Shown here piece by piece: positions 1 to 44,036 of a stretch of 44,036 bases of DNA. Made by a program: the position numbers and the translations under genes. Positions within the stretch are counted from its first letter, which is position 1. The number at the start of each line of letters is the position of its first letter. Source of the DNA: Candidatus Heimdallarchaeota archaeon LC_3 (GTDB lineage Archaea; Asgardarchaeota; Heimdallarchaeia; Hodarchaeales; LC-3); NCBI GenBank assembly GCA_001940645.1, contig MDVS01000029.1, forward strand, positions 1 to 44,036. The letters are read 5' to 3'. The notes below the pieces were generated by a model that was not told the DNA's origin, searched no databases, and saw only the letters and a program-made list of their open reading frames with translations.

Positions 1-2070
1 GAAAATGTTTCTTTAGTGGAAGCTCATCTTGCTGATTATTGGGGACTTAAAGAAAATGATGTTATTGGTGTAGGTGATAAAAATGTTTCTTTTCTAATTA
101 AGGGTACTCTAGCTTCACCTGAATATTTGTTAAATACCGGTTCTTATGAAGATATCCTTCCAAGTCCACGAAGATTTGGTGTTATTTTTGTACCTTTGAG
201 AACAGCTCAACAATTATTAGGTGTTCCTGATAAAATAAATGAAATATCAATTATAATTAAATCCGATAGTTCTTTTAAAATAAGAGAAGATATTGCAAAA
301 GAATTAAAAGAATTTTTGGAAACTGATCATGGGTTAATCCTTGGAGCACCTATAGATCGTGATTTTCAAGTATCGTACTATTTATTGAGACTTGATATTG
401 AAGAAGCAAGAGAAATAGGATATGTTTTACCAATTATTATTTTAGGTATGGCCATGGGAGGACTTTATATATTATTAAGCCGGATGGTAGTATCAGAACG
501 AAAAGATATAGCAGTTAGTCAAGCGTTAGGGTATAGTCGCCGATTTATCATAATGCAATACGTGGGGATAGCACTTGTGGTTTCTATTATTGGAACAGCA
601 ATTGGAACAATAATAGGTTTCGTTTTTGCTGGTGCTTTTATTCCTCTTTATGTAACTGCTATCGGGATTAAATTTCCCTCTCATATAGTAGTTGATTGGG
701 GAGTTATATTAATAGGGATATTATTAGGAGTCTTAACTGGTTTAATTGGTGGATATCTTCCAGTAAGAAATGCAATTCAATCTACTCCAGCAGAAAGTTT
801 AAGATTTGATCCATCATTGCATATCACAAGTGGACGGACTCCTTTACTTGAAAGAATATTAAAAAAGGTAGGAATTTCATTTAAAGTAACTGGTTTAAAG
901 TTTCCAATTAGGAATTTTTTCAGGAGCAAAAAAAGATCCTTCTCCTCTATATTAGGAGTTGTTATAGCAGTTTCTCTGATTTCTATGGGATTTGGTATGG
1001 TTGACTCTATGACTACTGCTCTAGAAACCCAGTATGAAGTTTCAGAGGATTGGGATTTGAAAGTTGATTATAGTGAAATGCCAATAAATATTTCTGATAT
1101 CATAACAACATTAAATGCTTTTGATGATGTTCAAAGCACCTATCATTTTACCTCTGGGACTACAATAACGTCTTCTAAGTCGGATATAGAAAAAACTGTA
1201 CAATTAATCGGATTAAAAAATACAGATAATTATCTAGGCCACAAATTTGTCTTTGAAGCAGGGAGTTACGATCCTGATGGAGTTGTTCTAACAGTGCCGA
1301 TCGCAGAAAAACTCAACGTTTGGGTAGGAGATAATGTTGAATTGGAAATAATTAATTTAACAGAAATTATAAGTATTTCCCCTTTAAAATTAAAATTTGA
1401 TCTTATTAACGTAACATTTGAAATTTCTGGCATAGTTGATGAATTTAATGGATTAGTTGCTTATGTTGATCTTGTAAAACTAAAAACAGTTAGTAGCTTT
1501 CCTGATGATCCAGCAAATAGTGTTTTAATCCAAGTTGAGGATCCTTCTGATGAACGACTCGAAGAAATTCGTAGTTATGTCTATGAAAATTTAGACTATA
1601 ATGTAAGGATTATTTCGACTAAAGAAGAAACAATCGGTGATTTGTTAGGTTTGTTAAATATTCTTTATTATTTAATGTATGCACTTGCAGCATTTTCTGT
1701 TCTGCTGGCTGTTGCGATGGTTTATAATACAGTTTATATAAATCTTGAAGAAAGAAAACGAGAAATGGCTACTCTTTTAACAATAGGAACCTCCAATAGA
1801 TCGATAATAACAAATGTTACAATAGAAAACATTGTAGTAACTGTGATTGGTAGCATTATTGGTATTATCTTAGGCTATCTAATGTTATTTTTCTTTATGG
1901 AAGTTGTGTTAGATGTTGAATTCTTTAGGATTAAATCATTTATTAGTGTTACAACTATGATTATGAGCTTTGTATTAACTTTGATTGGTGTTCTTGTGGC
2001 TCAATATTTCCCCTTGAGTAGGATTTTGAACCTTAATTTAGCTGAAGCAACAAAAGAGCGTGTGGTTTAA
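1..2070 (+). CDS. ABC transporter permease, MacB/FtsX type (5' end outside window)
   Basis: The reading frame is open from base 1, so the true start lies upstream; GTG at 16 is only the first possible internal start. The protein has two FtsX/MacB-like halves. Each has a large extracytoplasmic part and a C-terminal membrane block: helices near residues 135-155, 185-215 and 235-250, then near 310-330, 560-585, 610-635 and 655-680 (numbered from base 16). Conserved FtsX-type features are 'SERKDIAVSQALGYSRR' after one helix and 'EERKREMATLLTIGTSNR' in the second half. It ends 25 bases before the ATPase gene and should form the membrane subunit of one exporter or lipoprotein-type ABC complex with it. 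The substrate cannot be read from sequence. Confidence 0.85.
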   Translation, partial: ENVSLVEAHLADYWGLKENDVIGVGDKNVSFLIKGTLASPEYLLNTGSYEDILPSPRRFGVIFVPLRTAQQLLGVPDKINEISIIIKSDSSFKIREDIAKELKEFLETDHGLILGAPIDRDFQVSYYLLRLDIEEAREIGYVLPIIILGMAMGGLYILLSRMVVSERKDIAVSQALGYSRRFIIMQYVGIALVVSIIGTAIGTIIGFVFAGAFIPLYVTAIGIKFPSHIVVDWGVILIGILLGVLTGLIGGYLPVRNAIQSTPAESLRFDPSLHITSGRTPLLERILKKVGISFKVTGLKFPIRNFFRSKKRSFSSILGVVIAVSLISMGFGMVDSMTTALETQYEVSEDWDLKVDYSEMPINISDIITTLNAFDDVQSTYHFTSGTTITSSKSDIEKTVQLIGLKNTDNYLGHKFVFEAGSYDPDGVVLTVPIAEKLNVWVGDNVELEIINLTEIISISPLKLKFDLINVTFEISGIVDEFNGLVAYVDLVKLKTVSSFPDDPANSVLIQVEDPSDERLEEIRSYVYENLDYNVRIISTKEETIGDLLGLLNILYYLMYALAAFSVLLAVAMVYNTVYINLEERKREMATLLTIGTSNRSIITNVTIENIVVTVIGSIIGIILGYLMLFFFMEVVLDVEFFRIKSFISVTTMIMSFVLTLIGVLVAQYFPLSRILNLNLAEATKERVV

Positions 2071-2095
2071 TAGATGAAAGGAGATCGATGTTGAA

Positions 2096-2836
2096 ATGTC
2101 TTTAATTCACTTAGAAAATATTAAAAAAGAATATACACTAGGGGAAACTTCTACAAGTGCATTGAATGGCATAAATCTCGAGATAGATAAAGGTGAATTA
2201 GTAATCATACTTGGTCCTTCTGGAGCAGGGAAAACCACATTATTAAATGTAATTGGAGGTTTAGATGTTCCTACTTCCGGCAATGTGACATTTGGAGAAG
2301 TTCCAGTTTCCACCTTATCATCAAAATGGCTAACAATTTTTCGAAGAAAAAAAGTTGGAGTAGTTTTTCAATTTTTTAACTTGATTTCAAGGCTAACAGC
2401 CTTAGAAAATATTGAATATGCTCTGGATCTTGTAGGGGTGAAATTAAATGGAAACGTTTCTTTTAAATCGAAAGTTATAAGGCAAAAAGCGATTGAATAC
2501 TTAGATATAGTAGGATTAAAGGATCGTGTTAGTCATTTTCCTTCTCAATTAAGTGGAGGAGAACAGCAACGTGTTAGTGTAGCCCGTGCACTTGCTAAAG
2601 AACCAGAATTATTATTAGCAGATGAACCAACTGGTAATCTTGACTTTAAGATTGGTAGAAATATCTTGGAGATTATGGAAGCCATGACAGGTAAAGATAA
2701 AAACAGAACAGTCATTATTGTGACTCACAACGAAGCTATAGCGTCTCTTGGTGATAGGGTCATAAGATTAAGTGATGGGTTAATTACTGAGAATTTCACT
2801 CAAGAATTTACACCTGCAAAGGATCTTTACTGGTGA
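2096..2836 (+). CDS. ABC transporter ATP-binding protein, LolD/MacB type
   Basis: A 246-residue nucleotide-binding subunit. Visible motifs are Walker [10 protein letters not shown] (about residue 41), Q-loop 'VFQFFNLI', signature LSGGEQQR, Walker B '[12 protein letters not shown]' and the H-loop His in 'VIIVTHN'. 'ADEPTGNLD' is typical of the LolD/MacB/FtsE subfamily and fits the FtsX-type permease just upstream, so the two are very likely one operon and one complex. AAAGGAG at about 2077-2083 is a Shine-Dalgarno match, slightly far (12-13 nt) from the ATG at 2096. It ends 37 bases from a convergent MFS gene. Confidence 0.93.
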
Positions 2837-2873
2837 ATAATAATAACAAATATTTTCAGGAAATGATCTTCTT

Positions 2874-4235
2874 CTAAGCTAAATTTTTAACTAACTCCTC
2901 TTTACTTTCTGAAGAATCAACTTTGTGCTTTAAAATGGTAGTTCCACTTATTAAACCCGCTACTAAAGCCATTAGTGATAAAATGAGAATTGTATAAATA
3001 ATACCAAGGTTTTTAATTAAATATCCACCTATGGTTACAGTAAGAATATTGAAAACCATAATTAATGATGGAATAAGTGAGTAAATACTATTTCTGTTCT
3101 TATCAGGAATTAAATCAAGAAAAAATTTTGGTATAAGAATTTGTACTATCGACCCTAAGGTGTTTACCATTGAAAATACCACTATTAATAATAACCAAGA
3201 AACAATAGAAAACTTATCTCCTGCTGGCATAATTTGTAGATAAATAAAGAACATAAAGAAAAATAAAGGCATTGAAATCATTGAAAGTATTCCTAACCAC
3301 TTTTGGGTATTATAAATACGCTTAACTAAATATCCTAGAAAAAACAATGCTACGGCTCCATAAAGCCATATTATTGCCCTAGTAAAAGAAACACCAACGT
3401 CTGTTATCGCATATGATTCATACATGGGGAATAAGATAAGATTAGCCCAAATCATTAATGCCCCTTGTACTATAATCATACCAAGAATCATATATCTGAG
3501 TGTTTTATTATTCCATCCAATTCCTATCCCTTCCTTCAATAAATTCAAGAACTCTTTCTTTTCTTTTGGGGGACGTACATAATCCTTATGATCAGTTACT
3601 AGAAAGAAAACTAATATTATTGATATAAAATGCGAGGCACCTAAAACAAAAAATCCCCATTGACGCCCAAAAATATCAACTAAAAATCCCAAGCTTAAAA
3701 TTGAAATAAAAAGGTTTAATTGAAATAATACCTGAAATCTAGAGAATATAAAAGAGTAAGTTTGTCTATTTTTATCCTCTGGAACATAAATTTTATAGTT
3801 GTTATCAAGCCAAGTCATATAAGCTCCAGAATGTTGAGAGTTACCAATAGCTATTAGTATAAATGCTACTAGAAACACAAAAAATTCCTCAGCATATGAA
3901 AAAATTAAATATCCTAATCCAAAAAATAGATAAGAGGTTACTAATATCCATTTTTGTCCAATCCAATCTCCCAATGCTCCTGTTGGATAATCAAGTATTG
4001 ATTGAAATAAGAATTGGATTCCTATTAACAATCCTAGCTGTTCAATTGATAAAAATTCTAGAGAGTAGAGAACAAAAAATGTGTAAATACCTATCTCAAA
4101 GAATCCAGTAATCAGCATTAAATTTATTGATTTAAAAATAAATCTTTGCGCTTCGGGATCTAAAGATGAACTCCCCATAATAGATGAAAATAATCTTATA
4201 ATCAAAGAAAAATCAATTCCCTTTGATAAAATCAA
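2874..4235 (-). CDS. Major facilitator superfamily transporter
   Basis: A polytopic protein of about 12 hydrophobic segments, 453 residues. The MFS motif A is recognisable in the loop after helix 2: 'DYPTGALGDWIGQKW' (G-x3-D-x2-G-x-K type). The central cytoplasmic loop is charged ('DHKDYVRPPKEKKEF'). The annotated start is a TTG without a clear Shine-Dalgarno; an ATG at 4178 (residue 20, 'MGSSSLDPEAQRF') would leave a short N-terminus before helix 1 and is at least as plausible. Substrate unknown; a drug or metabolite exporter is possible. Confidence 0.85.
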   Translation of the reverse strand: MILSKGIDFSLIIRLFSSIMGSSSLDPEAQRFIFKSINLMLITGFFEIGIYTFFVLYSLEFLSIEQLGLLIGIQFLFQSILDYPTGALGDWIGQKWILVTSYLFFGLGYLIFSYAEEFFVFLVAFILIAIGNSQHSGAYMTWLDNNYKIYVPEDKNRQTYSFIFSRFQVLFQLNLFISILSLGFLVDIFGRQWGFFVLGASHFISIILVFFLVTDHKDYVRPPKEKKEFLNLLKEGIGIGWNNKTLRYMILGMIIVQGALMIWANLILFPMYESYAITDVGVSFTRAIIWLYGAVALFFLGYLVKRIYNTQKWLGILSMISMPLFFFMFFIYLQIMPAGDKFSIVSWLLLIVVFSMVNTLGSIVQILIPKFFLDLIPDKNRNSIYSLIPSLIMVFNILTVTIGGYLIKNLGIIYTILILSLMALVAGLISGTTILKHKVDSSESKEELVKNLA

Positions 4236-4352
4236 ATTTTATAATAAAAAACATTTTGAGGAGAACTAAATTCACAAAAATAGTTTTTATAAAAAATTGA
4301 ATATTTAAATTGCTATTAGAAGATTAGAGTAAATTCAAGGAGTATTTAAACA

Positions 4353-5030
4353 CTAAGAGCGACTTATTGCGTAAAACACCGCACTCGCCACTGCCATATC
4401 TAGTACAAATGAGATATTCCTTAATTGTAAGAATAAAGGATCCATAAGTCCAATTGAGCCAAGAATAGTATAAAGCAATAAGAAAACGGCTAAAAGTAAT
4501 ATAGCCCCTTTATTCTTATCAGTTTTATTCAGGCTTATTATAAGCAATACAGCAAAAATCAAAGTAGCAATAACACTTGAAATATCCTTTATGGACATGA
4601 ACAACCATTGAATACCAAACATTAGATTTACAGGCTCATAACCAACAGGTACTCCATTTAATAGTCCGAGTAAAACTGCATTCTCTAAAATATCAAACAC
4701 AGCAGTAGATATACCCATTATAAATCCAACTCTAGGTAAAACAGGATCTAAATGTTTCGTTAATAAATAAGCACCATAAAATAATGCAAAATATCCTAAA
4801 ATAAAAAAATTATCAATTATTATAGAATAAAGAGATATTCTAGCTTGTTCCGAATCAGTAATTAACTCTGTTTTTATATTCTCTGGATTAATAAATTCGT
4901 GATATTGACCAGAGGATTCTGGAAACATCACTGTTAAGAAAACTAATCCTAATGTCATAATAAATCCAATTAGAACAAAAACTGTTAGAACCCTAAATTT
5001 TGCTCCATCTTCTTCCAATATAAACACCAA
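4353..5030 (-). CDS. Six-helix membrane protein of unknown function
   Basis: A 225-residue integral membrane protein with about six hydrophobic segments (near residues 13-36, 68-90, 98-120, 135-160, 170-195 and 200-222). An extracytoplasmic loop of about 30 residues follows helix 1 ('FPESSGQYHEFINPENIKTE'). The layout resembles DUF4386-like membrane proteins, but I cannot name a family with confidence. There is no ATG near the 5' end: TTG at 5030, GTG at 5027 or TTG at 5018 could be the start, and no Shine-Dalgarno decides it. It is co-oriented with the MFS gene 117 bases downstream. Confidence 0.6.
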   Translation of the reverse strand: MVFILEEDGAKFRVLTVFVLIGFIMTLGLVFLTVMFPESSGQYHEFINPENIKTELITDSEQARISLYSIIIDNFFILGYFALFYGAYLLTKHLDPVLPRVGFIMGISTAVFDILENAVLLGLLNGVPVGYEPVNLMFGIQWLFMSIKDISSVIATLIFAVLLIISLNKTDKNKGAILLLAVFLLLYTILGSIGLMDPLFLQLRNISFVLDMAVASAVFYAISRS

Positions 5031-5128
5031 ACAAGGATATGAAAAATTTCAATTAAAAAGAATATTGCTCCCAAGGAATTATAAGTCATTAATGATTCTT
5101 AACAGCTAGATGAAAATATCGGGATTTG

Positions 5129-6838
5129 ATGATTATGGAAAATTATGATGATTTTTTTCAAGAAGGACCAGAATTACAAAATCAATTCAATGATGATGCA
5201 CTTTTATTGTCATATTTAAAACGTGTGCTCCCCGAAGATATGTTAAAGCAAATTACTCCAGATTTGGAGAGATTAGGAGATCGAGTCGTAAAAGATATAT
5301 ACGATATGGGGATTGATGCCGAATTAAATGAGCCTTATTTGAAACAATTTGATGTGTGGGGGAAAAAAATAAATGAAGTTGTTGTATCAGATGGTTGGCA
5401 AGAACTTGAAGAAGTATCGGCTGAGGAAGGATTAGTCGCAATAGGGTATGAAAGAAAATATGGCGATCTCTCTAGAGTTTATCAATTTGCTAAATTATAC
5501 TTATTTACTCCATCATCAGCTGTTTTTACTTGTCCCCTTGCTATGAGCGATGGGGCTATAAGATTAATCGAAGTATATGGTGATCAGGAGTTGAAAAGCA
5601 TAGCAATTAAAAATTTGACTTCAAGAGATCCATCAGAGTTCTGGACTTCGACACAACAGATGACAGAAAGAACAGGCGGTTCTGATGTAGCTAGAGCTCT
5701 TACTATAGCTGAAAAAACAGATATTGAAGGAGAATACAAACTTTTTGGGCATAAATGGTTTGTATCAGCGGTAACAGCTCAAATGGGCATGACGTTGGCA
5801 AAAATTCGCCAAGAAGATGGTAATATTATTCCTGGTAGTCGCGGATTAAGTCTTTTTTATTTAAAAATGAGAAATAAAGACGGAACATACAACAATATTG
5901 AAATTGAAGCTCTTAAAGATAAGTTAGGAACACGTGCATTACCAACAGCCCAATTAAGCTTAAATGGTTCCTTAGCAAAACTTGTAGGGGAGGAAGGCAA
6001 TGGTATTAAAAAGATTGCTACATTATTTAACGTTACAAGGATTTATAATGCTCTTTCTGCTGTTTCCTTCATGAGACGTGCTATAGCCTTATCATTAGAT
6101 TATGCGAAAAAACGCGAGGCTTTCAAGGAATTAATAATTAATCATCCTCTTCATATTCAATCCCTTGCAAGGATGCAAACTGAGTTCGAAGGTGCTTTTC
6201 AGCTAACATTTTTTGAAGTAGCTTTAATGGGAAAAGTAGAGTGTGGAACTGCAACAACAAATGAAAAAGTATTACTTAGATTATTAACTCCTATTGCTAA
6301 ATTGTATACCGCTAAGCAGTCAATTGAAGTAGTGTCTGAATATTTAGAGATGCTAGGTGGAATTGGATATCTAGAGGATACAGGTTTTCCTAAACTTTTA
6401 CGGGATACTCAAGTTTTGTCCATTTGGGAGGGTACTACAAATGTTTTAAGCCTGGATATGTTACGAGCTATTGAAAAAGATCAAGCTTATTATCCCCTCA
6501 TCGAAACAATCGACGATAAATTGAAACAAATAACTCTACCAGAGTTGATTCAGGATAAAGGTAAAGTTTCTGACGCATTTGAGAAATTGCAATTATTTTT
6601 TAAACAAGCTTTTGCCATAGGAAAAGAGTATTTGAACCTTTCCTCAAGAGATTTATCCTATAGCATTGCTAGGATCATGATTTCTGTCCTTCTTTTAGAA
6701 CATGCACAGTGGTGTCATATTAATAATACTTATCCAAACTCCTTAGCTGTTGCCCATGAATGGTGTAAGAAAAACCTTTCAGTGTTTGAAATAATTGAAG
6801 ATGTAGATATTGATCACTTCAAATCAATAATTCAATAA
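5129..6838 (+). CDS. Acyl-CoA dehydrogenase family protein, AidB/ACAD-like
   Basis: A flavoprotein oxidising an acyl-CoA-type substrate, about 569 residues. That is longer than ordinary acyl-CoA dehydrogenases (about 380-400) and close to AidB-like members. Visible features are the FAD/substrate-binding loop 'QQMTERTGGSDV' (about 175-187), the beta-domain 'FGHKWFVSAVTA', 'LGTRALPTAQLSLNG', and the C-terminal 'LSIWEGTTNVLSLDMLRA' (about 430-447), where the Glu is the usual catalytic base position. An all-alpha C-terminal extension follows. Starts at ATG 5129 or 5135 are both possible ('MIMENYDDF'); TTG at 5126 is less likely. No electron-transfer flavoprotein gene is adjacent. AidB itself is a repair-associated member, so lipid catabolism is not assured. 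Confidence 0.9.
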   Translation: MIMENYDDFFQEGPELQNQFNDDALLLSYLKRVLPEDMLKQITPDLERLGDRVVKDIYDMGIDAELNEPYLKQFDVWGKKINEVVVSDGWQELEEVSAEEGLVAIGYERKYGDLSRVYQFAKLYLFTPSSAVFTCPLAMSDGAIRLIEVYGDQELKSIAIKNLTSRDPSEFWTSTQQMTERTGGSDVARALTIAEKTDIEGEYKLFGHKWFVSAVTAQMGMTLAKIRQEDGNIIPGSRGLSLFYLKMRNKDGTYNNIEIEALKDKLGTRALPTAQLSLNGSLAKLVGEEGNGIKKIATLFNVTRIYNALSAVSFMRRAIALSLDYAKKREAFKELIINHPLHIQSLARMQTEFEGAFQLTFFEVALMGKVECGTATTNEKVLLRLLTPIAKLYTAKQSIEVVSEYLEMLGGIGYLEDTGFPKLLRDTQVLSIWEGTTNVLSLDMLRAIEKDQAYYPLIETIDDKLKQITLPELIQDKGKVSDAFEKLQLFFKQAFAIGKEYLNLSSRDLSYSIARIMISVLLLEHAQWCHINNTYPNSLAVAHEWCKKNLSVFEIIEDVDIDHFKSIIQ

Positions 6839-6978
6839 CTATTTTCTGCAAAAATGCTCATAACGTTATTATAATATATATTAATTTTTAAATTCAGTTC
6901 AATTTTTTACTACTGTTCTATTCAACTACGCAATGCCATCAGTCACTAAGGTATCACTAAGAAATTTATCGATTGATA

Positions 6979-7788
6979 TTACTTTGGAGGACCAGCTCTG
7001 ATTTTATCAAGATCGTAAGTAATTTTATCTTCTTTTCTAAGATCGCCATAAGATAAAAGCCATGAAATTCCTAATTCATCACACAGGTTGGTGTATTCAG
7101 CTGGTATCTCCGTCATGTTACCTGAAATTGGTAATAGGATATCATTGAATGAGTTTGCTCTTTCATAATAATAAGTTGTCATCTCACGAAGTACATTTTC
7201 TGTTAACAGTTCTGGAAAAGAGTTCCAATAAGGCATCATTCCATCATATTTAGCCCCTCTATCAAAAGGTTTCTTATTCGGCCACCATGCTCCTAACCAT
7301 ATAGGTATTCTAGGTTTTTGTAATGGGGTAATAGGTAACTTTGCTTCATTAATTGTAAAATGTTTTCCAGCGTAAGAGAAAACATTTCCCTCCCATAAAC
7401 CTTGAATTATGTCAAGAGCTTCATCTAATTTTTCAGCCCGTTCTTTTCCATCAGATGGAAGTCCAAACCATGTAAAATCTTCAGGTACCCCAAGACCAGC
7501 TCCGAAAATAACTCTACCGTCGGAGAGGTGATCAAGTGTTGCTAGATCAAGAGCTACTTGCCATGGTTGTCTACGAGCTAGTGGTGTAACCCATGTTCCT
7601 AATTTAATTGTCTTTGTCCTCGTTGCGATACCTGCCAATAAAATCCATGGATCAGTATAACATCCCTCTGAAAAACAATCACTAAGGAATACTCCATCCC
7701 AACCTGCTTCATCAGCCGCAATTGCATATTCAATTACAAGTTTTGGGTCCAATTTGTTTGTATTTACAATCGAAATTCCATATTTCAT
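6979..7788 (-). CDS. Luciferase-like (LLM) oxidoreductase, probably F420-dependent
   Basis: A TIM-barrel flavin/F420-type oxidoreductase. Family features are 'KYGISIVNTN' as first strand, 'AADEAGWDGVFLSDCF', 'LGTWVTPLARRQPWQVALDLATLDHLSDGRVIFGAGLG' (split here across strand 3 and 4; the 'LDHLSDGRVIFGAGLG' core is strongly conserved), 'RAEKLDEALDIIQGLW' and 'PIWLGAWWP'. A longer frame begins at 7848, but its first 20 residues are basic and family-unlike. The family's normal N-terminus starts at the ATG at 7788 (269 residues), so I chose that. It faces away from the TrpF-like gene, sharing a roughly 130-base divergent promoter region. Confidence 0.85.
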   Translation of the reverse strand: MKYGISIVNTNKLDPKLVIEYAIAADEAGWDGVFLSDCFSEGCYTDPWILLAGIATRTKTIKLGTWVTPLARRQPWQVALDLATLDHLSDGRVIFGAGLGVPEDFTWFGLPSDGKERAEKLDEALDIIQGLWEGNVFSYAGKHFTINEAKLPITPLQKPRIPIWLGAWWPNKKPFDRGAKYDGMMPYWNSFPELLTENVLREMTTYYYERANSFNDILLPISGNMTEIPAEYTNLCDELGISWLLSYGDLRKEDKITYDLDKIRAGPPK

Positions 7789-7918
7789 AATCAGATTTAC
7801 CGAAATTGTATTTTTAAACTTTTTTTTCCTTAAGAATTTCATCACCAATATTTAATAAAATCTTATATATTTTGAAAGAAGTATTTTATTTATCTTATTC
7901 GTTTTTTAAGTGTATAAA

Positions 7919-8578
7919 ATGAAAACCCAAATATATATTGCTTCGAAAGAAGATGTAAAAATTTGTATTGATGCTGGTGTTGACTTTATCGGTGTAGTAG
8001 CTGATGATAAAGGAAAAACACCCTCGAGTGTTCCATCTCAACAAGTAAAACAAATTTTTCAATCGATTCCTGACACCAAAATGAGAGTTGCATTAATTAT
8101 TGAAAAGGAATTTGAATCGATTAAGCAAATAATTGACATTACTAATCCTGACCTTCTTCATATTGGTTTTGAGCCTGAAAAAATATCTTTATCAGTTATA
8201 GAAAGATTACGGAATGAATTTCCTAAAATAAAATTGATGCAAGCTATCCCAATTAATAATAAGAATCCAATTGATTCTGCTCTGAAATTTCAACATTCTG
8301 TAGACTTTTTTATTCTTGATACTAATGATCCAAATAGAATTGATCTTGGAGCTACTGGGTTAACTCATGACTGGAATATTAGTGCGGAACTTGCAGAAAA
8401 AGTTAAAATTCCGGCAATCCTAGCTGGAGGATTAACTCCAGAAAACGTATCCGAAGCTATTAAAGTCGTAAAACCTTGGGGAGTTGATTCTTTCTCCAAA
8501 ACTAATTTAGATAACACAAATCGTAAAGATAAAGTAAAAGTTGAAAAATTTGTTAAAAACGCTAAAACAGTTTTTTAA
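7919..8578 (+). CDS. TrpF-like (phosphoribosylanthranilate isomerase fold) protein lacking the catalytic Cys
   Basis: A 219-residue (beta/alpha)8 protein resembling phosphoribosylanthranilate isomerase. It shows 'AGVDFIGVVAD' (TrpF 'GaD.lGfif'), 'FILDTNDPNRIDLGATGLTHDWNIS' (TrpF 'lvDt...GGtG..fdW', including the catalytic-type Asp), 'AGGLTPENVSEAI' and 'PWGVDSFSKTN' (normally 'vDvsSGvE'). The TrpF hallmark K-I-C-G at the N-terminus is replaced by 'QIYIAS', so the general-base Cys is missing, and the SPR motif is also altered. No other tryptophan gene is nearby. It is either a diverged isomerase or a repurposed sugar-phosphate enzyme. GTG at 7910 would add three residues; ATG 7919 fits the family start. 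It is convergent with pdaD, 4 bases apart. Confidence 0.75.
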   Translation: MKTQIYIASKEDVKICIDAGVDFIGVVADDKGKTPSSVPSQQVKQIFQSIPDTKMRVALIIEKEFESIKQIIDITNPDLLHIGFEPEKISLSVIERLRNEFPKIKLMQAIPINNKNPIDSALKFQHSVDFFILDTNDPNRIDLGATGLTHDWNISAELAEKVKIPAILAGGLTPENVSEAIKVVKPWGVDSFSKTNLDNTNRKDKVKVEKFVKNAKTVF

Positions 8579-8582
8579 TATT

Positions 8583-9122
8583 CTATTCAATAAAAATCGC
8601 AGCAGAGATTACAGTTGTCCATTTTTTTTCTTTATTTCCTATTGCTGAAATAGCATAATGCTCAGTATCAAATTCGTACCCACTAGCTTGATAGATTTCT
8701 TTCCGTTCGTTATAATTTTTCTCGGGATCGAATTCAATACCTATTGTAGTTGCTAGCATCGTAGCAGCCAAATCTTCAGCATATTCACCAGCTATTATAT
8801 CAGTTTCTCCAAATGAATGATGCTCTGAAAGATAACCATAAGATTCACGATTTGTTTGAGCAACCCCAATGGCTGAAGCTATTAACCTGTTCGGTTCATT
8901 AGTTGCATTCGTTGATATTACTGCATAGACTATTTCTCCAGGACTAAGACTTTTACTACCCTCCTCAACTGTAATTACTTCACAATTTGGAGGAAAAATG
9001 CTTGAAACAAATACTAAATTGTATTTTTCGATTTTTGCCCTTCTTAATGCTGATTCAAAAGAAGCTAGCTTCTCTTTATGGATTCCCTTCCCTGTTGTAA
9101 AAAAAATTTTACTTGGAATCAT
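8583..9122 (-). CDS. pdaD: Pyruvoyl-dependent arginine decarboxylase
   Basis: Converts arginine to agmatine, the first step of archaeal polyamine (and agmatidine precursor) synthesis. The 179-residue proenzyme shows the family N-terminus '[21 protein letters not shown]', the self-cleavage site '[12 protein letters not shown]', and 'IASAIGVAQ' and 'GYLSEHH' segments. Autocatalytic cleavage is expected between Ser40 and Ser41, leaving a pyruvoyl group on the large chain. The length matches archaeal PdaD (about 160-180). The start is an ATG at 9122. It stands alone, convergent with the TrpF-like gene. Confidence 0.93.
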
Positions 9123-9423
9123 TATTGATTGGATTTTTTACTAGTAGTTAAATAATTTTTGCTTTCTTGTAGATGATATTCACTAAAGACCTAATTAACA
9201 AATCGTTGTTTAAAATCTGGTTAAAAACTTCAATAATTAATCAAAAAGGTAAATAAATGAGAATAAAAAGAAATATTAATCCAAAATTTCAAAAGATCGC
9301 ATATACTAACTGAAATTTATGTTTTAAGATCAAGAGATATTAATGAAATAGATAATTATGTAAAAGAATTTAGATTTTAATCATATTAATAAGGAAATTA
9401 ATGCCTAATAACAGGAAATTAAA
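9123..9423. other. Intergenic region between pdaD and the SRPBCC gene
   Basis: About 300 AT-rich bases holding the upstream region of pdaD (minus strand). A short plus-strand frame ending at about 9379 is open for some 34 codons but has no ATG/GTG/TTG-supported start. I see no convincing gene, RNA or repeat. Confidence 0.5.
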
Positions 9424-9903
9424 TTATACATTAATCAAAGCATCTTCTAATTTATCGAAACTTTGTCCCCAGGCTCCTTCTAATCCTTCTAATGCGGATC
9501 TAGGTCCAAGCATTGCCTTTACTTCTACCACAGTAAATTCCATTTTGGTTTTTCCTTGATATTCAACAAATGTTACTATATTCTCCATAATTCCTTGTGG
9601 GTCTCCATTTTCATCTGGCATAAATTCCATGGTTAGAACAAGCTTTTTAGGTGGATCTACTTCTTTTATAATCATTTCGTTTGGTCTAGTGGATCCATCT
9701 GGTCCTTTCATTGTTAAGGAAATTTTTCCTCCAGGTCGTAAATCTATTTTGCATTCTGGTATAGTGAATCCTTTTGGTCCCCACCATTTTGCTACATGTT
9801 CTGGATCGGTCCACATTTTAAAGACGATTTCAGGTGTTGAATTAAAAATTCGTGTCATATTAAGCTGTTTTTTACTTTCATTGTTTTTGTTTGTTTCAGT
9901 CAT
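9424..9903 (-). CDS. SRPBCC / AHSA1-like domain protein
   Basis: A 159-residue START-like helix-grip protein of the Aha1-type SRPBCC group. Family features: 'LNMTRIFNSTPEIVFKMWTDPEHVAKWWGPKGF' opening (the 'tdPe.la.WwgP.gf' block), 'EVDPPKKLVLTMEF', and the C-terminal 'GWG.SFDKLEDAL'-type helix ('GAWGQSFDKLEDALI'). It begins 2 bases after the ArsR stop. ArsR-SRPBCC operons are common in bacteria and archaea, where the SRPBCC protein may bind a hydrophobic ligand or stress compound. The ligand is not predictable here. Confidence 0.9.
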   Translation of the reverse strand: MTETNKNNESKKQLNMTRIFNSTPEIVFKMWTDPEHVAKWWGPKGFTIPECKIDLRPGGKISLTMKGPDGSTRPNEMIIKEVDPPKKLVLTMEFMPDENGDPQGIMENIVTFVEYQGKTKMEFTVVEVKAMLGPRSALEGLEGAWGQSFDKLEDALINV

Positions 9904-9905
9904 AA

Positions 9906-10253
9906 TTATTTTACCTTTTTTTGTAGTTCTTCAATATAATCATCTAGCTTGTCGAAACTATCAGACCAAAATTGCTTGTATTGTCGAACCCAGTCTGAAG
10001 CTGCTTTCAAAGGACCAGCTTCTAGATGTGAAATCCGCAATTGAGCATTTTTACTTTTTGAAATGAGTCCAGCCCTTTCAAGTACTTTTAAATGCTTTGA
10101 TATAGCAACCATGCTCAATTTATAGGGTTTAGCAATCTCTTTTACAGAGGCATCTCTCGATGTTAGAGAAGCCAAAATTTCTCGTCGAATAGGATGTGCT
10201 AATGCCATAAAAACAAGACTAAGTTTGTCTGAAGCTCGTTGAAGATCATTCAT
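9906..10253 (-). CDS. ArsR-family winged-helix transcriptional regulator
   Basis: A 115-residue winged-helix repressor: 'ALAHPIRREILASLTSRDASVKEIAKPYKLSMVAISKHLKVLERAGLISK' is the classic ArsR HTH (residues about 17-66). There is no Cys, so the usual metal-binding Cys pair is absent; this fits the non-metal ArsR group paired with SRPBCC proteins. The C-terminal 'WVRQYKQFWSDSFDKLDDYIEEL' helix is also typical of that group. It is first in a two-gene operon and probably regulates itself through the inverted repeats just upstream. Confidence 0.92.
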   Translation of the reverse strand: MNDLQRASDKLSLVFMALAHPIRREILASLTSRDASVKEIAKPYKLSMVAISKHLKVLERAGLISKSKNAQLRISHLEAGPLKAASDWVRQYKQFWSDSFDKLDDYIEELQKKVK

Positions 10254-10278
10254 ATTGATAAAATATATTTAACTTTTT

Positions 10279-10298
10279 GGTTAATAAACCTTAAGGTT
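10279..10298 (-). promoter_or_regulatory. Candidate operator upstream of the ArsR gene
   Basis: Two overlapping inverted repeats: GGTT-AATA-AACC (10279-10290) and the perfect 12-bp palindrome AACCTTAAGGTT (10287-10298). They lie 26-45 bases upstream of the ArsR start codon at 10253, where an autorepressor would bind. That ArsR binds here is inference. The core AACCTTAAG recurs in the inverted repeat before the thioredoxin-like gene at 30865-30891. Confidence 0.4.
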
Positions 10299-10566
10299 AA
10301 ACATAAAATTGAATTATCTTAAAATATGGTTGTTATCGAGAATGAAGATTAATTATGTTGAGAATAAATGAATTAGAATAAAAAAAATGGTAATTAAATC
10401 TTATCAAATAATTAAGTATTAATTTAATTAACTGTTACCAGCATTAGAGAACTGAAGAAATTGGTATATCATCTTACAAAAAAACTTGATTCATACCTAA
10501 AAAAGAATTTTTAGAACTAATAAGGAAAATCAATCTGAAAATCATGATGCAGGCATTATTATTTAG
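10299..10566. other. Intergenic, no feature seen
   Basis: The stretch between the ArsR operator and the 3' end of the next minus-strand gene is about 270 bases of AT-rich sequence. I see no ORF with a credible start, no RNA gene and no repeat. Confidence 0.4.
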
Positions 10567-11109
10567 TTAAATTTCAAGATTTTTATTATCTTTCAACCAT
10601 TTATGATAGACTTCTTTTAATTCTTTCAAATCATTTTTATTTTTGACTTCAAGAAAGTTTTCCTCTACAAATTTAACTAATTCTAATTTTGAAAGAGAAA
10701 ATTTAGAATTTTTTTTTTCGTTTCGATGTCTGTCGAGCTCAAGTTTTTCTCTGGTATATAGAGATGGCAAATAATTACTCATAAGTATGGATCTTTGCTC
10801 GTAGGGCATTGTTTCATCTGTTATAACTTTCCTGATCATTGCTTGATATTTTCCTTCAATTTTCTCAATGAGTAGATTATTTTTTGATGAGATTAATCGT
10901 ATACGAGGCTGATTTTGTATGTATTCGATTAATTTTAACCAGTTTTCTGCTGATGAAGGATTTATTCCTATTTCTTTTAATCTGGATTTCGGAAATACCT
11001 CATATTGTTTTTCGATGAAATTGAATATTTCTTCTACCCGTTCAAGCATGTTTCTGCGCTTAGGTTTTTTTCTGATTTCCTTCAGTGTTTTTTTTGATTC
11101 TTTTTTCAT
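10567..11109 (-). CDS. Hypothetical basic protein with a winged-helix-like segment
   Basis: 180 residues, strongly basic N-terminus ('KKESKKTLKEIRKKPKRRN'). The segment at about 24-70 ('VEEIFNFIEKQYEVFPKSRL' then 'EIGINPSSAENWLKLIEYIQ', ending 'RIRLISSKNNLLIEKI') reads as a helix-turn-helix followed by a beta wing. The C-terminal half is charged and helical. I do not recognise the family; DNA binding is an inference from the wing-like pattern. It is divergent from eutA with about 125 bases between start codons. Confidence 0.6.
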   Translation of the reverse strand: MKKESKKTLKEIRKKPKRRNMLERVEEIFNFIEKQYEVFPKSRLKEIGINPSSAENWLKLIEYIQNQPRIRLISSKNNLLIEKIEGKYQAMIRKVITDETMPYEQRSILMSNYLPSLYTREKLELDRHRNEKKNSKFSLSKLELVKFVEENFLEVKNKNDLKELKEVYHKWLKDNKNLEI

Positions 11110-11235
11110 TAATTAAATTATTATTATTTTAAATATATAAAGATATGTTATTGGATCTTAAAGTATATGAAAAGATCTTTAAGCGCTAATAAATAATTTT
11201 CAAGCATTGATAATATTGAATAGGATCTACAAAAA

Positions 11236-13290
11236 ATGGATTTATCAGAAATAGATATGGATGTAGAAACAACAAAAGGAGGAATGCGGTATTTAGTAAA
11301 GAGTGTGCTTGATAAAAATTCAATAGATGACTCTGAAAAGTTGGTAGACTCTTTTTCACTGTTTTATGACAATTTGTTAAAAAAATATAAAGATGAAGAT
11401 ACTACAAATCTTGCTAGGTATTACAGGCTTGTAATGGAATTTAAACCTGCATTAGCTTATGTTTTGAAATCTGGAGCAATGTTTGATTCTATATGTGATA
11501 TGGCTTTACTATTTTTTAATCCTGCACTGGATCAAATAAGAAGGCAATTAAACGAGGGCACACCTAGTAGAAGAGAAACCGGTCCAATTTTACCAGGAAG
11601 TAACAAATCTATGGATTTAATATATTACTGCTCTATCTGCGATAAAGAGCTTGAAATTCCAGATTTAAAAAAAGAAGAAATATTAGAGGCTTCTGAAGAA
11701 GTGGAGTTACCTTCTCACCATGAAAAACCATTCGAAATAAGAATTAAAAAAGTTAAAGAAGAGCTGAAATCATCTGAAAACCCTAAAAAAAATGATATTG
11801 AAATTCTCCCTGCTGAAGTGTTAATGGGTCATGTTGGATCAGTTGAATATAACCCGGAATATCTAAGACTTCTAAGCGTAGGAATTGATATTGGATCAAG
11901 TACATCTCACTTAATTTTTTCAAATCTCACATTAAAAAGGGAAATGGGTTTTTTTAATATGTCAAATAGATATATGCTCGAACATAGAGAAGTTATATAC
12001 GAAAGTGATATAATAATGACCCCTCTTCTCGACCGTAACACGATTGATGTTGACTCATTAGTAACATTTATTAAAAAAGAATATGAAAAAGCTGAAGTAG
12101 ATCGTGAAATGGTAGACTCGGGGGCTGTTATTGTAACAGGAGAAACTGCAAAGAAAAAAAATGCCCTAGAAATTGTCAATCGAATTTCATCCGAAACCGG
12201 AAAATTTGTTAGTGCTACTGCTGGGCCAAATTTCGAATCAATACTTGGAGCGATGGGTAGTGGTATAATAAAGCAATCAGAAGTATCTAAAAAAACAATA
12301 TTGAATGTTGACATAGGAGGAGGAACAAGTAATCTTGCTATTATATCAAATGGTCAAATTTTATCAACTGCTTGTATTAATGTGGGAGGAAGGTTACTAG
12401 GTATTAATGAGAATTACAAGATTTGGAGAATAGATGAACCTGTTCAAATAATTATGGATGATCTTGCTTTAACATATAAAATCGGTGATGTAATAAGCAA
12501 AGATGAAGCAGGTACAATATCAAAGTTATTAGCTGAGTCCCTTTTCGAAGTGATGCTAGGTCCAGCAAAAAATAAATTATCCAAATCATTGATGATGACT
12601 AACAACTTAGATTTTTCTGGTCCTATTGACGTTTATTCCTTTTCTGGTGGAATAGCAGAACTGATATACAAACCAGGGAAAGAATATAACGATATAGGAC
12701 ATATTTTAGCATCAGAAATTAAAAAATTAGTTGAAGAAAACGCTTTACCGATAATAGAACCTGAAAATAAAATTCGCGCTACAGTAATAGGGGCTGGAGC
12801 ATTTTCTCTTTCTATATCAGGATCTACATGTTTTGTTGATAAAGATATTAATTTACCACTTACAAACATTCCTGTGCTTCCCGTCAATGTTACTCGAGAA
12901 AATTTCAGTTCCAAAAAACTAATAGAAGAAGTTAACAGATCCTTTAATAACTTTGATATGAAAGAAGGGGAAGATTTAGTAGGGTTGTATTTTCAAAATC
13001 CAATTTACCATGCTGATAGATTGTTAGGTGAATTTGCTATAGCTATCGAAAAGGCTTTGATGAACTCAATCTCCAATAGAATACCAATTATTCTTTTATT
13101 TGAAATGGATCTCGCAAGAATGCTAGGAATAACCATTCGACGTAAGACCTCAATCCAAGATAATTTGATTTGTCTTGATGAATTATTTTTAGAATCAGGT
13201 GATTGGATTGATATAGGAGCTCCTTTGAGATCAGGGGATGCATATCCTGTGACTGTAAAAAGCCTAGTATTTAATCAAATCAATAGGTGA
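11236..13290 (+). CDS. eutA: EutA-like reactivase (ethanolamine ammonia-lyase reactivating factor) with N-terminal extension
   Basis: From about residue 205 the protein is an EutA-type actin-fold ATPase: phosphate-1 loop 'GIDIGSSTSHLIFS' (about 216), 'IYESDIIMTPL', 'VIVTGETAKKKNA', 'SATAGPNFESILGAMGSG' and phosphate-2 loop 'NVDIGGGTSNLAI' (about 357), 'VYSFSGGIAELIY', 'ATVIGAGAFSLSISGST'. EutA reactivates adenosylcobalamin-dependent ethanolamine ammonia-lyase by exchanging damaged cofactor. The first 200 residues are extra: a helical region, then C132-x2-C135 and H161-H162-E-K-P, a zinc-ribbon-like arrangement. The lyase genes (eutB/eutC) are not in this window. ATG at 11236 follows an AGGAT. 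Confidence 0.85.
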   Translation: MDLSEIDMDVETTKGGMRYLVKSVLDKNSIDDSEKLVDSFSLFYDNLLKKYKDEDTTNLARYYRLVMEFKPALAYVLKSGAMFDSICDMALLFFNPALDQIRRQLNEGTPSRRETGPILPGSNKSMDLIYYCSICDKELEIPDLKKEEILEASEEVELPSHHEKPFEIRIKKVKEELKSSENPKKNDIEILPAEVLMGHVGSVEYNPEYLRLLSVGIDIGSSTSHLIFSNLTLKREMGFFNMSNRYMLEHREVIYESDIIMTPLLDRNTIDVDSLVTFIKKEYEKAEVDREMVDSGAVIVTGETAKKKNALEIVNRISSETGKFVSATAGPNFESILGAMGSGIIKQSEVSKKTILNVDIGGGTSNLAIISNGQILSTACINVGGRLLGINENYKIWRIDEPVQIIMDDLALTYKIGDVISKDEAGTISKLLAESLFEVMLGPAKNKLSKSLMMTNNLDFSGPIDVYSFSGGIAELIYKPGKEYNDIGHILASEIKKLVEENALPIIEPENKIRATVIGAGAFSLSISGSTCFVDKDINLPLTNIPVLPVNVTRENFSSKKLIEEVNRSFNNFDMKEGEDLVGLYFQNPIYHADRLLGEFAIAIEKALMNSISNRIPIILLFEMDLARMLGITIRRKTSIQDNLICLDELFLESGDWIDIGAPLRSGDAYPVTVKSLVFNQINR

Positions 13291-13345
13291 AGTAAAATTA
13301 CTGATGCTAAGTTCTAAACGACGACAGAATCTATGCTTAAATTGA

Positions 13346-15817
13346 TCATATTTCTATAAAAACAAACTCTCCCTCTTCTAATTTGATTTTTTGATCACTC
13401 TTTGATAAAATATTTGTATTTTCAACATTATGGAAATTTTCCAAATCCTTTTCTAACTTTTTCATGCTTTCTGGAAGAATTAATGTTTTCATAGAATCTC
13501 TTCGTTTCTTTGGTGGATCATTTGATCCCTTTAATTTCCAGATAATTGAATTTAGTGATAGTATGTTACTTGTTATTGTATATGGTATTTCGAATTCCAA
13601 TCCTTCTGGAAATAATTCTTTATGGATAGACTTATCAAACAACCTCAGATAGATATAGTCTGTTATGAAAGGGATTATTGGGGCAAATAGTTTTAGAATT
13701 GATTCTAGACATTGATATAATGTCCATCTAGCACTATCTGATTCACTTGGTGAAAATTCTCCAATCCGATTATATGCGCGTTTTTTCACTAACTCTAGAT
13801 AAGTGCTTGCAAATATTTCCCATGTGAATTGATACATTTCTCTAGCAGGAACATGGAAATCTAAAGAATCATAACCTGACATTACTTTATTTGATGTTCT
13901 AGCTAATTCTGTGAGAATCCATTTGTCGGTGAAAACCAAATTCGCTTGATCAAAATCAATAGGATTATCAAATGTTGAAATAAATCGTGCGATATTATAG
14001 AATTTATTCAAAAATTTAGATATCCCGGATAATTTTTCCTCAGAAAATCGTAAATCAGATCCATGGGATGCTTCTTTGGCTCCAAATAATCGTAAAGCAT
14101 CACCACCATATTTTTCAATGATTTTCATAGGATCAATAGAATTTCCTTTAGATTTACTCATTTTTTCACCAGTTTCAGATACCACATGACCTGAAATCCA
14201 TGCTTTGTTAAACATAGGCTGATTAAAATGCAAATAACCACGTAACATAGAATAATGAAGCCAAGTCCTTACGATATCCTTTCCTTGAGGTCGAATATCA
14301 CAAATAAAATCCCTGTCAAGAAGGTCATTTGTGAAATCTTCATCTACAGACTGGTTATGTGGATATTTCAAGATATAGTAAGCGGAGATTGATGAATCCA
14401 TCCAAGTATCAAATATTCTAGTTTCTCCCTTAAAAGAAGTTCCAGAGCAATTGGGACAATTATCAATCGGTGCAGGATCTTTCCAAGGTTGATAATAGGA
14501 TACTCCTTTAGGAACAATTGTTTCATTACACTCATTACAATACCATAATGGTACTTCGGTTCCATAATATCTCCTTCTGGTTATAGGCCAATCCATTGAG
14601 ATTTTTTCGAGCCAATCAAGCCAGATTTGTCTAGATTTTTCAGGAAGGAATTCCATTTTATCTGCATATTTTTTCAGTTTTTTGACAAAATTTTCTTGTT
14701 TTAGGTATAATTCAGGCATACCAATGAATTCTAATTTAGCATGGGAGCGTTCACTAGTAGGAAACCTGTGAGAAACGATTTTTTCACTTCTAATTTTACC
14801 AATTTCTTTGAGATCATCAGTAATTATTTTTCGTGCTTCATCAATAGTCAATCCTGAATATTTTTTACCTGCTAAATCATTCAAGGTACCATCTGGATTA
14901 ATGATATATTTAGGTTTGAGATTTAATTCTCTAAAAACCCGAATATCAGTGATATCACCAAATGAGCAAATCATCATAATACCTGATTTCCCAAAGTCAG
15001 GATCTGCTGAAGGATGAGCTAGAATAGGCACTTCTAAGTCCCATATTGGTATTCTTGCTAATTTATTTTCGTATTTTTTATATCTTTCATCAGAAGGATG
15101 ATAAATTACTACTCCTATTGCTGATAGTAGTTCTGGGCGACTAGTACTAATGGAAAAAGCTTCCTTTAATTCAGGGATTGTGAATTCTAATTCATAAAGG
15201 GTATGTTCACCTTCTTCATACTCAATTTCAGCATCAGCTACAGTCGTTTGGAGAATTACATCCCAATTTGTGGGTCGATCATCAGAGTATATTAAATTTC
15301 TCTTGTGTAAATCAATAAATGAAGCTTGGGTTATGGCTCGATATTGTTCAGAATCTGTCAAATAGATATCAGTAGAATCAAAAGAATTAGAGGATAGTCC
15401 CATTAGTTTGAAAATATCTAAAGTCTTATCTCCATATTTTTTTAATAATTTTCTACACATCTCAAGAAATTCTTCCCTTTCAGTTTCCAACATACTTATT
15501 TGGTTTTCTTTTTCTACTTGAATTTCTATAGGAATTCCATTTCTGTCTAAACCCATTGGAAATAAAACTTCAAGGCTCTTCATTCTCATGCTTCTTGCAA
15601 TCATGTCTATTTGACTGTAATGAATAGCAGATCCTAAATGAGGATTTGCATTAACATAAATTGGCGGGGTATCTATTGTGTAAATCTTCTTTTTAGTCTC
15701 TGTATTAAATCTATACAGTTTTTTCTCTTGCCACACTTGAAAAAGATTTAATTCTTCTATTTTATGATTGTATGATTTTTTTTCAAGTTTAGGCTTATTT
15801 TTAGTATTTTCACTCAT
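13346..15817 (-). CDS. valS: Valyl-tRNA synthetase, archaeal type
   Basis: Charges tRNA-Val. An 823-residue class Ia synthetase with 'TPPIYVNANPHLGSAIHYSQIDMIARSMRM' catalytic entry (quoted in part: 'PHLGSAIH'), editing-domain 'SISTSRPELLSAIGVVI', 'SMDWPITRRRYYGTEVPLWYC', a C-x2-C...C-x2-C zinc knuckle (428-455 region), 'RPQGKDIVRTWLHYSMLRG' and 'EKMSKSKGNSIDP' (about 550-562). The KMSKS loop is intact, but the HIGH motif reads H60-L-G-S63 instead of H-x-G-H. An anticodon-binding helical domain follows. It lacks the long coiled-coil tail of bacterial ValS. ATG at 15817 is preceded by a strong GGGGGTG Shine-Dalgarno (15826-15832). Confidence 0.92.
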   Translation of the reverse strand: MSENTKNKPKLEKKSYNHKIEELNLFQVWQEKKLYRFNTETKKKIYTIDTPPIYVNANPHLGSAIHYSQIDMIARSMRMKSLEVLFPMGLDRNGIPIEIQVEKENQISMLETEREEFLEMCRKLLKKYGDKTLDIFKLMGLSSNSFDSTDIYLTDSEQYRAITQASFIDLHKRNLIYSDDRPTNWDVILQTTVADAEIEYEEGEHTLYELEFTIPELKEAFSISTSRPELLSAIGVVIYHPSDERYKKYENKLARIPIWDLEVPILAHPSADPDFGKSGIMMICSFGDITDIRVFRELNLKPKYIINPDGTLNDLAGKKYSGLTIDEARKIITDDLKEIGKIRSEKIVSHRFPTSERSHAKLEFIGMPELYLKQENFVKKLKKYADKMEFLPEKSRQIWLDWLEKISMDWPITRRRYYGTEVPLWYCNECNETIVPKGVSYYQPWKDPAPIDNCPNCSGTSFKGETRIFDTWMDSSISAYYILKYPHNQSVDEDFTNDLLDRDFICDIRPQGKDIVRTWLHYSMLRGYLHFNQPMFNKAWISGHVVSETGEKMSKSKGNSIDPMKIIEKYGGDALRLFGAKEASHGSDLRFSEEKLSGISKFLNKFYNIARFISTFDNPIDFDQANLVFTDKWILTELARTSNKVMSGYDSLDFHVPAREMYQFTWEIFASTYLELVKKRAYNRIGEFSPSESDSARWTLYQCLESILKLFAPIIPFITDYIYLRLFDKSIHKELFPEGLEFEIPYTITSNILSLNSIIWKLKGSNDPPKKRRDSMKTLILPESMKKLEKDLENFHNVENTNILSKSDQKIKLEEGEFVFIEI

Positions 15818-16169
15818 CTACTTTCACCCCCTAATTGAGTACAGTCAGGTTGATCTATTTCCAATCCTGAATTAATAAATATATTTGGTATCCACTTAAA
15901 GTGTCGGTTTTTTGCTATTTTTTGTACAATATCTTTCTCGATATCTTTATTTTGTATCTGATACAACAAAACGCCACGATCCTAGCATTTAGTCACCTCT
16001 AGTTGTAAAAAATTTCGGTATTTATGATCTGGAATATAGTCTGAGTTAGTATTCGAAAAAAAGTCAGAAATTAATAACCCGATAACACATCCATATCACA
16101 ATTTTCTATTTTTTTCAAGATATAATAACTTTCGTTTTTTGATTTGAAATCCTCCTTAAGATACATTAC
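15818..16169. other. Intergenic region upstream of valS
   Basis: About 350 bases. On the minus strand GGGGGTG sits 8 nt before the valS ATG. I looked for a tRNA, T-box-like or other structured leader and saw nothing I could support; the remainder is the 3' flank of the isochorismatase-like gene. Confidence 0.5.
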
Positions 16170-16760
16170 CTAAGCTTTACTGGAATCTTTTAGATAGGGT
16201 AACATTGCACGAAAATTATCCGTTCCTGCTTCTCCTAACAATTCATAGATTACCATTTCCGTACTATACAATATCACCCCTGCTTCTCGTAATCGCTGTA
16301 GTCCTGACTCTTTGTTTTCAATTACTCTTGATGATACTGCATCATTTACTACAATTACATTATATCCTGCTGATAAAGCTTGTATTGATGTTTGAAAAAT
16401 GCAAATGTGAGCCTCTACCCCAAATAATACAATTGTTTTCTTTGATTGGATTTCTTCTAATACTGATTTTACACGTAAACAGCTAAAAACTAATTTATCA
16501 TATATTTTTTGATCTTTATGGAGTAAATTAGTTAAGGAATCAATAGTTGGTCCAAGTCTTGAAGCATTCTGAGTTGTAACAGTGACAGGAATACCAATCA
16601 CATTTGCCAGTCTTAGTAACAACTTCATATTTGTTTCAATTCGATTATTATCTTGTACAGCATTCATTAAAGATTTTTGTACATCTACCAATAGAAAAGC
16701 TGTTTCTTCTGAATGTAAAAAGAAAACAGTTTCGTTTTTAATATTCAAATAAGATCTCAA
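16170..16760 (-). CDS. Isochorismatase-fold cysteine hydrolase
   Basis: 196 residues with the cysteine-hydrolase triad visible: Asp26 in 'FLLVDVQKSL', Lys89 in 'IYDKLVFSCL', Cys120 in 'LFGVEAHICIFQTSIQAL'. 'GYNVIVVNDAVSSR' is the usual strand after the nucleophile. The set matches the ISOC1/YcaC-like branch; substrates in this fold range from isochorismate to amides such as nicotinamide, so the reaction is open. It starts at TTG 16760 inside the stop of the VLRF1 gene (TTGA overlap, 4 bases), which implies translational coupling and co-expression with that gene. Confidence 0.88.
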   Translation of the reverse strand: MRSYLNIKNETVFFLHSEETAFLLVDVQKSLMNAVQDNNRIETNMKLLLRLANVIGIPVTVTTQNASRLGPTIDSLTNLLHKDQKIYDKLVFSCLRVKSVLEEIQSKKTIVLFGVEAHICIFQTSIQALSAGYNVIVVNDAVSSRVIENKESGLQRLREAGVILYSTEMVIYELLGEAGTDNFRAMLPYLKDSSKA

Positions 16761-17320
16761 CTCAGTTTTTCTAGTAATTCAACAATTTCTGGGAAATCCA
16801 AATCTATGTTTGTCGATATTATCCCTTTTGTTAATATTTTATTTATTTTTTCTATTTCTTTATGAGTTGGTTTATTTACTGGATAAGGTATTTTAAAGAT
16901 GTTTTCATCTTTTTTATCAAAGGGGATTTTATTGTTAGGTTTGAACAGATATCCCCACATTCTAGGTGAAGTTTGATAAAGAATTAAGTCAACTCCTTTG
17001 ATTTTATTAGACCAATGGATTAATTTTTTATTTATTTCATCAAAAAATTTACGAGTTTGTTGTAAACGTATCTTTTCACCCCCAGATGTTTTTCCTTTCA
17101 AGCTAAAATATGTAATTTGAGATTTTCCCTGTTTTTTTTTTACCATGTATCTGGTTATTCTTTTATGATCAGTGATTTTACCATTTTTGCTAATTCCAAG
17201 CGCTGCCGATCCAGATCGAATTAATAAAATTAAAAATGTTGGCAATGTGGGAAATTGTGATAAATTTTTTGAGTCTTTTGTAACGAAATGTAATAAGGGG
17301 GGTTGTAGAATGATTTCCAT
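16757..17320 (-). CDS. VLRF1-domain protein (Vms1/ANKZF1-like release factor)
   Basis: 187 residues. From about residue 30 it follows the VLRF1 (eRF1-domain-2-like) pattern: strand 'LILLIRSGSAALGIS', 'DHKRITRYMVKKKQGKSQ', then a Gly/Arg-rich turn 'GGEKIRLQQTRKFFDEINKKL', 'ADLI'-type strand 'KGVDLILYQTS', 'GYLFKPN', and 'IFKIPYPVNKPTHKEIEKI' (the conserved 'iPf.T.rpt..Ev'). Gln68 in 'QGKSQ' matches the catalytic Gln that replaces the GGQ of eRF1 in Vms1/ANKZF1, which release nascent chains from peptidyl-tRNA on stalled 60S subunits. Role here in ribosome quality control is inferred from family. No zinc finger or ankyrin repeats are attached. ATG start at 17320; coupled to the downstream hydrolase. 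Confidence 0.75.
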   Translation of the reverse strand: MEIILQPPLLHFVTKDSKNLSQFPTLPTFLILLIRSGSAALGISKNGKITDHKRITRYMVKKKQGKSQITYFSLKGKTSGGEKIRLQQTRKFFDEINKKLIHWSNKIKGVDLILYQTSPRMWGYLFKPNNKIPFDKKDENIFKIPYPVNKPTHKEIEKINKILTKGIISTNIDLDFPEIVELLEKLS

Positions 17321-17520
17321 TTCAGATCCTAAGTCATTTTTTATTTGATAAGAGTTTTTTTAAGGATCAAAGTTAAATATTGATTCTAATGTATTTGTTT
17401 TAACAAATATAGAATAAAACTCATCAAAAGAAATCTTAGTATTGAAAAAGGTACTCAACCCTCTACAAATCATTCTAACTATTTATTTTCTGATCCATGT
17501 GATACTTTTTTTAATCTTTT

Positions 17521-17790
17521 TTAATTTTTTTCAATAATTATCTGAAGTAAATTTGAGATATTCTCCTCAAAATACTTTGTTACTGTTAGTAGAGAGTAAT
17601 AAACGTCCCCTAGTTCTTCAAGCATTCTATCAGATTTTCTTATTGGTGTTTTTCTATAATTACTGTTTAAATTAATCTCTTTTGCTAATTAACCAATTTC
17701 TGATACAAGATCTCTTTTGCTACTTTCAATAGACGAATCTAATTTATTTTCTTTTATGAATTTCTTAACTATTTCTTGATCTGAGTTCAT
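17521..17790 (-). pseudogene. MazG-like nucleotide pyrophosphohydrolase, interrupted by a stop
   Basis: Reading from ATG 17790 the frame gives 33 residues ending '...KRDLVSEIG', then TAA at 17689-17691, then 55 more residues starting 'LAKEINLNSN' with 'RMLEELGDVYYSLLTVTKYF'. Read through, it is an all-alpha NTP pyrophosphatase: E-I-G-[stop]-L-A-K-E is the E-x2-E helix and E-E-L-G-D the E-x2-D helix of the Mg site. The stop takes the place of the second Glu of the first motif; a single GAA-to-TAA change would explain it. No downstream start could restore both helices. TAA is a normal stop elsewhere in this window. Either a recent pseudogene or a sequencing error; 62 bases downstream of ctaB and co-oriented. 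Confidence 0.7.
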
Positions 17791-17852
17791 AAAAAATCCT
17801 CTTGATTGTTCATGGAATGAATTAATAAATAGTTAATAGATTGAATTTAAAT

Positions 17853-18791
17853 TCAAGAAATAAAAATCCAAATGCCCAGAAAAACTATAGCCAACCAAAA
17901 ATTATGTGTTTTAAAACATTTATTAGCTGTTTGCACAGTTGCATCCTTAAGAAAAATAAAACCTGAATATATTATTATTAAATGAGGTAAAATTAATAAA
18001 ATTTGTAGAATGATGCTTCCATTGGTCATCCAAAAAGAAATTATTATCGAATATGCTACAACTACAAAAATCCAAAGAAAAGTCAACTGTGCAGTTAGTT
18101 TGATACCGTAAACTACTGGTAAAACAGGAATGTTAGCATTCTTATAATCTTCATGATATTTTGAGGATAATGCCCAAGTATGTGAAATCGTCCAGACAAA
18201 TACTAGGAGACCTAATAACCATGCTTCTGCATTCACTAACATTTTTTCATTTTGAATAGCTGCATAACCAACCCAAACTGGTGTAGGACTAGCTAATCCA
18301 CCAATAATGTTTTGTAAGACGCTCTTTCTCTTTAAATAAAGTGAATACCCAAATAAATAAAATAAAACCCCCCAACTTATAAAAATAGCAGTAAGGAGAT
18401 TGAATACGAAATATGCAATTATTACAGAGCTGAATACAAGTGAACTCCCAAAAATTAATATTTTTTCTGGAGGATTTATTGGATTTTCGTTTACTGAAGC
18501 TCTTTTCTTTGTTCTTTTCATTAATAAATCTATATCTCTGTCGAGATAGGAATTTATTGCCATTGCTCCTCCAGAAGAAGCGAATCCCATGTAGATAGCC
18601 ACGATTAACTTGATTACAAAATCTAAGTCATAAATATTTCTTCCAGCGATTAAAAAACCTATTAATCCCGTTATAGTTAATAGTAAGACAATTCTTGGTT
18701 TTGTGAGAGCAAAATAACGATTGAATTGATACATAAATCCGTTTTGGGGACTAGAATCTATAGTATTAGTAGTTTCAGTCGTGTTGGACAT
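17853..18791 (-). CDS. ctaB: Protoheme IX farnesyltransferase (heme O synthase)
   Basis: A UbiA-family prenyltransferase, 312 residues with about nine membrane helices, that attaches a farnesyl group to heme B to give heme O. Signature segments: 'YFALTKPRIVLLL' (opening helix), N80-S-Y-L-D84-R-D86-I-D88 with 'LLMKRTKKR' (first Asp-rich motif), 'ASPTPVWVGYAA', and 'ISHTWALSSKYHEDYKNANIPVLPVVYG' in two parts ('DYKNANIPVLPVVYG' is the second, CtaB-specific motif). Heme O/A is used by heme-copper oxidases, so it implies an aerobic terminal oxidase elsewhere in the genome. No ctaA or oxidase subunit is in the window. Confidence 0.93.
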   Translation of the reverse strand: MSNTTETTNTIDSSPQNGFMYQFNRYFALTKPRIVLLLTITGLIGFLIAGRNIYDLDFVIKLIVAIYMGFASSGGAMAINSYLDRDIDLLMKRTKKRASVNENPINPPEKILIFGSSLVFSSVIIAYFVFNLLTAIFISWGVLFYLFGYSLYLKRKSVLQNIIGGLASPTPVWVGYAAIQNEKMLVNAEAWLLGLLVFVWTISHTWALSSKYHEDYKNANIPVLPVVYGIKLTAQLTFLWIFVVVAYSIIISFWMTNGSIILQILLILPHLIIIYSGFIFLKDATVQTANKCFKTHNFWLAIVFLGIWIFIS

Positions 18792-18977
18792 ATACGGGAC
18801 CTTTAAATTTTGTTAATTTGCTTATTATTAAATAAGAAAGATGTAATTATTCAAGTAATTCTAAATAATCTTGATTATGAGCTTTTTTGTTGTTTATTAT
18901 TAGTATCGCATAAACAAAATCAGTTATTACCAATGCTAATACATTTTCAGTAGATGATTAAAGAAAGAAATTTGAGG

Positions 18978-20411
18978 TTATATGACTAATGTTTCTTTTG
19001 GGAGATTTCTATTATTTATGCTAAAATCTGAGACTTTAATTTTTGTTTTATCAAATAACTCAGAATATTTATCTCCCATTATCAATGAAACAAAGATTCT
19101 AGCAATTGCATCAGATTTCATTATTCCACTCCCACTAGCTCCAGAGCAATAGTAAAGATTACCTAATTTTGGATTTTTCTCAATTATAGGATATTTATCT
19201 AGTGTGTAGCTATACATTCCTGCACTTGGATTATCAATTTTAGTTTTTTCATTGAATATTTTGGGAAAATATGTTTCTAAAACAGGTAAAATATTTGTAA
19301 TATAAAAATCTACTTCTCCTTGTGGATTATCTAGATACTTATTATCCATTGACTGCTTTTTTGATTCTTCTAAAGTTCTTGTTTCAAATCTTCTTCCCAC
19401 ATCGTCTGAACATCCCACATCTACACATTTTGCTTCAGGAATTGGTTTAATAAATACGCCACCTATTGGTAATATCGTAAAAGGAATTGATTGATGCTTA
19501 TTATCAAATTTTGATGTTTTAACAAAATTATTTAACCCACAAATTCGAAAAAGTTGTCTTTTTTTTGCTTTAGTACCTGAATTAATTCCTAGAGGGTCTA
19601 AAAGTTGATTAATCCATGCTCCTGTCGCTAAAATTAGTTTTTTTGTCTGAATAATAGAAACGGACTTTTTTGTTCTGTTTTTTACCTTAATTGCACCAAT
19701 CTCAGAATCTCTCCAAACAGTAGGAAAGTAATCTTCATCAAATATCCTATCCTTTTCTTTTAATAGAATTTCTAAAACTTCACAATTATATCGTGATTCT
19801 CCATATAATTCCTTGTATAATTTTTGATATAGTTTAATGACGAGATCTGGAGCAAGAGATCCACATTGCTTTCCTAATAACCCATATTGTATGTTTTCAC
19901 CCTTTACTATGTCATCTTCGATATTTTTCTCATTTTGATGATTTTCCTTGAATTCTAGAATTAAATCCGGTAAAAGATCAGAAAGCTGTTCTTTATTATA
20001 AACTTCATATTCAATATTATTAATACTCATAAATTCAAGAAGTGAAATATCTACTTGCTTATTTTTAACTTCCAAGTTAATTGTAGGACTATTTTTTGAT
20101 TGAAATTGAGATTCTGTTAAAAGCCATAAATATCCTACTTCTTTCAGATCTAGATCATAGCCATTTTTCGCTTTATTTCTAAAAAAATTCATAGTAGAAT
20201 TACTTAACTGTATATTAAGAGATGTGTCAAAAATATTTCTAAAGGCCGCATTTGATTTACCAGTATTGCCATACCCCGCGCCGGGATATTTATCTAATAA
20301 CAAAATCTTAGTATCAGGTGAGGATTTCTTGAGATAAAATGCTGTTGATAGTCCTAATACACCTGAACCAACAATGACATAATCCCAAACGTCATTTTCA
20401 ATAAAAGTCAT
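18978..20411 (-). CDS. FAD-dependent oxidoreductase, DAO family
   Basis: 477 residues with an N-terminal Rossmann FAD site: 'DYVIVGSGVLGLSTAFYLKK' (GxGxxG, residues about 10-29), then 'ILLLDKYPGAGYGNTGKSNA' and a C-terminal FAD-closing 'YYCSGASGSGIMKSDAIAR'. The layout fits the D-amino-acid-oxidase/sarcosine-dehydrogenase-like group that oxidises C-N or C-OH bonds. The middle part is longer and more charged than in small amine oxidases. The substrate cannot be read. ATG at 20411. It stands between ctaB and the helicase, with 186 bases to ctaB. Confidence 0.85.
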   Translation of the reverse strand: MTFIENDVWDYVIVGSGVLGLSTAFYLKKSSPDTKILLLDKYPGAGYGNTGKSNAAFRNIFDTSLNIQLSNSTMNFFRNKAKNGYDLDLKEVGYLWLLTESQFQSKNSPTINLEVKNKQVDISLLEFMSINNIEYEVYNKEQLSDLLPDLILEFKENHQNEKNIEDDIVKGENIQYGLLGKQCGSLAPDLVIKLYQKLYKELYGESRYNCEVLEILLKEKDRIFDEDYFPTVWRDSEIGAIKVKNRTKKSVSIIQTKKLILATGAWINQLLDPLGINSGTKAKKRQLFRICGLNNFVKTSKFDNKHQSIPFTILPIGGVFIKPIPEAKCVDVGCSDDVGRRFETRTLEESKKQSMDNKYLDNPQGEVDFYITNILPVLETYFPKIFNEKTKIDNPSAGMYSYTLDKYPIIEKNPKLGNLYYCSGASGSGIMKSDAIARIFVSLIMGDKYSELFDKTKIKVSDFSINNRNLPKETLVI

Positions 20412-20495
20412 TAAATAAAGCTCATTGATTCTTTATATCAATATTTTCAAAATCTAGGAAATAATAAAAATTTTTTTAATAAATATTGAATGATT

Positions 20496-22829
20496 TCATT
20501 TTAGGTAGAAGTTATCTGGATATTTCTTAAAGGTTTGTTCAATTTGATTTAGAAAGTTCTTATCAACTAAAGAATCTTGAACCCAAGGTTCAATGATATT
20601 TTTAATATCACGTTTTTTCGCTACTTCCCATTCTACATCTATATACTGCGGATCAACAATTAACTCAAATATTTTAGCAATACGACCTGGTCTAGTTGCT
20701 CGGCCTATACGTTGTGTATGTTCTCGTGCATTCTTTGACCCAGAAGCTATAATAACGGTATCGCATGGAGCGTCAAATCCTTCATTGAGCATTTTCACAA
20801 GAATTAAGGCATTAATATCTTTTTTTCGGAATTTATCTAAAATTTGTTCCCTTTCTTGATTATTAGATATTACTTCTCCCACAAGTAAAGTAGCTTCAAT
20901 ATTATTTTCCTTCAAATATTCTTGTATTTCCTTTGCATGATCCACCCTTGATGTAAACACCAGAATTTGCATGGTATATGGTGCATTGATTATTTCTCTT
21001 ATTGCTAATAATTTATTTTCTGCATGCCTAGACATTTTTGATTTGAAACCTTGAGCTAGAGATTTTTTATTAGATATAGTTTTTTGTTCTTCCAGTGTTA
21101 ATTTGATAAACAATCTTCTATAAATAATTGGTGCAATGTATTTCTCCTTAGATAACCTACCATACCTAACCTCAAAAATTATTGGGCCCATAGTTGCTAA
21201 AATTAACCCAGTATTGAATCTCCATTCAATTGTTGCTGAAAGAGCTAATCTTCGTGGTATTTCTAAATGTAAAGCAATTTCTTTGAAAGTTTCTGCTTGA
21301 ACATGGTGAGCTTCATCTGCTATTAACAATCCGAACTTATTTCTGAAAACATCCAGTGTTTTTGATACAACTGTCAGATCTCTAGTTGGTTCAACATTTT
21401 TCAGACTTTCTAATTTTTCACCATTTTCATTTTTAAATCCCAAATCAATTTCTTCATCATATTCATAATCTAAGGTTTTTCCATAATCAACCTGGACTAG
21501 TTTAGTATCGTAGCTTTTTTGCAAGTTCCCTTCTTCATCTACATTTCCTGCATAATAATCTTTAATGTATTGGCTCAATAATTGATAAGTGGATATTACA
21601 ATATCATAATTTTCAAATGCTTTCCTTAAACCAGAAAACAATCCAATTTCCTCCTCAGGAATGCCCAAAAATGTCTTGATTCGTTCTTTCCATTGTTCGA
21701 CAAGATCTAAGTTTGGAACTAATATTAATGTTGGAGTTTTCGATTGAAAAATAGCCTCCATTCCTAGTAATGTCTTTCCTGAACCAGTGGGAAGTTCTTC
21801 TGATCCAAAAAAAAGGTTTTCAGACCAGATATTTATACCTCTTTTTTGATAAGGACGTAGCTTAAAGTTCTGTTTAGGAAGTGTATGTTTCCATTCAGCT
21901 AGTTTCTGTTCTTTATTTTCAATGTTTATTTTTACAGGTGAGATTCTTACTGAACTTAACTCTTTCGTAAAGGATTTCCAGAACAATAAAGCCCTTGATT
22001 TTGCCCAAAAAGGAACTTTGAGCTCTCTAGGAGAAATTTGCTCTATGCTTACAATCCACCTCCATTTTTTTGCCGATTCAAGAAAAAAAGTCCCCATATA
22101 GTCAATAAACAGATCAATAAGTGATCGTGCCCATTGATCAACTTTTTCACCCCAAGAAATTAGTAATGAATTAGAATTGTTTTCAATATCGATTTGAAGA
22201 TCTTTCATTGAACTTTTTTGTTTATCTCTAAGTAAAGTTTTAGTCTCAGGAGGTATTACAACATTTACTCCGTGTTTTTGTAGATAATTAATATCTTCTT
22301 TGAAGAATTGAGGAAACACTAATTCAAATTTGGTAGTACGAAGAGTTACCTGTCTTTTCCAATAATCATTTGTATTCATCCAAGAGATTCGCCAACTTTT
22401 CGATTTTCCTTGCAACCATCTTGGAGATAAAAACTTTTGAGGATATTCTTCTGGATTGAGATCTTTTGCGATTCCCTGAATTGCATGATTAATGTCTAAA
22501 GGGGACTTTTTCTCTTCTGGGTAATTATCTCTGGTAGATGGAACCCATGCTTTGAGGTTTGTAAAAGGAAACCAGGGAAACTCAACCATAAATGTTAAAT
22601 CATCACGTATTTCTAATTTATATTTTTTATTTTGTTTTAAGTGTTGCTCCCAAGAATCTTTTTTAATAGTTGCCTTTCTTCTCTCACTTCGTTCCCCACG
22701 TAATCCTAGATTTGGATCTGAACATTTATGTGTCCGATAGTGATGCATACAAAGCTCTTGTGAGCATTTTGAACACCGATAAAGTTTAGCGACTGTTTCA
22801 ACACAAATTTCACATATTTCTAAACTCAA
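20496..22829 (-). CDS. SF2 helicase (XPB/UvrB-type core) with N-terminal AN1-like zinc finger
   Basis: 777 residues. The N-terminus has C6-x2-C9-x9-C19-x2-C22-x4-C27-x2-H30-x3-H34-x-C36, an AN1/B-box-like zinc finger. Residues about 50-310 are an unrecognised domain. The helicase core starts near 325 ('LRPYQKRGINIW'), with motif I 'LPTGSGKT' (about 346-353), 'TLILVPNLDLVEQW', motif II 'IADEAHH' (about 500), motif III 'LSAT', 'VFTSRVDHAKEI', 'MLNEGFDAP' and motif VI 'QRIGRATRPG' (about 705-715). It is an ATP-driven DNA translocase/helicase of the XPB-like group; a role in repair or transcription is likely but not shown. TTG start at 22829, with AAAGGAT about 9 nt upstream. Confidence 0.88.
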   Translation of the reverse strand: MSLEICEICVETVAKLYRCSKCSQELCMHHYRTHKCSDPNLGLRGERSERRKATIKKDSWEQHLKQNKKYKLEIRDDLTFMVEFPWFPFTNLKAWVPSTRDNYPEEKKSPLDINHAIQGIAKDLNPEEYPQKFLSPRWLQGKSKSWRISWMNTNDYWKRQVTLRTTKFELVFPQFFKEDINYLQKHGVNVVIPPETKTLLRDKQKSSMKDLQIDIENNSNSLLISWGEKVDQWARSLIDLFIDYMGTFFLESAKKWRWIVSIEQISPRELKVPFWAKSRALLFWKSFTKELSSVRISPVKINIENKEQKLAEWKHTLPKQNFKLRPYQKRGINIWSENLFFGSEELPTGSGKTLLGMEAIFQSKTPTLILVPNLDLVEQWKERIKTFLGIPEEEIGLFSGLRKAFENYDIVISTYQLLSQYIKDYYAGNVDEEGNLQKSYDTKLVQVDYGKTLDYEYDEEIDLGFKNENGEKLESLKNVEPTRDLTVVSKTLDVFRNKFGLLIADEAHHVQAETFKEIALHLEIPRRLALSATIEWRFNTGLILATMGPIIFEVRYGRLSKEKYIAPIIYRRLFIKLTLEEQKTISNKKSLAQGFKSKMSRHAENKLLAIREIINAPYTMQILVFTSRVDHAKEIQEYLKENNIEATLLVGEVISNNQEREQILDKFRKKDINALILVKMLNEGFDAPCDTVIIASGSKNAREHTQRIGRATRPGRIAKIFELIVDPQYIDVEWEVAKKRDIKNIIEPWVQDSLVDKNFLNQIEQTFKKYPDNFYLK

Positions 22830-23261
22830 TATTTAATATCCTTTGAATTGTTTTGATGTAATTTATTAATTTGATCATACTAAAGAGAAACAAGTCACTT
22901 TGTAAGACTAATTTTACTCTTGGGATAATTTCCCTATGTTTTGGATCACTATTCCATATAAAATAAAGAAATAGCAATTTAATTGAAGAAATTTCTAATT
23001 TCGAAAAATTTTTTAGATAATATGAATATTTTATAGGAAAAAGTCTTTTTTAGTTCACTAAAATAAAGAAATTGAATTTAAAAAATATATTAAATTTAAA
23101 TTAAAAAAATAGAAACTAATAAATCGTACCAACTAATATATTTAAAATTTTTGAAGCATCCTTAATAAATTATATAACTATCAATTTAAAATAATAATTA
23201 TTTAACATTCATATTAAATCAAATAAGAAATTTTATTTACAATTTCTAGGAGAATTTTAAG
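22830..23261. other. Divergent intergenic region, very AT-rich
   Basis: About 430 bases between the divergent helicase and zinc-ribbon genes. It holds the minus-strand Shine-Dalgarno AAAGGAT for the helicase and AGGAG at about 23247-23251 for the small gene, plus several TATA-like runs (for example AAATTATATAAC near 23166). Poly(A/T)-rich elsewhere; no further ORF with a credible start. Confidence 0.45.
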
Positions 23262-23450
23262 TTGAAACCCCCCGAAGGTAGACCAGATACATTAAAATGC
23301 CAAGATTGTGAACACACTGAAAAAGCGCCAATGCATTGTCGTGCCCCGATGCATATTGAAGAAGGAAAATTAGTCTGTTGGATGGGTCAATCATGTGGAA
23401 GTACTAACCTCCCAAACCACCATGAAAAACCTATGATCCTTGTCTCTTAA
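23262..23450 (+). CDS. Small zinc-ribbon-like protein
   Basis: 62 residues, TTG start with a good Shine-Dalgarno (AGGAG, about 9 nt upstream). Cys/His layout: C14-x2-C17 ('LKCQDCEHTEK'), then 'PMHCRAPMHI', 'KLVCWMGQSCG', and the C-terminal 'LPNHHEKPMIL'. Two H-(H/C)-x2-P-M copies and five Cys suggest metal binding. I do not recognise a named family. The 'LP.HHEKP' end also occurs in the N-terminal extension of the EutA homologue at 11713-11730. Its TAA stop overlaps the TAA of the convergent gene inside TTAA (23447-23450). Confidence 0.75.
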   Translation: MKPPEGRPDTLKCQDCEHTEKAPMHCRAPMHIEEGKLVCWMGQSCGSTNLPNHHEKPMILVS

Positions 23451-24997
23451 AATTTAATTCCCTTTGAAAGGTTTTTCAGCTCGTTTAAATAATCCAATGC
23501 ATCTTTTGAAGTTACATTAGAGTCTTTTTCTTCATTAATATCTTTTTCTTTTTGTAATTTATCAAGTAAATCAAGTTCAATTAGAGAAATCAATTTTGTT
23601 ACTAATAATTCTCCCCTGAACCAATGGATGGCTATACATTGATTTTGAATAACAATCAATTTTTCTTTCAGAGATGTTTCAAATTTGTTAAATAAAATTT
23701 TATGAAAAACATCATACATTTCTAATTCTATTAGAAAAAGTCTTGCATTTCTTTTACTTGCAAGTAAAAAAGCTTTACTTAACCATTTTTCTATATCTTT
23801 ATCTTGATGAAGGTTTTCTTCAATTGTTTGTTGAAGAGTAATGTTTAATAATAAAATTAATGATTTAAGTATTTCTAAAGGATTGTTTTCTAGTTTAGCA
23901 ATTGCATATGCCTCTATCCCCCATTTTCTCGATTTTTCATAATCTTTTATTGATGCTCGAATATTGCATAATAATCGTAAACATTTAGTTTTAAGATAAT
24001 TATCAATATTTTTTTGATCCAAAATAAGTTTAAGCTGATCTTCTGCTAATTTACGTCCATCTTCCTCTAATAATAGTTGTAGTTCTCTTATTTTTAATCT
24101 AGTGCTCATAACTTTATGAGAATTGATTAATTCAACCTTACCTTCATAAATCCATTTGTGAACTTGATCTAAATTACCAATTTGAAAATATAAATCTATT
24201 AATCTGATGATTGTATCCATTTTATTAGTTTTTTGTAAACCATACATAGAAAAGTTAACAGCTTCATCAAAATTTCCCTGAAGTTCAGCAATTTGACTTA
24301 AAACTTCTAAAGTAGTTTGTTTTCCTAAATAATCACCTGTTTGAGTGCTTGAAAATATATCCATTGAATTCTGGGCTTTGAAATAACTAAATTTTAGATC
24401 CCCAATAAAAAATGCTGCTTTTGCTTCAATTGAGGATGTCCAAGCATACCAGTAATCCTTATTAATTAATTTATTTGAAAGTGATGAAGCTAACTGTGCA
24501 TATTGAAGTGCAGAATATGGATTTCCTCCAGCTTTTAAAATGATTATTGCTCCCATTGTGAGAAAATGAATTTTTGCTTCCATTGGATAATTATCATTAT
24601 AAGGTATAATAGAAGCATTTCTAGTAAATTCGTGAAAAAAATCTTGCCCAAAACCTTCGTAAAACTTCACTTCATAGCGAAATATTGAAAGTATACTATC
24701 ATTGGACATTTTATTAGAAATAAAGTCATATTCACTCGCAAGAAATTCCTTTGATTTTTCAATATTTTTTATATTTAGATTTTCTCTTATTTGATAAAAT
24801 TGATAATAATTGCTTAGATTATGTTTAATAATACTCTCTTCTGTTATTAAACTCCATATTGACTTAGTTTCATCAAAATAACCTTTAAAAAACAAATAAT
24901 CTATCATATTAAAGTATTCAAGAATAGATTCTCTAGTCAGATGAGGTTTTTTGTTATTTTTCATCTCTGAATCTATTTTTGAAATCAAATGTAACAA
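23447..24997 (-). CDS. TPR-like helical-repeat protein
   Basis: 516 residues, almost entirely amphipathic helix pairs. Recognisable TPR-like units include 'SALQYAQLASSLSNKLI', 'EAKAAFFIGDLKFSYFKAQN', 'SQIAELQGNFDEAVNFSMYG' and 'IRLIDLYFQIGNLDQVHKW', so a solenoid scaffold for protein-protein contact is likely. There is no catalytic domain, signal peptide or membrane segment. The start is TTG 24997 (AAAGG nearby) or ATG 24964 (residue 12). Function unknown; GNAT is upstream on the same strand. Confidence 0.7.
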   Translation of the reverse strand: MLHLISKIDSEMKNNKKPHLTRESILEYFNMIDYLFFKGYFDETKSIWSLITEESIIKHNLSNYYQFYQIRENLNIKNIEKSKEFLASEYDFISNKMSNDSILSIFRYEVKFYEGFGQDFFHEFTRNASIIPYNDNYPMEAKIHFLTMGAIIILKAGGNPYSALQYAQLASSLSNKLINKDYWYAWTSSIEAKAAFFIGDLKFSYFKAQNSMDIFSSTQTGDYLGKQTTLEVLSQIAELQGNFDEAVNFSMYGLQKTNKMDTIIRLIDLYFQIGNLDQVHKWIYEGKVELINSHKVMSTRLKIRELQLLLEEDGRKLAEDQLKLILDQKNIDNYLKTKCLRLLCNIRASIKDYEKSRKWGIEAYAIAKLENNPLEILKSLILLLNITLQQTIEENLHQDKDIEKWLSKAFLLASKRNARLFLIELEMYDVFHKILFNKFETSLKEKLIVIQNQCIAIHWFRGELLVTKLISLIELDLLDKLQKEKDINEEKDSNVTSKDALDYLNELKNLSKGIKF

Positions 24998-25172
24998 CCT
25001 AAACCTTTTGAAATGTTTAACATACTCTATATTAGAAGACTTACAATTTTCTGTTTTTTTTTTTGAATTAAAAAAATTTCTCTTTACAAAACCACCTAAT
25101 AACCTTTTTTTTAAGGAATTTTGCAGTTGTAATCATTAATTTTATTTGTGTGACGTATTCGAAATATAATTA

Positions 25173-26189
25173 TTAATTCTTTAAATCAAACAACCATCCA
25201 AGAAAAAGTGCTGCATTATTAAACCCTAAACGATCATTTACTTTCAACATGGGAGTATTATCGGAGTGGTTATTAGTCATAATCATATCAATATTATTCC
25301 AATGTTCATTTTCAAGTAGAAAATCGTAAGTAATACTCTTCAATATTCTTGCTAGACCTATTCCTCGTTTGGTTGGAGTAATATATGTCATAGCTTGAAA
25401 AGCCATATTCTGGATAAAAGCATGTCGAACTATCTGTGTATAACCAATTATTGTTTTGGATTCTTTTATGATTGAGAAAATTGATTTGAAAACAGGTTTC
25501 CAATCTCTAACATAATCTTGATAAGTATCCTTATCTGATTCAGTAACTAAAAAATGTTTTCTAAGTAATTTATTTTTGATATGGCTATTGGCCTCATTAG
25601 TAGCTTTATCACTTAATTTCTTAATAATTTTATAATCCTGTGGATCTAAAGGATTATAAAGAATCTCAATTTCATATTCCTTGTCTTTTATTATGATATT
25701 TATAATATTATTGTTATTTTTATTAATTTTACTTCTAGTAATTGTTAAGATTGACCGTATTTGTTTATCAAAGAGTATTCCAGAATCATCAATTAATGTA
25801 TTTGTAATATTAGTATCCATTGGATGGAAGGTTAAGAAAATTGATTGTTTGCACATGTATGGCAAATCAGATAGAATTTTTTTTTGAAATAGGGAAATAA
25901 ATTTTCTCTGCTCACAAACAGAAGTTTTTTTATCAGTTGCTAATTCATGCTGGATGAATTTCGTTTTTATTGAAAATGGTATAGTTTCTCTCATTACTGC
26001 TAATATTTGGTTTTTTTCTTTAAGTAAATACAATTTGTTTTGAGTAAACCAGGTAGAATCAGATTCATTAATCTTAGAATTATCATCGAAAAGGAAGCAA
26101 TAGCGTTTTAAAAAATGAATCACTTCTGGATAACTATTTAACAAAAATTTAGGGTCTTTACTTCCAGAGCAGATTTTGAACCATTTCAT
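25173..26189 (-). CDS. GNAT-family N-acetyltransferase
   Basis: 338 residues. The C-terminal part carries the acetyl-CoA-binding pattern 'MTYITPTKRGIGLARILKS' (R/Q-x2-G-x-G/A, about residues 270-280), and 'NDRLGFNNAALFLGW' is the usual final helix-strand. An N-terminal half without a recognised motif is probably a second degenerate GNAT-like fold. Substrate unknown. The start is ATG 26189; it is divergent from the ccdA-like gene with 230 bases between them. Confidence 0.78.
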   Translation of the reverse strand: MKWFKICSGSKDPKFLLNSYPEVIHFLKRYCFLFDDNSKINESDSTWFTQNKLYLLKEKNQILAVMRETIPFSIKTKFIQHELATDKKTSVCEQRKFISLFQKKILSDLPYMCKQSIFLTFHPMDTNITNTLIDDSGILFDKQIRSILTITRSKINKNNNNIINIIIKDKEYEIEILYNPLDPQDYKIIKKLSDKATNEANSHIKNKLLRKHFLVTESDKDTYQDYVRDWKPVFKSIFSIIKESKTIIGYTQIVRHAFIQNMAFQAMTYITPTKRGIGLARILKSITYDFLLENEHWNNIDMIMTNNHSDNTPMLKVNDRLGFNNAALFLGWLFDLKN

Positions 26190-26421
26190 ATTCTATTATC
26201 TCAAAATATTTTACAAATTTTAGCTAATTTACCTTTATAATAATAAGACTTTTTTTGAAATAATTAACAATTAATTGGACACAGTTTTAAAAATTAGTAG
26301 AAATTATCTAGAATATCAATTAAATCTCAATTTCATCTTAATGAGATTTTTTATTAATTCATCCTCAAAGAATTCTTTTCTATCCATGCTAACCTTATTA
26401 TATAACTGAATAATAAAAAAC

Positions 26422-27336
26422 TTGAGCGTATTGATTACAATAATAGACCTTATTTTACCAATGTTGATTCTAGGAATTACTACTTCATTGTACCCATGTT
26501 TATTCCCCTTATTGCCAACATATATGACATTAACTATGAACGCTGAAAACAACCGGGTAAAAGGAGTTTTATCAGCAATTTACCTTACGTTAGGGATCAT
26601 AACTACTTTTCTTCTTATTGCGGTTATTGTTAAATTTTCGATTTTTGGAATAATGGATATTCTGGTCCAAAATACAGTGGATCTTAATGTCTTTTTATCT
26701 CTGACTCTATTTATCTCAGTGATAATACTACTAATTGGTACTGAAAATTTACCTTTGGTAAACAGAACTCCTCAAATAGCACATAACGTTCTTTCAAAAG
26801 CTAAAGAGGATACCATGTCAACTGCATATATCATGGGACTTGTTTATACATTAATTGCAGCTCCTTGTGCTTTTCCAGTTTTTTTTTCAGCAATCACCAT
26901 AATTACAAGCTTTGATGGAGTTACAGCAGTTTTTGCATTGCTTTTATACAGTTTAGGGGCAGGAATTCCATTTTTAATCCTTGGAGGATTATTACCAGAA
27001 GCTAAACAAACAATTTTCAAAAAATATCAGTCAATAGCCCCCAAGATAAAATATATAAGTGCGAGCATCCTCCTACTTCTTGCCATTTATTTATTTGACA
27101 CATATTATATAGTTTACAATCCTATAGATGTTAATAACAGTCTTTATTATAACGGGTTAGGTTCTGATACTTGGGAAATTATTTTTACTTTGCTTCTAGC
27201 TCTAACTGTGATAGCTGGTGTTTTAATACTGGGTATAATGTATTTTTATTATAAAAGAGATTTATCAAGGAATTTTAAAAACGATATCCCCTTAGCTAAT
27301 CAAGAGATAAGGAGTTTAGGTGAACAAGATATATAA
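26422..27336 (+). CDS. CcdA/DsbD-type transmembrane thiol-redox protein
   Basis: 304 residues, about seven membrane helices. The paired redox cysteines of the CcdA family are visible: Cys26 in 'TSLYPCLFPLLP' and Cys149 in 'IAAPCAFPVFF', each with the flanking prolines. CcdA moves reducing equivalents from cytoplasmic thioredoxin across the membrane to extracytoplasmic thiol proteins or cytochrome c maturation. The start is TTG 26422, with no ATG before the first helix. The partner could be either thioredoxin-like protein in the window, but neither is adjacent. The CDF transporter gene follows after 72 bases. Confidence 0.85.
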   Translation: MSVLITIIDLILPMLILGITTSLYPCLFPLLPTYMTLTMNAENNRVKGVLSAIYLTLGIITTFLLIAVIVKFSIFGIMDILVQNTVDLNVFLSLTLFISVIILLIGTENLPLVNRTPQIAHNVLSKAKEDTMSTAYIMGLVYTLIAAPCAFPVFFSAITIITSFDGVTAVFALLLYSLGAGIPFLILGGLLPEAKQTIFKKYQSIAPKIKYISASILLLLAIYLFDTYYIVYNPIDVNNSLYYNGLGSDTWEIIFTLLLALTVIAGVLILGIMYFYYKRDLSRNFKNDIPLANQEIRSLGEQDI

Positions 27337-27408
27337 TAAAATTTGATAATAAGAATAAAATATTAAATTATTAAAATAAAGTTAATTGATTTATGAAGTA
27401 GTTAGATA

Positions 27409-28332
27409 ATGACACATACTCATTTTCAACATTTTGAAAAAAAATTAGTAGAAAATGATCCTGTGTCAATAAAATCGAGTTCAATTTTCATTGTTTTTAT
27501 TTTTACAGTAATTTTTCTTGTAGTGGAGATAGTTGGAGGGATAATTTCTGGAAGTCTGTCATTAATAGCAGATGGATTCCACATGACAACTGATGCATTT
27601 GCATTAGGTCTTACCTTAATTGCTTTCTGGATCAGTCAAAAACCTACAGAACCCACACATACTTTTGGATTCAGGAGAGCTGAGATTATCGCTGCTTTAT
27701 TGAATGGTGTATTATTAATAATATTGAGCCTTATAATCGTTATAGGAGCACTTAGTAGATTTAACACTAATTATGAAATAGATTCGGGTTTAATGTTTTA
27801 TATAGCTTTAGTTGGACTTCTTATAAATTTTTTTGGAATGTATAAACTAAAGGACGACAGAAAAAGTAATTTAAATATGAGAGGAGCTTTTTTGCACTTA
27901 GTCGGTGATACATTAGGATCTCTAGGAGCGTTATCAGCTGCTGTAATAATATTTTTCACAGGAGAGGTTGTAGTAGACATCTTAGTATCATTATTAATAA
28001 TGTTACTATTATTGTATAATGGATTTAATTTATTTAAAGATTCATTGCATATTTTAATGGAAGGGACACCAGAAGGGTTGGATGTTAAAAAAATTGAAAG
28101 TGAAATTCTTGGAGTAAAAGGCGTAATTGGTGTTCATGATATGCACGTATGGAGTGTTTCTTCAAACATCAATTCTATATCTTGTCACGTTCGTGTCGAA
28201 GAGCATTCATCATGCCAACCAATATTATTAGAAATACAAAAAATGTTAAAAGAAACTTTCAAAATTAATCATTGTACAGTCCAAATGGAACATTGCCTTC
28301 CCACAGTTGATTATGATTGTGATGATTGTTGA
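27409..28332 (+). CDS. Cation diffusion facilitator, zinc-type (CzcD/ZnT-like)
   Basis: 307 residues, six membrane helices and a cytoplasmic C-terminal domain. The Zn site residues H-x3-D appear in both helices expected: H58-M-T-T-D62 ('ADGFHMTTDAF') and H163-L-V-G-D167. The H/H pattern favours Zn2+ (or Co/Cd) over Mn. The C-terminal domain has 'GVIGVHDMHVWSVSS' as in this family, and ends in a Cys/His/Asp-rich tail ('HCTVQMEHCLPTVDYDCDDC'). It exports metal by proton antiport and normally works as a dimer. ATG at 27409. Confidence 0.92.
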   Translation: MTHTHFQHFEKKLVENDPVSIKSSSIFIVFIFTVIFLVVEIVGGIISGSLSLIADGFHMTTDAFALGLTLIAFWISQKPTEPTHTFGFRRAEIIAALLNGVLLIILSLIIVIGALSRFNTNYEIDSGLMFYIALVGLLINFFGMYKLKDDRKSNLNMRGAFLHLVGDTLGSLGALSAAVIIFFTGEVVVDILVSLLIMLLLLYNGFNLFKDSLHILMEGTPEGLDVKKIESEILGVKGVIGVHDMHVWSVSSNINSISCHVRVEEHSSCQPILLEIQKMLKETFKINHCTVQMEHCLPTVDYDCDDC

Positions 28333-28464
28333 AATTTTTTACAGCTCTTCGTATAAAAACAAATATTGAAAGGAAAAGTAAAAAAATTAAACCAAAAAAG
28401 AAGATTAGAGAATTAAAAATATTCTCTAGAATTTTTATTGTGGATATTAGAGAAAAGTTCTTTC

Positions 28465-28677
28465 TTATCGTTCTGAAGCTAATTTAATATCGTCAGCTTT
28501 GACGGTTTTACGACCAGAGTGTCGGGCAATTTCAACTGCGTATCGTGCAATTGATAAACCTTTTTCTGTCATAATTTCGTTAAATCTTGTTACTGCGTCT
28601 GCACTGACTCTGAAAGCACCAGCGTCTCTAATCAATTTCTCAATTTGAGAATTTGCAAATTTTACCATTCTTGCCAT
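28465..28677 (-). CDS. Archaeal histone (copy 1)
   Basis: A histone-fold DNA-packaging protein of 70 residues. Features: 'IEKLIRDAGAFRVSADAVTRFNEIM' (helix 1 to helix 2), long central helix, and C-terminal 'RKTVKADDIKLASER' (the R-x-T-x4-D pattern). The frame is open to a GTG at 28695, but AAAGGT (28684-28689) sits about 6 nt before the ATG at 28677 and gives the normal archaeal length, so I start there. It differs from copy 2 at 8 of the 76 residues compared from the GTG codons. It has the same conserved leader as copy 2. Confidence 0.93.
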   Translation of the reverse strand: MARMVKFANSQIEKLIRDAGAFRVSADAVTRFNEIMTEKGLSIARYAVEIARHSGRKTVKADDIKLASER

Positions 28678-28690
28678 TTTTATTACCTTT

Positions 28691-28848
28691 GACACGTTTT
28701 TTTTGTAGACGATTATCTGATTTTTAGGAAAGATTTTCTAGCCTACTACTCACAACTTTATTAATGGATTTATAAATATTTTGATATTCTGACATGGTTA
28801 AGTGTCTCATAGAAATTTTCATGATACTTGATTCATAGTAATAAGAAT
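28691..28848 (-). repeat. Conserved histone leader, copy 1
   Basis: The block upstream of histone copy 1 matches 29504-29663 with about 4 substitutions and 2 single-base indels. It is thus better conserved (about 96%) than the histone frame itself (19 differences in 231 bases counted by eye, about 92%). It contains a TATA-like ATATTTATAAAT (minus strand) and a 32-codon ORF. Weaker similarity continues to about 28960. Function unknown: promoter plus leader, small peptide, or recent gene conversion. Confidence 0.75.
28724..28822 (-). CDS. Possible 32-residue small ORF in histone leader, copy 1
   Basis: ATG 28822 to TAA 28724-28726. The peptide begins 'MKISMRHLTMSEYQ' and ends 'VVSSRLENLS'. Compared with the copy at 29539-29637 there are 3 base changes: two synonymous and one Lys-to-Glu. 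The two indels between the leaders fall outside the ORF. That pattern is compatible with coding, but three changes are too few to prove it. No Shine-Dalgarno is evident, and the histone TATA-like sequence lies within it, so it may be untranslated. Confidence 0.3.
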   Translation of the reverse strand: MKISMRHLTMSEYQNIYKSINKVVSSRLENLS

Positions 28849-29277
28849 ATTTGGATGATCTTCAAAAGAGACCTAATTCAAATTTAATCTTTTCTCATCT
28901 GTCTAATTATTAAACTAATTGTTGAGAGAGTTAGAATTATTTTTATAATGATTTTAGTGCCTTTTTTTATGAAAAAATAACCCTAGAGTGACAAATTGTA
29001 TTTGAAAATTTAAGTATATGACAATTAATTGATAGCAGCAATTTTGGATTTATAATTTTTAATAATTTTTATGCATATCACATATTATAATTAAGTAGAG
29101 ATAAGCTTTGATATTGTCGGTATTTTATTGAAATATTAAAGGAACACTTAGATTGTCTCTTCAATAAATTGATTTTTAAAAAAATGCCTTCAATTTAATT
29201 AAAAAGATGAGAAAACTCATTTTCTTTGAGCTTGATCTCTAGAAATATCATTAAAAAATTTATAGAAAAGTTGTATC
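28849..29277. other. Spacer between the two histone units
   Basis: About 430 AT-rich bases. Its first ~110 bases still resemble the sequence beyond the second histone leader ('CTCATCTGTCTAATTATTAAA' region and a poly-T run), so the duplicated segment once reached at least about 28960. The rest shows no ORF or structure I can support. Confidence 0.45.
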
Positions 29278-29490
29278 TTATCGTTCTGAAGCTAATTTAA
29301 CATCATCAGCTTTGACGGTTTTACGACCAGAGTGTCGGGCAATTTCAACTGCGTATCGTGCAATTGTTAAACCTTTTTCTGTCATAATGTCGTTAAATTT
29401 TGTAACAGCTTTAGCGCTGACTCGAAATGCACCAGCATCTCTAATCAATTTCTCAATTTGAGAATTTGCGAATTTTACCATTTTTACCAT
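29278..29490 (-). CDS. Archaeal histone (copy 2)
   Basis: 70-residue histone-fold protein, paralogue of the gene at 28465-28677 in the same orientation, 813 bases away. Differences fall at Lys/Thr, Ala/Val and Arg/Lys near the N-terminus, Asp33Lys, Arg37Lys, Glu40Asp, Ser48Thr and Ile70Val (GTG-based numbering). The Asp33Lys charge reversal, in the loop after helix 1, could alter DNA or dimer-dimer contacts. The same AAAGGT Shine-Dalgarno sets the ATG start at 29490. Confidence 0.93.
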   Translation of the reverse strand: MVKMVKFANSQIEKLIRDAGAFRVSAKAVTKFNDIMTEKGLTIARYAVEIARHSGRKTVKADDVKLASER

Positions 29491-29503
29491 TGTTATTACC
29501 TTT

Positions 29504-29663
29504 GACACGTTTTTTTTTGTAGACGAATTATCTGATTTTTAGGAAAGATTTTCTAGTCTACTACTCACAACTTCATTAATGGATTTATAAATATTTTGAT
29601 ATTCTGACATAGTTAAGTGTCTCATAGAAATTTTCATGATACTTGATTCATAGTAAAAAGAAT
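29504..29663 (-). repeat. Conserved histone leader, copy 2
   Basis: Second copy of the leader described at 28691-28848, in the same position relative to histone copy 2. Carries the same TATA-like sequence and the 32-codon frame (29539-29637). Two single-base insertions relative to copy 1 (one T, one A) lie between the small ORF and the histone start. Confidence 0.75.
29539..29637 (-). CDS. Possible 32-residue small ORF in histone leader, copy 2
   Basis: ATG 29637 to TAA 29539-29541. Same peptide as copy 1 except Lys-to-Glu in 'SINEVVSS'. The same caveats apply: no Shine-Dalgarno is seen, and the conservation may serve the promoter and leader rather than a peptide. Confidence 0.3.
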   Translation of the reverse strand: MKISMRHLTMSEYQNIYKSINEVVSSRLENLS

Positions 29664-30493
29664 TTTCTAATGTTATTCGTAAGAGACCTAATTCAAATTT
29701 AATCTCTTCTCATCTGTCTAATTATTAAAATAATAATTGAGAAGGTTAGAATTCCTGTTAAAAGAAATTTCATGCCTTTTTTTAACTAAAAATGGATATA
29801 GATATCAAAATCCTAATTTAACTTTTGAACATTTCAATATAACTAGCTAGCAGCAATCAAACAATTATAAAATGTGTGTTTTTTATTCCAACAAACAAAT
29901 TATGACTAAACAAAATAAAACCGAGATAATGTCGGAATTACAATTCGTTAATTGTTACATAATTTCTTAAATGTCAAATTGATAAGGAAATTTTAAAAGA
30001 TAGATAAATGTAAATCCTTGTTAATAATAAAACCAAATTTAAAAGTTATACTCATAAATTGGACCTAATTTTTTTCTATATTTTTTCTACATCATTTTTT
30101 ATATGTCGTATCAAAATATTTGATAAAATTTCTCTTTCTATATTTTTTTCTATCATATTTGTTAGTAATTTGGTGTTAGACATAATTTTTTACAATTTTT
30201 CATCAATTTCAAAATAAGAATGTTAAATAATATCTCTTATCATATCTAATCATCTAATAACCTCACTCAATTCCCTTGAAATAAGTCTTTAATGCTTCTT
30301 TTTGTCTACTCATGTTTTGTACTGATTTTTTAATTTTGGTATCCGAATTATGCCAATTTCTTTAATGAAAAACTATTTAAATGATGTTTTACATAGTATA
30401 AATTGTTAGAAAAGAAATAAGATCAAATATACTTATAATCAATTTGATGAAAATCTGAAATATTATTTCTAAAAATTTAGAGGGTAACAAAAA
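29664..30493. other. Long gene-free AT-rich region
   Basis: About 830 bases between histone copy 2 and the wHTH gene. The first ~120 bases keep weaker similarity to 28849-28960. A 35-codon minus-strand frame (30076-30183) exists but has no support. AGAGGGT at about 30479-30485 is the Shine-Dalgarno of the next gene. No RNA gene or repeat array recognised. Confidence 0.45.
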
Positions 30494-30742
30494 ATGGATG
30501 AAAATCACAAAATAAATGATTTATCAGACACAGAATTGATAATATATAATATTATCACAAAAGAACCAAAAAAAGAATTGAAACCGACAGAACTTGTTCG
30601 GATAACAAAACTTTCTCCCAGAAAAATTAGAACAGCCTTAAAAAGGCTTGAGGAAAAGGAATTAGTATCTAAAAAGCCAGATTTTATGGATTTGCGAAGT
30701 CATTTGTACTATATAGAAAATTCCCAAGAACAGACAGTTTGA
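30494..30742 (+). CDS. Small winged-helix (MarR/TrmB-like) regulator
   Basis: 82 residues, essentially one winged helix: 'LSDTELIIYNIITKEPKKELKPTELVRITKLSPRKIRTALKRLEEKELVSKKPD' (helix-turn-helix at about 33-57, then the wing, 'LRSHLYYI'). This is the pattern of archaeal MarR/TrmB-type DNA-binding proteins without an effector domain. ATG start with AGAGGGT about 9 nt upstream. The next gene's promoter, 120-150 bases downstream, carries a large inverted repeat that is a candidate target; this link is inference. Confidence 0.82.
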   Translation: MDENHKINDLSDTELIIYNIITKEPKKELKPTELVRITKLSPRKIRTALKRLEEKELVSKKPDFMDLRSHLYYIENSQEQTV

Positions 30743-30864
30743 ATTTAAGAATTATATTTAAACATTTAGCAAATTCTGCTTTGAATTCAATATTTCTTTT
30801 CAATTTTCCAACTGATAGCTTATTTATCAATTTAGGTGGTAATCATTTCTTCCTTACAAAGGGT

Positions 30865-30891
30865 TATAATATAACCTTAAGTTATATTATA
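30865..30891 (+). promoter_or_regulatory. Long inverted repeat at the promoter of the thioredoxin-like gene
   Basis: A perfect inverted repeat with 11-base arms (TATAATATAAC at 30865-30875 and its complement GTTATATTATA at 30881-30891) around the spacer CTTAA. Its right arm runs into a TATA-like box (TTATATATAAA, about 30887-30897), and the ATG of the next gene is 31 bases further on. This is a good position for a repressor site. The AACCTTAA core resembles the ArsR-operon palindrome at 10287-10298. Confidence 0.5.
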
Positions 30892-30921
30892 TATAAATAA
30901 TTGATAAGGAAAAATAAAACA

Positions 30922-31539
30922 ATGATTCTAATTAACAGGTGCGATTTCAATAAAAATTATGAAAATGGTTTGAAATACATAGATTTCGTCAATGATGCTG
31001 AAAAAGAAGATCACATAAAAAAATATAATCTTTATTATAAAAGAGCAGTACTTCCAAAGTATATTAGTGAGTTTTTCAGCGGGATGACTTACGATGTCAA
31101 AGCAATAATTGTTTCTGCTCATTGGTGTTTTGATTGTCAAGTAACTTTGCCTATTATCGAGAAATTAAGAGAAGCTTCTCAAGGTAAGTTTGATTATCGA
31201 TTATTTAAAAAAGAAAAACATATGCAGCTATTAGATCCAACAAATGGGGGAGAAAAGATTCCTTATGTTATTTTATTTAGTCAAGACGGATATTTGATAG
31301 ATCGTTGGATTGAAAGACCCACAATTATTTACGAGTATTATGGTGAACTAAGAAGAAAAATTGGATGGGAAACAAAGGACTTTTATCGAGAATACCGAAA
31401 AGGGTACTTACAAAAGTATTCTGAATTCAACAATGCAATAGTTTCAGATCTTTTAGATAAATTCAAGAGAGCTAACGCGATTATGTCAACAAGCCCAAGA
31501 ATTAATAATTCTTTACAAATGTCTATTCCTCTTGGATAG
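30922..31539 (+). CDS. Thioredoxin-like protein
   Basis: 205 residues. Thioredoxin fold with active site W-C69-F-D-C72 in 'IIVSAHWCFDCQVTLPII' and the cis-Pro loop 'GGEKIPYVILFSQDG'. N- and C-terminal extensions of about 55 and 60 residues go beyond a plain thioredoxin (about 105). The C-terminal 'RKIGWETKDFYREYRKGYLQKYSEF' helix is seen in some thioredoxin-family proteins of unknown partner. TTG at 30901 would add seven residues; AAGGA at 30906-30910 better fits ATG 30922. Probably a cytoplasmic thiol reductase. Confidence 0.85.
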   Translation: MILINRCDFNKNYENGLKYIDFVNDAEKEDHIKKYNLYYKRAVLPKYISEFFSGMTYDVKAIIVSAHWCFDCQVTLPIIEKLREASQGKFDYRLFKKEKHMQLLDPTNGGEKIPYVILFSQDGYLIDRWIERPTIIYEYYGELRRKIGWETKDFYREYRKGYLQKYSEFNNAIVSDLLDKFKRANAIMSTSPRINNSLQMSIPLG

Positions 31540-31729
31540 CATAAAAGTATTTTAAACTTCTTTTGAAGTTATATTTTATAAAATCAGACCTTTTCTTTCG
31601 AATTAAAAATCAGTTCGACCTAATATGCTAACCAAAAGAATAATATATTTTCTTGAGAACTTGATTAAATAATTTCATATTACCAAACTAATTGTAAAAA
31701 TCTATCAACAACTGGGAGAAATAACATAA

Positions 31730-32494
31730 ATGGCTTTATCTGATATATCTTTTGTATCTGGCTTAACTGCGTTGCTTATTGTTTTCACATCAATTGTTTT
31801 AGGTATTTATCTATTGTCTTCTTACCGGAAATCAAAGTCCTATCAAACTCTTTCACTAGGATTAACTATCTTCAGTGTAGGATGGGTTTGGTCAAGTATT
31901 AGTATGAATTTCTTGTTAATGATATTTGATATGGATCCGTTACCTCGAATACATTATGTTATGGTTTTTGCTTGGGCACCAGTAGTTGGTTTAATAGGAA
32001 CTACTTATTTAGTTACTTCGCTTCTTAAGCCAAGTTTGGTTAAACCACTCGGAATAATTGTGATTGTCTTAGGTGCTATTGAAATATTTTTAATGTATGT
32101 TTTAGTACCTTTCACCGAGATTATTAATTTGCAAGATGTAATTCAATTTGCATCGGGACTTCCACAAGAGGAGCTACCTGACGCAAGCGCGAAGGGATTT
32201 TTACAAATATTTAGTGCAATAGCAATTATATCAATGTTGATATCAGGGTTGTTCTTTTTGTACACAGGATTAAAAACTGACATCTCTTTTGTAAAAGCAC
32301 GAGGAATTTTTATGGGATTAGGGTTTTCTCTTTTTTCTCCTTTAATTCTTTTTGATACTTTACTGAATCCAGACAATGTAGTCTTTCTATTGATACTAAG
32401 ATTACTAATAATAACTACGCTATTTATAATGGCTATTGGTATAACTTTACCAGGTTTTATTTTTAATAGGTTTGGGATATCAAAACCAAGCTAA
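31730..32494 (+). CDS. Seven-helix membrane protein of unknown function
   Basis: 254 residues with seven hydrophobic helices (about 8-30, 38-60, 70-95, 103-126, 154-180, 187-210 and 216-240) and short loops. The layout resembles the 7TM sensor region found at the N-terminus of some histidine kinases, but no kinase follows. It is not a rhodopsin: helix 7 ('LILRLLIITTLFIMAIGIT') has no retinal-binding Lys. ATG at 31730 after GGGAGA. 372 bases before livK on the same strand; whether it is functionally linked is unknown. Confidence 0.65.
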   Translation: MALSDISFVSGLTALLIVFTSIVLGIYLLSSYRKSKSYQTLSLGLTIFSVGWVWSSISMNFLLMIFDMDPLPRIHYVMVFAWAPVVGLIGTTYLVTSLLKPSLVKPLGIIVIVLGAIEIFLMYVLVPFTEIINLQDVIQFASGLPQEELPDASAKGFLQIFSAIAIISMLISGLFFLYTGLKTDISFVKARGIFMGLGFSLFSPLILFDTLLNPDNVVFLLILRLLIITTLFIMAIGITLPGFIFNRFGISKPS

Positions 32495-32626
32495 CTAATA
32501 AGGAAATTATTTCACTTTTCTTTATATTAATACAATATAATTTCCATTTTTTTCCACATTATCTTTTGATTTTTCTGTCAATACTATTACTCCAGTAATG
32601 TTATGACTTCAGTGCGTCTAAGTTTC

Positions 32627-32644
32627 AATTAGGATATCCTAATT
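32627..32644. promoter_or_regulatory. 18-bp perfect palindrome upstream of livK
   Basis: AATTAGGATATCCTAATT is perfectly self-complementary and lies about 170 bases upstream of the TATA-like box. It contains the half-sites TTAGGA and TCCTAA, which are also in the repeat at 32825-32843. It could be a distal site for an Lrp/AsnC-type or other dimeric regulator; which one is unknown. Confidence 0.45.
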
Positions 32645-32824
32645 AGATAAAAACAATTAGTTTCAAAGTAAAAATTTGTTCTGAATTTTTTAATGAGAAA
32701 ATATCTCATTTACTTTTTAATTTACCAGAATTTCCATTCTAATCAAAGCAAAATCTTTTTGAATGCAAATTCTCCAAACTGGATATCTCAAATCTCATCT
32801 TATTTTTATAAGAAGAGGTTTTTC

Positions 32825-32843
32825 TTTTCCTAAATTAGGAAAA
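32825..32843. promoter_or_regulatory. Inverted repeat at the expected transcription start of livK
   Basis: TTTTCCTAA-A-TTAGGAAAA, arms of 9 with a 1-base centre. It sits about 15-30 bases after the TATA-like box and 23 bases before the livK ATG, i.e. over the expected transcription start, where a bound repressor would block the polymerase. It shares TCCTAA/TTAGGA half-sites with the palindrome at 32627-32644 but in the opposite arrangement. Confidence 0.5.
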
Positions 32844-32866
32844 CAAAATAGAGAGGTAAATAAAAA

Positions 32867-34279
32867 ATGAGAAAAACAAACTATTTATTAATGGGAATGT
32901 TTATATTCTCGCTAATTGCCTTCATCCCTCAAACACACAGCGGATCTGCTGAGGTTGCTGCTCTAACAGCTCCTTCTGCTTTACCAGCTGTTGTCGAGAT
33001 AGGATTCCTATACCCAGCAACTGGAGATTTAGGAGCTATCGGACAGGGATTATTAGACGGAGCAATGGCTGGCGCCTACCGTTTAAACCAAACTTACGAC
33101 TTTAATGTAACTTTAAAAGTTGAAGATACAAAAACAGTACCAGCTGATGCTAAAACTGCTGCTCAAAACCTTATAAGCGGTGGAGTGGAAGTTATAGTCG
33201 GTGCTGCTGCATCTTCTTCAACTATTGCTGCTTCTGAAGTCACCATTGCTAATGAAGTGCCTTTAGTATCATACGCTTCAACTTCTCCTGCTATAACTGC
33301 ATTAGATGATGACGATTATGTTCTCAGAGTAGTTGCTTCTGATGTCTTCCAAGGTGTCGCTTTAGCTCAACTCGCTGATAACCAAAGTATGTCTACAGTC
33401 TATATAATGAACAGAGACGATGCTTACGGTAATGGTGTAGCAGATGAGTTTACAAAAGCATTTGAAAGCTTAGGTGGTACTGTAAACGGAAGAATTCAAT
33501 ATGATCCAACAGCGACTTCCTACGCAACTGAAGTAACTACAGTTAAAGACAATAACCCTGATGGTGTCATCTTAATTGCTTTCCCAACAGATGCAAACGA
33601 AATTTTTGGTGAATTCCAAACACAATTATATGCTACAACTTTCTTCGGAACTGATGGTATTGCTTCTGGTTCAGTAACAAACGCAACAAGCACTAGAGAT
33701 TATTTAAACGGTACTGGAATTACATCTGGCGCTCATTTATATGGTACAACTCCAGCATCTGGCACAGACCCAGGTGGTGAATCCAAATATGATCAATATT
33801 TAGCAGATCTTGTAACAACTAGTGGTCTTCAAGGTGTTTTTGGTGATTATGCTTATGATGCTGTCCTTTTAGTTGGTGCTGCATTAAACGCAACCCAAGA
33901 ATATGATGGCGTTAAAATCCGTGATGCATTATATGTCGAAGCAAATGGTTTAAAAGGTGCAACAGGAGCAAACAAAGCTCTAAACTGTGCAGGTGAACCA
34001 GTTTCTCAAGCATATGATTATTGGAATGCAACTGATTATGCAGTAACCACTCAAGTAGCTAGAGCAGTCGATTTTCCAAGTATTGCACCTGCAACTACTG
34101 AACGTTGTGGTCTAACAGTTGAAACCAATATCGTTACAACCACTGTATTAGATCCCACAACCGTTGTTACAACCGTTGTATCCACTACTACAGTTGCTAC
34201 CCCAGGATTTGAACTTTTGTTCGTTTTAGGTGTTGTAGCACTATTAGCTGTATTTAAATTCAGAAAACAATCTAAATAA
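32867..34279 (+). CDS. livK: Liv-type ABC transporter substrate-binding protein, surface anchored
   Basis: 470 residues: signal peptide (about 1-28, 'LLMGMFIFSLIAFIP'), a type 1 periplasmic-binding fold starting 'VVEIGFLYPATGDLGAIGQG', with 'VIVGAAASSSTIAASEV', 'VPLVSYASTSPAIT', 'YIMNRDDAYGNGVADEF' and 'GTDGIAS', then a Thr/Val-rich linker (about 420-445) and 'TPGFELLFVLGVVALLAV' plus 'FKFRKQ'. The P-G-F, one helix and basic end are like PGF-CTERM tails processed by archaeosortase A. Substrate is likely branched-chain amino acids or related compounds, by family. Its codons are visibly richer in C and G than its neighbours, as in highly expressed genes. Confidence 0.9.
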   Translation: MRKTNYLLMGMFIFSLIAFIPQTHSGSAEVAALTAPSALPAVVEIGFLYPATGDLGAIGQGLLDGAMAGAYRLNQTYDFNVTLKVEDTKTVPADAKTAAQNLISGGVEVIVGAAASSSTIAASEVTIANEVPLVSYASTSPAITALDDDDYVLRVVASDVFQGVALAQLADNQSMSTVYIMNRDDAYGNGVADEFTKAFESLGGTVNGRIQYDPTATSYATEVTTVKDNNPDGVILIAFPTDANEIFGEFQTQLYATTFFGTDGIASGSVTNATSTRDYLNGTGITSGAHLYGTTPASGTDPGGESKYDQYLADLVTTSGLQGVFGDYAYDAVLLVGAALNATQEYDGVKIRDALYVEANGLKGATGANKALNCAGEPVSQAYDYWNATDYAVTTQVARAVDFPSIAPATTERCGLTVETNIVTTTVLDPTTVVTTVVSTTTVATPGFELLFVLGVVALLAVFKFRKQSK

Positions 34280-34282
34280 TTT

Positions 34283-34313
34283 AAGATTATATTTTAATCT
34301 TATTATTTTTTCT
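34283..34313 (+). terminator. Hairpin plus T-tract after livK
   Basis: AAGATTA-TATTT-TAATCTT (7-base stem, 34283-34301) followed by a T-rich run to about 34313. It lies just after the livK stop and before the permease genes. A partial terminator here would let the binding protein be made in excess over the membrane subunits. Confidence 0.5.
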
Positions 34314-34491
34314 TAAAATTTCTTTTTTCATACTTTCTCTCTAATTTAGATAAAATTTCATTATGTTTTGATATTGTTGAGAGAAAATGTTAGGGATAAA
34401 TATTTGAAGTTTTTCAATTGATCTTATTTTTATCTTATTTTTGTTGCTTTTAATTCAGTTTATTATCAATATTACATAGGAGCTTAAATTA

Positions 34492-36909
34492 TTGATTTAT
34501 TCTTTCATTTTAGGTAATATTTTTCTTTTAGGAAGTTTCCTATATTATTTGTATTGGCCGGTAAAACAAAATGTACAATCGTTTTATCCTGAAATAGGAT
34601 TAATATTATTTCTAGTATCAATTTTTATATTCCTTTATTCAATAGTCAGGAGTAAAATGAAAAAAAATGAAGTTAAGGGATTATTAGTTAGTCTTTACGT
34701 GTTTATAGTCTGGGTAATTTATCAATTTAGTCTGATTTCTCTTGATATTGTTAAAGAAATAAGAAAGGATGTTGAAATCGATTCGATTACTGGTTTTAAA
34801 TCCCCTACAGTTCATGATATTACAAGGCTTGATATTCCATTTATTGACGTACCAGAACCATTGGAAAATTTATTATTCGATTTATTTGCAATAATACCAG
34901 ATTATTACAACTACTTACTGTTACTAACCGTTTTAAGTATTATTATTAATATGAAAGCTTTACCGGAACTTAGACATTACATCAAAACAAGCTATTCTAA
35001 ATTTAGAACTTTGATTCCTCAAGAGATAAAGATTGCTTTTCTTTTAAGTTCTTTTATTTTTCTTATTGTCTATTTAACCATTTTTATACCATTTTGGTTA
35101 ATCAAATCAATTAATCCTTTCATTTTAAGTATAATTATAATATTATTAATATCTGTTGTACTCAGTTTTTATATTAGTAGATCTAATGGAAAACAAGAAG
35201 CTTTAATTTTTATTTTTAAAATTGTAACTTCTATCTTAATATCGCTATTCTTAATAATTTTATTTTATATTCTTGGAAATCTTAAAATTGACGGATTAGA
35301 GATATTAACTGATATATTTGGAGGATTAAAACTTAAAGGGTTGGATATTTTACTAAGTGCAATATCCTCTCCAGTAATCATTAATATACAATTGTTAATA
35401 ATCTTTATTTTCGCTTTAATGGCTAATTCACTCTTTTTATTATATTTAATAAAAGGAGCTGATCTTAAAATCAAACAATTAATAAATTTTTCTAATTTTT
35501 CTTTTACCATACCTTTTATTGTTGTATTTTTTATTCCTGTCCTATTTTTGGACAATGAAAGCGAATTTATCTTACCTTTATTATTAAGCTTCTTCATATC
35601 TATAGTATTTTTTCTTATTTCAATGAATAATATAATTAATAATCAATATTTCAATATCGATAAAGAAAAATTTTTCATTAAAAGAAATACTTTCTTTCTC
35701 GGATCTTTATTGATCTTAATATTCTCTATTTTAGTCAATGTAGTGAATTTGACTCTATTTTCAAGAATTTTATTATCTGAACCATATTTTTGGCGTTTAC
35801 GGGATCTGATAATTGAAACCCTATTCAGTTCCATGGTATACTTACAAATTGCATTAGGAATTACTATTGTTTACAAAATTCTTAAGTTTGCTAACTTTGC
35901 TTCAGCTGAATATGTCACATTTGGTGCGTACATAGCTATATTGATCGGAGATATTGCGACAAATGAGAGCGTCTGGGGAACAGTTACTGATTTCTTTTCT
36001 CCACCATTTAGTTGGATAATCGATTTTATTATTATAATAATTTTCTCATTTATATTTACTGCATTAATTGCTATATTCTTTGATCAAGTAATGTTTAAAC
36101 GGCTTCGAAAAAAGGAAGCATCACCAGCAACCTTGATGATATCTTCTTTTGCTTTAGGTTTAGCCCTTAGAATGGTCTTTCAACAGATTTTTTCTCCAAC
36201 TCCCTTAACAGTTAGTCCTCATTTCTTAGATTTAAGGAACACCCGGTTGCTTGATGACCAAATTTTGAGAATCCTTTTAATAATTTCAGTGCTTTTGTTC
36301 GCATTTCTCTTTCAAATACTCTTGTATAAATCTCTAACTGGAAAAAAAATGCGTGCTGTTTCTGATAATGAAGATTTAGCAATGATCTCTGGTATAAAAT
36401 CAGAGCGTGTATATTTCTTAGTTTGGATAATTGCTGCTGGATTTGCAGGTGTAGCGGGATTAATTTATACATCATATCCTATTGGTACACCCAAAATTGA
36501 TCCTGGAGTAGGATTTTTACTCCTTTTACCTGCATTTGCTGTAGTGGTGCTTGGAGGTATTGGTAGTTTTGAAGGAGTCGTATTAGCAAGTTTAATTATA
36601 GGATTTACAGAGAATATTGGAGTAATTTTTCTGACACAATTAACTGGCTTGGATATTCAATTTAATATTCCAATTATTTTCTTTGGAGAAAATTTTGAAA
36701 TTTTAAAAGACATTAGTTATACTTTGTCCCATTTATTTACACTTGATTCTTTAGAAGGGTATCTTCTTAATATTGATTCAGTTGGGTTTGTGGTAGAACC
36801 TTCCTTTTCTGCGGTGTATAAAATAGCCTTATCTTATGGCACTCTTATTATAGTTCTTTTAGTAAGACCGTATGGATTATTTGGCGAAAAACCTTCTGGA
36901 GATAGATAA
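34492..36909 (+). CDS. livH: Liv-type ABC permease LivH with a long extra N-terminal membrane domain
   Basis: 805 residues. A LivH permease of normal size is only the last ~370 residues: from about 436, 'LQIALGITIVYKILKFANFASAEYVTFGAY', 'ASPATLMISSFALGLALRM', 'KMRAVSDNEDLAMISGI' (the EAA-like coupling loop), 'AGFAGVAGLIY' and 'GGIGSFEGVVLASLIIGF'. The first ~430 residues are an additional domain of roughly ten hydrophobic helices without recognised motif. TTG start with AGGAG at 34478-34482 (9-nt spacing). The stop is directly followed by the next ATG at 36910. The last 201 bases are duplicated downstream (37477-37677). Confidence 0.88.
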   Translation: MIYSFILGNIFLLGSFLYYLYWPVKQNVQSFYPEIGLILFLVSIFIFLYSIVRSKMKKNEVKGLLVSLYVFIVWVIYQFSLISLDIVKEIRKDVEIDSITGFKSPTVHDITRLDIPFIDVPEPLENLLFDLFAIIPDYYNYLLLLTVLSIIINMKALPELRHYIKTSYSKFRTLIPQEIKIAFLLSSFIFLIVYLTIFIPFWLIKSINPFILSIIIILLISVVLSFYISRSNGKQEALIFIFKIVTSILISLFLIILFYILGNLKIDGLEILTDIFGGLKLKGLDILLSAISSPVIINIQLLIIFIFALMANSLFLLYLIKGADLKIKQLINFSNFSFTIPFIVVFFIPVLFLDNESEFILPLLLSFFISIVFFLISMNNIINNQYFNIDKEKFFIKRNTFFLGSLLILIFSILVNVVNLTLFSRILLSEPYFWRLRDLIIETLFSSMVYLQIALGITIVYKILKFANFASAEYVTFGAYIAILIGDIATNESVWGTVTDFFSPPFSWIIDFIIIIIFSFIFTALIAIFFDQVMFKRLRKKEASPATLMISSFALGLALRMVFQQIFSPTPLTVSPHFLDLRNTRLLDDQILRILLIISVLLFAFLFQILLYKSLTGKKMRAVSDNEDLAMISGIKSERVYFLVWIIAAGFAGVAGLIYTSYPIGTPKIDPGVGFLLLLPAFAVVVLGGIGSFEGVVLASLIIGFTENIGVIFLTQLTGLDIQFNIPIIFFGENFEILKDISYTLSHLFTLDSLEGYLLNIDSVGFVVEPSFSAVYKIALSYGTLIIVLLVRPYGLFGEKPSGDR

Positions 36910-37446
36910 ATGTTAAATGTTGATAAAAAATCAGAAGACGGCTTTCAAGTATTAAGAGATACTGATTTATCGTTAAAAAGAGAGAAAATCTCAGTTATTT
37001 TGATTTTATCAGTTTTTGTTATTGTGATGTGGTTAATCAGCCCAAAAATAGCAACTGAAGGTTTATTGTGGGCCATTATATATGGATTATTAGCACTTTC
37101 TTTGAATTATCAATCAGGACATTCTGGGATAACGAATTTTGGAGTTGTTGGTTTTTTTGCCATAGGTGCTTATGTAACTTCTATTTTATCCCTAATGAAT
37201 TGGCATTGGGCATTAGCATTGTTATTTGGTATGTTAATTTCTGCTCTATTCACATTTATCATTTCTATTCCAACTCTTAGACTTCGTGAAGATTATTTTG
37301 CGATTTTTACTATCACATTCGGTGAAATTATCAGATTAGTATTTCAAGCTGAAGAGTGGTTTGTTTATCCTCCTAATCCTCCAGATGAAAAATTTTATGG
37401 TGGAACAAAAGGATTAGTGGTTGGAAATGAAATAGTAAGAGACATA
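36709..37446 (+). repeat. 738-bp direct repeat, copy A (livH end and livM start)
   Basis: Every base I compared is identical to 37477-38214 (offset 768). It comprises the last 201 bases of livH and the first 537 bases of a livM reading frame. Left boundary: 36708 is A where 37476 is C; right boundary: 37447 is A where 38215 is G. The lack of any divergence means a very recent duplication or an artefact. Confidence 0.95.
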
Positions 37447-37677
37447 AGCACCTATGGCAAAAAAACCAACAACTCCGACATTAGTTATACTTTGTCCCAT
37501 TTATTTACACTTGATTCTTTAGAAGGGTATCTTCTTAATATTGATTCAGTTGGGTTTGTGGTAGAACCTTCCTTTTCTGCGGTGTATAAAATAGCCTTAT
37601 CTTATGGCACTCTTATTATAGTTCTTTTAGTAAGACCGTATGGATTATTTGGCGAAAAACCTTCTGGAGATAGATAA
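36910..37677 (+). pseudogene. Chimeric LivM-LivH ORF created by the duplication
   Basis: A 255-codon frame made of LivM residues 1-179, ten codons from the inverted insert (STYGKKTNNS), and the last 66 residues of LivH, with the LivH stop. All three parts stay in frame. It lacks most of LivM and is unlikely to work as a permease; it is best treated as the junction product of the repeat. Its start directly follows the livH stop and its stop directly precedes the intact livM start at 37678. Confidence 0.85.
37447..37476 (-). repeat. 30-bp inverted copy of livM sequence at the repeat junction
   Basis: These 30 bases are the exact reverse complement of 37141-37170 (and of its duplicate 37909-37938). 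The match extends 5 more bases to the left: ACATA at 37442-37446 equals the complement of 37171-37175. So the join at the left side used 5 bases of microhomology; the right join shows none. Confidence 0.95.
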
Positions 37678-38214
37678 ATGTTAAATGTTGATAAAAAATC
37701 AGAAGACGGCTTTCAAGTATTAAGAGATACTGATTTATCGTTAAAAAGAGAGAAAATCTCAGTTATTTTGATTTTATCAGTTTTTGTTATTGTGATGTGG
37801 TTAATCAGCCCAAAAATAGCAACTGAAGGTTTATTGTGGGCCATTATATATGGATTATTAGCACTTTCTTTGAATTATCAATCAGGACATTCTGGGATAA
37901 CGAATTTTGGAGTTGTTGGTTTTTTTGCCATAGGTGCTTATGTAACTTCTATTTTATCCCTAATGAATTGGCATTGGGCATTAGCATTGTTATTTGGTAT
38001 GTTAATTTCTGCTCTATTCACATTTATCATTTCTATTCCAACTCTTAGACTTCGTGAAGATTATTTTGCGATTTTTACTATCACATTCGGTGAAATTATC
38101 AGATTAGTATTTCAAGCTGAAGAGTGGTTTGTTTATCCTCCTAATCCTCCAGATGAAAAATTTTATGGTGGAACAAAAGGATTAGTGGTTGGAAATGAAA
38201 TAGTAAGAGACATA
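37477..38214 (+). repeat. 738-bp direct repeat, copy B
   Basis: Second, identical copy of 36709-37446. It places a second livH tail (37477-37677) directly before the intact livM-livG gene, restoring the natural livH-end/livM-start junction. Confidence 0.95.
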
Positions 38215-40491
38215 GGTTCAGGAATTTTGGTTGGAATAGCGCTATTGGTAACAGGAATAACGTTTTTTATATTACTTTCAAATTTTTTTACTAAATTTCT
38301 AAAAAGAAAAAATTTTAGCTTATTATTGCTATTTGCCAACATTTTTGTTGGTGGATTTTTTATCTTATTGACACTAGGAGTAATAGGTTCAACATCAGGA
38401 ATGTGGGATTGGACATTAAGCAGCCTGCTTCTTGATACATTTTCTAACTTCAGGTCTTTTCTATTAGATATAAGTGTACCTGAATCTTTTCTATTCAATA
38501 TTTATATACCTAATTGGTTTAACTTTAATTTAGAATTAGGACTCGCAAATATATTTTTAATAGATTCTGTTGAAGCAGATAAAATTTTATTTGTAGCTGT
38601 TTGTGTAATATCTTTAATACTGATGTACTTACTCCTAGAACGTATTTATAATTCACCTCTTGGCAGAATTAATAAGGCCATTCGTGAAGACGACTTAGCT
38701 GTGGAATCGCTAGGTATCAATGTATATAAACAAAGAGTTTTGGCAATGAGTTTTGGAACACTACCTGCAGGATTAGCTGGAGGACTATTTGCCTTCTTCT
38801 TAGGTTCAACTCATCCTCAGGGATTTTTACCAATATTAACATTTTTTGTTTGGACAATGATGGTTGTCGGTGGGTTTGCAAACAATAGAGGAGTTATTGT
38901 TGGAGCATTTGTTTATGGAGCTTCGATTCCGTTAATTGTAAATTTAAAAGATGATATTTCCGCTCTTTTCGGGTCATTAATGAAACCTTTAGCTCCAGAA
39001 GCGGCTGAAGGTCTGATGAATGACTTTGGATTAGATTTATCAACAATTTCCTTTCTGAATATAAAAATCACTTTCATTTTATCAATATTGTTACTTATTG
39101 TATTTGTAATCCTTTCGTATTTCTATGAAAGGAAAAGAAATGAGCGTTTTCTTTCAACAAAGGTTTTTGGCTTAATTTTATTAGTAACTTATCTTCCAAT
39201 TATCCTGAAAGATGTTTTGAACTTTTTAGGATTGAATATTGACATAGTAGATCTTTTTATACTAAACATTGATTATTTTGGTTATTTAATATTTTTAATT
39301 CTATTAGGATTAATTTTTGCTTTTAATTATTATGAAACGAATAAAGGTTCAATGAAATATCTTACATCAATTTTCAGCTTTCTTTTCATCTTCAGTTTCA
39401 TCCCCGTTGTATTATCCAATCTTTTTATATTACCAAAATTAGATTTCGATTTTTTTAGTAATTTGACTGGTATTACTTATGTTAGTTTTTCTGAATTCTT
39501 CATTACTCTAGACCCATTCTTGGCTAGAGATATGACTTTAGGAATTATATTAATACTATTTTTACTTTTTAGACCAGATGGCATAATAAAGGAAAGAAAA
39601 ATAAGAACCACTAGCAGCATGCAAGCATATGAGCTTTATCAGAGGAACAAAAAGAAAATTGAAATTGAAAATGACAAAAGCTCTAGAAGTATTGATTTAC
39701 TTTTTAATGAATCAACAAAAAATCTCCCTGAAAACATTTTAAAAACAGAAAGCTTAAATAAATCTTTTGGTGGAGTATCAGCATTAGATGAAGTAAGTAT
39801 TGCAGTGAAAAAAGGAGTATTATTAGGAATAATTGGGCCTAATGGTTCTGGAAAATCAACATTTTTCAATGTCGTTTCTAGCATCCTAGATCAGGATAGA
39901 GACAATGAAGGGAATGTTACGTTTCTGGATAAGAATATCACAACAAATTCTACACATGATATCGTACAAGAAGGATTAGGAAGAACATTTCAACAAGCTA
40001 GGTTATTTAAAAACATGACTGTATTGGAAAATCTTCTTGTAAGTCCCAGGAATCAAAAAGGGTCAAAATATTTATCTGCTATTCTTGGAAATTGGAAACT
40101 AGAAGAACGAGAACTTCAGCAAAAAGCATTCCAAATTTTAGAATTTCTAAATATTCTTCATATTTGGAATCATAAAACGTCAGAAATTTCTGGTGGTCAA
40201 CAGAAACTTGTTTCTTTGGGTAGATCTTTGATGGGAGAAAATAAATTAATCATGCTAGATGAACCTGTGGCTGGGGTTAATCCTACTTTAGCAAAAACAA
40301 TTTTTGAAAAAATACATTCTTTGCAACAGCAAGAAAAGCAAAACTTTGTTATTATTGAACACAATATGGACGTTCAGTTAACATATTGTGATTATTTATT
40401 TGTATTTAATAAAGGCCAAATTGTTGCTGAAGGAACACCAGAAGAAATTAAAAGTAATCGTGAGGTAATTGAAGCCTATCTAGGTACTTGA
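37678..40491 (+). CDS. livM: LivM permease fused to LivG ATPase
   Basis: 937 residues. The permease part (about 1-645) shows 'AIIYGLLALSLNYQSGHSGITNFG' (LivM core, in two parts), 'GKINKAIREDD'-type coupling loop ('GRINKAIREDDLAVESLGI') and 'GTLPAGLAGGLFAFF'. It carries extra membrane segments (about 180-300 and 465-620). After a linker the LivG ATPase (about 695-937) has Walker A GPNGSGKST (about 720), 'LGRTFQQARLF' Q-loop, signature ISGGQQK, Walker B 'LIMLDEPVAGVNP' and 'VIIEHNMD' H-loop. The livM-livG gene fusion is known in some genomes. ATG at 37678. The first 537 bases are in the direct repeat. Confidence 0.9.
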   Translation: MLNVDKKSEDGFQVLRDTDLSLKREKISVILILSVFVIVMWLISPKIATEGLLWAIIYGLLALSLNYQSGHSGITNFGVVGFFAIGAYVTSILSLMNWHWALALLFGMLISALFTFIISIPTLRLREDYFAIFTITFGEIIRLVFQAEEWFVYPPNPPDEKFYGGTKGLVVGNEIVRDIGSGILVGIALLVTGITFFILLSNFFTKFLKRKNFSLLLLFANIFVGGFFILLTLGVIGSTSGMWDWTLSSLLLDTFSNFRSFLLDISVPESFLFNIYIPNWFNFNLELGLANIFLIDSVEADKILFVAVCVISLILMYLLLERIYNSPLGRINKAIREDDLAVESLGINVYKQRVLAMSFGTLPAGLAGGLFAFFLGSTHPQGFLPILTFFVWTMMVVGGFANNRGVIVGAFVYGASIPLIVNLKDDISALFGSLMKPLAPEAAEGLMNDFGLDLSTISFLNIKITFILSILLLIVFVILSYFYERKRNERFLSTKVFGLILLVTYLPIILKDVLNFLGLNIDIVDLFILNIDYFGYLIFLILLGLIFAFNYYETNKGSMKYLTSIFSFLFIFSFIPVVLSNLFILPKLDFDFFSNLTGITYVSFSEFFITLDPFLARDMTLGIILILFLLFRPDGIIKERKIRTTSSMQAYELYQRNKKKIEIENDKSSRSIDLLFNESTKNLPENILKTESLNKSFGGVSALDEVSIAVKKGVLLGIIGPNGSGKSTFFNVVSSILDQDRDNEGNVTFLDKNITTNSTHDIVQEGLGRTFQQARLFKNMTVLENLLVSPRNQKGSKYLSAILGNWKLEERELQQKAFQILEFLNILHIWNHKTSEISGGQQKLVSLGRSLMGENKLIMLDEPVAGVNPTLAKTIFEKIHSLQQQEKQNFVIIEHNMDVQLTYCDYLFVFNKGQIVAEGTPEEIKSNREVIEAYLGT

Positions 40492-40505
40492 AGAGGTATT
40501 TACTT

Positions 40506-41207
40506 ATGTTGACTGTTGATAATGTTGTATCCGGGTATGGTAAGGCTATTATTTGTCAAGGAATCTCGTTAACTGTTGAAGCTGGTGAATTAGTAACCGT
40601 CATTGGACCAAATGGTTCAGGAAAATCTACATTATTAAAAACAATTACTGGTCTAGTAAAAACAATCTCTGGAAGAATATCTTTTAATTCTTCAAATATT
40701 ACAAATTTAAATTCTACTACGCTACCTAAAATTGGTTTAGGTTATGTTCCTCAATTAGATAACGTTTTTTTCAATATGTCAATAATAGAGAACTTAGAAA
40801 TGGGATCTTTACATAATAAAGAAGATTTCGACAAGAATTTAGGAGTTGTACACAGAATTTTTCCCATATTGCAAGAACGGGAAAAAGAAAAAGCAAAAAA
40901 GCTATCAGGCGGTGAACGTCAAATGCTAGCACTTGCAAGAGCATTAGTGGGGGGTCCAAAAATGTTGCTTCTTGATGAACCAACTGCTGCCTTAAGTCCA
41001 GCTCTATCAATAGAAATTCTTGAAATTGTAAAGAAGTTAACAAAAGTAGAAGGTATACCCATTTTGCTTATTGAGCAAAATGCAAGAAAAAGTTTACAGA
41101 TAAGCGATAGAGCCTATATTTTGACGAATGGACAGGTTTTCAGAACTGGAAAAGCAAAAGATATTCTTAGTGACGAAAATATTGGAAAAGCTTTTCTTGG
41201 AGCTTAA
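40506..41207 (+). CDS. livF: Liv-type ABC ATPase LivF
   Basis: 234 residues: Walker A GPNGSGKST, 'LGYVPQLDNVF' Q-loop (LivF-type), signature LSGGERQ, Walker B 'MLLLDEPTAALSP' and 'LLIEQNARKSLQISDRAYIL' around the switch His position, which is Gln here as is usual in LivF ('LIEQN'). Pairs with the LivG half to power import. A frame start at TTG 40488 overlaps the previous stop, but GAGGT (40493-40497) is 8 nt before ATG 40506 and the family N-terminus begins there. Confidence 0.92.
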   Translation: MLTVDNVVSGYGKAIICQGISLTVEAGELVTVIGPNGSGKSTLLKTITGLVKTISGRISFNSSNITNLNSTTLPKIGLGYVPQLDNVFFNMSIIENLEMGSLHNKEDFDKNLGVVHRIFPILQEREKEKAKKLSGGERQMLALARALVGGPKMLLLDEPTAALSPALSIEILEIVKKLTKVEGIPILLIEQNARKSLQISDRAYILTNGQVFRTGKAKDILSDENIGKAFLGA

Positions 41208-41212
41208 AAATT

Positions 41213-41230
41213 CAACTTTTCCTCAAGTTG
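41213..41230 (+). terminator. Weak hairpin after livF
   Basis: CAACTT-TTCCTC-AAGTTG, a 6-base stem 5 bases after the livF stop, followed by a moderately T-rich stretch. It may end the Liv operon; the T-tract is poor, so this is tentative. The rest of the ~280 bases to the next gene shows nothing else. Confidence 0.3.
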
Positions 41231-41491
41231 CATTCTTAATTTTATACTAAAATATCAAATTTCTTTGATAAAAGAAAACAGTTTTCCATGTTCTAAGGAA
41301 AGACTAACTATAGTATATTAAAGTTGTTAAAATCAGGCGTATTTAGAATTTGAAAGGAAAAATGACCAAAAAAAAGAAACTGCTTTTCGAAGTTAAGTAT
41401 TGATAATAATTCAATTAGGAAAAAAAATTTAAAATAAATCTAGTTATTTTCTTAATTTAGAAATTTTACATATTTTAAGGTTGTTAGACAG

Positions 41492-42664
41492 TTGTCACAA
41501 GATTTTATGAGAAATGAAATTGAAGAAATTCCTGATTTGTTATTAAGAGTCAAAAATTCATTTGATAAATATAATGACAAAATAAATTTAAAGGATTTTA
41601 ATGAGATTTGGATTGTTGGTAGTGGAGATAGTCACTGTGCCTCTTTATATGCTGCTTCCTTATTCAATCAGATAGATATTTCTGCAAGAGCATTCACATC
41701 AATGCAATTAAGTAAATTTCATTTTTTCTCTAAAAAAATTAAGCCATGTCTTATAGCTATAAGTGTTTCTGGTAAAACTCCCAGAGTTCTTGAAGGAGTT
41801 AAGAAATTTAAACACCATTATCCTTCACAAACCATTATTGGACTAACTGATAATCCACACTCACCACTTTATCAACAAGCAGATATCAAAATATTAATAG
41901 GAGCTTCACCAGCAGAAACATTGGTTTATGATGAAAATCGAAATTCGGTTGTTAAAGAATATGATGGTTATCAAAATCCCATCCCACAAACAAAAACATA
42001 TTTCATGAATATTATTTGGTTAACATATTTGGCATTTTTCCTTAATGATGATTTGGAAATATTTTACAAACTATATGATGATTTAAATAAAGATTTTGGT
42101 AATTGGATTAAAAACTCCGAACAATGGGTCAATTCCCACTCAATAGCTTTTCCTAGAAAGACTATTTTTGTTGCATCTAATATTTTTAGAAGTTTAGCAC
42201 AATTTGGAGCTTATAAATGGTTTGAATTTACCTATGTAGGTTTAGATCAAGATATAGAAGAGTATGCACATACTCATTACTTTACTACTGAATCCAATAC
42301 CAGTATTATATTTTTCTCACCTATTAAATCCCATTTTTCACGTATAAAAGAAATTTTAGATGGTGCTTTAGTCAACCTAATTAAACCCGAAATCTTCCTC
42401 TTACTTGGAAACGTCTTTGATTCTAAAGATTATCACGAATATAGTAATCAGAACATTTTTCAAGTACCAAATACATTCAAAATTGATAACAAAATTGTTT
42501 TAGAAGTATATAATTATTTTTATCTCATGATTCCTGTTTTTTGGTTTATGTATTATACTGCAAGAAAGCAAGGGTTTGATACTAATCGTTTCAGGGGAGG
42601 AAAGGATGTGGAGAAATATATTATAGGTAGTTTATCGACAATTAGAAAAAGTAAGATCGAATAA
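41492..42664 (+). CDS. SIS-domain sugar-phosphate protein (GlmS isomerase-like, no glutaminase)
   Basis: 390 residues with two SIS lobes as in the isomerase half of GlmS. 'MRNEIEEIPDLLLRV' parallels the GlmS 'M.kEI.EqP' helix; 'IWIVGSGDSHCASLYAASLF' and 'LIAISVSGKTPRVLEGV' are the sugar-phosphate loops of SIS 1; 'VASNIFRSLAQFGAYKWFEF' lies in SIS 2 and leads to 'EEYAHTHYF' (GlmS-like 'EE..HG'). The N-terminal Cys glutaminase domain is absent, so amide nitrogen from Gln cannot be used; a deaminase or aldose-ketose isomerase is possible. Starts at TTG 41492; ATG 41507 is an alternative. Stands alone. Confidence 0.8.
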   Translation: MSQDFMRNEIEEIPDLLLRVKNSFDKYNDKINLKDFNEIWIVGSGDSHCASLYAASLFNQIDISARAFTSMQLSKFHFFSKKIKPCLIAISVSGKTPRVLEGVKKFKHHYPSQTIIGLTDNPHSPLYQQADIKILIGASPAETLVYDENRNSVVKEYDGYQNPIPQTKTYFMNIIWLTYLAFFLNDDLEIFYKLYDDLNKDFGNWIKNSEQWVNSHSIAFPRKTIFVASNIFRSLAQFGAYKWFEFTYVGLDQDIEEYAHTHYFTTESNTSIIFFSPIKSHFSRIKEILDGALVNLIKPEIFLLLGNVFDSKDYHEYSNQNIFQVPNTFKIDNKIVLEVYNYFYLMIPVFWFMYYTARKQGFDTNRFRGGKDVEKYIIGSLSTIRKSKIE

Positions 42665-42679
42665 ACTGTCAATTTATTA

Positions 42680-43492
42680 TCACTTACCTGGTAAACTTAT
42701 TAAATCTTCTTTAATATCAATTAATTTATCTTTTTTCAAGGAATTTATTATTTCATAAATTTTTTCATCAGAAATTTCTAGTTTATTCTTAATTTCTTCA
42801 TAATTTAATTTTTGTATCTTTGTAAGCATTTTCAAGATCTTTCCTCTAAGCTGCCTATTTGATCCTTCAAATTTACTCTGTGAAGTTTTAGGTTTGATTC
42901 CAGTTTTTGTAACAGTTAATTCTAAAGAAGCATAGTCCATAAGAGCATTATGCCAATCCCTTGATCGATTTTTAGGCACTAATTTATGAGCAATCCCTAA
43001 TAACTCTTTTTCAGAAGAGGATTCATTTGCAAATTTTTCAGTTATCAATATTCTTCTAATATTTGTATCTACTGTAGCAATGTCAAGATTAAATGCGAAA
43101 ATTAAAATTGATCTGCTTGAGTAAGATCCAATTCCTTTTAATTTCTTTAAATTTTCTATTGTTTGAGGGAAAAATCCTAACTTACCAATTTTTTGTGCTG
43201 CTTCATGTAACCAGAGAGCTCTCCTATTGTATCCCAAACCCGACCATAGTTTAATAATTTCAGCTGGATCGGCTATAGCTAAAGCTTGAACGGATGGAAA
43301 TTTTCCAATAAATGAATTATATTTATCAATAACACGATTAGCTTGTGTTTGTTGTAACATAAATTCAGATACCATTATTTCATATGGATCAGTAGTCTTT
43401 CTCCAAGGAAAATCTCTTTTATTCTTCTCCCACCAAGAAAAAATTTTTATTTGAAAATGCTCGACATCTTTTTTATTAATATCTAATGACAT
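42680..43492 (-). CDS. mutY: MutY-like adenine DNA glycosylase without iron-sulfur cluster
   Basis: 270 residues of the HhH-GPD family: 'DFPWRKTTDPYEIMVSEFMLQQTQ' opening in two parts (catalytic Glu43), 'LWSGLGYNRRA', HhH 'LKKLKGIGSYSSRSIL' and catalytic Asp142 in 'ATVDTNIRRIL'. These are MutY features: removal of A opposite 8-oxoG. The C-terminal four-Cys [4Fe-4S] loop is absent; there is no Cys in the whole protein. After 'KFEGSNRQLRGKILKML' a ~55-residue winged-helix-like tail replaces the NUDIX-type domain of bacterial MutY. ATG at 43492. Confidence 0.87.
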   Translation of the reverse strand: MSLDINKKDVEHFQIKIFSWWEKNKRDFPWRKTTDPYEIMVSEFMLQQTQANRVIDKYNSFIGKFPSVQALAIADPAEIIKLWSGLGYNRRALWLHEAAQKIGKLGFFPQTIENLKKLKGIGSYSSRSILIFAFNLDIATVDTNIRRILITEKFANESSSEKELLGIAHKLVPKNRSRDWHNALMDYASLELTVTKTGIKPKTSQSKFEGSNRQLRGKILKMLTKIQKLNYEEIKNKLEISDEKIYEIINSLKKDKLIDIKEDLISLPGK

Positions 43493-43654
43493 ATTAGCGG
43501 TATCCTTTGGTAATATTAGTTAAGAAGAGATAGGAAATGCAATTTTGTTTTATATTTTAATGTTGATTATTATTTCAATTGCTATATATGTAATTTATTT
43601 GTGATCACCAATTACCTAATGAAATATTAAATTCTTTAAAATTTGTTCCAAATT

Positions 43655-44005
43655 ATGCATTACTCATTTTCTAATCCAGCTATAGGATCTTTAATTACAG
43701 TTAACGATAAACTACTGGTAAATAAGGTAGTATTACTTGTTTTTGTATCAGCTTTTTGTTCTAGATGTATCGTTTTAAAAAAATCGATAACTCAATTAGA
43801 GGAAGTTTATCAAAAGTTACCTATAGTATTTGTTGATATTGCCACAAAAGAATTTTTAGAACATGAGTTAAAAATTGAATCAGTTCCTGCTGTTTTATTA
43901 ATTAAAAACAAAACAATTGTTTTCAGTAAGGAAGGTCTTTTATCATTAGCCGAATTGCAATGGATTTTTAATTTGGGAATTAATATAATTAAATATAATT
44001 CGTAA
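43655..44005 (+). CDS. Thioredoxin-like protein
   Basis: 116 residues with redox motif C35-S-R-C38 in 'FVSAFCSRCIVLKKSI' and cis-Pro78 in 'KIESVPAVLLI'. The length is that of a plain thioredoxin; the usual Trp before the first Cys is Phe, and CSRC is not the standard CGPC, so its redox potential likely differs. It could start at TTG 43643 instead. Separated by 160 bases from the divergent mutY gene. It is close to the window end but complete. Confidence 0.78.
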   Translation: MHYSFSNPAIGSLITVNDKLLVNKVVLLVFVSAFCSRCIVLKKSITQLEEVYQKLPIVFVDIATKEFLEHELKIESVPAVLLIKNKTIVFSKEGLLSLAELQWIFNLGINIIKYNS

Positions 44006-44036
44006 AATCTTTAATATTATGTACAAGATATAATAT

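Follow-up and report, generated by a model that had tools for sequence, protein, structure and literature searches.

A tandem 738-bp duplication joined by a 30-bp inverted seam in the livH-livM locus of a probable Asgard archaeon

How does a transporter locus come to hold the same segment twice, with the two copies joined through a short inverted piece of that segment? The case considered here lies in a contig of 44,036 bases (the window, meaning the whole stretch of DNA that was analysed), in which the end of livH and the start of livM are repeated in tandem (Table 1). A base-by-base comparison of 36709-37446 with 37477-38214 yielded matches at 738 of 738 bases, and the limits of the duplication are sharp, since the bases outside it differ on both sides (36708 is A and 37476 is C; 37447 is A and 38215 is G). 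The 30-bp spacer between the copies, 37447-37476, is the exact reverse complement of 37141-37170, and hence also of 37909-37938. The first-pass annotation of this DNA had described both the base-identical copies and their inverted separator, and both descriptions are accurate. The same 30 bases are therefore present three times, at 37141-37170 (+), 37447-37476 (-) and 37909-37938 (+), with the middle copy inverted, and the triplicated segment is flanked by direct duplications (36709-37140 and 37171-37446, each found twice in direct order). Two novel joints result, both with homology or microhomology, as an inverted triplication (DUP-TRP/INV-DUP) requires. The topology of the locus is that of a miniature duplication/inverted triplication/duplication, an arrangement that two template switches in the inverted sense are known to generate.

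Table 1. Coordinates of the features of the duplicated locus (positions in the window)
Feature	Position	Strand	Remarks
livH-type permease gene, complete	34492..36909	+	805 aa; PF02653 permease domain at residues 440-714
Predicted DNA hairpin	36661..36707	.	ends 2 nt before the duplication start
Duplicated segment, copy 1	36709..37446	+	738 bp, livH end and livM start
Duplicated-segment start, joint 2 side	36709..36720	+	9/12 nt inverted homology with 37129-37140
Chimeric ORF	36910..37677	+	255 aa: LivM 1-179, 10 insert residues, LivH 740-805
Inverted partner of 36709-36720	37129..37140	+	flanks the insert template
Template of the inverted insert	37141..37170	+	identical second candidate at 37909-37938
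TATGT, joint 1 partner of ACATA	37171..37175	+	inverted pairing
Microhomology ACATA at joint 1	37442..37446	+	pairs with TATGT 37171-37175
30-bp inverted templated insert	37447..37476	-	third, inverted copy of 37141-37170
Duplicated segment, copy 2	37477..38214	+	738 bp
livM-livG fusion gene, complete	37678..40491	+	937 aa, permease and ABC ATPase

Including the microhomology at its edge, the inverted match reaches 35 nt exactly, and 52 nt at 90% when mismatches are allowed. The next longest exact inverted match with arms at most 3 kb apart in the whole window is 16 nt, which rules out chance similarity as the source of the insert. When the contig was searched for repeats at any distance (at least 24 nt, seed 16), the sole inverted repeat was the insert against its two templates. 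A mobile element was rejected as a candidate: the families matched by the three ORFs of the locus are those of permeases and ABC ATPases, and local sequence accounts for the whole insert. Two other candidates were also set aside, namely a structured RNA (at gathering scores, the window contains no Rfam family) and a viral copy (the exact 45-base junction pattern occurs in 0 stretches of the viral collection).

The duplicated unit takes in 67 codons from the end of livH, counting the stop, and 179 from the start of livM. The ORF created in the middle stays in frame because the added length, 738 + 30 = 768, is divisible by three and neither joint interrupts a codon; the insert contributes ten residues, STYGKKTNNS. 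Both livH and livM-livG survive intact around the chimera, and the chimera is linked to livM by the same TAA-ATG that follows livH, so that livM expression need not suffer from the duplication, judging from this arrangement. Given the shared link and the two intact genes, the event should be near neutral and readily lost through recombination. An in-frame outcome alone would arise by chance about one time in three by our estimate and is no evidence for selection. The idea that the chimera is a conserved functional protein is not supported: among the best 120 of 308 matches, none except its own covers more than 64% of the query.

Several features of the surrounding genes were recorded along the way. 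The livH-type permease (34492-36909) carries an N-terminal extension of ~430 residues without a Pfam match. The ATPase part of the fusion gave generic P-loop matches, AAA_21 and SMC_N, below their cut-offs. The LivM-LivG protein (37678-40491) has extra stretches at approximately residues 182-260 and 440-600 that are absent or variable in its relatives. Elsewhere in the window, 11236-13290 encodes a 684-aa protein with a strong match to EutA (ethanolamine utilisation protein) over residues 212-680, and 30494-30742, upstream of the transporter region, encodes an 82-aa protein with weak winged-helix matches, of which only HTH_24 (PF13412) lies above its cut-off.

We then considered which state of the locus is ancestral. 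The LivM-LivG fusion recurs in 7/7 aligned relatives, chosen among the best nine matches after removal of the window's own and one partial sequence, at 44-53% identity to the window's protein. Two of these seven are named Promethearchaeota and Hermodarchaeota, and further matches belong to Hodarchaeota and Heimdallarchaeota. These names suggest that the contig most likely comes from an Asgard archaeon, in agreement with the archaeal host first proposed. At the thresholds used, a search for the locus gave matches in 12 of the 58 genomes of the class and in 11 of the 227 of the phylum; the nearest genome (G049) shares 68% DNA identity over ~346 bases. A comparison with related genomes had been suggested at first pass, and it is informative: a single livH followed by a single livM, with no chimera between them, was found at all 12 of the Asgard loci compared (11 genomes). 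Because 12/12 related loci carry the single arrangement, the duplication is a derived state relative to these loci and, within the reach of the comparison, is confined to this contig. There are no differences between the two copies and so no sign of age, and the 12 loci compared are all distant and silent on recency.

Our results make it somewhat probable that the locus is a scar left in the archaeon's own DNA by a single episode of replication repair, and one event with several switches is the simplest reading of its architecture. A polymerase would pause close to a hairpin that lies where livH ends, and the growing 3' end would jump across to the other strand, a few hundred bases off. There, 30 bases would be copied in the inverted sense, after which the 3' end would switch back to the strand that it had left, at a point behind its departure, and resume synthesis, leaving 738 bp copied twice around a 30-bp inverted seam. 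The first-pass annotation had likewise attributed the double switch to replication-based template switching (MMBIR/FoSTeS-like). In part this holds: a double inverted template switch is the simplest account and matches a described class of events, with MMBIR/FoSTeS as a candidate mechanism; the order of the jumps is the part that fares less well.

The evidence on this order comes from the two joints. At joint 1, between copy 1 and the insert, the 5 bases ACATA (37442-37446) pair perfectly with TATGT (37171-37175), as had been reported, and outward extension with mismatches reaches 8/10; switches placed at random show exact inverted microhomology of at least 5 with a frequency of ~0.0024 (50,000 random pairs). 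Joint 2, between the insert and copy 2, has 0 bp of perfect microhomology but 9/12 with mismatches (36709-36720 against 37129-37140). The outward homology score equals 6 at each joint, and random inverted pairs score at least 6 at a frequency of 0.0044 (200,000 pairs). When both polarities are scored at both joints, the value is 6 for two of the four combinations and 0 for the others. The path originally drawn, from 37446 to 37171-37175 and from there to 36709, is well primed at joint 1 but requires a second jump, to 36709, without any pairing of the 3' end. The pairing at joint 2 sits precisely where a bottom-strand 3' end departing from 36709 would need it, and joint 1 is usable as a landing site in that polarity, with newly copied TATGT annealing to ACATA. 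Because both jumps have some pairing only in the reverse polarity, we favour an order opposite to the one first proposed. Leftward bottom-strand synthesis would depart at 36709 and pair at 9/12 positions with 37129-37140. After copying 37141-37170 and on through TATGT, it would land again at 37446 via the 5-bp ACATA/TATGT pairing and proceed through a second read-through. This order fits better, short of proof, and the sequence permits either polarity; in the favoured one, the terminal base at 36709 is mismatched, so that the first switch has 0 bp of perfect microhomology and extension from a mismatch would be needed.

The hairpin invoked for the pause is predicted next to breakpoint 36709. 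We folded the three native breakpoint contexts and the seam and compared each with shuffled sequences. The fold at the duplication start beats its shuffles (z of -2.4, with 7/200 shuffles as good), and the other three stretches were not notably more stable than theirs (z of 2.26, -0.53 and 1.04). In a scan of the single-copy livH-livM region at eight folding sizes, the predicted hairpin on the bottom strand ranked 1 at sizes 36, 48, 52, 70 and 80, 3 at sizes 40 and 60, and 6 at size 44; on the top strand its rank was 5-13 over the same sizes. The limits of the bottom-strand stem vary with the size chosen: 36667-36701 at 36-44, 36661-36707 at 48, 52 and 60, and to 36728 at 70 and 80. This adjacency was noticed post hoc and depends on the folding size, and the putative pause site deserves modest weight; moreover, the favoured polarity templates on the top strand, where the predicted hairpin is weaker. 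For the E. coli amplification junctions outside REP elements reported in PMC3161906, 10/24 lie on stems of predicted structures and 9/24 involve stem and loop.

The most serious rival is an artefact, in which an amplification or library chimera with two inverted joins was turned by the assembler, through a back-edge, into an extra 738-bp copy. An assembler can indeed expand one chimeric molecule into a full additional copy. Multiple displacement amplification (MDA) makes inverted joins by pairing of 3' ends, and joint 1 would fit this; joint 2 does so only with mismatches. In the single-cell MDA data described in PMC1855051, 406/475 chimeras (85%) were inverted, and chimeric junctions occurred approximately once per 22 kb; of the inverted joins spanning less than 10 kb, 93.5% had at least 2 complementary bases at the 3' end. 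The locus would resemble these chimeras in that nearby sequence is joined in inverted orientation via a few complementary 3' bases; it differs from those described there, in which two sequences are joined, in that its two joins restore the orientation. The base identity of the two copies is also what an artefact would produce, and no second contig with this sequence was found by protein searches with the chimeric ORF, LivM-LivG and LivF: the matches ranked next after the window's own had 47%, 42% and 75% identity, respectively (for LivM-LivG and LivF, scoring was confined to the 7994 and 7999 candidates with the most words in common). Against this, two inverted joins 30 bp apart are needed, which by our arithmetic has a probability of ~0.001 if joins are independent at one per 22 kb. 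No other inverted join was seen in the 44 kb, which speaks against a contig full of amplification chimeras, and the contig continues into complete ORFs on both sides of the duplicated unit. Wild-type yeast HiFi libraries gave 0 reads of this kind in the three runs reported in PMC13334657, so that long-read libraries do not readily generate them, a point that weighs only if the contig was assembled from long reads. On this balance we judge the artefact, originally offered as the alternative, less likely than the replication scar, with a probability that is still appreciable. If the locus is nevertheless an artefact, it is a warning to check the reads before an extra gene is annotated wherever a contig shows an exact tandem repeat whose seam is inverted and templated.

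Two successive events in the cell are quite improbable. Here, a ~732-bp tandem duplication would have formed via the direct 6-mer AGACAT, common to the ends of the duplication (36708-36713 and 37440-37445), and a local template switch at the new joint would then have inserted the inverted piece. Such a history would leave GACAT on both sides of the insert, and departure and return would be only ~5 nt apart. However, a direct match of at least 6 near random pairs of endpoints has a frequency of 0.06, which is not significant and makes AGACAT a weak candidate for the driver, and the second event would have to fall exactly at the joint. In a further model, the palindromic joints of a tandem inversion duplication are cut back by later deletions. 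That a large symmetric direct-inverted-direct triplication was trimmed in this way to 30 bp of inverted sequence gives the right final order, and the configuration was common in a Salmonella study cited in PMC3161906, but three events are required, and both of the trimmed joints would have to carry switch homology by accident, leaving this history very far-fetched.

We also asked how common such structures are. The same structure was absent from 132 loci of the Asgard phylum totalling 2,279,092 bases, drawn from three long contigs (3.16, 4.36 and 1.0 Mb, partly sampled) and smaller contigs. Exact direct repeats of at least 300 bp within 5 kb occur in two of these loci (L172 and L174), in each case within a periodic array, and both arrays belong to the same genome. 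Exact inverted arms of at least 20 nt, 30-3000 apart, likewise occur in two (25 nt in L221 and 20 nt in L235), neither with an exact direct repeat of at least 300 bp. Such arms were found in 5/135 other loci (L078, L013, L021, L028 and L034; several are simple repeats), a set of 1,180,374 bases that is mostly bacterial and from other archaea, with some Asgard search matches. Because fragmented assemblies under-represent exact repeats, the rarity of the structure is indicative only. In the open literature searched, titles and abstract openings described no archaeal case; inverted triplication was coupled with archaea in no paper, and MMBIR with an archaeon only in one general review.

Other repeats encountered in these searches are of different kinds. 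The two arrays lie on the 4.36-Mb contig of a relative, genome G087 (L172, 2048-3623, offsets 945/1890; L174, 15276-15686, offset 372), and contain exact repeats. The only other direct repeat in the search of our contig is an older, diverged tandem duplication at 28423-29826 (813-815 bp; two parts at 89% and 85%; non-coding flanks included). Inside it are tandem archaeal histone genes on the minus strand (28465-28677 and 29278-29490, 70 aa each, PF00808).

Returning to the double inverted switch in one event, the scar was correctly observed from the outset, is apparently new in its host and is ordinary in kind. The fuller description is of a miniature inverted triplication that is genuine and recent, arose in an Asgard archaeon in a single event, was primed by imperfect pairing at both joints and lies beside a predicted hairpin; it stands about evenly in the balance. 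If it is true, the break-and-switch replication of E. coli, yeast and human cells would operate in the archaeal relatives of eukaryotes too, and an in-frame chimeric membrane-protein gene would have been made in one step with both parents unbroken. A real event would also exemplify double inverted template switching at base resolution in an Asgard archaeon that is uncultured, and its joints are clean enough for polarity to be debated. It would likewise be an instance of a new fused reading frame gained from one mutation while both parent genes survive.

The locus can be compared with several known systems. In the E. coli Lac amplification described in PMC3161906, inverted triplications were present in 16/300 amplified isolates, with two junctions each and microhomology of 3-30 bp. 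These triplications, or embedded inverted duplications, share with our locus two inverted switches, two novel joints, short microhomology and direct copies flanking an inverted one; in the cases described there, the inverted duplications span 5.2-42.6 kb and arose with selection and amplification, whereas here the inverted piece is 30 bp, with no amplification and no known selection. At human PLP1, the DUP-TRP/INV-DUP structures described in PMC4352052 have the same order, with one joint formed via inverted homology; the other joint showed microhomology in 14/16 and was blunt in 2/16, and break-induced replication with switching was proposed. Unlike the duplication of 738 bp examined here, which has no long inverted repeat, the PLP1 duplications cover hundreds of kb (e.g., 458,310 and 380,947 bp) and use long inverted repeats at joint 1. 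Another described case is alike in kind, with switches between inverted arms that match imperfectly and lie inside coding sequence; there the outcome is arm homogenisation and spacer inversion, and here a 738-bp duplication as well.

The locus also shares its layout with the small inverted triplications (DUP/IN/DUP) of cancers and of yeast rad27 mutants, which are without the flap nuclease Rad27. As reported in PMC13334657 for the yeast mutants, the flanking duplications run from 7 bp to more than 10 kb, the inverted fragments from 20 bp to several kb and the junctions are ~6 bp; the inverted fragment of 30 bp in our locus is near the lower limit of this range. A plasmid-borne triplication of this sort was progressively lost from E. 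coli or yeast (PMC13334657). The median spacer in the yeast cases is 30 bp; the 276 and 432 bp that separate our insert from its two direct counterparts are larger, which counts against the replication scar. A short inverted copy with such long gaps suggests a switch between fork arms, or within a resected stretch, rather than the local folding back of a flap.
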